From the NCBI GenBank assembly GCA_009392285.1, contig VFGU01000012.1, positions 228,045-269,253 of the forward strand: DNA of 41,209 bases, read 5' to 3'. Both the position numbers and the translations under genes were made by a program. The DNA is from SAR202 cluster bacterium (GTDB lineage: Bacteria; Chloroflexota; Dehalococcoidia; Lucifugimonadales; Lucifugimonadaceae). Positions 1 through 41,209 of the stretch are shown here, one piece after another. Numbering within the stretch: position 1 is the stretch's first letter; every line of letters begins with the position of its first letter. Under the pieces are notes generated by a model. The model was not told where the DNA came from. It searched no databases and saw nothing but the letters and a program-made list of their open reading frames with translations.

Positions 1-1049
1 TTAATTATTTCGTCGTTAGAAAATCCAGCATTTTCAGATGCTGATTCTCTTGTTTCAAGCCATGCAAAATTTGGTATAGAAGCTCCAAAATGTATTGAGG
101 CGGCTGTACATACAGGTCCTAATGGATTGTGAGGCATCATGTCTATATAATGACTTTCGCACCACCCAGCAACTTTTAAAGATTCAGTTATTCCTCCAAC
201 GTTACATATATCTACTCTGGCAAATTGAGTTAAATCATTTTCAATATAAGGTACAAATTGCCATTTTGAAGAAAATTCTTCTCCTATTGCAAATGGAATA
301 TTGGTCATTTTTCTTAGAGCCTCGTATGCGCTTGGTGTTTCATCTCTGATTGGCTCTTCTACAAAATCCAATGTTCCGCTAGGGAGTTTATTACAGAAAG
401 ATGCTGCTTCTGCAACTGAGAACCTGTGGTGTAAATCAACACCTAAAACTACTTCACTTCCTAATTCATCCCTTGCTTTTACTAACCACTCTGCAGTTTT
501 ATTTAGGGACTCTCTAGGCTCAAAAATTAATTCATCATTCTGCAACTGTCTTGATTTTGTATAAATTGATTCAAATTCTCCGGAACCTCCATCAGAAGAC
601 ATGCTTAATCTAAATGCTTGCCAGCCTGATTTAATCAACTTTTTTGCTTGATCTATCATTTCTTGGCCAGGAGGTGCAGACGTAGTAGCAAAAGTTGGAA
701 CAATATCTCTTTGCTTTCCTCCGATTAGTTCATAGACAGGAACTCCTAAGGCTTTACCTTTTATATCGTATAGGGCTAGGTCTATTGCCGAAATGGCTGC
801 CGTCAAGGTTCTGCCTCCCTCAAAGTATTGACTTCTATACAATCTTTGCCAAACTTTACCAATTTCAAATGGATCCATCCCAACTATAATATCTTTATAA
901 TGTTCTATTATTCCAGATACTCCAAGTTCTCTTGCCGATAGTCCTGATTCTCCCCAACCAAATACATCACTGTCCGTTTCTATTTTTACTAATAGTTGAT
1001 TTCTACTTCCAATCCAAATTGGATAAGGTATTACATTGGTTATTTTCAT
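1..1049 (-). CDS. Enolase-superfamily dehydratase, galactonate dehydratase-like (C-terminus cut by window edge)
   Basis: 349 codons are visible from an ATG preceded by AAGAGGA; the C-terminus lies left of the window. The protein has the two-domain plan of the mandelate racemase/muconate lactonizing family: an N-terminal capping domain (about 1-115) and a TIM barrel. Predicted Mg ligands are D205 (in VDLHH), E231 (in VEEP) and E257 (in AIGEE). H207 and H307 (in MPHNPLGP) are the catalytic histidines. The spacings D+2, +26, +26 and +50 match those I know for galactonate dehydratase (D183, H185, E209, E235, H285). A sugar-acid dehydratase is therefore likely, but the substrate cannot be read from sequence. 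It diverges from an Ldh2-type dehydrogenase across 129 bases, which suggests shared control of hydroxyacid or sugar-acid breakdown. Not called dgoD because related subgroups act on other acid sugars. Confidence 0.9.
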   Translation of the reverse strand, partial: MKITNVIPYPIWIGSRNQLLVKIETDSDVFGWGESGLSARELGVSGIIEHYKDIIVGMDPFEIGKVWQRLYRSQYFEGGRTLTAAISAIDLALYDIKGKALGVPVYELIGGKQRDIVPTFATTSAPPGQEMIDQAKKLIKSGWQAFRLSMSSDGGSGEFESIYTKSRQLQNDELIFEPRESLNKTAEWLVKARDELGSEVVLGVDLHHRFSVAEAASFCNKLPSGTLDFVEEPIRDETPSAYEALRKMTNIPFAIGEEFSSKWQFVPYIENDLTQFARVDICNVGGITESLKVAGWCESHYIDMMPHNPLGPVCTAASIHFGASIPNFAWLETRESASENAGFSNDEII

Positions 1050-1143
1050 AATGGATCCTCTTTCTGATTTTACCTTATTACCATAGACTAAAATTTAAAA
1101 GCCCTGATTAAATTATTATTGTGCATTTAAAAAATTATATTTG

Positions 1144-1156
1144 TGATGTAACATCA
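1144..1156. promoter_or_regulatory. Candidate operator, perfect inverted repeat TGATGT-A-ACATCA
   Basis: A 13-base perfect palindrome (6-base arms, 1-base centre) lies in the 129-base divergent spacer, 11 bases before the AGGAGG Shine-Dalgarno of the dehydrogenase gene. Its size and symmetry resemble GntR-type operators, but no regulator gene is in view. Seen: the palindrome. Inferred: binding of a repressor of one or both flanking genes. Confidence 0.4.
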
Positions 1157-1178
1157 AAAAAAATATTAGGAGGTTTAT

Positions 1179-2273
1179 TTGTTAGATTATTTTAAAGTTC
1201 CTGAAGAAGATGTCGTGATGGTAGATGTTAATGATTTAAGAAAAATAACTGAACAGATGTTCATTAAATGTGGAGTTCACCCTGAAGAGGCAAAGATTGG
1301 CACTGATGTTTTAATGCATGCTGACTTAAGAGGTATAGAAACCCATGGAGTATCTAATTTGCTGAGAGGTTACATTAAAAATTATAACTCTGGCCAAACT
1401 AATGCAAACCCAAATTGGAAAATTGTTAAAGAGTCTCCCACTACAGCAACAATTGATGGAGATAATGGCCTAGGATTAATGACAACTTACCATGCCATGA
1501 AAGTGGCAATAGAAAAAGCTAAAGAATATGGCACGGGGGCAGTTTCAATAAGGAATTCTGCCCATTGTGGTGCGGTAGGATATTTTGCAATGATGGCATT
1601 AGAGCATGATATGGTTGGCACATGTATGACTGCAGGTGGAAATACCATGGTTCCAACTTTTGGGGCTGAAGCAAAGTTAGGTACAAATCCTATTGCTATA
1701 GCGGTTCCAACAAAATCAAAACCTCCATTTGTATTTGATGCTGCAACAACAACAATTGCAGGAAATAAAATGGGACTTTTGGAGAGAATAGGAGCTGATA
1801 TGCAACCAGGTTGGGTGGCTCATGATGATGGAACTCCTGACATGGAAGGCGGAGGAGAATTTCAGTATGCGAATGGCCCTCAAAAAATGCAATTACCTTT
1901 AGGTTCTACAAGAGAACTAGGTTCGCATAAAGGTTATGGTCTAGGCGTATCTGTAGATATATTGTGTGGAATATTAAGCAATGGAATCGGATTTCCAACT
2001 CTTGAAGCTTCACGAAGAGCACATTATGTATCTGCATTTAGGGTTGATGGGTTTTCTGAGATTGATGAATTTAAGAGTTCCATGGATCAGATGTTGGATG
2101 GTCTAGAGAGAACAAAACCTGCCCCTGGTCATGACCGAGTTTTATATGCAGGATTAGAAGAATATGAAGAAGAAATAAAAAGGTCAAAGGATGGAATACC
2201 TCTTCATAAAGAGGTAGTTGAGTGGTACAAAGGGGGGTGCGAAGAAATGAATATAGAGTTTATTTTGTCTTAG
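1179..2273 (+). CDS. Malate/L-lactate dehydrogenase family (Ldh2/YlbC type) NAD(P)-dependent oxidoreductase
   Basis: 364 residues, the usual size for the Ldh2 family, which is unrelated in fold to classical malate dehydrogenase and reduces or oxidises 2-keto/2-hydroxy acids with NAD(P). Diagnostic motifs are ADLRGIETHG (48-57, R51 and H56), RNSAHCGAVGYF (125-136, H129) and the nucleotide-binding GTNPIAIAVP. The start is TTG at 1179: AGGAGG at 1168-1173 sits five bases upstream, while the first in-frame ATG is 13 codons inside and lacks such a site. Its TAG overlaps by four bases the stop of the convergent gene at 2270-2716. Substrate is not determinable; the neighbouring sugar-acid dehydratase suggests a keto- or hydroxyacid intermediate. 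Cytoplasmic. Confidence 0.92.
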   Translation: MLDYFKVPEEDVVMVDVNDLRKITEQMFIKCGVHPEEAKIGTDVLMHADLRGIETHGVSNLLRGYIKNYNSGQTNANPNWKIVKESPTTATIDGDNGLGLMTTYHAMKVAIEKAKEYGTGAVSIRNSAHCGAVGYFAMMALEHDMVGTCMTAGGNTMVPTFGAEAKLGTNPIAIAVPTKSKPPFVFDAATTTIAGNKMGLLERIGADMQPGWVAHDDGTPDMEGGGEFQYANGPQKMQLPLGSTRELGSHKGYGLGVSVDILCGILSNGIGFPTLEASRRAHYVSAFRVDGFSEIDEFKSSMDQMLDGLERTKPAPGHDRVLYAGLEEYEEEIKRSKDGIPLHKEVVEWYKGGCEEMNIEFILS

Positions 2274-2716
2274 AATTTTTTCCAGAAAGGCTCAATTTTT
2301 TTAACCTTTTCTAATATTGATGGATCCCACTTAGGCTCAATTTTTTTAACCTTTTCTTGATCCCAATTAATTTTTCTGACTACTCGCTCATCGCTATAAT
2401 AGACTGCAAAAATTGATTCTTTGAATTTATTAAAGTCATCTATCATATTTTCTTCATGCCACCTTATAATTTCTATTTTTTCTGTAAGGTCTATTGAAAA
2501 GAAGCTGCCTGAAATTCTTACATTAGGATGCAAATTAATTGATTCTAGAATGCTAATTATAGATTTTTTATGGTTATTTGAACTAAGGAAGTGTTTTTCT
2601 ATTTGTTTATATAACCCCATGTCCCCGGCAGCAGGTATTTCATCATTTTTAGGTATCATAATGTTCATTATGTCTTTTAATAACCTCTGATTTAATTCTG
2701 ATATTTTATTTTCCAT
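2270..2716 (-). CDS. Gluconate 2-dehydrogenase subunit 3-like small protein, partner of the GMC oxidoreductase
   Basis: 148 residues. The N-terminal part, with IPKNDEIPAAGDMG around residues 22-35, resembles the Gluconate_2-dh3 family, small subunits that accompany membrane-bound FAD-dependent alcohol/aldose dehydrogenases. The start codon lies inside the end of the GMC gene (11-base overlap), so the two are translationally coupled and probably form a complex. Those family members often carry a Tat signal and work in the periplasm with a cytochrome c subunit; here there is no signal peptide and no cytochrome gene nearby. The last 27 residues contain a tandem duplication of the segment KVKKIEP. 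Family assignment is by motif resemblance and is moderately certain. Confidence 0.65.
   Translation of the reverse strand: MENKISELNQRLLKDIMNIMIPKNDEIPAAGDMGLYKQIEKHFLSSNNHKKSIISILESINLHPNVRISGSFFSIDLTEKIEIIRWHEENMIDDFNKFKESIFAVYYSDERVVRKINWDQEKVKKIEPKWDPSILEKVKKIEPFWKKF
2288..2357. repeat. Two exact 25-base direct repeats, 45-base period, in the 3' end of the small subunit gene
   Basis: Positions 2288-2312 and 2333-2357 are identical over 25 bases and are 45 bases (15 codons) apart, so the duplication keeps frame and yields two KVKKIEP-W segments at the protein C-terminus. This looks like a recent in-frame tandem duplication. Confidence 0.9.
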
Positions 2717-4271
2717 TTTTTGATAAGTTATCCGCTATCATTAAGGCTATTGCTTGTATTGTTGGAGTAGGATTTACTGATGCAGAGGTTACAAATAAAC
2801 TACCATCAACAATGTATACATTTTCTAAATCATGCATTTTGCCTGATTTATTTACTACTGATTCTTCTGGATTATTGCCCATCTTTGCTGTACCCATCAA
2901 ATGCCATCCAGCTTGCCTCATTAAAGGTGTGTTAAAAGTAAATTTTGCTCCTGCCTCTTTTAATACTTCGTCTGTTTTTTCTATAGCAAAGTCTAATATT
3001 TTTCTAGAATTTTCGCTTAATTCGTAATTTATTTTTACGCCTGGAAGACCATCCGAATCTTTTGATCTATTATCCAAACTAATATAATTTTTTTCTTCCG
3101 GGAGATCTTCGGCAATTATAGAAAATCCTAAAATATTTCCAAAAGACTCAGAGAACTGTTCATGATGATTTTCTCCCCAGTCTAATTCCAATGCAGTCAT
3201 TGCGGGGCCATGATTTCTGACCATTTGGAGAGAGAACCCTCTAACAAATCCTCTATTCTTGTCAGTCTCATAAAATTGTTGTGACATTAGAATATTAGCG
3301 GTAGGTCCATTAAAAAATTTATTCTCTCCTTCAAAACGTCCTCTAATAAATGAATATGGATGGAACATGAGATTTTTCCCTACTAGCCCACTGCTATTTC
3401 CTAATCCATTTTGATGATTTCTAGAAGAAGACATTAGCAATAGTCTGGCAGTACCTATCGCATTGCATGCTATAACAACATTGTTTGCATTTATTGAAAT
3501 TTCTTTACCATTTTTAATATATTCCACACCGGTTGCTCTTTGTTCGTTATTTGTGATGATTTTTTTTACTCTTGCGCCTGATATAATCGTTGCTCCATAT
3601 TTTTTTGCTTCAGGCCAATATTTATTATCTGTACTTGAAACTGAAGTTCTGTCCATAAGGGCGTGAGAACCTATAAATTCCCATTTGTTTTTAAAGTAAT
3701 TCGAATCTACGTAGTTGTCTGAAGGCCACCAATGCCAATTTAACTTATCAAAAGCTTTTGCCATTATTTCGCCGTCATCCCCTAATGGGACAGGAGGAAG
3801 AGGCCTTGTTGTTCTTGGCGGGTTTGCAGGGTCTCCTGATATTCCTGAGCAACCCATCATGATGTCATTTTCATCATAGTATTTTTCTAGATCAAAATAA
3901 TTTATTGGCCAGTCGTCTGCTACACCATCAAGAGTTTTGACTTTAAAGTCGGATGGATGGAATCTAGGTGTATGGGCTGTCCAGTGGATAGTGCTTCCAC
4001 CAACCGAGTTATACATCAATGGATGTATTGGGCTATTTTGGTTATTTATGGGGTAATCAAATTTATTTTCTCGAAAATTTGGGTTCCAGTTCCACTTTGT
4101 AAACCCATCAATTTCTAATGTATTTTTATTTTTAGGATACGAATCATAATCAATAAATTCTCCTTGCTCTAAACATACAACTTTGGCTCCATTTTTTGAC
4201 AATTTCCATGAGAAGGCTGCACCTGATGCACCTGACCCAATTACTAAATAATCTATTTCATCTTTTTTCAT
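2706..4271 (-). CDS. GMC-family FAD-dependent oxidoreductase
   Basis: 521 residues. The N-terminus (YLVIGSGASGAAFSWKLSK, residues 8-26) is a Rossmann dinucleotide-binding motif for FAD, and the C-terminus has the GMC signature with GWHLMGTAKMG followed by VDGSLFVTSASVNPTPT, where the His and Asn are the usual catalytic pair. The family oxidises alcohols, sugars or sugar acids. The closest subgroup by layout is the large subunit of gluconate/2-keto-gluconate/fructose dehydrogenases, supported by the overlapping downstream Gluconate_2-dh3-like gene. No signal peptide is visible, so the enzyme either stays in the cytoplasm or is exported by a partner. Electron acceptor unknown. It diverges from the small membrane-protein gene with only 59 bases between start codons. 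Confidence 0.9.
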   Translation of the reverse strand: MKKDEIDYLVIGSGASGAAFSWKLSKNGAKVVCLEQGEFIDYDSYPKNKNTLEIDGFTKWNWNPNFRENKFDYPINNQNSPIHPLMYNSVGGSTIHWTAHTPRFHPSDFKVKTLDGVADDWPINYFDLEKYYDENDIMMGCSGISGDPANPPRTTRPLPPVPLGDDGEIMAKAFDKLNWHWWPSDNYVDSNYFKNKWEFIGSHALMDRTSVSSTDNKYWPEAKKYGATIISGARVKKIITNNEQRATGVEYIKNGKEISINANNVVIACNAIGTARLLLMSSSRNHQNGLGNSSGLVGKNLMFHPYSFIRGRFEGENKFFNGPTANILMSQQFYETDKNRGFVRGFSLQMVRNHGPAMTALELDWGENHHEQFSESFGNILGFSIIAEDLPEEKNYISLDNRSKDSDGLPGVKINYELSENSRKILDFAIEKTDEVLKEAGAKFTFNTPLMRQAGWHLMGTAKMGNNPEESVVNKSGKMHDLENVYIVDGSLFVTSASVNPTPTIQAIALMIADNLSKNGK

Positions 4272-4330
4272 AAGTTTAAATTGGTCACTTTTTCATAAAT
4301 TAACTTAAATGATAGAATCTGGAAAGCGAT

Positions 4331-4663
4331 ATGTTAATTTCAGTTTTAGTTTCATTCATAATTATAGTAGTTTCAGCTGCTATTCCTATAGTTCACTTTT
4401 TCGCATTCCCGATAAGCCCATTTATATCCGGATTTATTGGAGCATCAATTGGAGATTTACAGGATGAGAGGATAGTATACTTTGGACTTTTATGTTCTGT
4501 AGTACTATTTTTGCCTCTTTTTTTATTAATGGAATTTACAGGCGTACTTGGTGAATTAAGATGGTATTATTCATTGATAATTTCTTTTCTACTAAGTGGT
4601 TATGTATGGTTTGGCACCACGATTGGCGCCCTATTAAAATTTTGGAGTTCTAAAAAAAATTAG
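4331..4663 (+). CDS. Small four-helix membrane protein, function unknown
   Basis: 110 residues with four predicted membrane segments (about 2-22, 25-41, 49-68 and 79-103) and a basic C-terminal tail (KFWSSKKN). GGAAAG ten bases upstream supports the ATG at 4331. The segment FAFPISPFISGFIGASIGD is glycine-rich and resembles the short glycine-containing helices of small DUF-type membrane proteins, but I do not recognise a family. Three bases separate its stop from that of the convergent FAD/Fe-S dehydrogenase. It is a real gene by its hydrophobic pattern, its ribosome-binding site and its snug fit between neighbours. Confidence 0.75.
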   Translation: MLISVLVSFIIIVVSAAIPIVHFFAFPISPFISGFIGASIGDLQDERIVYFGLLCSVVLFLPLFLLMEFTGVLGELRWYYSLIISFLLSGYVWFGTTIGALLKFWSSKKN

Positions 4664-4666
4664 TTA

Positions 4667-7570
4667 TTAATCAATAATATTATCTGCAATTATTTCTAAT
4701 ACATGTTTTGGTTTGTGAGTAGAGAAATCTTCTATTTGGTGCCTACAAGAAACTCCCGTAATTGCGACTTGAGTATTTTTTTCAATATCATTTAGATAGG
4801 GGATTAGTCTATCATTAGCTATTTTTTTTGAGATATCGTAATGCTCTTTCTCATAGCCAAATGCACCAGCCATTCCACAACATCCTGATGGAATTTTTTC
4901 TACTTTTGAATTAGGTATGAGTTTTAAGGAATCTATAGATACATTTTCTCCCATAATAGTTTTTTCGTGGCAATGTATTTGAACCGCATATGATTTTTTT
5001 TCTAGGTTGCTTTTAAATTTAATTTTATTCGAATTAATAGGGTCAGCAATTATCTCCTGCAATAAATATGTATTATTAGAAATTAGATCCACCCTTTTAT
5101 CTTGTGGGAACATATCTGGGTATTCATCCTTTAAAGCTGATATGCAACTAGGCTCAACTCCCACTACAATTGCCCCTTCTTTTACTTGCTCATATAGTTT
5201 ATCTATATTGTATTTAGCATTGTTTTTCGCAGACTCTAGTAACCCCTTCGATATTAATGGCCTGCCACAACACTTTTTATCAATCAAAGTAACATTATAA
5301 TTTAAAGATTTTAGTATTTTTATAGCAGATAATCCTACTTCAGGATGATTATAATTGGTAAATGTATCATGAAAGAATACAGCCGTTTTGTTATTACTAT
5401 TTGAATCTGATTTATATAATTTCTCAAATGAATGAGAGGCTATCTTTGGAATATTTCTTCTTTTATCGATCTTTAACACATAATCTGAAATAAGTTTAAA
5501 AATAAATAATTTTCTAGTTAAGTTAAAAATACTTGGAAAGATTGATCCTATTTTATTAAGAATTGCTATATTGCCGGTTAATCTTGACCTAATAGGAATA
5601 TTATTTTTTTTATAATATTGATGTAAAAATTCATATTTGATCTTGGCCATATCTACTCCAGACGGACACTCTGACCTACAAGTTTTACACTCTAAGCATA
5701 AATCCAAAACATTAAATAATTTTTTAGAATTTAATTCTTTTATCGGGAGTTTACCTGATAATGCAGCTCTTAATGCATTTGCTCTTCCACGCGTTGAATC
5801 TACTTCATCTCTAGTTGCCATAAATGAAGGGCACATATACCCAGAGTTAATTTTTTTACAAGCAGCTTGACCGTTGCACATTTCGACAGCTTGAGCAAAC
5901 CCTCCCTCTTTTTCAAAAGAAAGTAAAGTATCTATCGTTTCAGTTTTATAATTTTTTCCGAACCTAAGATTAGAATCCATAGGAGGTGTTTCTATTATTT
6001 TTCCAGGATTCAATATATTTTTAGGATCAAATGCCTTTTTTAAATCTTTAAAAGCAGAATATACTTTTTCCCCATACATTTTCTTTGTCCATGCACCTCT
6101 TACAATCCCATCTCCATGTTCCCCACTAAATGCACCTCCAAATTCAAATACTAAATCAGAAATATCACTCGATATTTTTACCATCTTTTTGATATCAGTC
6201 TCTGACTTAAGGTTAATTAGTGGCCTTATATGAAGACATCCCACAGAAGCATGACCATAATATCCTGCTGTAGTTCCATTGCTTTTTACAATTTCATCAA
6301 ATCTTTTAACATATTCAGGTAATTTCTCAGGAGACACAGCAGTATCTTCAACAAAAGGAATTGCTTTGGCTTCTCCAGGTTTTTTCATAACTAAACCTAA
6401 ACCAGCCTTTCTCATATTCCATACTTTAGTTTGCTGGCTTGAGTCCATCACAATTGTGCTCGATATAGCTAATTTTGAATTTTGAATTTTTGAATTAAGT
6501 TTTTCTATTTTATCTTTTACTTCAAGTTCATTTTCACCATAAAATTCTGCAACTATTATATCTGTGGGGTTGCCTTTTAAGTAGTCAATTCCAGAAGCAA
6601 ATTCAGGAGATTTTTTTGCTTCATTGATAATAATTTCACCTATATGCTCTACCGCTGAGGGGCCAAATTCAAGAGCATGTATTGAAGCCTCCATTGATTT
6701 AATAATATCCGAAAATTCTATTACTAAAAGCCCTTTATTATTTGGGAGGTCTACTAAATTTAATTCTGCCTCTGTAATTGTGGCTAAAGTACCTTCAGAG
6801 CCGACTATTAACTTGGTTAAATCAACATACCCGCCTTTATTAATCTCGTCCAAATTATACCCACCGACCCTTCTTTGTATTTTTGGAAATTTCTTTTCTA
6901 ATTCATCTGTATATTCCTTAAATAGATTTAAAGAATTACTATAAATATTTGACTCCAAAGAACCCTTGTTTAGAAGACTTTCAAAACTATTAAATGATAA
7001 TTTTTCAAACTTATGATTATTGCCGTTTGAAAGGATAGTTTCTAGGCTATTAACATGATCAATTGTTTTTCCATATATTACAGAGTGCGCTCCACAAGAA
7101 TTATTTCCTATTACTCCACCTACAGTTGCTCTGTTTGTGGTGCTTGGATCGGGTGTAAACAGTAAATTCATAGGTTTTAGATAGTTATTTAATGTATCTA
7201 TAGTGATGCCAGGCTGTGTTATTATTTTTTTATTATTTTTATCAAAATCAATAACTGAATTTAAATATTTTGAAAAATCAATTACTATAGCTCTGTTCAC
7301 AGTTTGCCCAGACAGGCTTGACCCTCCTCCTCTTGGCAATATAGCAATATTATTTTCATCTGCGATTTGGACTATAGTTTTTACGTCATTAGTATTTTTT
7401 GGTATCGCTACACAAAGTGGAATTATTCTATATATGGAGGCATCTGTTGAATATATTTCCCTAGTAATTTCATCAAATTTAACTTCTCCGCTAATTTCTC
7501 TTTGAAGTGTCTTTTTAATAGAATCTTCTATTTCATCTACAGAGTAGTTATTTGATATTTTTTGAACCAT
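4667..7570 (-). CDS. FAD-linked oxidase / 4Fe-4S fusion, YdiJ-like D-2-hydroxyacid dehydrogenase
   Basis: 967 residues joining a GlcD-type FAD domain to a GlpC-type iron-sulfur domain. The FAD-binding PCMH fold shows PRGGGSSLSGQ at 79-89 and GNNSCGAHSVIYGKT at about 154-168; the FAD-oxidase C-terminal domain follows. A cysteine cluster CNGQAAC...MCPSF (about 563-582) and CLECKTCRSECPSG (about 622-636) bind Fe-S, and two CCG motifs (CCGRPLI near 767, CCGMAGAFGYE near 895) form the cysteine-rich domain. Length and order match E. coli YdiJ, reported to be a D-2-hydroxyglutarate dehydrogenase; D-lactate is an alternative substrate. Its start overlaps the end of the terC-like gene by 23 bases, so it is the last gene of the greA-terC operon. 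Probably membrane-associated, passing electrons to quinone or another carrier. Confidence 0.9.
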   Translation of the reverse strand: MVQKISNNYSVDEIEDSIKKTLQREISGEVKFDEITREIYSTDASIYRIIPLCVAIPKNTNDVKTIVQIADENNIAILPRGGGSSLSGQTVNRAIVIDFSKYLNSVIDFDKNNKKIITQPGITIDTLNNYLKPMNLLFTPDPSTTNRATVGGVIGNNSCGAHSVIYGKTIDHVNSLETILSNGNNHKFEKLSFNSFESLLNKGSLESNIYSNSLNLFKEYTDELEKKFPKIQRRVGGYNLDEINKGGYVDLTKLIVGSEGTLATITEAELNLVDLPNNKGLLVIEFSDIIKSMEASIHALEFGPSAVEHIGEIIINEAKKSPEFASGIDYLKGNPTDIIVAEFYGENELEVKDKIEKLNSKIQNSKLAISSTIVMDSSQQTKVWNMRKAGLGLVMKKPGEAKAIPFVEDTAVSPEKLPEYVKRFDEIVKSNGTTAGYYGHASVGCLHIRPLINLKSETDIKKMVKISSDISDLVFEFGGAFSGEHGDGIVRGAWTKKMYGEKVYSAFKDLKKAFDPKNILNPGKIIETPPMDSNLRFGKNYKTETIDTLLSFEKEGGFAQAVEMCNGQAACKKINSGYMCPSFMATRDEVDSTRGRANALRAALSGKLPIKELNSKKLFNVLDLCLECKTCRSECPSGVDMAKIKYEFLHQYYKKNNIPIRSRLTGNIAILNKIGSIFPSIFNLTRKLFIFKLISDYVLKIDKRRNIPKIASHSFEKLYKSDSNSNNKTAVFFHDTFTNYNHPEVGLSAIKILKSLNYNVTLIDKKCCGRPLISKGLLESAKNNAKYNIDKLYEQVKEGAIVVGVEPSCISALKDEYPDMFPQDKRVDLISNNTYLLQEIIADPINSNKIKFKSNLEKKSYAVQIHCHEKTIMGENVSIDSLKLIPNSKVEKIPSGCCGMAGAFGYEKEHYDISKKIANDRLIPYLNDIEKNTQVAITGVSCRHQIEDFSTHKPKHVLEIIADNIID

Positions 7571-8531
7571 CTTTTTCCTTAATTATATTAGAAAGTAAAA
7601 TACTAGCTGTAATAATACCTACTATAGTACCTAAGGAGATATACGTATTTATATGAAAATGGGTAATATATTCACTATTAATTAATGGACCTATTTTTTC
7701 GCCAAGATATTCCATTGACATTTTAAAGCCAATAAAAACTAATATTAAAGATAATCCGTACTTCAGAAATCTAAACTGATTCTGTATTTCTTGGATAAGG
7801 AAATATAATGGCCTCATACCAATAACTGCCATCATATTGGAAGTCCACACTATAAATACATCTTGAGTTATTCCAAAAATTGTTGGAATTGAATCAATTG
7901 CAAACACAATATCTGTGCTTGCAAGCACTATAACAACTAGAAACATTGGTGTGAATTTTTTAACACCATTAATGTTTGTTCTAAATCTTGATCCATCAAA
8001 TTCACTACTGACATTAACAAATTTATTTGCAATTCTATAAATTAAATTATTTTCAGGATTGGAGTCACTTTCTTTAACTAGAGAAATTTTTATTCCAGTA
8101 TAAATTAAGAAAATTCCCATAATCAACAATACCCATCCAAAATTTGAAAGAATAATAGATCCAAGAGCAATGAATATTGCCCTAGTTATTAAAGCTCCCA
8201 TTATTCCATAAGTTAAAGCTAGTGATTGTAATTTTGCTGGGATTTGGAAAAATTCAAAAATAATTATGAATACAAATAAATTATCGAAACATAAGGCTTT
8301 TTCTGCAATGTATCCAGCTAAAAAGGAAACCCCTCTTTCATTATTAGTCATTAATGACCCATCTTCTACAAAAAACCAGAGCGCCACAATCATTGATATA
8401 GATACCCAGCATAAACTCCAAATCAATGCTGATTTAAATTTATAAATTTTCCCTTTAGATATGTATAAGTCAAAAATAAGAAGTATTATTACAAATACAT
8501 TAAAGACTATCCAAGGGTAATAATCAGTCAT
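7548..8531 (-). CDS. TerC/Alx-family integral membrane protein, probable metal (Mn) transporter
   Basis: 327 residues with eight or nine membrane segments (among them about 6-24, 37-54, 84-96, 105-125, 130-150, 195-215, 255-272 and 294-312). The family signatures are present: CFDNLFVFIIIFEFF and STDIVFAIDSIPTIFGITQD followed by FIVWTSNMMAVIGMRPLYF, which carry the conserved membrane-buried acidic residues. Alx and related TerC proteins export Mn2+ or help load metal onto exported proteins. It begins two bases after the greA stop and overlaps the following dehydrogenase gene, so all three are co-transcribed. Metal specificity is inference from the family. Confidence 0.9.
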   Translation of the reverse strand: MTDYYPWIVFNVFVIILLIFDLYISKGKIYKFKSALIWSLCWVSISMIVALWFFVEDGSLMTNNERGVSFLAGYIAEKALCFDNLFVFIIIFEFFQIPAKLQSLALTYGIMGALITRAIFIALGSIILSNFGWVLLIMGIFLIYTGIKISLVKESDSNPENNLIYRIANKFVNVSSEFDGSRFRTNINGVKKFTPMFLVVIVLASTDIVFAIDSIPTIFGITQDVFIVWTSNMMAVIGMRPLYFLIQEIQNQFRFLKYGLSLILVFIGFKMSMEYLGEKIGPLINSEYITHFHINTYISLGTIVGIITASILLSNIIKEKDGSKNIK

Positions 8532-8533
8532 TA

Positions 8534-9400
8534 CTATCTATTTGAACTTGAGGTAATCTTATACTCTAATGTACCTGAAGGACTTTTAACACTAACAATT
8601 TCTCCTTTAGCTTTTCCAAGTATTGCTTTACCAACAGGAGAATCTGATGATATTTTTGAATTCAAAGGATCTGCTTCATGAAAATCCACTATTTGGAAAG
8701 AATGAACTTCTTTATTATCTTGGTTCTCAATAGTTACCTTTGTTCCAATATTTATTTTGCCTTTCAATAAGGATTGAGAGCCATCATCTATAATAATCGC
8801 ACCTCTCATTAAATTTTCTATATCTGTTATTTTAGCCATAACCATGCCTTGAGCTTCTCTGGCAGCCTCAAGAGGTGCATTTTCTCTTACGTCACCATCT
8901 GCTGCTGCATTTTGAATATCAACTGCTAAATCCATCTTTTGTTTATTTAACTTTTCTAATTGGCCAATTAAAGTTTTATATCTACTTCTTGTTAGTTTTG
9001 GCCCTTCTTCGAATGTAGAAACCTTATTCTTAGTTCTTTTATTAGTTAGGATTCTTTTAGATCTTAAGTGTGACGGAATATTTAGTTCATTTTTGATTAA
9101 TTCACTATTATGTAAAAAACTTAGAAACTTTTTTACAGAAGCAAGTCTAGATTGTGTATCAGTGTTAGCCATTCTAGAAGTAATTTGTTGGCTATAGTCT
9201 CCCACTTCAGGAGGCTTTAAATTTGATAATAATTTTTCTTCACCAATATTAGTAACAAAATCAGCTACAACAGCCCTCTCATTCATTCTCTCAGAAACTG
9301 GAATTGTTTTTACGTAGTACTTCAAAGCATCTATCATAGTAGATTCTGAAGTTAATTCCATTTCATTTTTTACTTCCTCTACTTTAGTCTTTTTTGCCAT
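8534..9400 (-). CDS. greA: GreA-type transcription elongation factor with an N-terminal recombinase-like core-binding domain
   Basis: 288 residues against about 158 for ordinary GreA. Residues about 133-288 are GreA: a coiled coil whose tip reads GDVRENAPLEAA (169-180), keeping the acidic pair D170 and E173 that organises catalytic Mg in the RNA polymerase secondary channel, then the FKBP-like C-terminal domain. It should rescue backtracked polymerase by stimulating transcript cleavage. Residues about 38-117 are extra and read like the SAM-like core-binding domain of tyrosine recombinases (LKPPEVGDYSQQI, then SVKKFLSFLHNSELI), but no catalytic recombinase domain follows. A basic linker (SKRILTNKRTKNK) joins the halves. 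First gene of a leftward operon with terC-like and ydiJ-like genes. GreA function is firm; the role of the extra domain is unknown. Confidence 0.9.
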   Translation of the reverse strand: MAKKTKVEEVKNEMELTSESTMIDALKYYVKTIPVSERMNERAVVADFVTNIGEEKLLSNLKPPEVGDYSQQITSRMANTDTQSRLASVKKFLSFLHNSELIKNELNIPSHLRSKRILTNKRTKNKVSTFEEGPKLTRSRYKTLIGQLEKLNKQKMDLAVDIQNAAADGDVRENAPLEAAREAQGMVMAKITDIENLMRGAIIIDDGSQSLLKGKINIGTKVTIENQDNKEVHSFQIVDFHEADPLNSKISSDSPVGKAILGKAKGEIVSVKSPSGTLEYKITSSSNR

Positions 9401-9473
9401 TTTCTATTCCTATATATAATGTTTTTTTGCCAGTAGTAGTAAACTATTGAAAGTTAGATTACAATATACGAGT

Positions 9474-9502
9474 TTTACAAGAGAATATTATAGTCCTATA
9501 AA
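9474..9502 (+). promoter_or_regulatory. Candidate sigma70-type promoter for rpmH and downstream genes
   Basis: TTTACA at 9474-9479 and TATAAA at 9497-9502 are 17 bases apart, predicting a start near 9509 and a leader of about 48 bases. Each hexamer has five of six consensus bases. Confidence 0.55.
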
Positions 9503-9516
9503 GGATTAAACAACAA
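9487..9516 (-). promoter_or_regulatory. Candidate sigma70-type promoter for the greA operon
   Basis: On the minus strand a -35 TTGTTG (9516-9511) and a -10 TATAAT (9492-9487) are 18 bases apart, predicting a start near 9480 and a leader of about 80 bases before greA. It overlaps the opposing rpmH promoter. Sequence match only. Confidence 0.45.
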
Positions 9517-9556
9517 CAATAAGAAATATATATTAATTTTAAGTACGTGACTCGAG

Positions 9557-9706
9557 ATGACTAAGAGAACATATCAACCAAAAAAAAGAAAAAGAGCAAG
9601 AACTCATGGTTTTCGTGTGAGAATGAGAACTAAAAGTGGAAGAAATATTCTTAAAAGAAGGCGAGTCCGAGGAAGGAAGCTTTTAACTGTTGTTTCAAAA
9701 CAATAG
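9557..9706 (+). CDS. rpmH: 50S ribosomal protein L34
   Basis: 49 residues, rich in Arg and Lys: [20 protein letters not shown] opens the protein, followed by the conserved [20 protein letters not shown] core. L34 binds 23S rRNA and is an early marker of the rpmH-rnpA-yidD-yidC cluster. The rnpA gene starts nine bases downstream, the usual pairing. Only a weak ribosome-binding site (CTCGAG) precedes the ATG. No dnaA gene or DnaA-box cluster lies next to it, unlike bacteria whose origin adjoins rpmH. Confidence 0.97.
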
Positions 9707-9715
9707 TTTAAACCT

Positions 9716-10063
9716 TTGATTTCAATTGAAGTCATAAGAAAATCTAAAGAATTTCTAGAGATAATTTCGAATGGTAATAAATTTACTAGACCTGGAATTG
9801 TTATTTATTATTTAAGACCTAATGGGCTTGATAAATTTAGAGTAGGAATTTCTGTAAAGAAGCAAGTTGGTAACTCAGTAGTTAGAAATAAACTAAGAAG
9901 ACAAATTAGGAGCTTATTAAGAGATTTGCCAACTAGATTTAATGAAGTTTCGATGGTCTTAATAGTTATGAAAAATAATCAAGGTTTAGATTATTCTTAT
10001 ATTAAGAATATTCTAGATGAATTTGATGGCCTGATCTCTAGAGTTAGCAAAAATAATGTTTAA
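9716..10063 (+). CDS. rnpA: Ribonuclease P protein component
   Basis: 115 residues. The RNR signature is VVRNKLRRQIRSLLRD (55-70), a basic helix that contacts the P RNA; VGISVKKQVG precedes it as usual. With P RNA it matures the 5' ends of tRNAs. The only start near the beginning of the conserved fold is TTG at 9716, nine bases after rpmH; no ATG or GTG is suitably placed. It overlaps yidD by eight bases. Confidence 0.95.
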   Translation: MISIEVIRKSKEFLEIISNGNKFTRPGIVIYYLRPNGLDKFRVGISVKKQVGNSVVRNKLRRQIRSLLRDLPTRFNEVSMVLIVMKNNQGLDYSYIKNILDEFDGLISRVSKNNV

Positions 10064-10268
10064 AAAAATTATATTAAAATTTATAAAATTATACATCTTG
10101 ATTGCTTCTCCTTATATTGGAGGGAATTGTAAATATACCCCTTCATGTTCAAATTATGGTCATCAAGCAGTAGAAAAGCATGGAGCCCTAATAGGATCTT
10201 GGATGATTTTTGTTAGATTATTTAAATGCAATCCATTTGCAAAGGGAGGATATGATCCAGTTCGATGA
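10056..10268 (+). CDS. yidD: Membrane protein insertion efficiency factor YidD
   Basis: 70 residues with the family pattern GGNCKYTPSCSNYGHQAVEKHG and a KCNPFAKGGYDPV end. YidD is a small, inner-face membrane-associated protein that helps YidC-dependent insertion. It overlaps rnpA by eight bases and the following lipoprotein gene by four (ATGA), so translation is coupled along the operon. Confidence 0.96.
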   Translation: MFKKIILKFIKLYILIASPYIGGNCKYTPSCSNYGHQAVEKHGALIGSWMIFVRLFKCNPFAKGGYDPVR

Positions 10269-11551
10269 ACATTATTAAGGAAAATAAGATATTACTTATT
10301 GTTATTTTGTTTTTAGCAACAACTTTATTTGGATGTATGAATGATATGGAGCATCAAGGCAATTGGTCTTCTCCAGTAGTTGATGAAGATTACGTATATG
10401 TCCCTTCGGATAAAGGAAAAATTTACAAATTTTCTAAGAAAGATGGATCTATAGTTAATGGCTGGGAATTTCCTTCAGGAGAAAATTCTTTAGGTTCTTT
10501 TTATGGAGAAATGATTTTAAATGATGGAATTTTATATGGTTCAGCATATGGAAATGGAGAAGGAAAAAAATGCCAGAACAGAAAATGTGTTTCTAGTCTA
10601 TTTGGCATAGATGTGGCTAGTGGTGCTTCCATATGGATGGAAGAATATATAAGTATAAATGGCTCAGTTGTAGGAGGTGTTGTTTATCACAATAACACTA
10701 TATATGTTGCTACTTCTGAAAATGATAAAAGTAATGATGCTGGAGGATATTTATATGCTATTGATTCTAAGTCTGACTCTAACAAAACGTTAGATGAACT
10801 TACAAGCAAGATATTGTGGAGAATCCCTTTAACAGGTGAAGTATATGGCGCACCTTTTTTAGATGAAGATCAAGAAATATTAATTATTGGTGGATTGAAT
10901 GGGGATATTTCATTAATAGATATCAGTATTGATGATTCGTATGATTCTAATTCTCTCAACAGGCTTATTTTGACAAGAGAAGGCGAGTATCCAGTAATTT
11001 CATCAGCAATTAAAGTTTCTGAAGATTCATACTGTCATGGAGACATTAAAGGCAAATTAAAATGTTTTCAATTAAGTTCATTTCAAAATGATATTTCTGA
11101 AGTTAATGGATTTAATTATTGGGGAGAATTAGCGCTGGACGGTTGGATTTGGTCTGATATAGAGACATATAATAATTCATACTATGCGATCACATTATCT
11201 GGATGGTTATATAGGATCGATATAGATCCTGATTCAGAATTAATATCTATACTTTGGGATAAGGAATTAAAATTTGACGGAAAGCCAGTAGCTGGATTGG
11301 CTCCCTATTCATTTAGAAATCAGGTACTTTTAGCTGTTCCTTTTGACAAAGACAAGATAATTATTATTGAAGATGGCACTGGCTCTACGCTAGGGGAATA
11401 TCCATTAAAGAATGGTGTTCAGTCACTTCCTATTGTTGATAATAATCTTATATTTATTATAGATAGGGAGAATAATTTTAGGAGTTATTCTGTTTCTGAC
11501 AGGTCACAGATAATATGTTTTGATTTAAATGATATGAAAGGCTGTGATTAG
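10265..11551 (+). CDS. Lipoprotein with PQQ/BamB-like beta-propeller repeats
   Basis: 428 residues. The N-terminus has a lysine, a hydrophobic stretch (10-22) and a lipobox ending LFGC, with C24 as the predicted lipid-bearing residue, so the protein should be anchored on the outer face of the membrane. The rest is made of repeats of the type SPVVDEDYVYVPSDKGKIY, GGYLYAIDSK and APFLDEDQEILIIGGLNGD, consistent with a seven- or eight-bladed propeller like BamB or PQQ-dehydrogenase propellers; no PQQ-enzyme catalytic residues are apparent. It overlaps yidD by four bases and yidC follows three bases after its stop. That position suggests, without proof, a part in folding or monitoring membrane-inserted or exported proteins. 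Confidence 0.8.
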   Translation: MNIIKENKILLIVILFLATTLFGCMNDMEHQGNWSSPVVDEDYVYVPSDKGKIYKFSKKDGSIVNGWEFPSGENSLGSFYGEMILNDGILYGSAYGNGEGKKCQNRKCVSSLFGIDVASGASIWMEEYISINGSVVGGVVYHNNTIYVATSENDKSNDAGGYLYAIDSKSDSNKTLDELTSKILWRIPLTGEVYGAPFLDEDQEILIIGGLNGDISLIDISIDDSYDSNSLNRLILTREGEYPVISSAIKVSEDSYCHGDIKGKLKCFQLSSFQNDISEVNGFNYWGELALDGWIWSDIETYNNSYYAITLSGWLYRIDIDPDSELISILWDKELKFDGKPVAGLAPYSFRNQVLLAVPFDKDKIIIIEDGTGSTLGEYPLKNGVQSLPIVDNNLIFIIDRENNFRSYSVSDRSQIICFDLNDMKGCD

Positions 11552-11554
11552 TTA

Positions 11555-12490
11555 ATGTTCTCCCTATTATGGAATGAAATAATTATGAAGCCAATGGTTA
11601 ATATTTTGACCATCTTTTATTCACTTTTCTCTGACAATTTTGGATTAAGTATTATTGTATTCACTATATTAATCAGAATACTTATGATTCCTCTTTCGTT
11701 TAGGCAAGTTAAGCAAATGATTGGAATGCAATCAATTCAACCTAAATTGAAGCAAATTCAGGCGAAATATAAAGATCGAAAAGATCGAGATAGCAGGCAA
11801 AAAATGAGCCAAGAGACTATGAATCTTTACAAACAATCTGGTGTAAATCCAGTTGGATGCCTAGGTCCTATGGTTATTCAATTGCCAATTTGGATAGGTC
11901 TTTATAGGGCTATATTTAAAGTAGTTCCCCCAACCCCAGAAGGTTTAGCTAATTTATCTTGGTATCTATATTCATGGAATCCTGTAATAAATAAGGTTCC
12001 TTTAGATAGTTTTTTTATTGGAATAGATTTAGTAAATCCTGTTCAACAGGCAGGAGGATTATTTGCGATATTGCTTCCATTGATTGTGGCAGCCACGACT
12101 TTTGCACAGCAAAAAGTTTCGATGTTTAAAAGCTCAGACGAAAGACAGGAGCAAACAAATAGAATGATGCTATGGATGATGCCAATAATGTTTGGCTTTT
12201 TTACACTATCTTTTCCTGCCGGGTTAGCAACATACATAATTTTTTCAAACATAGCAGGATTTTTTATACAAATTTATGTACTAAAAAAATTAAAAGTGGA
12301 ACATTCGCTAAAAGAAATGTTAAGTTTCAGGTCTTCAAAACCTGAAGATATTGATATTAAACAAAATGAAAATTTTGAAGTGCAAGTAAAGGAGGAAAAT
12401 TATGAGCACTCAACAATTTCAAGGAAAAACCGTAGAAGAGGCAACAAAGCTCGCTCTAGAAGAATTAAAGGTAAATCTAGAAGAGGTTAA
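11555..12490 (+). CDS. yidC: Membrane protein insertase YidC/Oxa1 family
   Basis: 311 residues, the short Gram-positive/plastid-like form without the large periplasmic domain. Five membrane segments are visible (about 30-47, 100-118, 166-184, 203-218, 224-242). R41 in FTILIRILMIPLS is the conserved arginine of the hydrophilic groove, and the cytoplasmic hairpin (about 52-90) is charged as usual. No lipobox is present. The C-terminal tail (about 287-311) is extremely basic and rich in RRG/SRR, like tails of Oxa1/YidC2 proteins that bind ribosomes. The last 89 bases overlap the start of jag in another frame. Confidence 0.95.
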   Translation: MFSLLWNEIIMKPMVNILTIFYSLFSDNFGLSIIVFTILIRILMIPLSFRQVKQMIGMQSIQPKLKQIQAKYKDRKDRDSRQKMSQETMNLYKQSGVNPVGCLGPMVIQLPIWIGLYRAIFKVVPPTPEGLANLSWYLYSWNPVINKVPLDSFFIGIDLVNPVQQAGGLFAILLPLIVAATTFAQQKVSMFKSSDERQEQTNRMMLWMMPIMFGFFTLSFPAGLATYIIFSNIAGFFIQIYVLKKLKVEHSLKEMLSFRSSKPEDIDIKQNENFEVQVKEENYEHSTISRKNRRRGNKARSRRIKGKSRRG

Positions 12491-13118
12491 AATTGAAGTA
12501 ATATCTCCGGGAAAATCTGGTATTTTAGGATTAGGAGGAGAGCCAGCCTTGATAGAGGCAACAATTGAGGATGATAAAGAGAAATCATCTAAGTCAGGGT
12601 TGACAAAAAAATCAAGCAATAAAAAAACATCTCCCGTTAGAGAGATGGATGATGTAGATGAGGATACAGAAAAACTTGCAGTAGATTTAGTAAATTATAT
12701 ATTGTCTAGTTTGGAAGTTGATGTAAAAACTTTTTTCAGAGATCAAGATGATTTTGACAATAAGTCAGTTTATTTTGAGATAGAAGGAGATGATTCAGGT
12801 TTAATAATTGGAAGAAAAGGTGAGACTTTAAGATCTTTAGAATTTTTAATCTCATTTATTATAAAAAGACAATTAGATAAAAAGGTGAGAGTTATTCTGG
12901 ATGTAGAAGGTTATCAGGAAAGAAGAAGACAAAATATAGCTTCCCTTGCTGAATCTGCAGCCGAAAAAGTTATTAAATCTGGTAAGCCTGTAAAGATGGA
13001 TCCAATGTCACCGTTTGATAGAAGGATTGTTCACCTTGCTTTAGAGAAGGAGTCAAAAATAACTACTGAAAGCCAGGGCAGTGGTTCAAGGCGTCAAGTT
13101 GTAATCAAATTAAAATAA
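12402..13118 (+). CDS. jag: Jag/SpoIIIJ-associated RNA-binding protein (Jag_N, KH, R3H)
   Basis: 238 residues. Jag_N domain at 3-54 (with ISPGKSGILGLGG), an acidic/lysine linker, a KH domain around 88-167 with the RNA-binding loop IIGRKGETL (135-143), and an R3H domain ending the protein with R207-x3-H211 in DRRIVH. Known as KhpB/EloR in streptococci, where it binds RNA and influences cell elongation. The start is firm: GGAGG at 12391-12395 is six bases from the ATG. The first 29 codons are also coding, in another frame, for the YidC tail. Confidence 0.94.
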   Translation: MSTQQFQGKTVEEATKLALEELKVNLEEVKIEVISPGKSGILGLGGEPALIEATIEDDKEKSSKSGLTKKSSNKKTSPVREMDDVDEDTEKLAVDLVNYILSSLEVDVKTFFRDQDDFDNKSVYFEIEGDDSGLIIGRKGETLRSLEFLISFIIKRQLDKKVRVILDVEGYQERRRQNIASLAESAAEKVIKSGKPVKMDPMSPFDRRIVHLALEKESKITTESQGSGSRRQVVIKLK

Positions 13119-13119
13119 A

Positions 13120-13959
13120 TTGGATTCAATTGATATATTAACTATAGGTAATATAACTGAAGATAAAATATTTAAAGAGGGTAAGTTTTTTTCTTCAGTA
13201 GGGGGACCTTCGTTTTATGCGGCAAGAGCTTGTATTAGATATGGAATTAGAGTAGGAGTAATATCCGCATCAAGTGATGAATTTAATCTTAATGATTATA
13301 TGACAGAAGCAATAGTTTTCCCTCAAAATAGAAAAAGCCATGCTGTATTTGAAAATCATTATTCTGATAATTTAAGGACACAAAAAGTAATTAATTTTCC
13401 CTTAAATTTGAATGTTAATGATTTGAATTATCCACCAAATTATCCTCCTCCTAAGTTAGTATTTTATTGTCCGGTTTTAGATGAAATTACAGATGAATTT
13501 CTAGATCTATTTCCAAGTAGTATTAAAGTAGGTAATCTTCAAGGTTGGATGAGGAATTTAGACAGTAGAGGAAATGTATCGATTAAAAGAAAAATTCCAG
13601 ATTTAGATTTTTCAGTTTTTGATGCAGTGATTATGTCAGATTGCGATATGGATTACGATAAAGCCTTAGAGATAGCGGAAACATGTAAAATAGTATGCAT
13701 AACTAAAGGTAAAGAAGGTTCAACTTTAATAGTAAATAATGAGGTAAAAAATTATAAAACTATCAAGGTAAAAAATATTGATGAGACCGGAGCAGGTGAT
13801 ATTTGGGCTATCACATTTTCAGTATTTCATTTTATATTTGAAAAGAAGATAGATGAGAGTGCCATGTTTGCTAATACTGCAGCTTCTATTTCCATCCAAG
13901 GTTTATCAGATTCTCAAATTCCTACTTTAAATAAACTTTTGGATTCAAAAAAATGGTAA
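13120..13959 (+). CDS. PfkB-family carbohydrate/nucleoside kinase
   Basis: 279 residues with the ribokinase/PfkB plan: an N-terminal glycine pair in SSVGGPSFYAARA (25-37) that contacts the sugar, and the catalytic/anion-hole motif DETGAGD (about 221-227) whose Asp acts as base. It phosphorylates a sugar, nucleoside or similar alcohol using ATP; the acceptor is not recognisable. TTG at 13120 is the only plausible start and directly follows the jag stop, with no visible Shine-Dalgarno, suggesting translational coupling. It overlaps tlyA by seven bases. Confidence 0.85.
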   Translation: MDSIDILTIGNITEDKIFKEGKFFSSVGGPSFYAARACIRYGIRVGVISASSDEFNLNDYMTEAIVFPQNRKSHAVFENHYSDNLRTQKVINFPLNLNVNDLNYPPNYPPPKLVFYCPVLDEITDEFLDLFPSSIKVGNLQGWMRNLDSRGNVSIKRKIPDLDFSVFDAVIMSDCDMDYDKALEIAETCKIVCITKGKEGSTLIVNNEVKNYKTIKVKNIDETGAGDIWAITFSVFHFIFEKKIDESAMFANTAASISIQGLSDSQIPTLNKLLDSKKW

Positions 13960-14687
13960 GAAGAATAAGACTGGATCAATTAATGATTCGAAAAGGTCTA
14001 GCAAAATCAAATAAAGAAGCCGAATTATTTATAAATTCAAAAAAAATAAAGGTTAAAAACTTTAATTCAGATAATCTTTTTCCTCACACAATGATTGAGG
14101 TAGGTTCAGAATTAATTATTGATAGTAGCAGATTTGTATCAAGGGGTGGCGAAAAATTAGATAATTTTTTTAATGATGTAGGAATAAACTTCAATTTCAA
14201 TATTTGTATTGATATTGGAGCATCAACCGGGGGCTTTACAGATGTGCTACTAAAAAATGGGGCTAATAATGTTTATTGTATCGACTCTGGAATAAATCAG
14301 ATTCATCCATCTCTACAAAGAAACCCTAATGTTTTTTCTTATGAGAAGGTAAACGCTAAGTACGAAATTAAATTGCCTATTAAGAAAGCAGACCTAATTG
14401 TAATGGATGTTTCTTTTATTTCTACTTTAAAAATAATTCCAAATCTAATTAAATTCATGAAAAATGAAAGTAAAATTATAGTACTCATAAAACCTCAATT
14501 TGAGGCAATAAGAAGCCAAGTAGAGGCAGGAGGGATTATATCTAATCCTTATATTCATGCTGAAGTACTTAATAATTTATTGATTGAGTATAAAAAATTA
14601 GGCTTATCTTTTATAGAAGTTAAAAAATCAAGAGTCTTAGGTAGAAAAGGTAATCAAGAGTTTTTTTGTGTATTAAAAATCTTATGA
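13953..14687 (+). CDS. tlyA: TlyA-family 16S/23S rRNA 2'-O-methyltransferase
   Basis: 244 residues: an S4 RNA-binding domain (about 3-60) followed by an FtsJ-like methyltransferase. SRGGEKL (63-69), the SAM-binding CIDIGASTGGFTD (85-97), DVSFIS and LIKPQFE are family landmarks. TlyA methylates ribose of rRNA at the subunit interface, and in mycobacteria its loss gives capreomycin resistance. Whether this copy acts on 16S, 23S or both cannot be told here. It overlaps the kinase gene upstream. Confidence 0.9.
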   Translation: MVRRIRLDQLMIRKGLAKSNKEAELFINSKKIKVKNFNSDNLFPHTMIEVGSELIIDSSRFVSRGGEKLDNFFNDVGINFNFNICIDIGASTGGFTDVLLKNGANNVYCIDSGINQIHPSLQRNPNVFSYEKVNAKYEIKLPIKKADLIVMDVSFISTLKIIPNLIKFMKNESKIIVLIKPQFEAIRSQVEAGGIISNPYIHAEVLNNLLIEYKKLGLSFIEVKKSRVLGRKGNQEFFCVLKIL

Positions 14688-14744
14688 TTATTTTTGGGAA
14701 TATTTATAATTAAGTTTTAGATTATAAAAACCAAAAACCCTAAG

Positions 14745-16148
14745 ATGCAAGAAAAAAAGTTATCCGAAAAATGTGGAGTTATTGGAATTTATCATCCAGA
14801 GGAACAAGTTGCCTCTTCAACATTTTTTAGTCTATTTTCATTACAACATAGAGGCCAAGAATCCGCTGGCATAGCTACGACTGATGGTTCCTCTATTTAT
14901 GAATACAAGAACCTAGGGTTAATAAATCAGGTTTTTGATGAAGAAAAAATATCAAAATTAAAAGGTAATATTTCTATTGGACATACTAGATATTCAACTA
15001 CTGGGTCTAACAATCTTGCAAATTCTCAGCCCATAAGGGTTTCTGGTGTCAATGGAGATCTGCTTATAGGGCATAATGGAAACATAATTAATACAGAAGA
15101 GATTATAGAGTTGTTAGATTCATGGGGAGTGTCAACTTTTAGTACTACTTCTGATTCGGAGTTGATTGCTATGATGTATGTCAATGCGCCGGGGTCTAAT
15201 TGGGCAGAAAAATCTGAATTCTCAATGAGTAAATTAAAAGGTGCTTATTCTATAGTAATGCTCAATAAAGATTCATTAATTTGTGCTAGAGATCCTAATG
15301 GATTTAGGCCACTTGTATTAGGAAAATTTAGAGAAGGTTATATAGTGGCTTCAGAGACTTGTGCATTTGATCACGTTGGAGCTTCTTTTATAAGAGAGAT
15401 AGATCCAGGAGAAACTATAGTAATTAATAAAAATGGTGTGACTTCGTCTCTAATAAAGAATAATTCTGCTAAGTCACTTTGTTCATTTGAACAAATTTAT
15501 CTTTCTAGGCCGGATAGTATTTTAGACGGAGAATTAACATACTCACGAAGAATGAGTATGGGAGAAATTCTAGCTATTGAGCATCCTGTGGAGGCTGATT
15601 TAGTTATTGATGTGCCTGATTCAGCAACCGCAGCAGCAGTGGGGTATGCCAATAAATCTGGAATTCCATACGTATCTGGTTTAGTTAAAAATAGATATGT
15701 TGGAAGAACTTTCATTTCTCCCGATCAAAGATTAAGAAATCTAGGCGTACGAATCAAATTTAATACTTTGAATTCTGTTATATCTGGGAAGAGAATAATT
15801 CTTATAGATGACAGTATTGTTAGAGGAACTACAACTCCTCAAGTTATCAAAATGATTAGAAAGGCAGGGGCGAGCGCAGTGCATGTTAGAGTTGCTTCGC
15901 CTCCAATAATTTCGACTTGTCATTTCGGAGTAGATACTGGCAGATTAGATGAACTAATAGCATCAAGATTATCCATCGGTGAAATAAAAGAAGTTATTGA
16001 GGCTGATTCTCTTGAGTTCTTAAGTATAAAAGGATTGGAGAGGTCCATGAATTATAAGAATAATTATTGCCTAGGGTGTTTTACAAAAAAATATCCAGTA
16101 CCTGTTCAACTTGAGATGGATAAGATGAAATTAGAAGAGAGAGTTTAA
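14745..16148 (+). CDS. purF: Amidophosphoribosyltransferase (glutamine PRPP amidotransferase)
   Basis: 467 residues; catalyses the first step of purine synthesis, PRPP to phosphoribosylamine. C10 (EKCGVIGIY) becomes the N-terminal nucleophile after removal of a nine-residue propeptide. The PRPP site is LIDDSIVRGTTT. Cysteines C246, C392, C442 and C445 lie, after propeptide removal, almost exactly where the B. subtilis enzyme ligates its [4Fe-4S] cluster, so this is the Fe-S, propeptide-bearing class. The 57-base upstream gap contains a TATAAT (14705-14710) that could be a -10, with a poor -35. The stop overlaps the purM start (TAATG). Confidence 0.97.
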   Translation: MQEKKLSEKCGVIGIYHPEEQVASSTFFSLFSLQHRGQESAGIATTDGSSIYEYKNLGLINQVFDEEKISKLKGNISIGHTRYSTTGSNNLANSQPIRVSGVNGDLLIGHNGNIINTEEIIELLDSWGVSTFSTTSDSELIAMMYVNAPGSNWAEKSEFSMSKLKGAYSIVMLNKDSLICARDPNGFRPLVLGKFREGYIVASETCAFDHVGASFIREIDPGETIVINKNGVTSSLIKNNSAKSLCSFEQIYLSRPDSILDGELTYSRRMSMGEILAIEHPVEADLVIDVPDSATAAAVGYANKSGIPYVSGLVKNRYVGRTFISPDQRLRNLGVRIKFNTLNSVISGKRIILIDDSIVRGTTTPQVIKMIRKAGASAVHVRVASPPIISTCHFGVDTGRLDELIASRLSIGEIKEVIEADSLEFLSIKGLERSMNYKNNYCLGCFTKKYPVPVQLEMDKMKLEERV

Positions 16149-17158
16149 TGACTAATAGAAGTTACAAATCTTCTGGAGTCGATCTTTCTTTTTCGAATAA
16201 TTTAACAGAAAAGATATTATCTATTATGAGTGATAATAATGAATTTCAGGATCTTGGATTTTTTTCATCTTCCTTAAAGATAGATTCTAATATTAGTGTT
16301 TCTGGAAGCGTTGATGGCGTTGGAACAAAATCAAAAATTTTTAAATATTTTGGTAATTATTCAAATCTTGGGCATGATATAGTGAATCATTGTGTTAATG
16401 ATATTTTACCTTCGGGTGCTAAGCCATTTATGTTTCTTGATTACCTAGCATTTAGTGAGATAGCAGAGGAAAAGGTTTTAGATGTTGTAAGAGGGATATC
16501 TGAAGCTTGCAATAGTTTGGATTGTATTTTGGCTGGAGGAGAAACTGCTCAAATGCCTGATATTTACAAGAAGGGAGATATAGAAGTAGTAGGATTTATA
16601 TTGGGGATAGTAGAGAAAGAAAAGATTCCCAAGATTAATGATATTAAAGAAGGAGATATAGTGGTTGGAATTCCTTCTAATGGTTTACATACAAATGGGT
16701 ATTCTCTTGTTAGAGAAATATTTGATTTTGATAAAAACGAGAGAGAAATGGATATTACTGTTCCTGGTACAAAAAACTCTTTAGGAGAAATGTTAACCAG
16801 GCCTCATAGAAATTACTATCATTCATTGTGGGAATCATTAGATAAGTTTAAATCTATCGCGCATATAACTGGAGGAGGAATTGGAGAAAATGTCAGCAGA
16901 TCTATTCCAGATAATGTAAAAATTGAGATTGATAGTAGGTCATGGGAGACGCCTAAATTATTTAACTATATTAAAGATAGAGGTGGCATTTGCTTAGAAG
17001 AAATGTTTAAAGTATTTAACATGGGCATTGGAATGATTATTATCGTAGAGCCAAGATTCCAAGATATCGCTCTTAGCACTGATAAAGACTCTAAGATTAT
17101 TGGAAAAATACTTAATAGAAGTAATAATGAAGAAAAAGTTGAAATTATAGGAATTTAA
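16148..17158 (+). CDS. purM: Phosphoribosylformylglycinamidine cyclo-ligase (AIR synthetase)
   Basis: 336 residues of normal length. Converts FGAM to aminoimidazole ribotide with ATP. Landmarks are GSVDGVGTKSKIF near the N-terminus, the nucleotide-binding AGGETAQMPDIY, and HITGGGIGENVSR. It begins on the last base of the purF stop and is followed one base later by purH, so purFMH are one translationally coupled unit; purN is absent here. Confidence 0.97.
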   Translation: MTNRSYKSSGVDLSFSNNLTEKILSIMSDNNEFQDLGFFSSSLKIDSNISVSGSVDGVGTKSKIFKYFGNYSNLGHDIVNHCVNDILPSGAKPFMFLDYLAFSEIAEEKVLDVVRGISEACNSLDCILAGGETAQMPDIYKKGDIEVVGFILGIVEKEKIPKINDIKEGDIVVGIPSNGLHTNGYSLVREIFDFDKNEREMDITVPGTKNSLGEMLTRPHRNYYHSLWESLDKFKSIAHITGGGIGENVSRSIPDNVKIEIDSRSWETPKLFNYIKDRGGICLEEMFKVFNMGIGMIIIVEPRFQDIALSTDKDSKIIGKILNRSNNEEKVEIIGI

Positions 17159-17159
17159 A

Positions 17160-18674
17160 TTGAGAGCTCTAGTAAGTGTATATAATAAGCAAGGCGTTGC
17201 AGACTTTCTAAAAAAAATTCAGCATGAAATTGATTTAGAAGTAATTGCTACTGATGGAACTTATTTTCATCTAAATAAAAATGGAGTTAAAGTCATAAAT
17301 TTATCTTCAATCACTAATTTTCCTGAAATCCTTAATGGGAGAGTGAAATCTTTGCATCCAAGCATTTATGGGGGAATATTATTCAATAGAAAAATCAAGG
17401 ATCATCAAGATGAAATTAATGACCTGAATATTAAAGAAATAGATTTAGTTATATGTAATTTGTATCCGTTTAAAGAGATTATTTCAAAGGAAGATTTTAT
17501 TCATGAAGAGGCTATAGAAAATATTGATATTGGAGGAGTTTCAATGATTAGGGCTGCGGCAAAAAACTATTCTGATGTTTTAGTGATTACAGACCCAAGT
17601 GATTATGATTTAGTTTTAAATAAAATCATTGACTCAAGCATATCTGAAAATGAAAGATCTGGTTTTGCAAAAAAGGCCTTTAATTATACTGCAGATTATG
17701 ACTTCCAAATTGCAAAATATTTTGAACCTTCAGAGAAAAATAGTGTTGAATCATTATTAAACTATAAAATCCAATTTAAAGAAGATTTAAGATATGGTGA
17801 AAATCCTCATCAGAAAGGATCAATTTATTCATTTAAGGACAGTAAATTTGGCATAGCCAATTCAAGGCAATTAAACGGAAAAGAAATGTCATATTCTAAC
17901 TATTTAGATGCAGATTCAGCCTTTTTAGTTTCTAATAGTTTTGATAAGAATTGTGTTTCTATTATTAAGCATACTAATCCTTGTGGATTATCTGTGAATG
18001 ATAATCAGTTGCAGGCGTTTAATGATGCAGTAAAAGGTGACCCTATTTCTGCATTTGGAGGTATCATAGGTTTTAATTCAGAGTTAACTTTAGAGGTTGC
18101 TGAATTGATTAGTCAATCATTCTATGAAGTCATAATAGCCCCTAGTTATAATGAGTTAGCTTTAAATAAATTGAAAGAAAAGAAATCTATTAGGATTATT
18201 CAGGCAGAATATCAATCTGAAGCCAAGCCTTTGGTGAGGTCAATTTCAGGAGGAATTTTAATTCAGAGTAGTAACTTGATTGATAATTATGAATTTAAGT
18301 ATGTAACAAAAAAACAACCATCAAAAACACAAATCGAAGATATGATTTTTTCATGGAAATTAGCATCATTTATTAAATCTAATGCTATTGTTTTAGCAAA
18401 AAATAATACACTTATTGGCATGGGAGCTGGGCAACCTAATAGGTTAATGAGTGTAAAAATTGCAGGAGAAGTAGCGGGAGAAGAAAGTGAGGGCTCTGTA
18501 TTAGCATCTGATGCATTTTTTCCATTTCCTGATGCTGTAGAGATGGCTGTTGATTTAGGAGTTAACTGTATAGTTCAGCCAGGAGGTTCAATAAATGATG
18601 ACAAAGTGATTGATGTAGCAAATAATAATGATATCTCTATGGTTTTTACTGAGCAGAGGAGATTCCTGCATTAG
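17160..18674 (+). CDS. purH: Bifunctional AICAR transformylase / IMP cyclohydrolase
   Basis: 504 residues with both domains: IMP cyclohydrolase (about 1-190, with LNGRVKSLHPSIYGGIL) and AICAR formyltransferase, whose catalytic Lys-His pair is K270-H271 in IIKHTNPCGLS. RYGENPHQ links them as usual. It performs the last two steps to IMP. The start is TTG at 17160, one base after purM, with a short AGGA upstream; the next residues match the conserved PurH beginning (RALVSVYNKQG). Confidence 0.97.
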   Translation: MRALVSVYNKQGVADFLKKIQHEIDLEVIATDGTYFHLNKNGVKVINLSSITNFPEILNGRVKSLHPSIYGGILFNRKIKDHQDEINDLNIKEIDLVICNLYPFKEIISKEDFIHEEAIENIDIGGVSMIRAAAKNYSDVLVITDPSDYDLVLNKIIDSSISENERSGFAKKAFNYTADYDFQIAKYFEPSEKNSVESLLNYKIQFKEDLRYGENPHQKGSIYSFKDSKFGIANSRQLNGKEMSYSNYLDADSAFLVSNSFDKNCVSIIKHTNPCGLSVNDNQLQAFNDAVKGDPISAFGGIIGFNSELTLEVAELISQSFYEVIIAPSYNELALNKLKEKKSIRIIQAEYQSEAKPLVRSISGGILIQSSNLIDNYEFKYVTKKQPSKTQIEDMIFSWKLASFIKSNAIVLAKNNTLIGMGAGQPNRLMSVKIAGEVAGEESEGSVLASDAFFPFPDAVEMAVDLGVNCIVQPGGSINDDKVIDVANNNDISMVFTEQRRFLH

Positions 18675-18677
18675 ATT

Positions 18678-19388
18678 ATGGACAGATCTATAGACTTAGT
18701 TTTACCGGTTTACAATGAATCAAAATCACTTTTGAGTAGTTTTGAAAAACTTTATAATTTTATGGAACTTCATGTTTCTAGAGATTGGATAATTACAATC
18801 GCAGAAAATGGATCTTCAGATAATACTTTAGATATTGCGAAAACCATACAAAGAAAATATAAAAAATCTAGGGTAATTTCGAATGAAAATCCTGGTAAAG
18901 GACTGGCTTTAAAAAATGCATGGCTAACTAGTAATGCTGAAATATTTGCTTATATGGATCTTGATCTTTCCACGGATATAGAAATAATACCTAGGTTCTT
19001 AGATGAGATTGATAATGGGTATGATTTTGTAATAGGATCTAGGCTTATTAAAGGTTCGAAAGTTATAGGAAGAAGTTTAAAGCGAGAAATAATATCTAGG
19101 AGTTATAGTAAAATTTTTAGATTTTTTTTATCAGTAAATTTTTATGATGCTCAATGTGGATTTAAATTTGCAAAAAAAGAGGCAGTATTGAAAATTTTAG
19201 ATAATTGCAAAGATGAGGGCTGGTTTTTTGATACTGAAATACTTTACAAAGCTGAGAAAAATAATTTATCTATATGCGAACTCCCTGTAACATGGATAGA
19301 TGATCCTGATTCTAAAGTTAATATAGTTTCTACGATTATTAAAGATTTAATTGGTTTAGTAAGATTGAGATTAGAAAAGAATGGATGA
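18678..19388 (+). CDS. Family 2 glycosyltransferase, dolichyl/polyprenyl-phosphate sugar transferase-like
   Basis: 236 residues with a GT-A fold: LPVYNES (9-15) at the start of the nucleotide-sugar site, NGSSDNT, NPGKGLALKNA (71-81), and a DxD motif D94-L-D96 that binds metal. The QCGFK and WFFDTEIL segments are like dolichol-phosphate glucosyl/mannosyltransferases (ALG5/DPM1). No membrane helix is present, so it would act at the cytoplasmic face on a polyprenyl-phosphate or similar acceptor. Substrate unknown. It starts three bases after purH and overlaps the next gene by eight bases. Confidence 0.87.
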   Translation: MDRSIDLVLPVYNESKSLLSSFEKLYNFMELHVSRDWIITIAENGSSDNTLDIAKTIQRKYKKSRVISNENPGKGLALKNAWLTSNAEIFAYMDLDLSTDIEIIPRFLDEIDNGYDFVIGSRLIKGSKVIGRSLKREIISRSYSKIFRFFLSVNFYDAQCGFKFAKKEAVLKILDNCKDEGWFFDTEILYKAEKNNLSICELPVTWIDDPDSKVNIVSTIIKDLIGLVRLRLEKNG

Positions 19389-20460
19389 AAAATTTGACAT
19401 AATTCAGAAGGTACTTCTTGGTGATACCTCGGAGGCTAGCCTTTATAGGACTTCACAAATTTTAAGAACCCAAGGTATAAACCCTAAGGTCACAGTAGAG
19501 TTTATTTCTAGAGAAGAAGGTGTGTTTTGCGGGATTGGAGAAGTATCTCAACTACTTTCTAGGAACCTGCCTGAAGCATTTAGAGATGATGTTTGGGCAC
19601 TTAATGATGGGGATATGTTTAAAAAAAATGAGGTATTGTTAAGAATAAGTTGTACATATGCAATTATTTCTCAGTTCATTACAGCTATAAATGGTTTTAT
19701 AGCTGCTTCTTCAGGATGGGCCACTGCATCTAAAGAATGTGTTGATGCATCTGAAGGTATACCTATAGTCAATTTTGGTGCATCCCAGGTTCATCCTAAT
19801 GCAGTAGGTGCTATGGACTACTCTTCAATTCAGGGAGGCGCAAAAGGTTGCTCTTCTTTGATAGGAGGCACTCTAGCGGATCTTACTCCTGTAGGTAGCA
19901 TGGATGAAAGTTTAGTTTTATTATCCGGAGATGTTGTCGAAGCAGCCGATTCGTTGGTTACTAATTTAGATCCAGAATTACCTAAGGTAGTAAGTATAGG
20001 CATAATTGGAGATGAAGCTGAAGAAGCCAAAAAAATAGTTGAAAATTTTCCTTCAATAAGAGGATTAAAAATAGAAACTCCCCATGAAAGGGGAGGCGCG
20101 AATGGACTCATAATAAAAGAAGTTAGAGAAAGATTGGATCAATTAGGTTTCTCTAATACTCAACTTTCAATTTCAGGGGATTTAGACCCTAAATCAATAT
20201 CACGGATAGTAGAAATAGAAAAAGAATGGCAAAGTGATATTTCTAAAATAATGACTCCAGAATCTGAAGATAACCAAGTATCTTCAAATCTAAATCGAAG
20301 GATTGTTCAGGTTATTGGAATAGAAAGGTACATTGCTTCCCACAAACCAATCAATGTTGCTTCTCATATAAAAACTATTGATGGTAATCCCGTTGCAAAA
20401 AGAGGGCAGATTCCTGGATTGACTCCTACATCAAGGCTATCAAAAGTTATTTTTGAGTAA
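19381..20460 (+). CDS. Nicotinate phosphoribosyltransferase-like protein with altered active site
   Basis: 359 residues, about the size of archaeal-type nicotinate phosphoribosyltransferases. The barrel motifs VNFGASQVHPNAV (130-142) and QGGAKGCSSLIGGTL (151-165) align with the FGxRxxHP and GGxDGxSN motifs of that family. However, the GTMxH motif appears as GSMDES (172-177), with E176 where classical enzymes have the histidine involved in ATP-coupled phosphorylation, and the R of the FG motif is S. It may use phosphoribosyl transfer uncoupled from ATP, or another base. With nadE in the same window a Preiss-Handler NAD role is plausible. Its last 14 bases overlap the end of convergent tilS. 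Confidence 0.75.
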   Translation: MDEKFDIIQKVLLGDTSEASLYRTSQILRTQGINPKVTVEFISREEGVFCGIGEVSQLLSRNLPEAFRDDVWALNDGDMFKKNEVLLRISCTYAIISQFITAINGFIAASSGWATASKECVDASEGIPIVNFGASQVHPNAVGAMDYSSIQGGAKGCSSLIGGTLADLTPVGSMDESLVLLSGDVVEAADSLVTNLDPELPKVVSIGIIGDEAEEAKKIVENFPSIRGLKIETPHERGGANGLIIKEVRERLDQLGFSNTQLSISGDLDPKSISRIVEIEKEWQSDISKIMTPESEDNQVSSNLNRRIVQVIGIERYIASHKPINVASHIKTIDGNPVAKRGQIPGLTPTSRLSKVIFE

Positions 20461-21463
20461 GTTTTTTTATTGTAATTCTTGATCTTGATGCAACTAACTT
20501 AATTGGTCCAGGTAAATCAAGACTATAATTATTGTTCCCAGAGTATGATTTTTCGATTATATAATTTAAATGTTTATTCTCTAGAAAAGTATCATCAGAC
20601 AATTTTTCAGAATTAATTTTGAGGATAAGTTTTTTATCAAATTCTGGCAGTTCATTAAATAATGTTCTTGAGAATGAAATTTCATTTTTTTCATTACTTG
20701 GTTCTAATCTTTCAAATTCAGAAATAATCCTTCCTTTTTCACTGTCATTTATTTGATTTATTATTTTTGTAATTCTATTTATTGAATCTAAGAAATTTGG
20801 ATTCATTTTTTCAAATTCTGGAATTATATTATTCCTCACTCTATTTCTAGAATAGATATTTGAATTATTAGTATGATCATAGTTTGGGTAAACATCATTT
20901 TTATAACAAAATTTTATCAGTATATGCTTCGGAATCTGGATTAATGGCCTAAAAATCTTTAATCCATTTAATTCTACAAATTCTTTTATGCCTTCCATTC
21001 CTTGCAAACCTGATCCTCTAGCAATTTTCATTAAAAAAGTCTCCACATGGTCATTAAGATGGTGGGCTGTGAAAATTCCATTCGAATTAGTATTAACTGC
21101 TATCTTAAAAAATTCTTTATATCTAGATTCTCTAAAATAATTTTCAATATTTGTAGATTTTAATTTTTCTTTTGAATAAGGCCTTGCAATTGTGGTCAAA
21201 GGGATATCTATTTCATTACAAAGATTTTTTATAAATAACTCATCTCTATCTGACTTTTCTTCCCTTAATTTATGATTTATATGTACAGCTTCTATATCAA
21301 GATTAGTTTTTTTTGAAATTGATTTTAATATTAATAATAATGCTGTTGAATCATATCCTCCTGATACCGCCACTAGCATCTTCTTGTCGAAAACTTTAAA
21401 ATCATTTAATTTTTGTTCAACAAAATCAACTATATCTGATTTATGAGAGAAATTATCTTGCAT
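20447..21463 (-). CDS. tilS: tRNA(Ile)-lysidine synthetase
   Basis: 338 residues. The PP-loop ATP motif is VAVSGGYDST (31-40); HINHKLR and FTAHHLNDHVETFLMKIARG, followed by GLQGMEGI, are TilS landmarks. It attaches lysine to C34 of the CAU-anticodon tRNA so that it reads AUA, an important codon in an AT-rich genome. The protein is short, lacking part of the C-terminal domains of the E. coli enzyme, like minimal TilS from other bacteria. Six bases separate it from the CorC-type gene upstream; its end overlaps the convergent phosphoribosyltransferase gene. Confidence 0.94.
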   Translation of the reverse strand: MQDNFSHKSDIVDFVEQKLNDFKVFDKKMLVAVSGGYDSTALLLILKSISKKTNLDIEAVHINHKLREEKSDRDELFIKNLCNEIDIPLTTIARPYSKEKLKSTNIENYFRESRYKEFFKIAVNTNSNGIFTAHHLNDHVETFLMKIARGSGLQGMEGIKEFVELNGLKIFRPLIQIPKHILIKFCYKNDVYPNYDHTNNSNIYSRNRVRNNIIPEFEKMNPNFLDSINRITKIINQINDSEKGRIISEFERLEPSNEKNEISFSRTLFNELPEFDKKLILKINSEKLSDDTFLENKHLNYIIEKSYSGNNNYSLDLPGPIKLVASRSRITIKKLTQK

Positions 21464-21469
21464 TATTAT

Positions 21470-22732
21470 TTAATTATCTGGCCTTTTTCTAACTCTAACT
21501 TTAGAAATCCGCGATCCCTGTTTTTCTGAAATAGTTATTCTTAAATTATCATAACTAGTTTTATCTCCAATTTCTGGTATTTTTTGGTAGTTTTCTATAA
21601 CGAATCCGGCTATGGTCTCATAATCCCCTTCGGGTATATTTAAGGATAATTGGTCGTTGGCTTCATCAATCGTCATTGCTCCATCTATTTCGTATGTATT
21701 AGCCCCTAACGTTATAAATTTTTCTTTTGGCCTTATCCCTTCTTCTCCAGTTGATCCCACAATTTGTTCTATTAAAGTTGTTAAAGTTATTAACCCAGAA
21801 ATTCCTCCAAATTCATCCACAATTAGACTTATTTTATTTCCGGTTTTCCTCATTAATGTAAATAAATCATCAAGCCGCTTAGATTCTGGTACGAATAATG
21901 GAGTTCTCATTATTGAATTAACTATCTCTCTTTCATTCATTTTTTCTGATGCAAGAGACGTCATTACATCCTTAGTGGATAATATTCCAATCACATCGTC
22001 ATAATCATCATCATATATAGGAAATCTTGAGTGGGGATGATCTTTATATTTATTAAGAAAATCTTTGAAGGAAGTCTCATAATGTATCCATTGGATATCA
22101 TTTCTTGGAGTCATAATTTCTTTTGCTTCTGTTTCTCCAAATCTAAAAACATTTTCTAGCATTTCTCCTTGGTCTAGTTTTACTGTTCCTTCTTCCTCTC
22201 CTACATCTATAAGCATTCTAAGTTCGCCTGATGTTACTAATGGATCTGATTGATCATCCTTAGATTTAAAAAGTGCATTTAGTGATTTTGGGATTAAAGC
22301 AAATATGAATACTAAAGGACGAGTAATTTTCATCAAAGAATTGACCATATCAGATGTCATTAGTGCCCATTTCTCTGGCTTAATTGTGGATAAAGCCTTC
22401 GGGGTTAATTCTCCTATCACTACAATTACAATAGTTGTGACTATTGATGCAATAATTACAGCAGTAACAGAATTTTCTCCTATTAATTTAATCGTAAGGC
22501 TTGTTCCGACAGTCGCTACAGTAATATTTAATAGATTCCCAATAAATAAAATTGTTGCAAAAAAATCTTCAAAGTTTTCTTGTATTTTTAGTATTACTTT
22601 AGCTCTTCTGCTGCCTTCTTGAGATAAATGCTTTATCCTAATTTTATTTACAGCAATTATGCTAGCTTCAGACGCACTAATTAATGCGCTTAAAAGCAAT
22701 AAGATTAAAATTATTATTATCGAATTATACAA
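21470..22732 (-). CDS. CNNM/CorC (HlyC) family membrane protein with CBS domains
   Basis: 420 residues: an N-terminal CNNM (DUF21) membrane domain with about four hydrophobic segments (2-20, 58-78, 88-108, 128-150), a CBS pair (about 205-320, with EIMTPRNDI and DEFGGISGLIT), and a C-terminal CorC_HlyC domain (about 335-415, with GDYETIAGFVI). Members take part in Mg2+/Co2+ handling; the name hemolysin is historical. The start appears to be TTG at 22732, 52 bases after the recA stop, with no clear Shine-Dalgarno. It probably belongs to the recA-tilS transcript. Confidence 0.88.
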   Translation of the reverse strand: MYNSIIIILILLLLSALISASEASIIAVNKIRIKHLSQEGSRRAKVILKIQENFEDFFATILFIGNLLNITVATVGTSLTIKLIGENSVTAVIIASIVTTIVIVVIGELTPKALSTIKPEKWALMTSDMVNSLMKITRPLVFIFALIPKSLNALFKSKDDQSDPLVTSGELRMLIDVGEEEGTVKLDQGEMLENVFRFGETEAKEIMTPRNDIQWIHYETSFKDFLNKYKDHPHSRFPIYDDDYDDVIGILSTKDVMTSLASEKMNEREIVNSIMRTPLFVPESKRLDDLFTLMRKTGNKISLIVDEFGGISGLITLTTLIEQIVGSTGEEGIRPKEKFITLGANTYEIDGAMTIDEANDQLSLNIPEGDYETIAGFVIENYQKIPEIGDKTSYDNLRITISEKQGSRISKVRVRKRPDN

Positions 22733-22784
22733 ATTAATATTTTAGATTAGAGGTGATTGTATGATGAAGATCAATTAAAGTAAA

Positions 22785-23789
22785 TCAATTTTCTATAAGA
22801 GATTTTCTAATTTTTTCATCAATTTCATCAGTTAAAGTTTTTTCCTCTTTTAGGAATTTGCGGGCGCTTTCTCTGCCTTGCCCAAGCCTTTCATCTCCGT
22901 AAGAAAAAAAAGATCCACTTTTTGTTATTATTTCTTGTTCAACTCCCAAATCAATAATTGAACTTTCCCTGCTTATTCCTTCAGAGAATATGATATCCAT
23001 TTCTGCTTTTTTAAAAGGAGGTGCCATCTTATTTTTTACAATTCTTGCCCTTACTTTGTTTCCGACTATATCAGTCCCATTTTTTATTGGTTCTACTCTT
23101 CTAAGATCTATTCTTACTGAACTATAAAATTTTAAGGCTCTTCCCCCTGGAGTTGTTTCGGGGTTTCCGAATACTACTCCCACCTTTTCTCTTAATTGAT
23201 TTATAAAAATCGCTGTACTGTTAGTTTTTCTTATGGTTCCAGTAAGTTTTCTTAGTGCTTGTGACATCAATCTTGCTTGCAATCCTATCTGTAACTCTCC
23301 CATTTGACCTTCTATTTCAGCTGTTGGAACTAATGCAGCCACGCTATCTACAACAACCAAATCTACATTTCCACTCTTAACAAGATATTCAGTTATTTCT
23401 AATGCTTGCTCTGCCGAATCTGGCTGTGATACCAATAATTTATCTAAATCTATACCTATTTTTTGCGAGTATGATGGATCTATTGCATGTTCTACGTCTA
23501 TATATGCTGCAGTTCCACCCAATTTTTGAGTCTGAGCAACTGCTGATAAAGCTAAAGTTGTTTTTCCTGCTGATTCAGCTCCAAATATTTCGATTATTCT
23601 ACCTCTAGGCAATCCACCTATACCTAGGGCAAGATCTAAAACTATCGAGCCGGTAGGTATTACGCCTTCTTCATAACTAGACCCTGAATCATTCATTAAC
23701 ATGATTGATCCTTTGCCAAATGTTTTTTCAAGTCCAGCCAGAGTTTCTTCTATAGATGATTTAGAGTTTTTTGTTTCTTTTTTTGACAT
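22785..23789 (-). CDS. recA: Recombinase RecA
   Basis: 334 residues, full length. Walker A is GAESAGKTT (usual form GPESSGKTT), Walker B lies in [12 protein letters not shown], and the L2-loop region [10 protein letters not shown] plus the [19 protein letters not shown] segment are typical. It polymerises on single-stranded DNA for strand exchange and promotes LexA self-cleavage. The small changes YIDVEHAID (usual FIDAEHALD) and the Ala in Walker A are mild divergences. The 80-base upstream gap holds a tandem repeat and a palindrome that may control it. Confidence 0.98.
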
Positions 23790-23793
23790 ATAT

Positions 23794-23827
23794 ATTTCTT
23801 ATTTAAATTTATTTCTTATTTAAATTT
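23794..23827. repeat. Perfect 17-base tandem repeat in the recA leader
   Basis: ATTTCTTATTTAAATTT occurs twice in direct succession (23794-23810 and 23811-23827), just upstream of the recA start at 23789. It lies in the predicted leader or promoter and could be slippage or a duplicated regulatory site. Confidence 0.9.
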
Positions 23828-23829
23828 AG

Positions 23830-23844
23830 AATACTACAAGTATT
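23830..23844. promoter_or_regulatory. Candidate recA operator, palindrome AATACT-ACA-AGTATT
   Basis: A 15-base inverted repeat with perfect 6-base arms and a 3-base centre lies 41-55 bases upstream of the recA start codon. The size and place suit a LexA-type SOS operator, though it does not match the Gram-positive (GAAC-N4-GTTC) or E. coli (CTG-N10-CAG) forms. Assignment is inference. Confidence 0.4.
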
Positions 23845-23869
23845 AGGATTTTTTTATGCCCTAATGACA

Positions 23870-24925
23870 CTAATTTCGCAAAGGTCTTGAACCTAAGTTA
23901 ATATCTATACTTACGTTTTCATTATCCCTAATCACAGTCAATTTAATTTCTTCTCCGGGATTAGAATTTTCAGTAAGGAAATTTACCAATCCGCTAAAGG
24001 TATAAACTTTAGATGTACTTAATTCATTTGAAATACTTGTTATAATGTCCCCTTCTTTTAGTCCTGAATTAATTGCGGGTCCATTTTTTACCACATCTGT
24101 TACATATATCCCTTGTATTTCAAATGGTATATTCAATTCCTTTTTTAATTCTATAATTAGGTCTGTCCCACTAATTCCCAAATAGGGATGTTCATAGTAT
24201 TTTTTAGAAATTAATGAAGGGATTACCTTTTTGGCAGTATTTATTGGTATTGCAAATCCGATTCCAGAACTACTTCCACTTCTACTGACTATTTGTGCAT
24301 TTACTCCTACAACTTCACCTTCTTGATTAAATAAAGGTCCGCCTGAATTGCCTGGATTTATAGATGCATCATGCTGTATTACTGAACCTATCTGAAAATT
24401 AGTTTCTAGGTCCGATCTTGCCCTGCCGATAGCACTAATTATTCCTTTAGTGAGTGTAAAGTTTTCACCATAAGGATTGCCTATTGCTAGGGCAGTTTGC
24501 CCAACCTCTACTAACGCGCTATTTCCAATTTTTAATGGGTTGATATTGTAATTTTTGGGGTAATCAACTTCTAAAATAGCCAGATCAGAATATATATCAT
24601 GAGCAATTAATTTTGCTTCCATTTCGTCCCCATTAGAAAAACTAACTATAATATCTCCTAGTATATTTCCAGATTCTCTAACGACATGTGAATTTGTAGC
24701 AATTCTTCCTGCCTTATCCCAAACAAATCCTGACCCTGTACTTGGCCCCATTGGAGTTTTTGCTCTAATGGCTACTACTCCCGAAACTGCATTTTCATAA
24801 AAATCAGTTAATAAATAATCACTATATGTAGCATCCTGACTTATAGCACTCTCAGTGATATTAGAATCATTAGAGCATGAGGCAATTAAAATAAATATAA
24901 TTAAGTTGATTATTATTTTCTTCAT
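23870..24925 (-). CDS. HtrA/DegP-type serine protease, lipoprotein with one PDZ domain
   Basis: 351 residues. A short signal with lipobox LIASC predicts lipidation at C17, so the protease should sit on the outer face of the membrane. The trypsin-like triad is H80 (TNSHVV), D114 (YSDLAILEV) and S194 (NPGNSGGPL). A single PDZ domain occupies about 250-345. HtrA enzymes remove misfolded envelope proteins. Most bacterial homologues have an N-terminal membrane helix or a cleaved signal; a lipoprotein anchor is less usual. It overlaps nadE by four bases and precedes recA by 80. Confidence 0.93.
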   Translation of the reverse strand: MKKIIINLIIFILIASCSNDSNITESAISQDATYSDYLLTDFYENAVSGVVAIRAKTPMGPSTGSGFVWDKAGRIATNSHVVRESGNILGDIIVSFSNGDEMEAKLIAHDIYSDLAILEVDYPKNYNINPLKIGNSALVEVGQTALAIGNPYGENFTLTKGIISAIGRARSDLETNFQIGSVIQHDASINPGNSGGPLFNQEGEVVGVNAQIVSRSGSSSGIGFAIPINTAKKVIPSLISKKYYEHPYLGISGTDLIIELKKELNIPFEIQGIYVTDVVKNGPAINSGLKEGDIITSISNELSTSKVYTFSGLVNFLTENSNPGEEIKLTVIRDNENVSIDINLGSRPLRN

Positions 24926-25650
24926 TTTTTATTATTTTTAAATACTGGAATAGGTTTCATCTTGTGAATATTAGGCTTTCTAATTTCGTTATATTTTTCT
25001 ATATTTTTACTTTTTGAGTTTTTCATTGCATCTTCAAGTTCTTGATAAGTTAGTCCTTTTAATTGATCATAATCTGTCCTGCCATCTTCCCATAGGCCAT
25101 CGGTGGGCGGAGCATCAATTATTTCTTGTAATATTCCTAGTTTTTTTCCTATTTCCCATACTTCGGTTTTCATGAGATCTGCTATAGGAGATATATCTAC
25201 CCCTCCATCACCATATTTTGTAAAGAATCCAACCCCAAAATCTTCTACTTTGTTTCCTGTACCAACTACCAACCCAGATTTAGATCCAGAAATTTGATGT
25301 AATGCCACCATTCTCAGCCTAGATTTAGAATTAGCAAATGAATGCTCAGAATCATATTCTTTAGTCATAAGGTTATTGAATGTTCTATAAACTTCACTTA
25401 GGTCAATTATTTTGTGATTTACATTTGAAAATTTACTAGTTAGCCAATTACCATGAGCTAAACTTAAATCATGTTGGGATGAAATTTGATCAATTGGCAT
25501 TGAAATAGCATAGACTTTTATTCCAGTCTTAGCACAAAGAGTGCTGACTACTGAACTATCTATACCCCCGGATATTCCAACTACAAGAGAGGCTCTATTA
25601 TTTTCAATTGCATATTTTTTAATCCAATTTGTAATTTTGATTATAGTCAT
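24922..25650 (-). CDS. nadE: NH3-dependent NAD+ synthase
   Basis: 242 residues, the ammonia-using form without a glutaminase domain. The PP-loop is GISGGIDSS (25-33); GTGNKVEDFGVGFFTKYGDG and DISPIADLMKTEVW are the adenylation and NaAD-binding motifs, and APPTDGLWEDGRTD closes the active site. It converts deamido-NAD to NAD. Nine bases separate it from gltD upstream, placing an ammonia-consuming enzyme in the nitrogen-assimilation operon. Confidence 0.95.
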   Translation of the reverse strand: MTIIKITNWIKKYAIENNRASLVVGISGGIDSSVVSTLCAKTGIKVYAISMPIDQISSQHDLSLAHGNWLTSKFSNVNHKIIDLSEVYRTFNNLMTKEYDSEHSFANSKSRLRMVALHQISGSKSGLVVGTGNKVEDFGVGFFTKYGDGGVDISPIADLMKTEVWEIGKKLGILQEIIDAPPTDGLWEDGRTDYDQLKGLTYQELEDAMKNSKSKNIEKYNEIRKPNIHKMKPIPVFKNNKK

Positions 25651-25659
25651 TTAATTAAC

Positions 25660-27117
25660 CTATAAAGTTCTTGAAAAACCTATCACTCTAGGTAGTTTAG
25701 TTGATCCCATTAACCATTGATCAATATTTCTAGCACATTCTCTTCCACTAGCGATTGCTCTAACAACTAAAGATTGTCCGTGATGCATATCGCCGCAAGC
25801 AAAATATTTACTTTTTGATGTCATCATATTTTTATCAGTTCTTACATTCCCTAAATTATCGAGTTCTACTCCTAAAGATTGGATAAGACCTTTTTTTTGA
25901 GGATGCAAGAAACCCATAGCCAACAGAACTAGATCTGCCTTGACTGTGAATTCACTATTTGGAATCTCTTTAATTTCTGTTCTACCTTCAGAATTCTTTA
26001 TAAATTCCACTTTTACCGCATGAAGAGTTGTTACTTTTCCATTTTCTCCAGATAATTTTTTTGTTAATACAGAATAATCTCTTTCTCCCCCCTCTTCATG
26101 CGCTGAAGAAGTTCTCATAATTAAAGGCCATTCAGGCCAAGGATTGTAAATTGATCTTGTCTCAGGCGGAGCGCTCATCAGTTCAAGTTGTGTAACAGAA
26201 CTTGCCCCTTGTCTATGTGAAGTTCCTAAGCAATCTGCTCCTGTATCCCCTCCTCCAAGAATTACAACATGTTTATTTAGGGCATGTATTTTATCTTTAT
26301 TGTTGACTCCTTTATGATAATTATTCTGTTGGGTTAAATATTCCATAGCAAAATGTATTCCCTTTAGATCTCTACCCTCAACTTCTAGATTTCTAGGAAT
26401 TGTTGATCCGCCTGCTAAGCAAATAGCATGAAAGTTATTATTTAATTCATCTATTGAATAATTTTCTCCTACATTTACGTTAGTTTTAAAATCTATTCCT
26501 TCCTTCTCCATTAGATCTATTCTTCTTTTTACAACCCATTTTTCTAATTTGAATTCAGGGATTCCTAATGAAAGCAAACCCCCTATAACATTGTCTCTTT
26601 CAAAAACTGTAACTTTATGGCCAGCTCTATTTAATTGTTGAGCTGCAGCTAATCCAGCAGGTCCAGATCCAATTACAGCAATTTTTTTATTTGTTCTGGT
26701 GTCAGGAGGTGTAGGTTTTATCCAGCCTTCTGAAAAAGCCTTTTCTACTATAGTTTTTTCAATGAACTCAATTGCCACAGGCTCTGAATTTATATTTAGT
26801 GTGCATGAGGCTTCACAAGGAGCTGGGCATATTCTGCCAGTAAATTCTGGAAAATTATTAGTTGCATGCAGTTGAGATATAGCTTTTTTCCAATCTCCTT
26901 TTGAAACTAAATTATTCCAATCAGGGATTAAATTACCTAGAGGACATCCATTATTACAAAAGGGTACCCCGCAATCCATACATCTAGAAGCTTGCTGATT
27001 TACTTCTTTTTCAGTCCATGGAAAGTAAATCTCTTTCCAGTCCTTTACTCTTTCTTTAACTTCTCTTCTTTTAAAGTTTTTTCTTTTGAATTCTTTGAAT
27101 CCTGTAATTTTCGCCAT
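25660..27117 (-). CDS. gltD: Glutamate synthase small (beta) subunit
   Basis: 485 residues. The N-terminal Fe-S region carries C46, C49, C54 and C58 (RCMDCGVPFCNNGCPLGN), then CPAPCEASC. FAD binding is by IGSGPAGLAAA near 150, and the NADPH-binding site is ILGGGDTGADC near 287. It passes electrons from NADPH to the large subunit. It begins one base after the gltB stop. Full length and intact. Confidence 0.97.
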   Translation of the reverse strand: MAKITGFKEFKRKNFKRREVKERVKDWKEIYFPWTEKEVNQQASRCMDCGVPFCNNGCPLGNLIPDWNNLVSKGDWKKAISQLHATNNFPEFTGRICPAPCEASCTLNINSEPVAIEFIEKTIVEKAFSEGWIKPTPPDTRTNKKIAVIGSGPAGLAAAQQLNRAGHKVTVFERDNVIGGLLSLGIPEFKLEKWVVKRRIDLMEKEGIDFKTNVNVGENYSIDELNNNFHAICLAGGSTIPRNLEVEGRDLKGIHFAMEYLTQQNNYHKGVNNKDKIHALNKHVVILGGGDTGADCLGTSHRQGASSVTQLELMSAPPETRSIYNPWPEWPLIMRTSSAHEEGGERDYSVLTKKLSGENGKVTTLHAVKVEFIKNSEGRTEIKEIPNSEFTVKADLVLLAMGFLHPQKKGLIQSLGVELDNLGNVRTDKNMMTSKSKYFACGDMHHGQSLVVRAIASGRECARNIDQWLMGSTKLPRVIGFSRTL

Positions 27118-27118
27118 A

Positions 27119-30100
27119 TTAATTTATATATACTTCGTGTTTTCTATTTAATTTAAGTAAAGCTTTTTCATAATCTCTTGGGACAACTTTTTTGAATTTT
27201 AAAACATAGTTTTCCCAATCGGATAACATTTTCTTTGCTAAAGAACTATCAGTTTCTTTAGAATGCTTCTTGACGATTTTCATCAATATTTTATCATCTT
27301 CTGAGCCTGGAGATATTTGCTTTAAGTCACATAGTTCAGAGTTAAATTTGTCCTTAAATTTATTCTCTTTGTCGAATACATAAGCTATTCCACCGCTCAT
27401 TCCAGCCCCAAAATTTCTTCCTGTTTCTCCAAGTATTACCGCTGTTCCGCCTGTCATATATTCGCAGCCATGATCTCCTATTCCTTCAACCACTGCTAGG
27501 GCAGAACTGTTTCTAACACAGAATCTTTCTCCTGCTAAACCACCTATGTATGCTTGTCCTCCAGTAGCACCATATAAAGCTACATTTCCAATAATAATAT
27601 TTTTTTCGGCTTCGAAAGTTGATTTTTTACTAGGAAAAATAGTTAATTTACCTCCTGATAACCCTTTGCCAAAATAGTCATTAGCGTCACCTTCTAATGT
27701 GAAATTAAGTCCCTTACAAGCAAAAGCACCAAAACTTTGTCCAGCACTACCCAAGAAATTTACATTAATTGTACCTTCAGGTAATCCTGTCTCTCCATGA
27801 ATTTTTGTAATTTCAGAACTTAAGATAGACCCAACTGTTCTATTATAATTATTAATTTTTTCATTAATAAATATTTTTTTATTATTACTTATAGCACCTT
27901 CTACTTTTTCTAATATTTTGAAATCTAAAGCTTTATCAAGCTTGTGGTCTTGTTCTTGGGAGGCAAAAGAATTATCACCATCTAATACTGATGGTTTTGC
28001 TAAAAGTACATCTAGATCTAGTTTGGCATCTGGCATATTATTTGCCCGCATTGAACTCTTTAATTTGTCAGTTCTTCCAACCATTTCATCTACTGTCTTA
28101 AAACCAAGCATCGCCATATAGTTTCTTAATGACTCAGCAAGAAATATGAAATAATTGACTACTGCTTCAGGGGTTCCTTGGAATAATTTTGTTAATTCTG
28201 GATCTTGAGTTGCAACCCCTACTGAACATGTATTTAAGTGGCATTTTCTAAGCATAATGCACCCCATAACAATTAATCCTGCAGTTGCAATCCCCCATTC
28301 TTCAGCACCCAATAAGGTAGCTATAGCAACATCTCTACCAGTTTTCATTTGACCGTCGGTCTGAACGACTATTCTGCCTCTCAATCCGTTTGATACAAGT
28401 ACTTGATTTGTTTCAGCTAATCCCAACTCCCATGGAAGACCTGCATGTCTTATAGACCCAAGAGGGGCCGCACCTGTTCCACCACTCATTCCAGAAATTA
28501 GAACAACATCTCCTTTGGCTTTTGCTACACCCGCGGCAATAATCCCTACTCCAGCCTCAGAAACTAATTTTACATGTATTCTTGCGTGCCTATTTATATT
28601 TTTTAAGTCGTGGATAAGTTGTGCTAGATCCTCAATTGAATAAATATCATGATGTGGAGGAGGAGAAATTAATTCAACGCCGGGAGTCGTTTTTCTTATA
28701 GATCCAATATATTCTGAAATTTTGCTCCCTGGAATTTGCCCACCTTCCCCAGGCTTGGCACCTTGAGCCATTTTTATTTGCAAGTCTGTAGAATTCACAA
28801 GGTAGTTAGCGGTTACCCCAAATCTTCCAGAGGCTACTTGCTTTGTCCTGCTATTCTTCTCAGAATTAAATCTCTTTGAATCTTCTCCTCCTTCCCCAGT
28901 GTTGCTTCTTGCCCCAATTCTATTCATGGCTACTGCAAGAGTTTCATGAGCTTCCTTACTTATAGATCCTAGTGATATGGCCCCTGTAGCAAACCTTTTC
29001 ACAATATTCAGAGCTGACTCTACCTCTTCAACAGGAATGGAATCTTTTTCTGAATAATTAAAGTCTAATAATCCTCTTAAAGTGTAGGCTTCCTCTGTTT
29101 CATTGTCAGCGATTTTTTCGAATTCATTGAATTTCTCTTGATTATTTGTTGCTGTAGAGTGCTGCAATAGAGAAATAGTAGTTGGGTTCCACATATGAGA
29201 TTCTCCTGTGCCTCTCCAAAGATATAAACCACCAAGATCAAGTTCTAATTCTTCAGGAATTCTTGATTCTTTAAATGCGCCTATATAATTTTGAATCATG
29301 TCCTTTTTTATTCTCTCTTCATCTACTCCACCAAGTTTATTAGGTGTCCAAGTAAAATAATTTTCAACGAATTTTTTTGACAACCCAAGAGACTCAAAAA
29401 TTTGCGCTCCTTGATATCCTTGCAGGGTAGATATACCCATTTTAGACATAACTTTTAGAAGTCCATACTCAGAAGATTTTAGATATTTATTTACAGCTTC
29501 CTCATTATTTTCAGAATTATTTAATACTGTTTCTATAGCAAGATAAGGATTTATAGCTGATGCCCCATATCCAAATAAAGTAGAAAAATGATGAACTTCG
29601 CGTGGCTCACCTGACTCTACAATTAAGTCCGCTGAAGATCTTAATCCGGCTCTTATTAAATAATGATGAACTGAAGATAATGCTAGTAGGCTTGGAATTG
29701 GAATGTATCCTTTCTTAAGCCCCCTGTCAGATAGTATTAAAATATTGTGCCCATCACCTATTGCCTCCTCGCATTTAATTCTTAACTCTTCAATAGATTT
29801 TATTAAGTCAAAATTATTTTTCTTATCTAGTTTTATTAATGTTGATATTATTTTGACGCTAATACTTTTATGTTTTATTTTTTTTATAGCTGCCATTTTC
29901 TCGTTACTTAGGAGAGGATTATCAATAAATAAAATTGAACCTTGTTTTTCTGATTCTTCTAGTAGGTTGAATCTTTTTCCGGCAGGCACTGAAATCTGGG
30001 TTACGAGTTTTTCTCTAATGGCATCTAAGGGTGGATTAGAAACTTGGGCAAACATTTGTTTAAAATATGAGAATACATTCTGAGGCCTTTTTGAAAGAAT

Positions 30101-31642
30101 TGGTATTGGAGTATCACTTCCCATTGAGCCTACAGGATCCTTTGAGGACTTTGACATTGGGTCAATCAATACATTTAAATCTTCTTGGGTATACCCGAAA
30201 GTTTGTTGATATTTTATTATTGGCATATCAAGTTTTTCAGATTTCTGATCTAACAAATTTTTAGTATCAATACTGTTGTTATCAATCCATCTGGTGTATG
30301 GATTTAAATTTGATAAGGAATTTTTTATTTCTTCGTCTCCAATGATTTTGCCTTGCTCAAAATCAATTAAGAACATTCTTCCAGGCCTTAATCTTTCTCT
30401 GTATTCAATATCACTTTCATTAATATCAATAAGTCCAGTTTCAGATCCCATTATTAACGTTCCATCTTTAGTAACTGTATATCTAAATGGCCTTAATCCA
30501 TTTCTATCAAGTACCGCACCTACTTTTTTACCATCGGTGCAAACTATTAAAGCTGGGCCATCCCAAGGTTCCATTAAAATACTGTGAAATTTATAGAAAT
30601 CTTTTAGATCTTTACTCATTGATTCATGACCATCCCAAGATTCAGGAATCATCATTGCCATTGCATGTTCTAGATTCCTTCCTCCTAGAGTCAATAATTC
30701 CAAAACATTATCAAATGATGCTGTGTCACTATCGTTCGGTTTGCAAATAGGAAATAAATCATCAGTACTATCACCGAATAATTCACTTGAAATTAGAGGC
30801 TGCCTTGCTGTCATCCAATTTCTATTTCCTTTTACAGTATTGATTTCGCCATTATGCGCTATAAATCTATATGGATGAGCTAATTTCCAGTCTCCTAATG
30901 TATTAGTACTAAATCTCGAGTGAACTAAACCAAAGCTACTTTCCATCTTTTCGTTTTGAAGATCTAAATAAAACTCTGGCACTTGGTCAGATGTTAATAA
31001 ACCTTTATAGATAATTTTGTGAGCTGAAAGGCTACATGCATAAATTTTTTCAATTTCATCATTGTCAAACTCTTCATTGGCTATAGATTCAAATTTTTTC
31101 CTTATGATAAATAACTTTTGCTCAAAGTTATCTATATTTTTATTATTCTTTAGGCCTATAAAAACTTGGATAATATTAGGCATTACCTCTTTTGAAAGTT
31201 TTCCAATTTTTTTTGTATCTACTGGAACATCTCTCCAGCCAATAACTTGCAATCCTTGGCTTAGTGAGCATCTTTCAATAATTTTTTTGACATTTTCTGT
31301 CGATTTTTTATTACTTCCTGCAAAAATAATTCCAGTCCCATATTTATCTTTTTCAATATTAAATCCGAGATTAGAAGTTGCTTCTAAAAGAAAATCATGG
31401 GGGATTTGTATTAATATTCCTGCCCCATCTCCAGTGTCAGGATCCGCTCCAGATGCCCCTCTATGTTCAAGATTGCGCAATGCTGTCAAACTTTTCTTTA
31501 TTATTTCATGGCTCTTTACACCTTTTATATTGGCTACTAGACCCACTCCACATGCATCACGCTCAAAATTAGGATCATACGACCCCATATTTTTTAGCAT
31601 TTTAAAATTTTCTTTTATTTTTTTACTGTTCATATTTTTCAT
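27119..31642 (-). CDS. gltB: Glutamate synthase large (alpha) subunit
   Basis: 1507 residues, full length. The class II amidotransferase nucleophile is C31 (RDACGVGL), exposed after removal of a propeptide; the glutaminase domain runs to about 430. The FMN-binding synthase domain includes KPGEGGQIPGSKI (near 950) and ISGMSGGTGAAPLG (near 1055). CIMLRKCHLNTC (near 1127-1138) ligates the [3Fe-4S] cluster. The C-terminal GXGXG domain follows. It makes two glutamates from glutamine and 2-oxoglutarate. The ATG at 31642 lacks a visible Shine-Dalgarno; in-frame ATGs a few codons inside are alternatives. A 60-base gap separates it from glnA. Confidence 0.97.
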   Translation of the reverse strand: MKNMNSKKIKENFKMLKNMGSYDPNFERDACGVGLVANIKGVKSHEIIKKSLTALRNLEHRGASGADPDTGDGAGILIQIPHDFLLEATSNLGFNIEKDKYGTGIIFAGSNKKSTENVKKIIERCSLSQGLQVIGWRDVPVDTKKIGKLSKEVMPNIIQVFIGLKNNKNIDNFEQKLFIIRKKFESIANEEFDNDEIEKIYACSLSAHKIIYKGLLTSDQVPEFYLDLQNEKMESSFGLVHSRFSTNTLGDWKLAHPYRFIAHNGEINTVKGNRNWMTARQPLISSELFGDSTDDLFPICKPNDSDTASFDNVLELLTLGGRNLEHAMAMMIPESWDGHESMSKDLKDFYKFHSILMEPWDGPALIVCTDGKKVGAVLDRNGLRPFRYTVTKDGTLIMGSETGLIDINESDIEYRERLRPGRMFLIDFEQGKIIGDEEIKNSLSNLNPYTRWIDNNSIDTKNLLDQKSEKLDMPIIKYQQTFGYTQEDLNVLIDPMSKSSKDPVGSMGSDTPIPILSKRPQNVFSYFKQMFAQVSNPPLDAIREKLVTQISVPAGKRFNLLEESEKQGSILFIDNPLLSNEKMAAIKKIKHKSISVKIISTLIKLDKKNNFDLIKSIEELRIKCEEAIGDGHNILILSDRGLKKGYIPIPSLLALSSVHHYLIRAGLRSSADLIVESGEPREVHHFSTLFGYGASAINPYLAIETVLNNSENNEEAVNKYLKSSEYGLLKVMSKMGISTLQGYQGAQIFESLGLSKKFVENYFTWTPNKLGGVDEERIKKDMIQNYIGAFKESRIPEELELDLGGLYLWRGTGESHMWNPTTISLLQHSTATNNQEKFNEFEKIADNETEEAYTLRGLLDFNYSEKDSIPVEEVESALNIVKRFATGAISLGSISKEAHETLAVAMNRIGARSNTGEGGEDSKRFNSEKNSRTKQVASGRFGVTANYLVNSTDLQIKMAQGAKPGEGGQIPGSKISEYIGSIRKTTPGVELISPPPHHDIYSIEDLAQLIHDLKNINRHARIHVKLVSEAGVGIIAAGVAKAKGDVVLISGMSGGTGAAPLGSIRHAGLPWELGLAETNQVLVSNGLRGRIVVQTDGQMKTGRDVAIATLLGAEEWGIATAGLIVMGCIMLRKCHLNTCSVGVATQDPELTKLFQGTPEAVVNYFIFLAESLRNYMAMLGFKTVDEMVGRTDKLKSSMRANNMPDAKLDLDVLLAKPSVLDGDNSFASQEQDHKLDKALDFKILEKVEGAISNNKKIFINEKINNYNRTVGSILSSEITKIHGETGLPEGTINVNFLGSAGQSFGAFACKGLNFTLEGDANDYFGKGLSGGKLTIFPSKKSTFEAEKNIIIGNVALYGATGGQAYIGGLAGERFCVRNSSALAVVEGIGDHGCEYMTGGTAVILGETGRNFGAGMSGGIAYVFDKENKFKDKFNSELCDLKQISPGSEDDKILMKIVKKHSKETDSSLAKKMLSDWENYVLKFKKVVPRDYEKALLKLNRKHEVYIN

Positions 31643-31676
31643 AATTAATAATCAAAAAAAATTAAAGGAATGATAA

Positions 31677-31682
31677 ATTATA
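31677..31682 (-). promoter_or_regulatory. Possible -10 element for gltBD in the glnA-gltB gap
   Basis: A perfect TATAAT reads leftward at 31682-31677, 35 bases before the gltB start, but there is no recognisable -35 hexamer. It could be an activator-dependent promoter or chance in AT-rich DNA. Confidence 0.3.
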
Positions 31683-31702
31683 CTACGAATATCTGTATAA
31701 AC

Positions 31703-33058
31703 CTATAAGTTTAACCAGTTTTTTAATTCAAAATCTGATACTGTTTTTAGATATTCTCCCCACTCTCTCTTTTTTCCTTTTAGAAATACTAAATAAGCTT
31801 CTTCGCCTAAAGCATCTTTAAGGATTGAGCCGTTTTCAGCATTTTGAATAGAAGTGCCCAGATCATGGGCTAACTTCTTTGTGCCTTCAAGTTTAGTCAA
31901 ATCCTCTTGGGACAGTTTTGAAAAAGATTCTTCCATTGCAGGCTCGAGTTTATATTTATTTTGCATACCCTTGAGTCCGGCAGTAATTATTGCAGCAAAA
32001 CTTAAATATGGATTGCATGCTGGATCAGGTAATCTGAACTCAATTCTGGAAGAAATATCACCCATTTTTCTTATTTCAGGGATTGTAATTAAATTTCCAT
32101 AGTCTGGATTCTTTGACCAGTAGCGGTAAGAAGGGGCTTCGTTTAAAGATGCTATTCTTTTGTAAGAATTTACCCATTGGTTTGTTGCCAACATAAATTC
32201 ATTAACATGTTTTAATAATCCGGCAGTAAAACTTTCGCCTTGTTTTGATACACCTGACTTTGATTTTTTTTCATGAGCAAATAAGTTCTTTTCTCCTTCA
32301 AATAATGATATGTGCAGATGCATTCCATTTCCTTCATACTCTTCAAATGGTTTAGGCATAAATGTAGCAAAAACATTTTCATTATTCGCTACTTCTTTAA
32401 CTAGTAATTTAAAAGTTTGTATGTTGTCTGCCATAGTCAGTGAATCGTTATATCTCAAACTAATTTCTTGTTGGCCAGGTGATACTTCATGATGAAATTT
32501 TTGGATCGGGATACCTATCTTCTCAAGTCCAAGTACTGTCTTTCTTCTTAAGTCGGATCCTAAGTCACTGTGGATACCAACTTGATCAAAATACGTCTTT
32601 TCATCTATTGGCTTCATACTTTCTGAATCCTCAAGGTAAAAATATTCTATTTCAGGGGCTACATAGAAGTTTAAACCTTTTTCTTTAAGTTCATTTAACT
32701 TTTTTTTCAAGATGAATCTGCTATCTAAAGCAGATGGAGTACCATCTTTGTTGATAATTTCGCAAGTAATCTTTGCTACTGAATTTTCTTCAGGTCTCCA
32801 AGGTAGTATTTCAAAAGTTGTAGGATCAGGCATCGCTATCATTTCACTCTCTTGAAATCTCTCTGAACCAAATATTGATGCTCCATCAAAACTAGCCCCT
32901 TCATTAAGAACTTTTTCTAGTTCATCAATTGTTATGCCAAATCCTTTTACACTTCCAAAAATGTCAGTGAACCAAAGCCTAACGAATTTAACATTATTTT
33001 CAGTAGCCTTAGTTAATACGTAACTTATTTGGTTTTCTTTATTTTTTTTAGTAGTCAT
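31703..33058 (-). CDS. glnA: Glutamine synthetase, type I
   Basis: 451 residues, near the length of GSI-alpha enzymes. Recognised motifs are FDGASIFGSERFQESEM (usual FDGSSIEGF), PEIEYFYL, the ATP/glutamate-binding HHEVSPGQQEI, GNGMHLHISLF, and RIEFRLPDPACNPYLSF. Metal and substrate residues are kept although the sequence is rather divergent from textbook GlnA. I see no NLYDLPPEE-like adenylylation site, so control by adenylyltransferase is unlikely. It condenses ammonia with glutamate. It starts 11 bases after the stop of the GlnR-like regulator and precedes gltBD, which completes the GS-GOGAT cycle in one locus. Confidence 0.94.
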   Translation of the reverse strand: MTTKKNKENQISYVLTKATENNVKFVRLWFTDIFGSVKGFGITIDELEKVLNEGASFDGASIFGSERFQESEMIAMPDPTTFEILPWRPEENSVAKITCEIINKDGTPSALDSRFILKKKLNELKEKGLNFYVAPEIEYFYLEDSESMKPIDEKTYFDQVGIHSDLGSDLRRKTVLGLEKIGIPIQKFHHEVSPGQQEISLRYNDSLTMADNIQTFKLLVKEVANNENVFATFMPKPFEEYEGNGMHLHISLFEGEKNLFAHEKKSKSGVSKQGESFTAGLLKHVNEFMLATNQWVNSYKRIASLNEAPSYRYWSKNPDYGNLITIPEIRKMGDISSRIEFRLPDPACNPYLSFAAIITAGLKGMQNKYKLEPAMEESFSKLSQEDLTKLEGTKKLAHDLGTSIQNAENGSILKDALGEEAYLVFLKGKKREWGEYLKTVSDFELKNWLNL

Positions 33059-33069
33059 ATCACATTACT

Positions 33070-33762
33070 TTATATATTTTTTGCTTTGACAGATTTGAAC
33101 CTATACCCCACATTCCAAACTGTTTCAATGAAATTATACCTAATATCATTTATTTTGCTTCTTAACCTTCTTACATGTACGTCAACTGTTCGAGTTCCTC
33201 CGTAATAGTCATATTCCCAAACACTATGAAGAAGTGATTCCCTTGAAAATACTCGCCCTGGTTTTGCGGCTAAATATCTTAAAAGTTCATATTCTTTAAA
33301 AGTTAGATCAACCTTTTCACCATCTAAGGTTACTTCGTAACTTTCTTGATCTATTATTAGTGGGCCTGAGATTATCAATTGTTTGTTTTCATTGCCTGAT
33401 TTACCAGTAATATTTATTAATCTTAGAAATATCTCGTTCACATCGTGAGGAGGTAAACAAAAATCAAAAAATGGTCTTGAGAAATTAGTTATTAAAAGAT
33501 CCATGTCATTCAGTGGCATTAGTGCGATAACCTTTTTTTCTAATTTTTCGGCTTTTTTTAGATTTTCTTTGAAAAGATCAAGGTTTAGGTCTTCGCCAGA
33601 TATAATAAAAGATTCATTATATTTACCTTCTTCAGGCTCCAACTCATCAATATTATTTTTGACAACCATAGTAAATTCAGAAGTTTTAAGCTTTAAAGAT
33701 AGTTCTTCCTCTTTAATTTTACTTAAACCAATAACAGTTACTATTCTTTTTTCTGGCGACAT
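33070..33762 (-). CDS. Orphan OmpR-type regulator with a degenerate receiver, probable GlnR-like nitrogen regulator
   Basis: 230 residues. A receiver-like domain (about 5-117) is followed by a winged-helix DNA-binding domain (about 134-225) with DLTFKEYELLRYLAAKPGRV, TVDVHVRRLRSKI and WNVGYRF. The receiver lacks the acidic pair (VTVIGLS instead of a DD motif), the phosphoacceptor aspartate (IIS near 53-55) and the conserved Lys (LPPHD where T/S-K-P is usual), so it is unlikely to be phosphorylated. No kinase gene is nearby. Actinobacterial GlnR is an orphan of this type. Being first in a transcript with glnA, gltB and gltD makes nitrogen control the best inference; the target sites are not proven. 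Confidence 0.8.
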   Translation of the reverse strand: MSPEKRIVTVIGLSKIKEEELSLKLKTSEFTMVVKNNIDELEPEEGKYNESFIISGEDLNLDLFKENLKKAEKLEKKVIALMPLNDMDLLITNFSRPFFDFCLPPHDVNEIFLRLINITGKSGNENKQLIISGPLIIDQESYEVTLDGEKVDLTFKEYELLRYLAAKPGRVFSRESLLHSVWEYDYYGGTRTVDVHVRRLRSKINDIRYNFIETVWNVGYRFKSVKAKNI

Positions 33763-33835
33763 CTTTTTTTTGTACTTAAAATTCTTAATTTCTAACTATA
33801 AGGATATTATAGTAAGTTAAGTTCAAGGTTTTTGC

Positions 33836-33847
33836 TATAGCGCTATA
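33836..33847. promoter_or_regulatory. Palindrome TATAGCGCTATA upstream of the regulator-glnA operon
   Basis: A perfect 12-base palindrome in the 250-base divergent spacer. A leftward TATAAT (33811-33806) without a good -35 would place transcription start near 33799, putting the palindrome centre at about -42, where activators often bind. Binding by the adjacent GlnR-like protein is inference. Confidence 0.35.
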
Positions 33848-33904
33848 ATTCTGAAATCCCTATTTTCTTATCGATAAAATCAAAAAAAAAACATAAAAAA
33901 GTCG

Positions 33905-33933
33905 TTGACGATAACTCCATTCAAATATATACT
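33905..33933 (+). promoter_or_regulatory. Strong sigma70-type promoter for the str/S10 operon
   Basis: TTGACG (33905-33910) and TATACT (33928-33933) are exactly 17 bases apart, giving a predicted start near 33940 and a leader of about 73 bases before rpsL. This is the best promoter match in the window, as expected for a ribosomal protein operon. A weaker second pair (TTGAAT 33946-33951, TATAGA 33968-33973) follows. Confidence 0.65.
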
Positions 33934-34012
33934 CGCTCATTGCGGTTGAATTTTAGTTTGAAATTCTTATAGATTTTGAACTTGACGCTAAGTATAAAAA
34001 GAGAAATATAAA

Positions 34013-34432
34013 ATGCCTACGATAAATCAGTTAGTTAGAAAGCCTAGAAGGACTCCTTCAAAGAAGTCCAATACTCCTGCGTTAGGATTCAACTATAATT
34101 CATTGGAAAATAGGCTGAATACCAAGACTAATAGTCCCCAGAAAAGAGGGGTATGTCTTCAAGTAAGAACGGTTACTCCAAAGAAGCCAAATTCAGCCCT
34201 AAGAAAAGTTGCAAGAGTTAGATTAACTAATGGGATGGAAGTCACTGCTTATATACCAGGAGAAGGTCATAATCTTCAAGAGCATTCAGTCGTACTGTTA
34301 AGAGGAGGCAGAGTCCCTGATCTTCCAGGAGTTAGATATCATATTGTCAGAGGATCTTTAGATACTGAAGGCGTCCAAAATAGGTCACAAGGTCGAAGTA
34401 AGTATGGAACCGCCAAACCCTCTGGTAAATAG
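34013..34432 (+). CDS. rpsL: 30S ribosomal protein S12
   Basis: 139 residues, the long form with an insertion (about 25-41) seen in Gram-positive S12. The decoding-site motif [11 protein letters not shown] (55-65) is intact. In the second decoding loop the sequence is [13 protein letters not shown] (98-110): residue 102 is Pro where most S12 proteins, including E. coli (K87), have Lys; the following Asp (D103), the residue methylthiolated in E. coli, is kept. First gene of the str/S10 operon. Confidence 0.97.
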
Positions 34433-34458
34433 ATAAATGAAGGGTGCGCTAAGATAAA

Positions 34459-34929
34459 ATGTCCAGAAGAAGAAGAGCAGAAAAAAGAATAGTCGCACCT
34501 GATCCAAAATTTAATAGCACTGATTTAGTAAGGTTCACCAATAAACTTATGGAAGGTGGAAATAAGTCTGTTGTACAGAAGATTGTTTATCAAGTTCTAG
34601 AAGAATTAGAGCAAAAAACAAATAAGCCAGGCAAAGAAGTATTTGATCAGGCCATTAAGAACGCAATGCCAACTGTTGAAGTTAAGCCAAGACGGGTTGG
34701 AGGGGCAACTTATCAAGTTCCGGTTGAAGTTAAGCCTGCAAGAAGATTATCTTTGGCTATCAGATGGTTAGTTGATGCTGCAAGATCTAGGTCTGGGATG
34801 TCTATTTCAAGGAAATTATTTCAGGAGTTACTAGATGCATCAAATGGTGAAGGTATAGCAGTAAAAAAGAAAGAAGATACTCATAGAATGGCAGAAGCAA
34901 ACAGAGCTTTTGCTCATTACAGGTGGTAG
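34459..34929 (+). CDS. rpsG: 30S ribosomal protein S7
   Basis: 156 residues, standard length. [10 protein letters not shown] opens the protein; the conserved [21 protein letters not shown] segment contacts 16S rRNA, and the end [15 protein letters not shown] is typical. It nucleates folding of the 3' major domain of 16S rRNA at the head of the small subunit. It lies 26 bases after rpsL and four bases before fusA. Confidence 0.97.
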
Positions 34930-34933
34930 ATAT

Positions 34934-36982
34934 ATGTCAGATCAACAAAAACTAAGAAATATTGGATTTATCGCTCATATTGATGCGGGTAAAACTACCG
35001 TGACTGAGAGAGTACTTTTCTTCACTGGAGCTACATATAAAATCGGATCAATAGATGATGGGACTGCAGTTATGGATTTCATGGAATTGGAGAAGGAAAG
35101 AGGAATAACTATTGGTTCAGCCGCTACAAATGCATCTTGGAAAGATTATGATGTTAATATTATTGATACTCCTGGGCACGTTGACTTTACTGCAGAAGTT
35201 GAAAGAAGTTTAAGAGTTTTGGATGGTGCTGTTGTAGTTTTTGAGTCTGTATCAGGTGTTCAGCCACAGTCTGAAACTGTTTGGAGGCAAGCAGATAAAC
35301 ATAAAGTTCCTAGAATGTGTTTTATCAACAAGATGGACAGGCTTGGAGCAGATTTCGATTTTGCTGTAGGAACTATTGAAGATAAATTGAACGCAAATCC
35401 TGTCCCTATGCAGATTCCAATAGGAGCAGAAGTTGAATATAAAGGGTTGATTGATCTAGTAGAGATGAAAGCATACGTGTATGACGAAGGAAATAATCCT
35501 ACTGAACCAAAAGAGATAGAAATACCTGAAGACATGCTTTCTAAGGCAAATGATGCTAGGGCTAATATGGTTGAGAAGATAGCCGAAACAGATGACGTAC
35601 TTATGGAAAAATTTCTAGAAGACCAAGAGATAAATATTGATGAATTAAAAGCGGCTACTAGAAAAGCCACCTTGGATCTGAAGATTTTTCCAGTTTTTTG
35701 TGGGTCAGCCTTAAAACATAAAGGAGTGCATCACTTACTTGATGCAATATGTGATTATTTACCTTCTCCAGACGATCTTCCGCCTGTTGAGGGTACTGAT
35801 ATATCTGGCGAACAAGTTTTACAACGAAAATTAGATTCCTCGGAACCTTTCAGTGGCTTGGTGTTTAAAGTTGTTTCAGATGAGCATGTTGGAAGGTTAT
35901 GTTATATGAGAATTTATTCAGGGAAGGTTTCTGCTGGAGATAAGGTTTTCAATACTACAATTAATAAGCAGCAGAGAATTGGAAGATTGCTTAAAATGCA
36001 TGCCGAGGAAAGAGAAGAAATTCAAGTAGCTCAGTCTGGTGATATTGTAGCTGTGGTAGGATTAAAAGAAATTTCAACTGCCCATACTCTAAGCGATCTA
36101 AATGAGAGAATTCTTCTTGAAAGTATGACATTTCCTGATCCAGTTTTATCGGTCGCAATTGAGGCAAAAAGTAAAGCCGATCAAGATAAAATGGATATCG
36201 CAGTTACTAAATTAGTTGACGAAGATCCAACATTGAAATTTAACACTGACCAAGAGAGCGGGCAAATGGTTTTGGCAGGAATGGGAGAACTTCATCTAGA
36301 TGTAATCATAGAAAGAATTAAAAGAGAATTCAAGGTTGAAGCAAATGTTGGCGCACCAAAAGTTGCATATAGAGAAACTATCAAGAAGACTGCCTCAGCT
36401 CAAGGCAAATTTATAAGACAATCTGGTGGTAGAGGTCAATTTGGTGATGTGACTTTAAGAATAGAGCCTTTGGAGGCTGGGTCTGGATTATTATTTGAGT
36501 CTGAAATTACTGGAGCAACACTCCCTACAGAGTACTTTAAGCCAGTAGAGCAGGGCTTTAAAGAGGCTGCACAGTCCGGAGTAGTAGCAGGTCATCCAGT
36601 TGTAGACATAAAAGCTATCTTGATTGATGGCTCTCACCATGAGGTTGATTCTTCTGAAGTAGCATTTAAAATAGCAGCTTCTATGGCATTTAAAGATGCC
36701 TGCCAAAAAGCGAGCCCATTTATATTAGAGCCGGTTATGTCAATGGAAGTTGTAACTCCCGAGGAATTCCTTGGTGATGTTTTAGGGGACTTGCAAAGCA
36801 GAAGAGCGCAAGTTCAGTCAATGGATGCACAGTCAGGCTTACAAATAATTAAAGCATTTGTTCCATTAGCTGAAACTTTTCAATATGCTACTATTTTACG
36901 TTCAAATACAACTGGTCGAGCCAGTTTCTCTCAAGAGTTAGATCATTATGCGCCTGCGCCCATGATAAAGAAGGAAGTATAA
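34934..36982 (+). CDS. fusA: Elongation factor G
   Basis: 682 residues from the ATG at 34934. A TTG farther upstream (34910) is in frame but lies inside rpsG and would add eight residues absent from EF-G; the ATG has GGTGG before it and gives the normal beginning. GTPase motifs are AHIDAGKTT (P-loop), [10 protein letters not shown] (switch I), DTPGHVDF and NKMDR; domain IV contains GRGQFGDV. It translocates tRNA-mRNA on the ribosome. Its stop overlaps the rpsJ start by one base, with no tuf gene between. Confidence 0.97.
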
Positions 36983-37293
36983 TGCCAAACCAAGCAATTA
37001 GAATCACTTTAAAAGCATACGATCATAGAGTTTTGGATCTTTCAGCACAACAGATACTTGAGGCTGCTGAAAGAACTGGCGCAGCTGTTGCAGGTCCTAT
37101 ACCTATGCCAACAAGTATAAGGCGGTTTTGTGTACTTAGATCACCTCATGTGAATAAAAAATCTAGAGAGCACTTTGAATTGCGGATTCATAAGAGAATT
37201 ATAGATATTGTTGATCCTGGAGCAAAAACTATTGATTCATTAACAACATTAAACGTTCCTGCAGGAGTAGATATTAGGATGGTACTGGATTAG
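36982..37293 (+). CDS. rpsJ: 30S ribosomal protein S10
   Basis: 103 residues. The conserved loop region [29 protein letters not shown] is present in parts along 39-67, and the C-terminus follows the normal pattern. Besides its ribosome role, S10 (NusE) takes part in antitermination. It overlaps fusA by one base (TAATG) and is the usual first gene of the S10 cluster, here fused in transcription to str. Confidence 0.97.
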
Positions 37294-37295
37294 AA

Positions 37296-37913
37296 ATGAT
37301 AAACGGATTAATTGGTAGAAAATTAAAAATGACAACATCTTTTGATTCTGAGAAAGGTATTGCGGTGCCTGTAACTATTGTTAGGGTGGGGCCTTGTAAA
37401 GTAACTCAAGTAAAAACTGCAGGAAAAGACGGATATGAATCTGCTCAAGTTGGGTTTGAGGAAACAAAAAGACTAAACAAACCTTTAGTTGGTCATCAGA
37501 AAAGAAGTGAATCTAATTTTAAATACTTAAAAGAATTTGCAGTAAATGATATCGATTCTATAGAGGTTGGACAATCACTAGATTGTGGTATTTTTGAAGT
37601 CGGTGATCATGTGTCTGTAACTGGGATCTCAAAAGGTAAAGGGTTTGCTGGGACAGTAAAAAGGCATAATTTTAGTGGAGGGCCTAAAACTCATGGTCAG
37701 TCCGATCGTCATCGTGCTCCTGGCTCAATAGGTGCAGGAAGTTCCCCGGGAAGAGTATGGAAGGGCACAAAGATGTCTGGCCATATGGGGTCAAAAAGGA
37801 TTACCCAAAAAGGATTGCGAGTAATAAAAGTTGATATTAAAAAAAATATATTAGAAATTAAAGGATCAATACCAGGATCTGTTTCTACCACTTTAATGAT
37901 TGAGAAAGAATAA
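37296..37913 (+). CDS. rplC: 50S ribosomal protein L3
   Basis: 205 residues. GLIGRKLKMT at the start and the extended central loop with SKGKGFAGTVKRHNFSGGP and GSIGAGSSPGRVWKGTKMSG are L3 signatures; this loop reaches toward the peptidyl transferase centre. Two bases after rpsJ and six before rplD. Confidence 0.97.
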   Translation: MINGLIGRKLKMTTSFDSEKGIAVPVTIVRVGPCKVTQVKTAGKDGYESAQVGFEETKRLNKPLVGHQKRSESNFKYLKEFAVNDIDSIEVGQSLDCGIFEVGDHVSVTGISKGKGFAGTVKRHNFSGGPKTHGQSDRHRAPGSIGAGSSPGRVWKGTKMSGHMGSKRITQKGLRVIKVDIKKNILEIKGSIPGSVSTTLMIEKE

Positions 37914-37919
37914 AGACAT

Positions 37920-38579
37920 ATGAAAGTAGATGTAAAAAATATAAAAGGTGAAGTTATTGATAACTTTTCAGCATCTGATTTTGTATGGAATCAGTCAATG
38001 AATGAGACTTTAGTTCACCAAGTAGTGGTTGCCCAATTAAACAACAAGAGGCAAGGTACTAGTAATACTTTAAGAAGAAGAGATGCAAGTTATTCTACAG
38101 CCAAGTTAAGAGGCCAAAAAGGTGCAGGTAGGGCTAGAGTAGGGAGCAGATCGTCTCATGTATTAGGTAATAGTGTTGCTCATGGACCTCATCCTAGAAG
38201 TTATAACCAAAAAATACAGAAAAAGGTTAGAAAAGCTTCTTTAAGGATGGTTCTTTCTGAGAAACTTAAAGATGGGGAAGTTATGGTAATTGATAAATTT
38301 GAATTGAAAGAATTTAGTGCCAAAAAAGCCTCTTCGATTATCAAGTCATTAGACCTACCTCAAAAAACATTGATTGTTTTGCAAAATTCTGAAATTAATG
38401 AAAAGTTATTGGGTTCTTTGAAAAATATTACCAATATTAAAACTATCGCGTCGAATTTAATTAATACATATGACATTATGAATTCAAACCGATTAGTAAT
38501 TACAAGAGAGGCCTTCAAGTCTATTGAAGAAATATGGGATTCTAATATTAAGAAGCGAGGCAGTAAAGATGAAGATTAA
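37920..38579 (+). CDS. rplD: 50S ribosomal protein L4
   Basis: 219 residues. The conserved extended loop (LRGQKGAGRARVGSRSSHVL, in the 65-90 region) lines the peptide exit tunnel, and GPHPRSYNQKIQKKVRK follows. In E. coli L4 also represses its own operon; nothing here shows whether that applies. It overlaps rplW by 11 bases. Confidence 0.96.
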   Translation: MKVDVKNIKGEVIDNFSASDFVWNQSMNETLVHQVVVAQLNNKRQGTSNTLRRRDASYSTAKLRGQKGAGRARVGSRSSHVLGNSVAHGPHPRSYNQKIQKKVRKASLRMVLSEKLKDGEVMVIDKFELKEFSAKKASSIIKSLDLPQKTLIVLQNSEINEKLLGSLKNITNIKTIASNLINTYDIMNSNRLVITREAFKSIEEIWDSNIKKRGSKDED

Positions 38580-38862
38580 TACTAACAGCGATTTGTTGAT
38601 ATCTCCCGTAATTACTGAAAAGACTACTCTTCTTCAGGAAAGAGGAAAGTATACTTTTAAAGTTGCAAAAGAAGCAACTAAAGATCAAGTTAAAAAAGCT
38701 GTAACAGAAATATTTAATGTAAAGGTATCTTCTGTCAATATAATAAATAGGAAAGGTAAGCCAAAAACTTTTGGAAGAAATAGAGTAATAACACCTAGTT
38801 CTAAAAGAGCTATTGTTACCTTAGTTTCTGGCGAAACAATTAACATTACTGAAGGAACTTAA
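38569..38862 (+). CDS. rplW: 50S ribosomal protein L23
   Basis: 97 residues from the ATG at 38569, chosen because GAGG (38557-38560) lies eight bases upstream and the protein then begins normally; an earlier in-frame start at 38524 would extend into rpl[11 protein letters not shown] near the start, [11 protein letters not shown] and the [15 protein letters not shown] loop are L23 features. L23 sits at the tunnel exit and docks trigger factor and SRP. Confidence 0.95.
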
Positions 38863-38873
38863 ATTATATAATT

Positions 38874-39698
38874 ATGAAAACTTACAAACCGACATCTGAA
38901 GGACAAAGATCTAGAATTTCATCTGAATTTGATGAGATAACTACGTCTAAGCCAGAAAAATCTCTTTTAGCTCCTCTTACAGAGAAAGGCGGAAGGAATA
39001 ATACTGGAAGAATTACAGTAAGACATAGGGGCGGAGGGCACAAGAAGAGGTACAGAATAGTTGACTTTAAAAGATCTGTTCAGAATGTTGAAGCTAAGGT
39101 AGTTTCAATAGAATATGATCCAAATAGAAGTGCCAGAATTGCTCTTGTTAAGTCTGAAGATGGAAGAAAATTTTATATGATTGCGCCTGATGGGATTAAG
39201 GTAGGAGAGAAAGTAAGTAGTGGAGAGGAAGTCGATGTCAAAATTGGCAACTCAATGCCATTAAAATCTATACCTGTTGGTTATTTGGTTCATAATGTTG
39301 AAACAACACCAGGAAGAGGCGCTTCTATTGCTAGAAGTGCAGGAACAGTTGTTCAGGTTATGGCGCATGAATTTGGTTATACATTAATTAGAATGCCTTC
39401 AGGAGAAGTAAGAAAAGTCTTAGAAAACTGTATAGCTACAATTGGGCAAGTCGGCAACCTTGATCACAAGAATCAAAAACTTGGTAAAGCCGGAAGAAGT
39501 GTTCATAGAGGCAGGAGGCCGACAGTCAGAGGTTTAGTAATGAATCCTAATGATCACCCTCATGGTGGTGGTGAAGGTAAGACTGGGGTAGGTTTGAAAC
39601 ACCCTAAGACTCCTTGGGGGAAGCCCGCACTAGGCAAAAGGACAAGGAAATCAAAATCAAGTGATAAATTAATATTGAGAAGAAGGTATGAGAGGTAA
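38874..39698 (+). CDS. rplB: 50S ribosomal protein L2
   Basis: 274 residues, standard length. [20 protein letters not shown] near residue 45 and the C-terminal [14 protein letters not shown], which holds the conserved histidine near the peptidyl transferase centre, identify L2. Followed by rpsS after six bases. Confidence 0.98.
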
Positions 39699-39704
39699 AT
39701 AAGC

Positions 39705-39983
39705 ATGTCTAGATCAACTAAAAAAGGACCATTTGTAGATGAGAAGTTAATGAAAAAAATTTCAAAAGCTAAGTCTCAAGGTGTAAGTAATACCGTAATT
39801 AACACTTGGTCTAGATCATCTACGATTGTTGAAGAAATGTTAAATTTGACCATTGGTGTTCACAATGGGAGGCAACATATACCTATTTTTATAACCGAAA
39901 ATATGATCGGGCATAAGTTGGGTGAATTTTCACCTACTAGAATTTTTAAAGGACATTCAACTAAATCTGATAAGTTAGGTTAA
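39705..39983 (+). CDS. rpsS: 30S ribosomal protein S19
   Basis: 92 residues, standard length. [19 protein letters not shown] and WSRSSTIV, then [20 protein letters not shown] are highly conserved. It lies in the 30S head with S13. Two bases before rplV. Confidence 0.97.
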
Positions 39984-39985
39984 TT

Positions 39986-40336
39986 ATGACAGTTAAAGCA
40001 AAAACTAAAAATATAGGAATTTCGGCAAAAAAAATAAGACCTTTAGTCAATTTGTTGAGAGGAAAAAAAGCAGTTGATGCAGTGAGTATATTATCCTTTA
40101 TGCCTTCTAATTCATCAGAAGTTTTATTAGAACTAATTAAGTCTGCAATTGCCAATGCTGAGAGTATGCAATATGGAACTAAAGATGAATTAGTAATTTC
40201 TACGATTTACGCAGACAAGTCTACATCTATGAGAAGGTGGAGAGCCAGAGCCAGAGGTAGAGCAGGAACATTTGATAGACCTCAATCGCATATATTTGTT
40301 GAGTTAACTGATAATACAATTCAGGAGGAAAACTAG
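39986..40336 (+). CDS. rplV: 50S ribosomal protein L22
   Basis: 116 residues. ISAKKIRPLVNLLRGK at the start and the long beta-hairpin near the end (STSMRRWRARARGRAG) that lines the exit tunnel are present. The stop is immediately followed by the rpsC start with no gap. Confidence 0.96.
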   Translation: MTVKAKTKNIGISAKKIRPLVNLLRGKKAVDAVSILSFMPSNSSEVLLELIKSAIANAESMQYGTKDELVISTIYADKSTSMRRWRARARGRAGTFDRPQSHIFVELTDNTIQEEN

Positions 40337-41209
40337 ATGGGTCAAAAAACACATCCTATTGGATTTAGATTAGGCACAACTAGAGATTGGTCTTCGCATT
40401 GGTTTGGAGCAAGTCCTAAAGATTATAAAGCTCAGGTTATGGAAGATCATAATATTCGTGAATATATTGAAAAAGAATTAGGGAGTTCTGCCGGAATTTC
40501 ATTGATAGAGATACAGCGAAACGCTGAAGATTTGTCAATAAATATTCATACCTCAAGACCAGGTATAGTAATTGGTAGAGGGGGGTCAAATGTAGACAAA
40601 TTAAGAGAGTCAATTGAAAAAATAACTTTTAAAAAAGCAAAAGTATCAATTACTGAAATAAGACAGCCAGACTTGAATGCGAGATTAGTGGCACAGAATA
40701 TAGCAGAACAAATTGAGAGAAGAGTGGCTATTAAAAGGGCGATGAGGCAGGTAGGAAATAGATGTATTCAAAATGGAGCGCAAGGTATAAAGATTTTAAT
40801 TTCTGGAAGACTTGGTGGTGCAGATATCGCTAGGTCTGACAAGATGATAGAAGGAAGAGTGCCCCTGCATACATTAAGAGCCAAAATTGATTATGCAATA
40901 GCGGAAGCCAGAACAACATACGGAATAATTGGTGTTAAAGTTTGGATTTATAATGGAGAGGTTGGCGCAATAGACAAAGGATTGTCAGATAGAGCTATAC
41001 AAAGAGTCGAAGAAAGCCTATCTCAGACTAAAGAAATTTTAGAAATTGACCAATCTGAATCAAAGGCTAAAGAGACAAAGTCAAGTAAATCTGAAACTCC
41101 TATTAGAGAAATAATATTGGAGTCAGAGGAAGAGACACCTGCTAAAAAGGCACCTGCTAAAAAGGCACCTGCTAAAAAGACAACTGCTAAAAAGGCACCT
41201 GCTAAAAAG
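40337..41209 (+). CDS. rpsC: 30S ribosomal protein S3 with Lys-Ala-Pro repeat tail (3' end cut by window)
   Basis: 291 codons are visible and the gene runs off the right edge. MGQKTHPIGFRLG opens the protein; the KH domain contains VIGRGGSNVDKLRE, and ISGRLGGADIARSD with GIIGVKVWIYNGE complete the usual C-terminal domain, which ends near residue 225. After that comes an acidic, low-complexity segment and then five copies of a five-residue repeat (APAKK type, 267-291). AGGAGG at 40323-40328 precedes the ATG. S3 binds mRNA at the entry tunnel and has helicase activity with S4 and S5. Confidence 0.96.
   Translation, partial: MGQKTHPIGFRLGTTRDWSSHWFGASPKDYKAQVMEDHNIREYIEKELGSSAGISLIEIQRNAEDLSINIHTSRPGIVIGRGGSNVDKLRESIEKITFKKAKVSITEIRQPDLNARLVAQNIAEQIERRVAIKRAMRQVGNRCIQNGAQGIKILISGRLGGADIARSDKMIEGRVPLHTLRAKIDYAIAEARTTYGIIGVKVWIYNGEVGAIDKGLSDRAIQRVEESLSQTKEILEIDQSESKAKETKSSKSETPIREIILESEEETPAKKAPAKKAPAKKTTAKKAPAKK
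41135..41209 (+). repeat. Five tandem 15-base units encoding (A/T)-(P/T)-A-K-K in rpsC
   Basis: Five consecutive 15-base units, consensus GCACCTGCTAAAAAG, three identical and two with one or two changes, end exactly at the window edge, so the array may continue. They keep frame and give an Ala-Pro-Lys tail like histone H1-type tails. Confidence 0.95.

What the first reader, a model, noticed from the sequence alone, without database searches (positions are those of the whole stretch)
8534..9400. GreA fused to a tyrosine-recombinase-like core-binding domain
The GreA part (from about residue 133) is complete, including the acidic tip pair. About 80 extra N-terminal residues have the pattern of the SAM-like DNA core-binding domain of XerC/D-type recombinases: a helix, LKPPEVGDYSQQI, then a basic SVKKFLSFLHNSELI helix. 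No recombinase catalytic domain is present. A cleavage factor that carries its own DNA-binding module could be directed to particular DNA or to the upstream fork of transcription. I think longer GreA proteins may exist in other Chloroflexota, but I know of no function for the extension.
Basis: partly seen in the sequence, partly recalled or inferred. Interest (0 to 1): 0.6.

Follow-up and report, generated by a model that had tools for sequence, protein, structure and literature searches.

The report
GreA with a recombinase-type DNA-binding domain
In a large group of mostly uncultured Chloroflexota bacteria, the main RNA-cleavage rescue factor of RNA polymerase (GreA) carries, on a short flexible tether, a DNA-binding-type domain descended from site-specific recombinases, which may let it hold on to DNA while it rescues stalled polymerases.

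Summary
The finding holds. The 288-residue ORF (8534-9400, minus strand) is a complete GreA (residues 136-284, acidic pair D170/E173) preceded by a conserved four-helix domain (residues 20-117) and a flexible basic linker of about 20 residues. The extra domain is homologous to the core-binding (Phage_int_SAM-like) domain of XerC/XerD and lambda-type tyrosine recombinases. Predicted fold, profile-profile comparison, curated XerC/XerD models and genome-wide scans all agree, and no catalytic recombinase domain is present. The fusion is not local: 101 of 119 sampled genomes of the class (Dehalococcoidia/SAR202, probably including Dehalococcoides) and about 29 of 177 from other classes have it. One origin of the fusion is not rejected. 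All 112 extended GreAs keep the catalytic D..E pair. Unextended GreA paralogs of the same class have lost it (0 of 50 intact), so the extended protein is the presumed working cleavage factor. The domain is under purifying selection, with invariant basic residues on helix 4 and its tail. The most likely function, which is inferred and untested, is a DNA-binding tether that holds GreA near transcribing polymerase. I found no description in the literature searched. This is a new domain architecture of a known factor.

The parts
8534..9400 (-). extended greA gene, 288 aa
9407..9411 (-). AGGAA ribosome-binding-like site before the ATG
   Evidence: read from sequence
9344..9400 (-). residues 1-19, variable N-terminal tail, mostly low confidence in the model
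9050..9343 (-). residues 20-117, recombinase-type core-binding (Phage_int_SAM-like) domain, helices 22-32, 35-52, 63-76, 79-98
9107..9166 (-). helix 4 (residues 79-98) with conserved basic residues R85 (90% K/R) and K90 (100% K/R), aligned with the basic residues of the XerC/D 'ARKLaAlK/RSFF' helix
9053..9082 (-). residues 107-116, conserved tail NLAxHLRxRK (H111, R113 nearly invariant), equivalent to the integrase NPaxxvrxPk tail
8996..9049 (-). residues 118-135, flexible basic linker, low pLDDT; 18-27 residues in nearly all relatives
8795..8995 (-). GreA N-terminal coiled coil (residues 136-202)
8882..8893 (-). catalytic tip D170-V-R-E173 (equivalent to E. coli GreA D41/E44)
8549..8764 (-). 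GreA C-terminal RNA-polymerase-binding domain (residues 213-284)

Best explanation
This is the working transcript-cleavage factor GreA of this bacterial class, to which the N-terminal core-binding domain of a XerC/XerD-like tyrosine recombinase was joined, probably once, early in the lineage. SHOWN BY COMPUTATION: the domain's homology and fold; its conservation under purifying selection; the retained catalytic pair; the flexible linker; the loss of the catalytic pair in the unextended paralogs. INFERRED: the GreA part enters the RNA polymerase secondary channel and triggers cleavage of backtracked RNA as in E. coli. The added domain stays outside the polymerase on its tether and binds duplex DNA through helix 4 and the basic tail, with little or moderate sequence preference. 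That would raise the local concentration and residence time of GreA at polymerases on the chromosome, or let it act on polymerases stalled near particular DNA structures. My estimates: domain identity 0.97; main cleavage factor 0.85; DNA binding by the extension 0.6.
For: Domain identity: AlphaFold2 gives four helices at pLDDT about 80-93. Foldseek's 28 best PDB hits are all tyrosine-recombinase-type structures (including a phage repressor of that fold), the top one with probability 1.00. VIA-align gives Z 13.4 to 3nrw, 11.8 to lambda Int and 9.8 to XerD, and the first row outside that group is Z 7.4. NCBIfam XerD matches 28 and XerC 25 of 45 members at E<=1, best 9e-5. In 14 whole genomes all 7 non-GreA hits of the domain profile are recombinases, matched in their N-domain. 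Profile-profile probability is 94.6% with seven such recombinases and 96.4% (E 1e-9) with 30 recombinases chosen independently of the extension; that independent profile gives 95 of 112 extensions >=10 bits against 2 of 2240 shuffled and 0 of 2437 neighbouring ORFs. Constraint: dN/dS of the domain 0.01-0.12; K/R at position 90 in 112 of 112 and at 113 in 109 of 109 sequences. Main factor: D..E in 112 of 112 extended proteins against 0 of 50 unextended paralogs of the class; it is the only GreA found in the window's genome (56% complete) and the only match in every same-family genome with a match. D41 and E44 activate cleavage in E. coli (PMC7527559).
Against: DNA binding is not shown. The best-conserved positions also include buried ones. 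Net charge of the domain is only modest (mean +4, range -1 to +10). Two class lineages kept an extended-type GreA without the domain (L221, L222), so it is dispensable at least there. Domain orientation relative to GreA is undefined (pTM 0.40). No single sequence reaches a Pfam match at a convincing level for the domain.
Confidence: 0.6

Rival explanations
1. The domain lost DNA binding and now works as a protein-protein module, docking on RNA polymerase or a partner, much as the unrelated four-helix N-terminal domain of eukaryotic TFIIS does (analogy from general knowledge).
For: The most conserved positions include non-basic residues (G53, Y69, H111), and the domain diverges strongly from recombinases. 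The modest net charge fits.
Against: Basic residues on helix 4 and the tail, shared in position with recombinases, are kept in nearly all of the 112 sequences. The linker is basic and disordered.
Confidence: 0.25
2. The domain recognises a specific DNA sequence or structure (for example dif-like sites, forks or junctions) and directs cleavage to polymerases there.
For: The parent domains help recognise recombination sites. Part of helix 4 conservation matches the recombinase helix.
Against: Core-binding domains alone usually have weak specificity (general knowledge). No site or co-located recombinase gene was seen; the neighbourhood in close relatives is terC and the rpmH-rnpA-yidD-yidC-jag group.
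Confidence: 0.15
3. The extension is autoinhibitory: it covers the acidic tip or the polymerase-binding face until DNA or polymerase displaces it.
For: Flexible tether; a single catalytic GreA might need control.
Against: No stable interdomain contact in the model (pTM 0.40).
Confidence: 0.08
4. The resemblance to recombinases is a chance likeness of small helical bundles.
For: Helical bundles often score middling in fold searches (note).
Against: Sequence-only tests that know nothing of fold agree: curated XerC/XerD models, genome-wide scans, profile-profile comparison with shuffled controls.
Confidence: 0.02

Closest known systems
Transcription elongation factor GreA (Pfam PF03449 + PF01272; E. 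coli GreA)
   Same: Complete coiled coil, acidic tip pair and C-terminal domain, both Pfam domains above cut-off.
   Different: Extra N-terminal recombinase-type core-binding domain and linker; divergent enough to fall below NCBIfam's greA cut-offs (128.2 against 145 bits).
Core-binding / Phage_int_SAM-like domain of tyrosine recombinases (XerC, XerD, XerA, lambda Int)
   Same: Fold, collinear sequence profile, basic residues of helix 4 and basic tail.
   Different: No catalytic PF00589 domain; the recombinase 'TxxAYxxDL' and 'NP' motifs are replaced by 'ExxxFVRWxG' and 'NLAxHLRxRK' in most members (some divergent members, e.g. L145 and L253, keep NP/DP).
Gfh1 and other GreA homologues without catalytic pair
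   Same: Same GreA core; the unextended paralogs of this class resemble them in having lost the D..E pair.
   Different: The extended protein keeps D..E in every case.
Other reported GreA fusions: long GreA proteins in NCBIfam (PRK14720, PRK06330) and EAD/TPR-GreA/B-C-PIN conflict proteins (PMC8195603)
   Same: A GreA part joined to extra domains.
   Different: The window's extension alone matches none of the NCBIfam models; the conflict proteins use only the GreA/B C-terminal domain with other partners.

Membership tests
GreA/GreB transcript cleavage factors | GreA_GreB_N and GreA_GreB domains in order | tested here: met
   both above Pfam gathering scores
GreA/GreB transcript cleavage factors | acidic pair at coiled-coil tip | tested here: met
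   D170, E173; D..E in 112 of 112 extended homologues
GreA/GreB transcript cleavage factors | stimulates RNA cleavage by backtracked RNA polymerase | not testable with these tools
   needs biochemistry
Core-binding (Phage_int_SAM-like) domain superfamily | four-helix SAM-like fold | tested here: met
   (predicted model)
Core-binding (Phage_int_SAM-like) domain superfamily | sequence profile similarity to recombinase N-domains | tested here: met
   (profile level; best single-member Pfam match E 5e-4 and none for the window itself)
Core-binding (Phage_int_SAM-like) domain superfamily | binds DNA | not testable with these tools
   inferred from conserved basic residues only
Tyrosine recombinases (XerC/XerD/integrases) | catalytic domain PF00589 with R..H-x-x-R..Y residues | tested here: not met
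   absent; so this is not a recombinase
Gfh1-like anti-cleavage factors | catalytic GreA D..E pair replaced | tested here: not met
   pair intact
Long GreA fusions PRK14720 / PRK06330 | shared N-terminal region | tested here: inconclusive
   extension alone gave no match to these models, a sequence-only test

The most novel reading that the evidence does not exclude
An entire bacterial class relies on a GreA that is physically anchored to DNA by a captured recombinase domain, a mode of action not described for any bacterial cleavage factor in the literature searched, while its unextended paralog became a non-cleaving regulator of the same channel.
Probability: 0.4. Interest if true: 0.75.

Novelty: new variant of a known kind. 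Interest (0 to 1): 0.5.

Why it matters
GreA is one of the best-studied factors acting on bacterial RNA polymerase, and it is thought to reach the enzyme by free diffusion. A conserved, selected DNA-binding-type domain on the only cleavage-competent GreA of a globally abundant class (SAR202 and other Dehalococcoidia) would mean that cleavage factors can be held on the template. It would also be a clear case of a recombinase domain taken over for a housekeeping role in transcription. It is directly testable with purified proteins, because E. coli greA mutants and polymerase assays exist. It also suggests that some annotations start GreA too late: the acetyl-lysine K17 reported for Dehalococcoides mccartyi CBDB1 GreA (PMC7918482) fits only numbering from an internal ATG.

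Tried and rejected
Pfam on the single window extension gave nothing, so profiles were used. The pTM of the full-length model is too low to place the domain against GreA. Gene neighbourhood gave no functional lead: terC, an FAD/Fe-S oxidoreductase and the rpmH-rnpA-yidD-yidC-jag group. Phage records gave no match to the extension and none of the plasmid records covered most of the protein, so there is no sign of a mobile-element version. The reciprocal recombinase profile was partly circular, because its members were found with the extension profile; it was repeated with 30 recombinases chosen by the XerD model alone. A test of one clade for all extended GreAs was not rejected (p-AU 0.55, likelihood slightly higher than the free tree), so several independent fusions are not needed, although L145, L162 and L202 sit apart in the free tree. 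Literature searches found no report of this fusion; the library lacks most subscription papers. Occurrence outside Chloroflexota was not tested systematically.

Full report
WHAT IS THERE. The ORF at 8534-9400 (minus strand, 288 aa, ATG with an AGGAA site upstream) contains a complete GreA: GreA_GreB_N at residues 136-202 and GreA_GreB at 213-284, both above Pfam cut-off. The tip reads D170-V-R-E173. It is the only GreA found in the window's genome, which is 56% complete. Residues 1-130 match nothing in Pfam as a single sequence. NCBIfam gives only a weak match to a site-specific integrase model (E 0.016).

THE EXTENSION IS A REAL DOMAIN. It is conserved in homologues of the same family and order and in 80 named genomes labelled Dehalococcoidia, SAR202 or Chloroflexi, including Candidatus Lucifugimonas marina. 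Between close relatives dN/dS over residues 20-117 is 0.01-0.12 where dS could be computed, similar to the GreA part (0.04-0.12), while residues 1-19 are looser. AlphaFold2 predicts helices at 22-32, 35-52, 63-76 and 79-98 with high confidence, a disordered stretch at 118-131, then GreA; the relative placement is undefined (pTM 0.40).

IT IS A RECOMBINASE-TYPE CORE-BINDING DOMAIN. Fold: Foldseek's best PDB hits are N-domains of integrases, Tn1549 integrase, XerA and lambda integrase. VIA-align gives Z 13.4 (3nrw, 96 residues, 2.0 A), 11.8 (lambda Int) and 9.8 (XerD, XerA), and the first row outside the group is Z 7.4. Sequence: of 45 members, 28 match NCBIfam XerD and 25 XerC at E<=1, best 9e-5, and 8 match Phage_int_SAM_1, best 5e-4. 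When the domain profile was run over 14 whole genomes, all seven hits outside GreA were proteins with a Pfam integrase catalytic domain, matched in their N-domain. Over 301 genomes of the phylum the next hits after GreA (down to E 1.6e-7) were mostly again recombinases. Two of the 20 hits examined were further, more divergent extended GreAs (L253, L254) that still carry the 'DP'/'NP' of integrases, and at least two were SAM-domain proteins with a MerR domain and no catalytic domain (L246, L248). A profile of 30 recombinases chosen without reference to the extension scores 95 of 112 extensions at 10 bits or more, against 2 of 2240 shuffled extensions and 0 of 2437 neighbouring ORFs, and aligns with the extension profile at 96.4% probability.

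DISTRIBUTION AND ORIGIN. By my count of the listed matches, 101 of 119 sampled genomes of the class have the extended form and about 29 of 177 genomes of other classes. A tree of GreA cores puts 68 of 71 extended-type proteins together. One clade for all of them is not rejected and has a slightly higher likelihood, so a single fusion is the simplest reading. Two lineages have lost the domain but kept the extended-type core (L221, L222).

DIVISION OF LABOUR. All 112 extended GreAs have D..E at the tip. Of 50 unextended paralogs sampled in the class none has it; they read mostly G..D, G..N or S..N, with four D..D. (Three more class sequences without the domain do read D..E, but by sequence and tree they belong to the extended clade: the two domain losses and L236, which is cut by a contig end.) The three unextended paralogs from extension-bearing genomes of other classes read D..D, and 12 of 12 other unextended GreAs from the rest of the phylum read D..E or E..E. 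In E. coli D41 and E44 are the residues that activate cleavage (PMC7527559). The extended protein is therefore the presumed cleavage factor of the class; the other is degenerate, Gfh1-like in that respect. The paralogs are largely one clade, so this is few evolutionary events, not 50.

HOW IT PROBABLY WORKS. In GreA the N-terminus lies at the base of the coiled coil, outside the secondary channel (established knowledge; the globular domain stays outside). A domain tethered there by about 20 flexible residues would not block the channel and could reach nearby DNA or polymerase surface. Position 90 is K/R in every sequence, 85 in 90%, and 113, 115 and 116 are nearly always K/R. Positions 85 and 90 align with the basic residues of the recombinase helix 'ARKLaAlK/RSFF', the helix that faces DNA in structures of this family (general knowledge). 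I therefore favour a DNA tether (0.6), with a protein-docking role as the main rival (0.25). Nothing here shows DNA binding.

NOVELTY. Each part is known; the combination, its fixation across a class and the matching degeneration of the unextended paralog are not described in the papers I could search. K17 acetylation of D. mccartyi CBDB1 GreA (PMC7918482) fits residue 17 counted from an internal ATG (MTASGYKKLEDELSTLK, read from L041/L042), which suggests that the public annotation of that strain omits the extension; this is an inference from numbering.

Noticed in passing
L163-L174, L186-L191, L203-L237 (class genomes): Unextended GreA paralogs that lack the catalytic D..E pair coexist with the extended GreA; possible Gfh1-like regulators.
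   Followed up: yes
L221, L222: Extended-type GreA cores without the core-binding domain (L221 keeps only a basic tail), natural domain losses.
   Followed up: partly
L246:114-1325, L248:335-1438: Proteins with a Phage_int_SAM_1 domain joined to a MerR-type helix-turn-helix and no recombinase catalytic domain: another reuse of this domain, in another class of the phylum.
   Followed up: no
window 4667-10268 and loci L044-L123: Conserved order in close relatives: greA, terC-like gene, FAD/Fe-S oxidoreductase; divergently rnpA, yidD, a PQQ-repeat-like protein, yidC, jag.
   Followed up: partly
L041, L042 (probable Dehalococcoides): Published acetylation site K17 of CBDB1 GreA fits an internal ATG start, suggesting that the extension is missed in that annotation.
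   Followed up: partly
G045, G103, G133 (one family of the class): Two unextended GreAs and no extended one; tips G..E and D..D, so the fusion may have been lost and replaced there.
   Followed up: no
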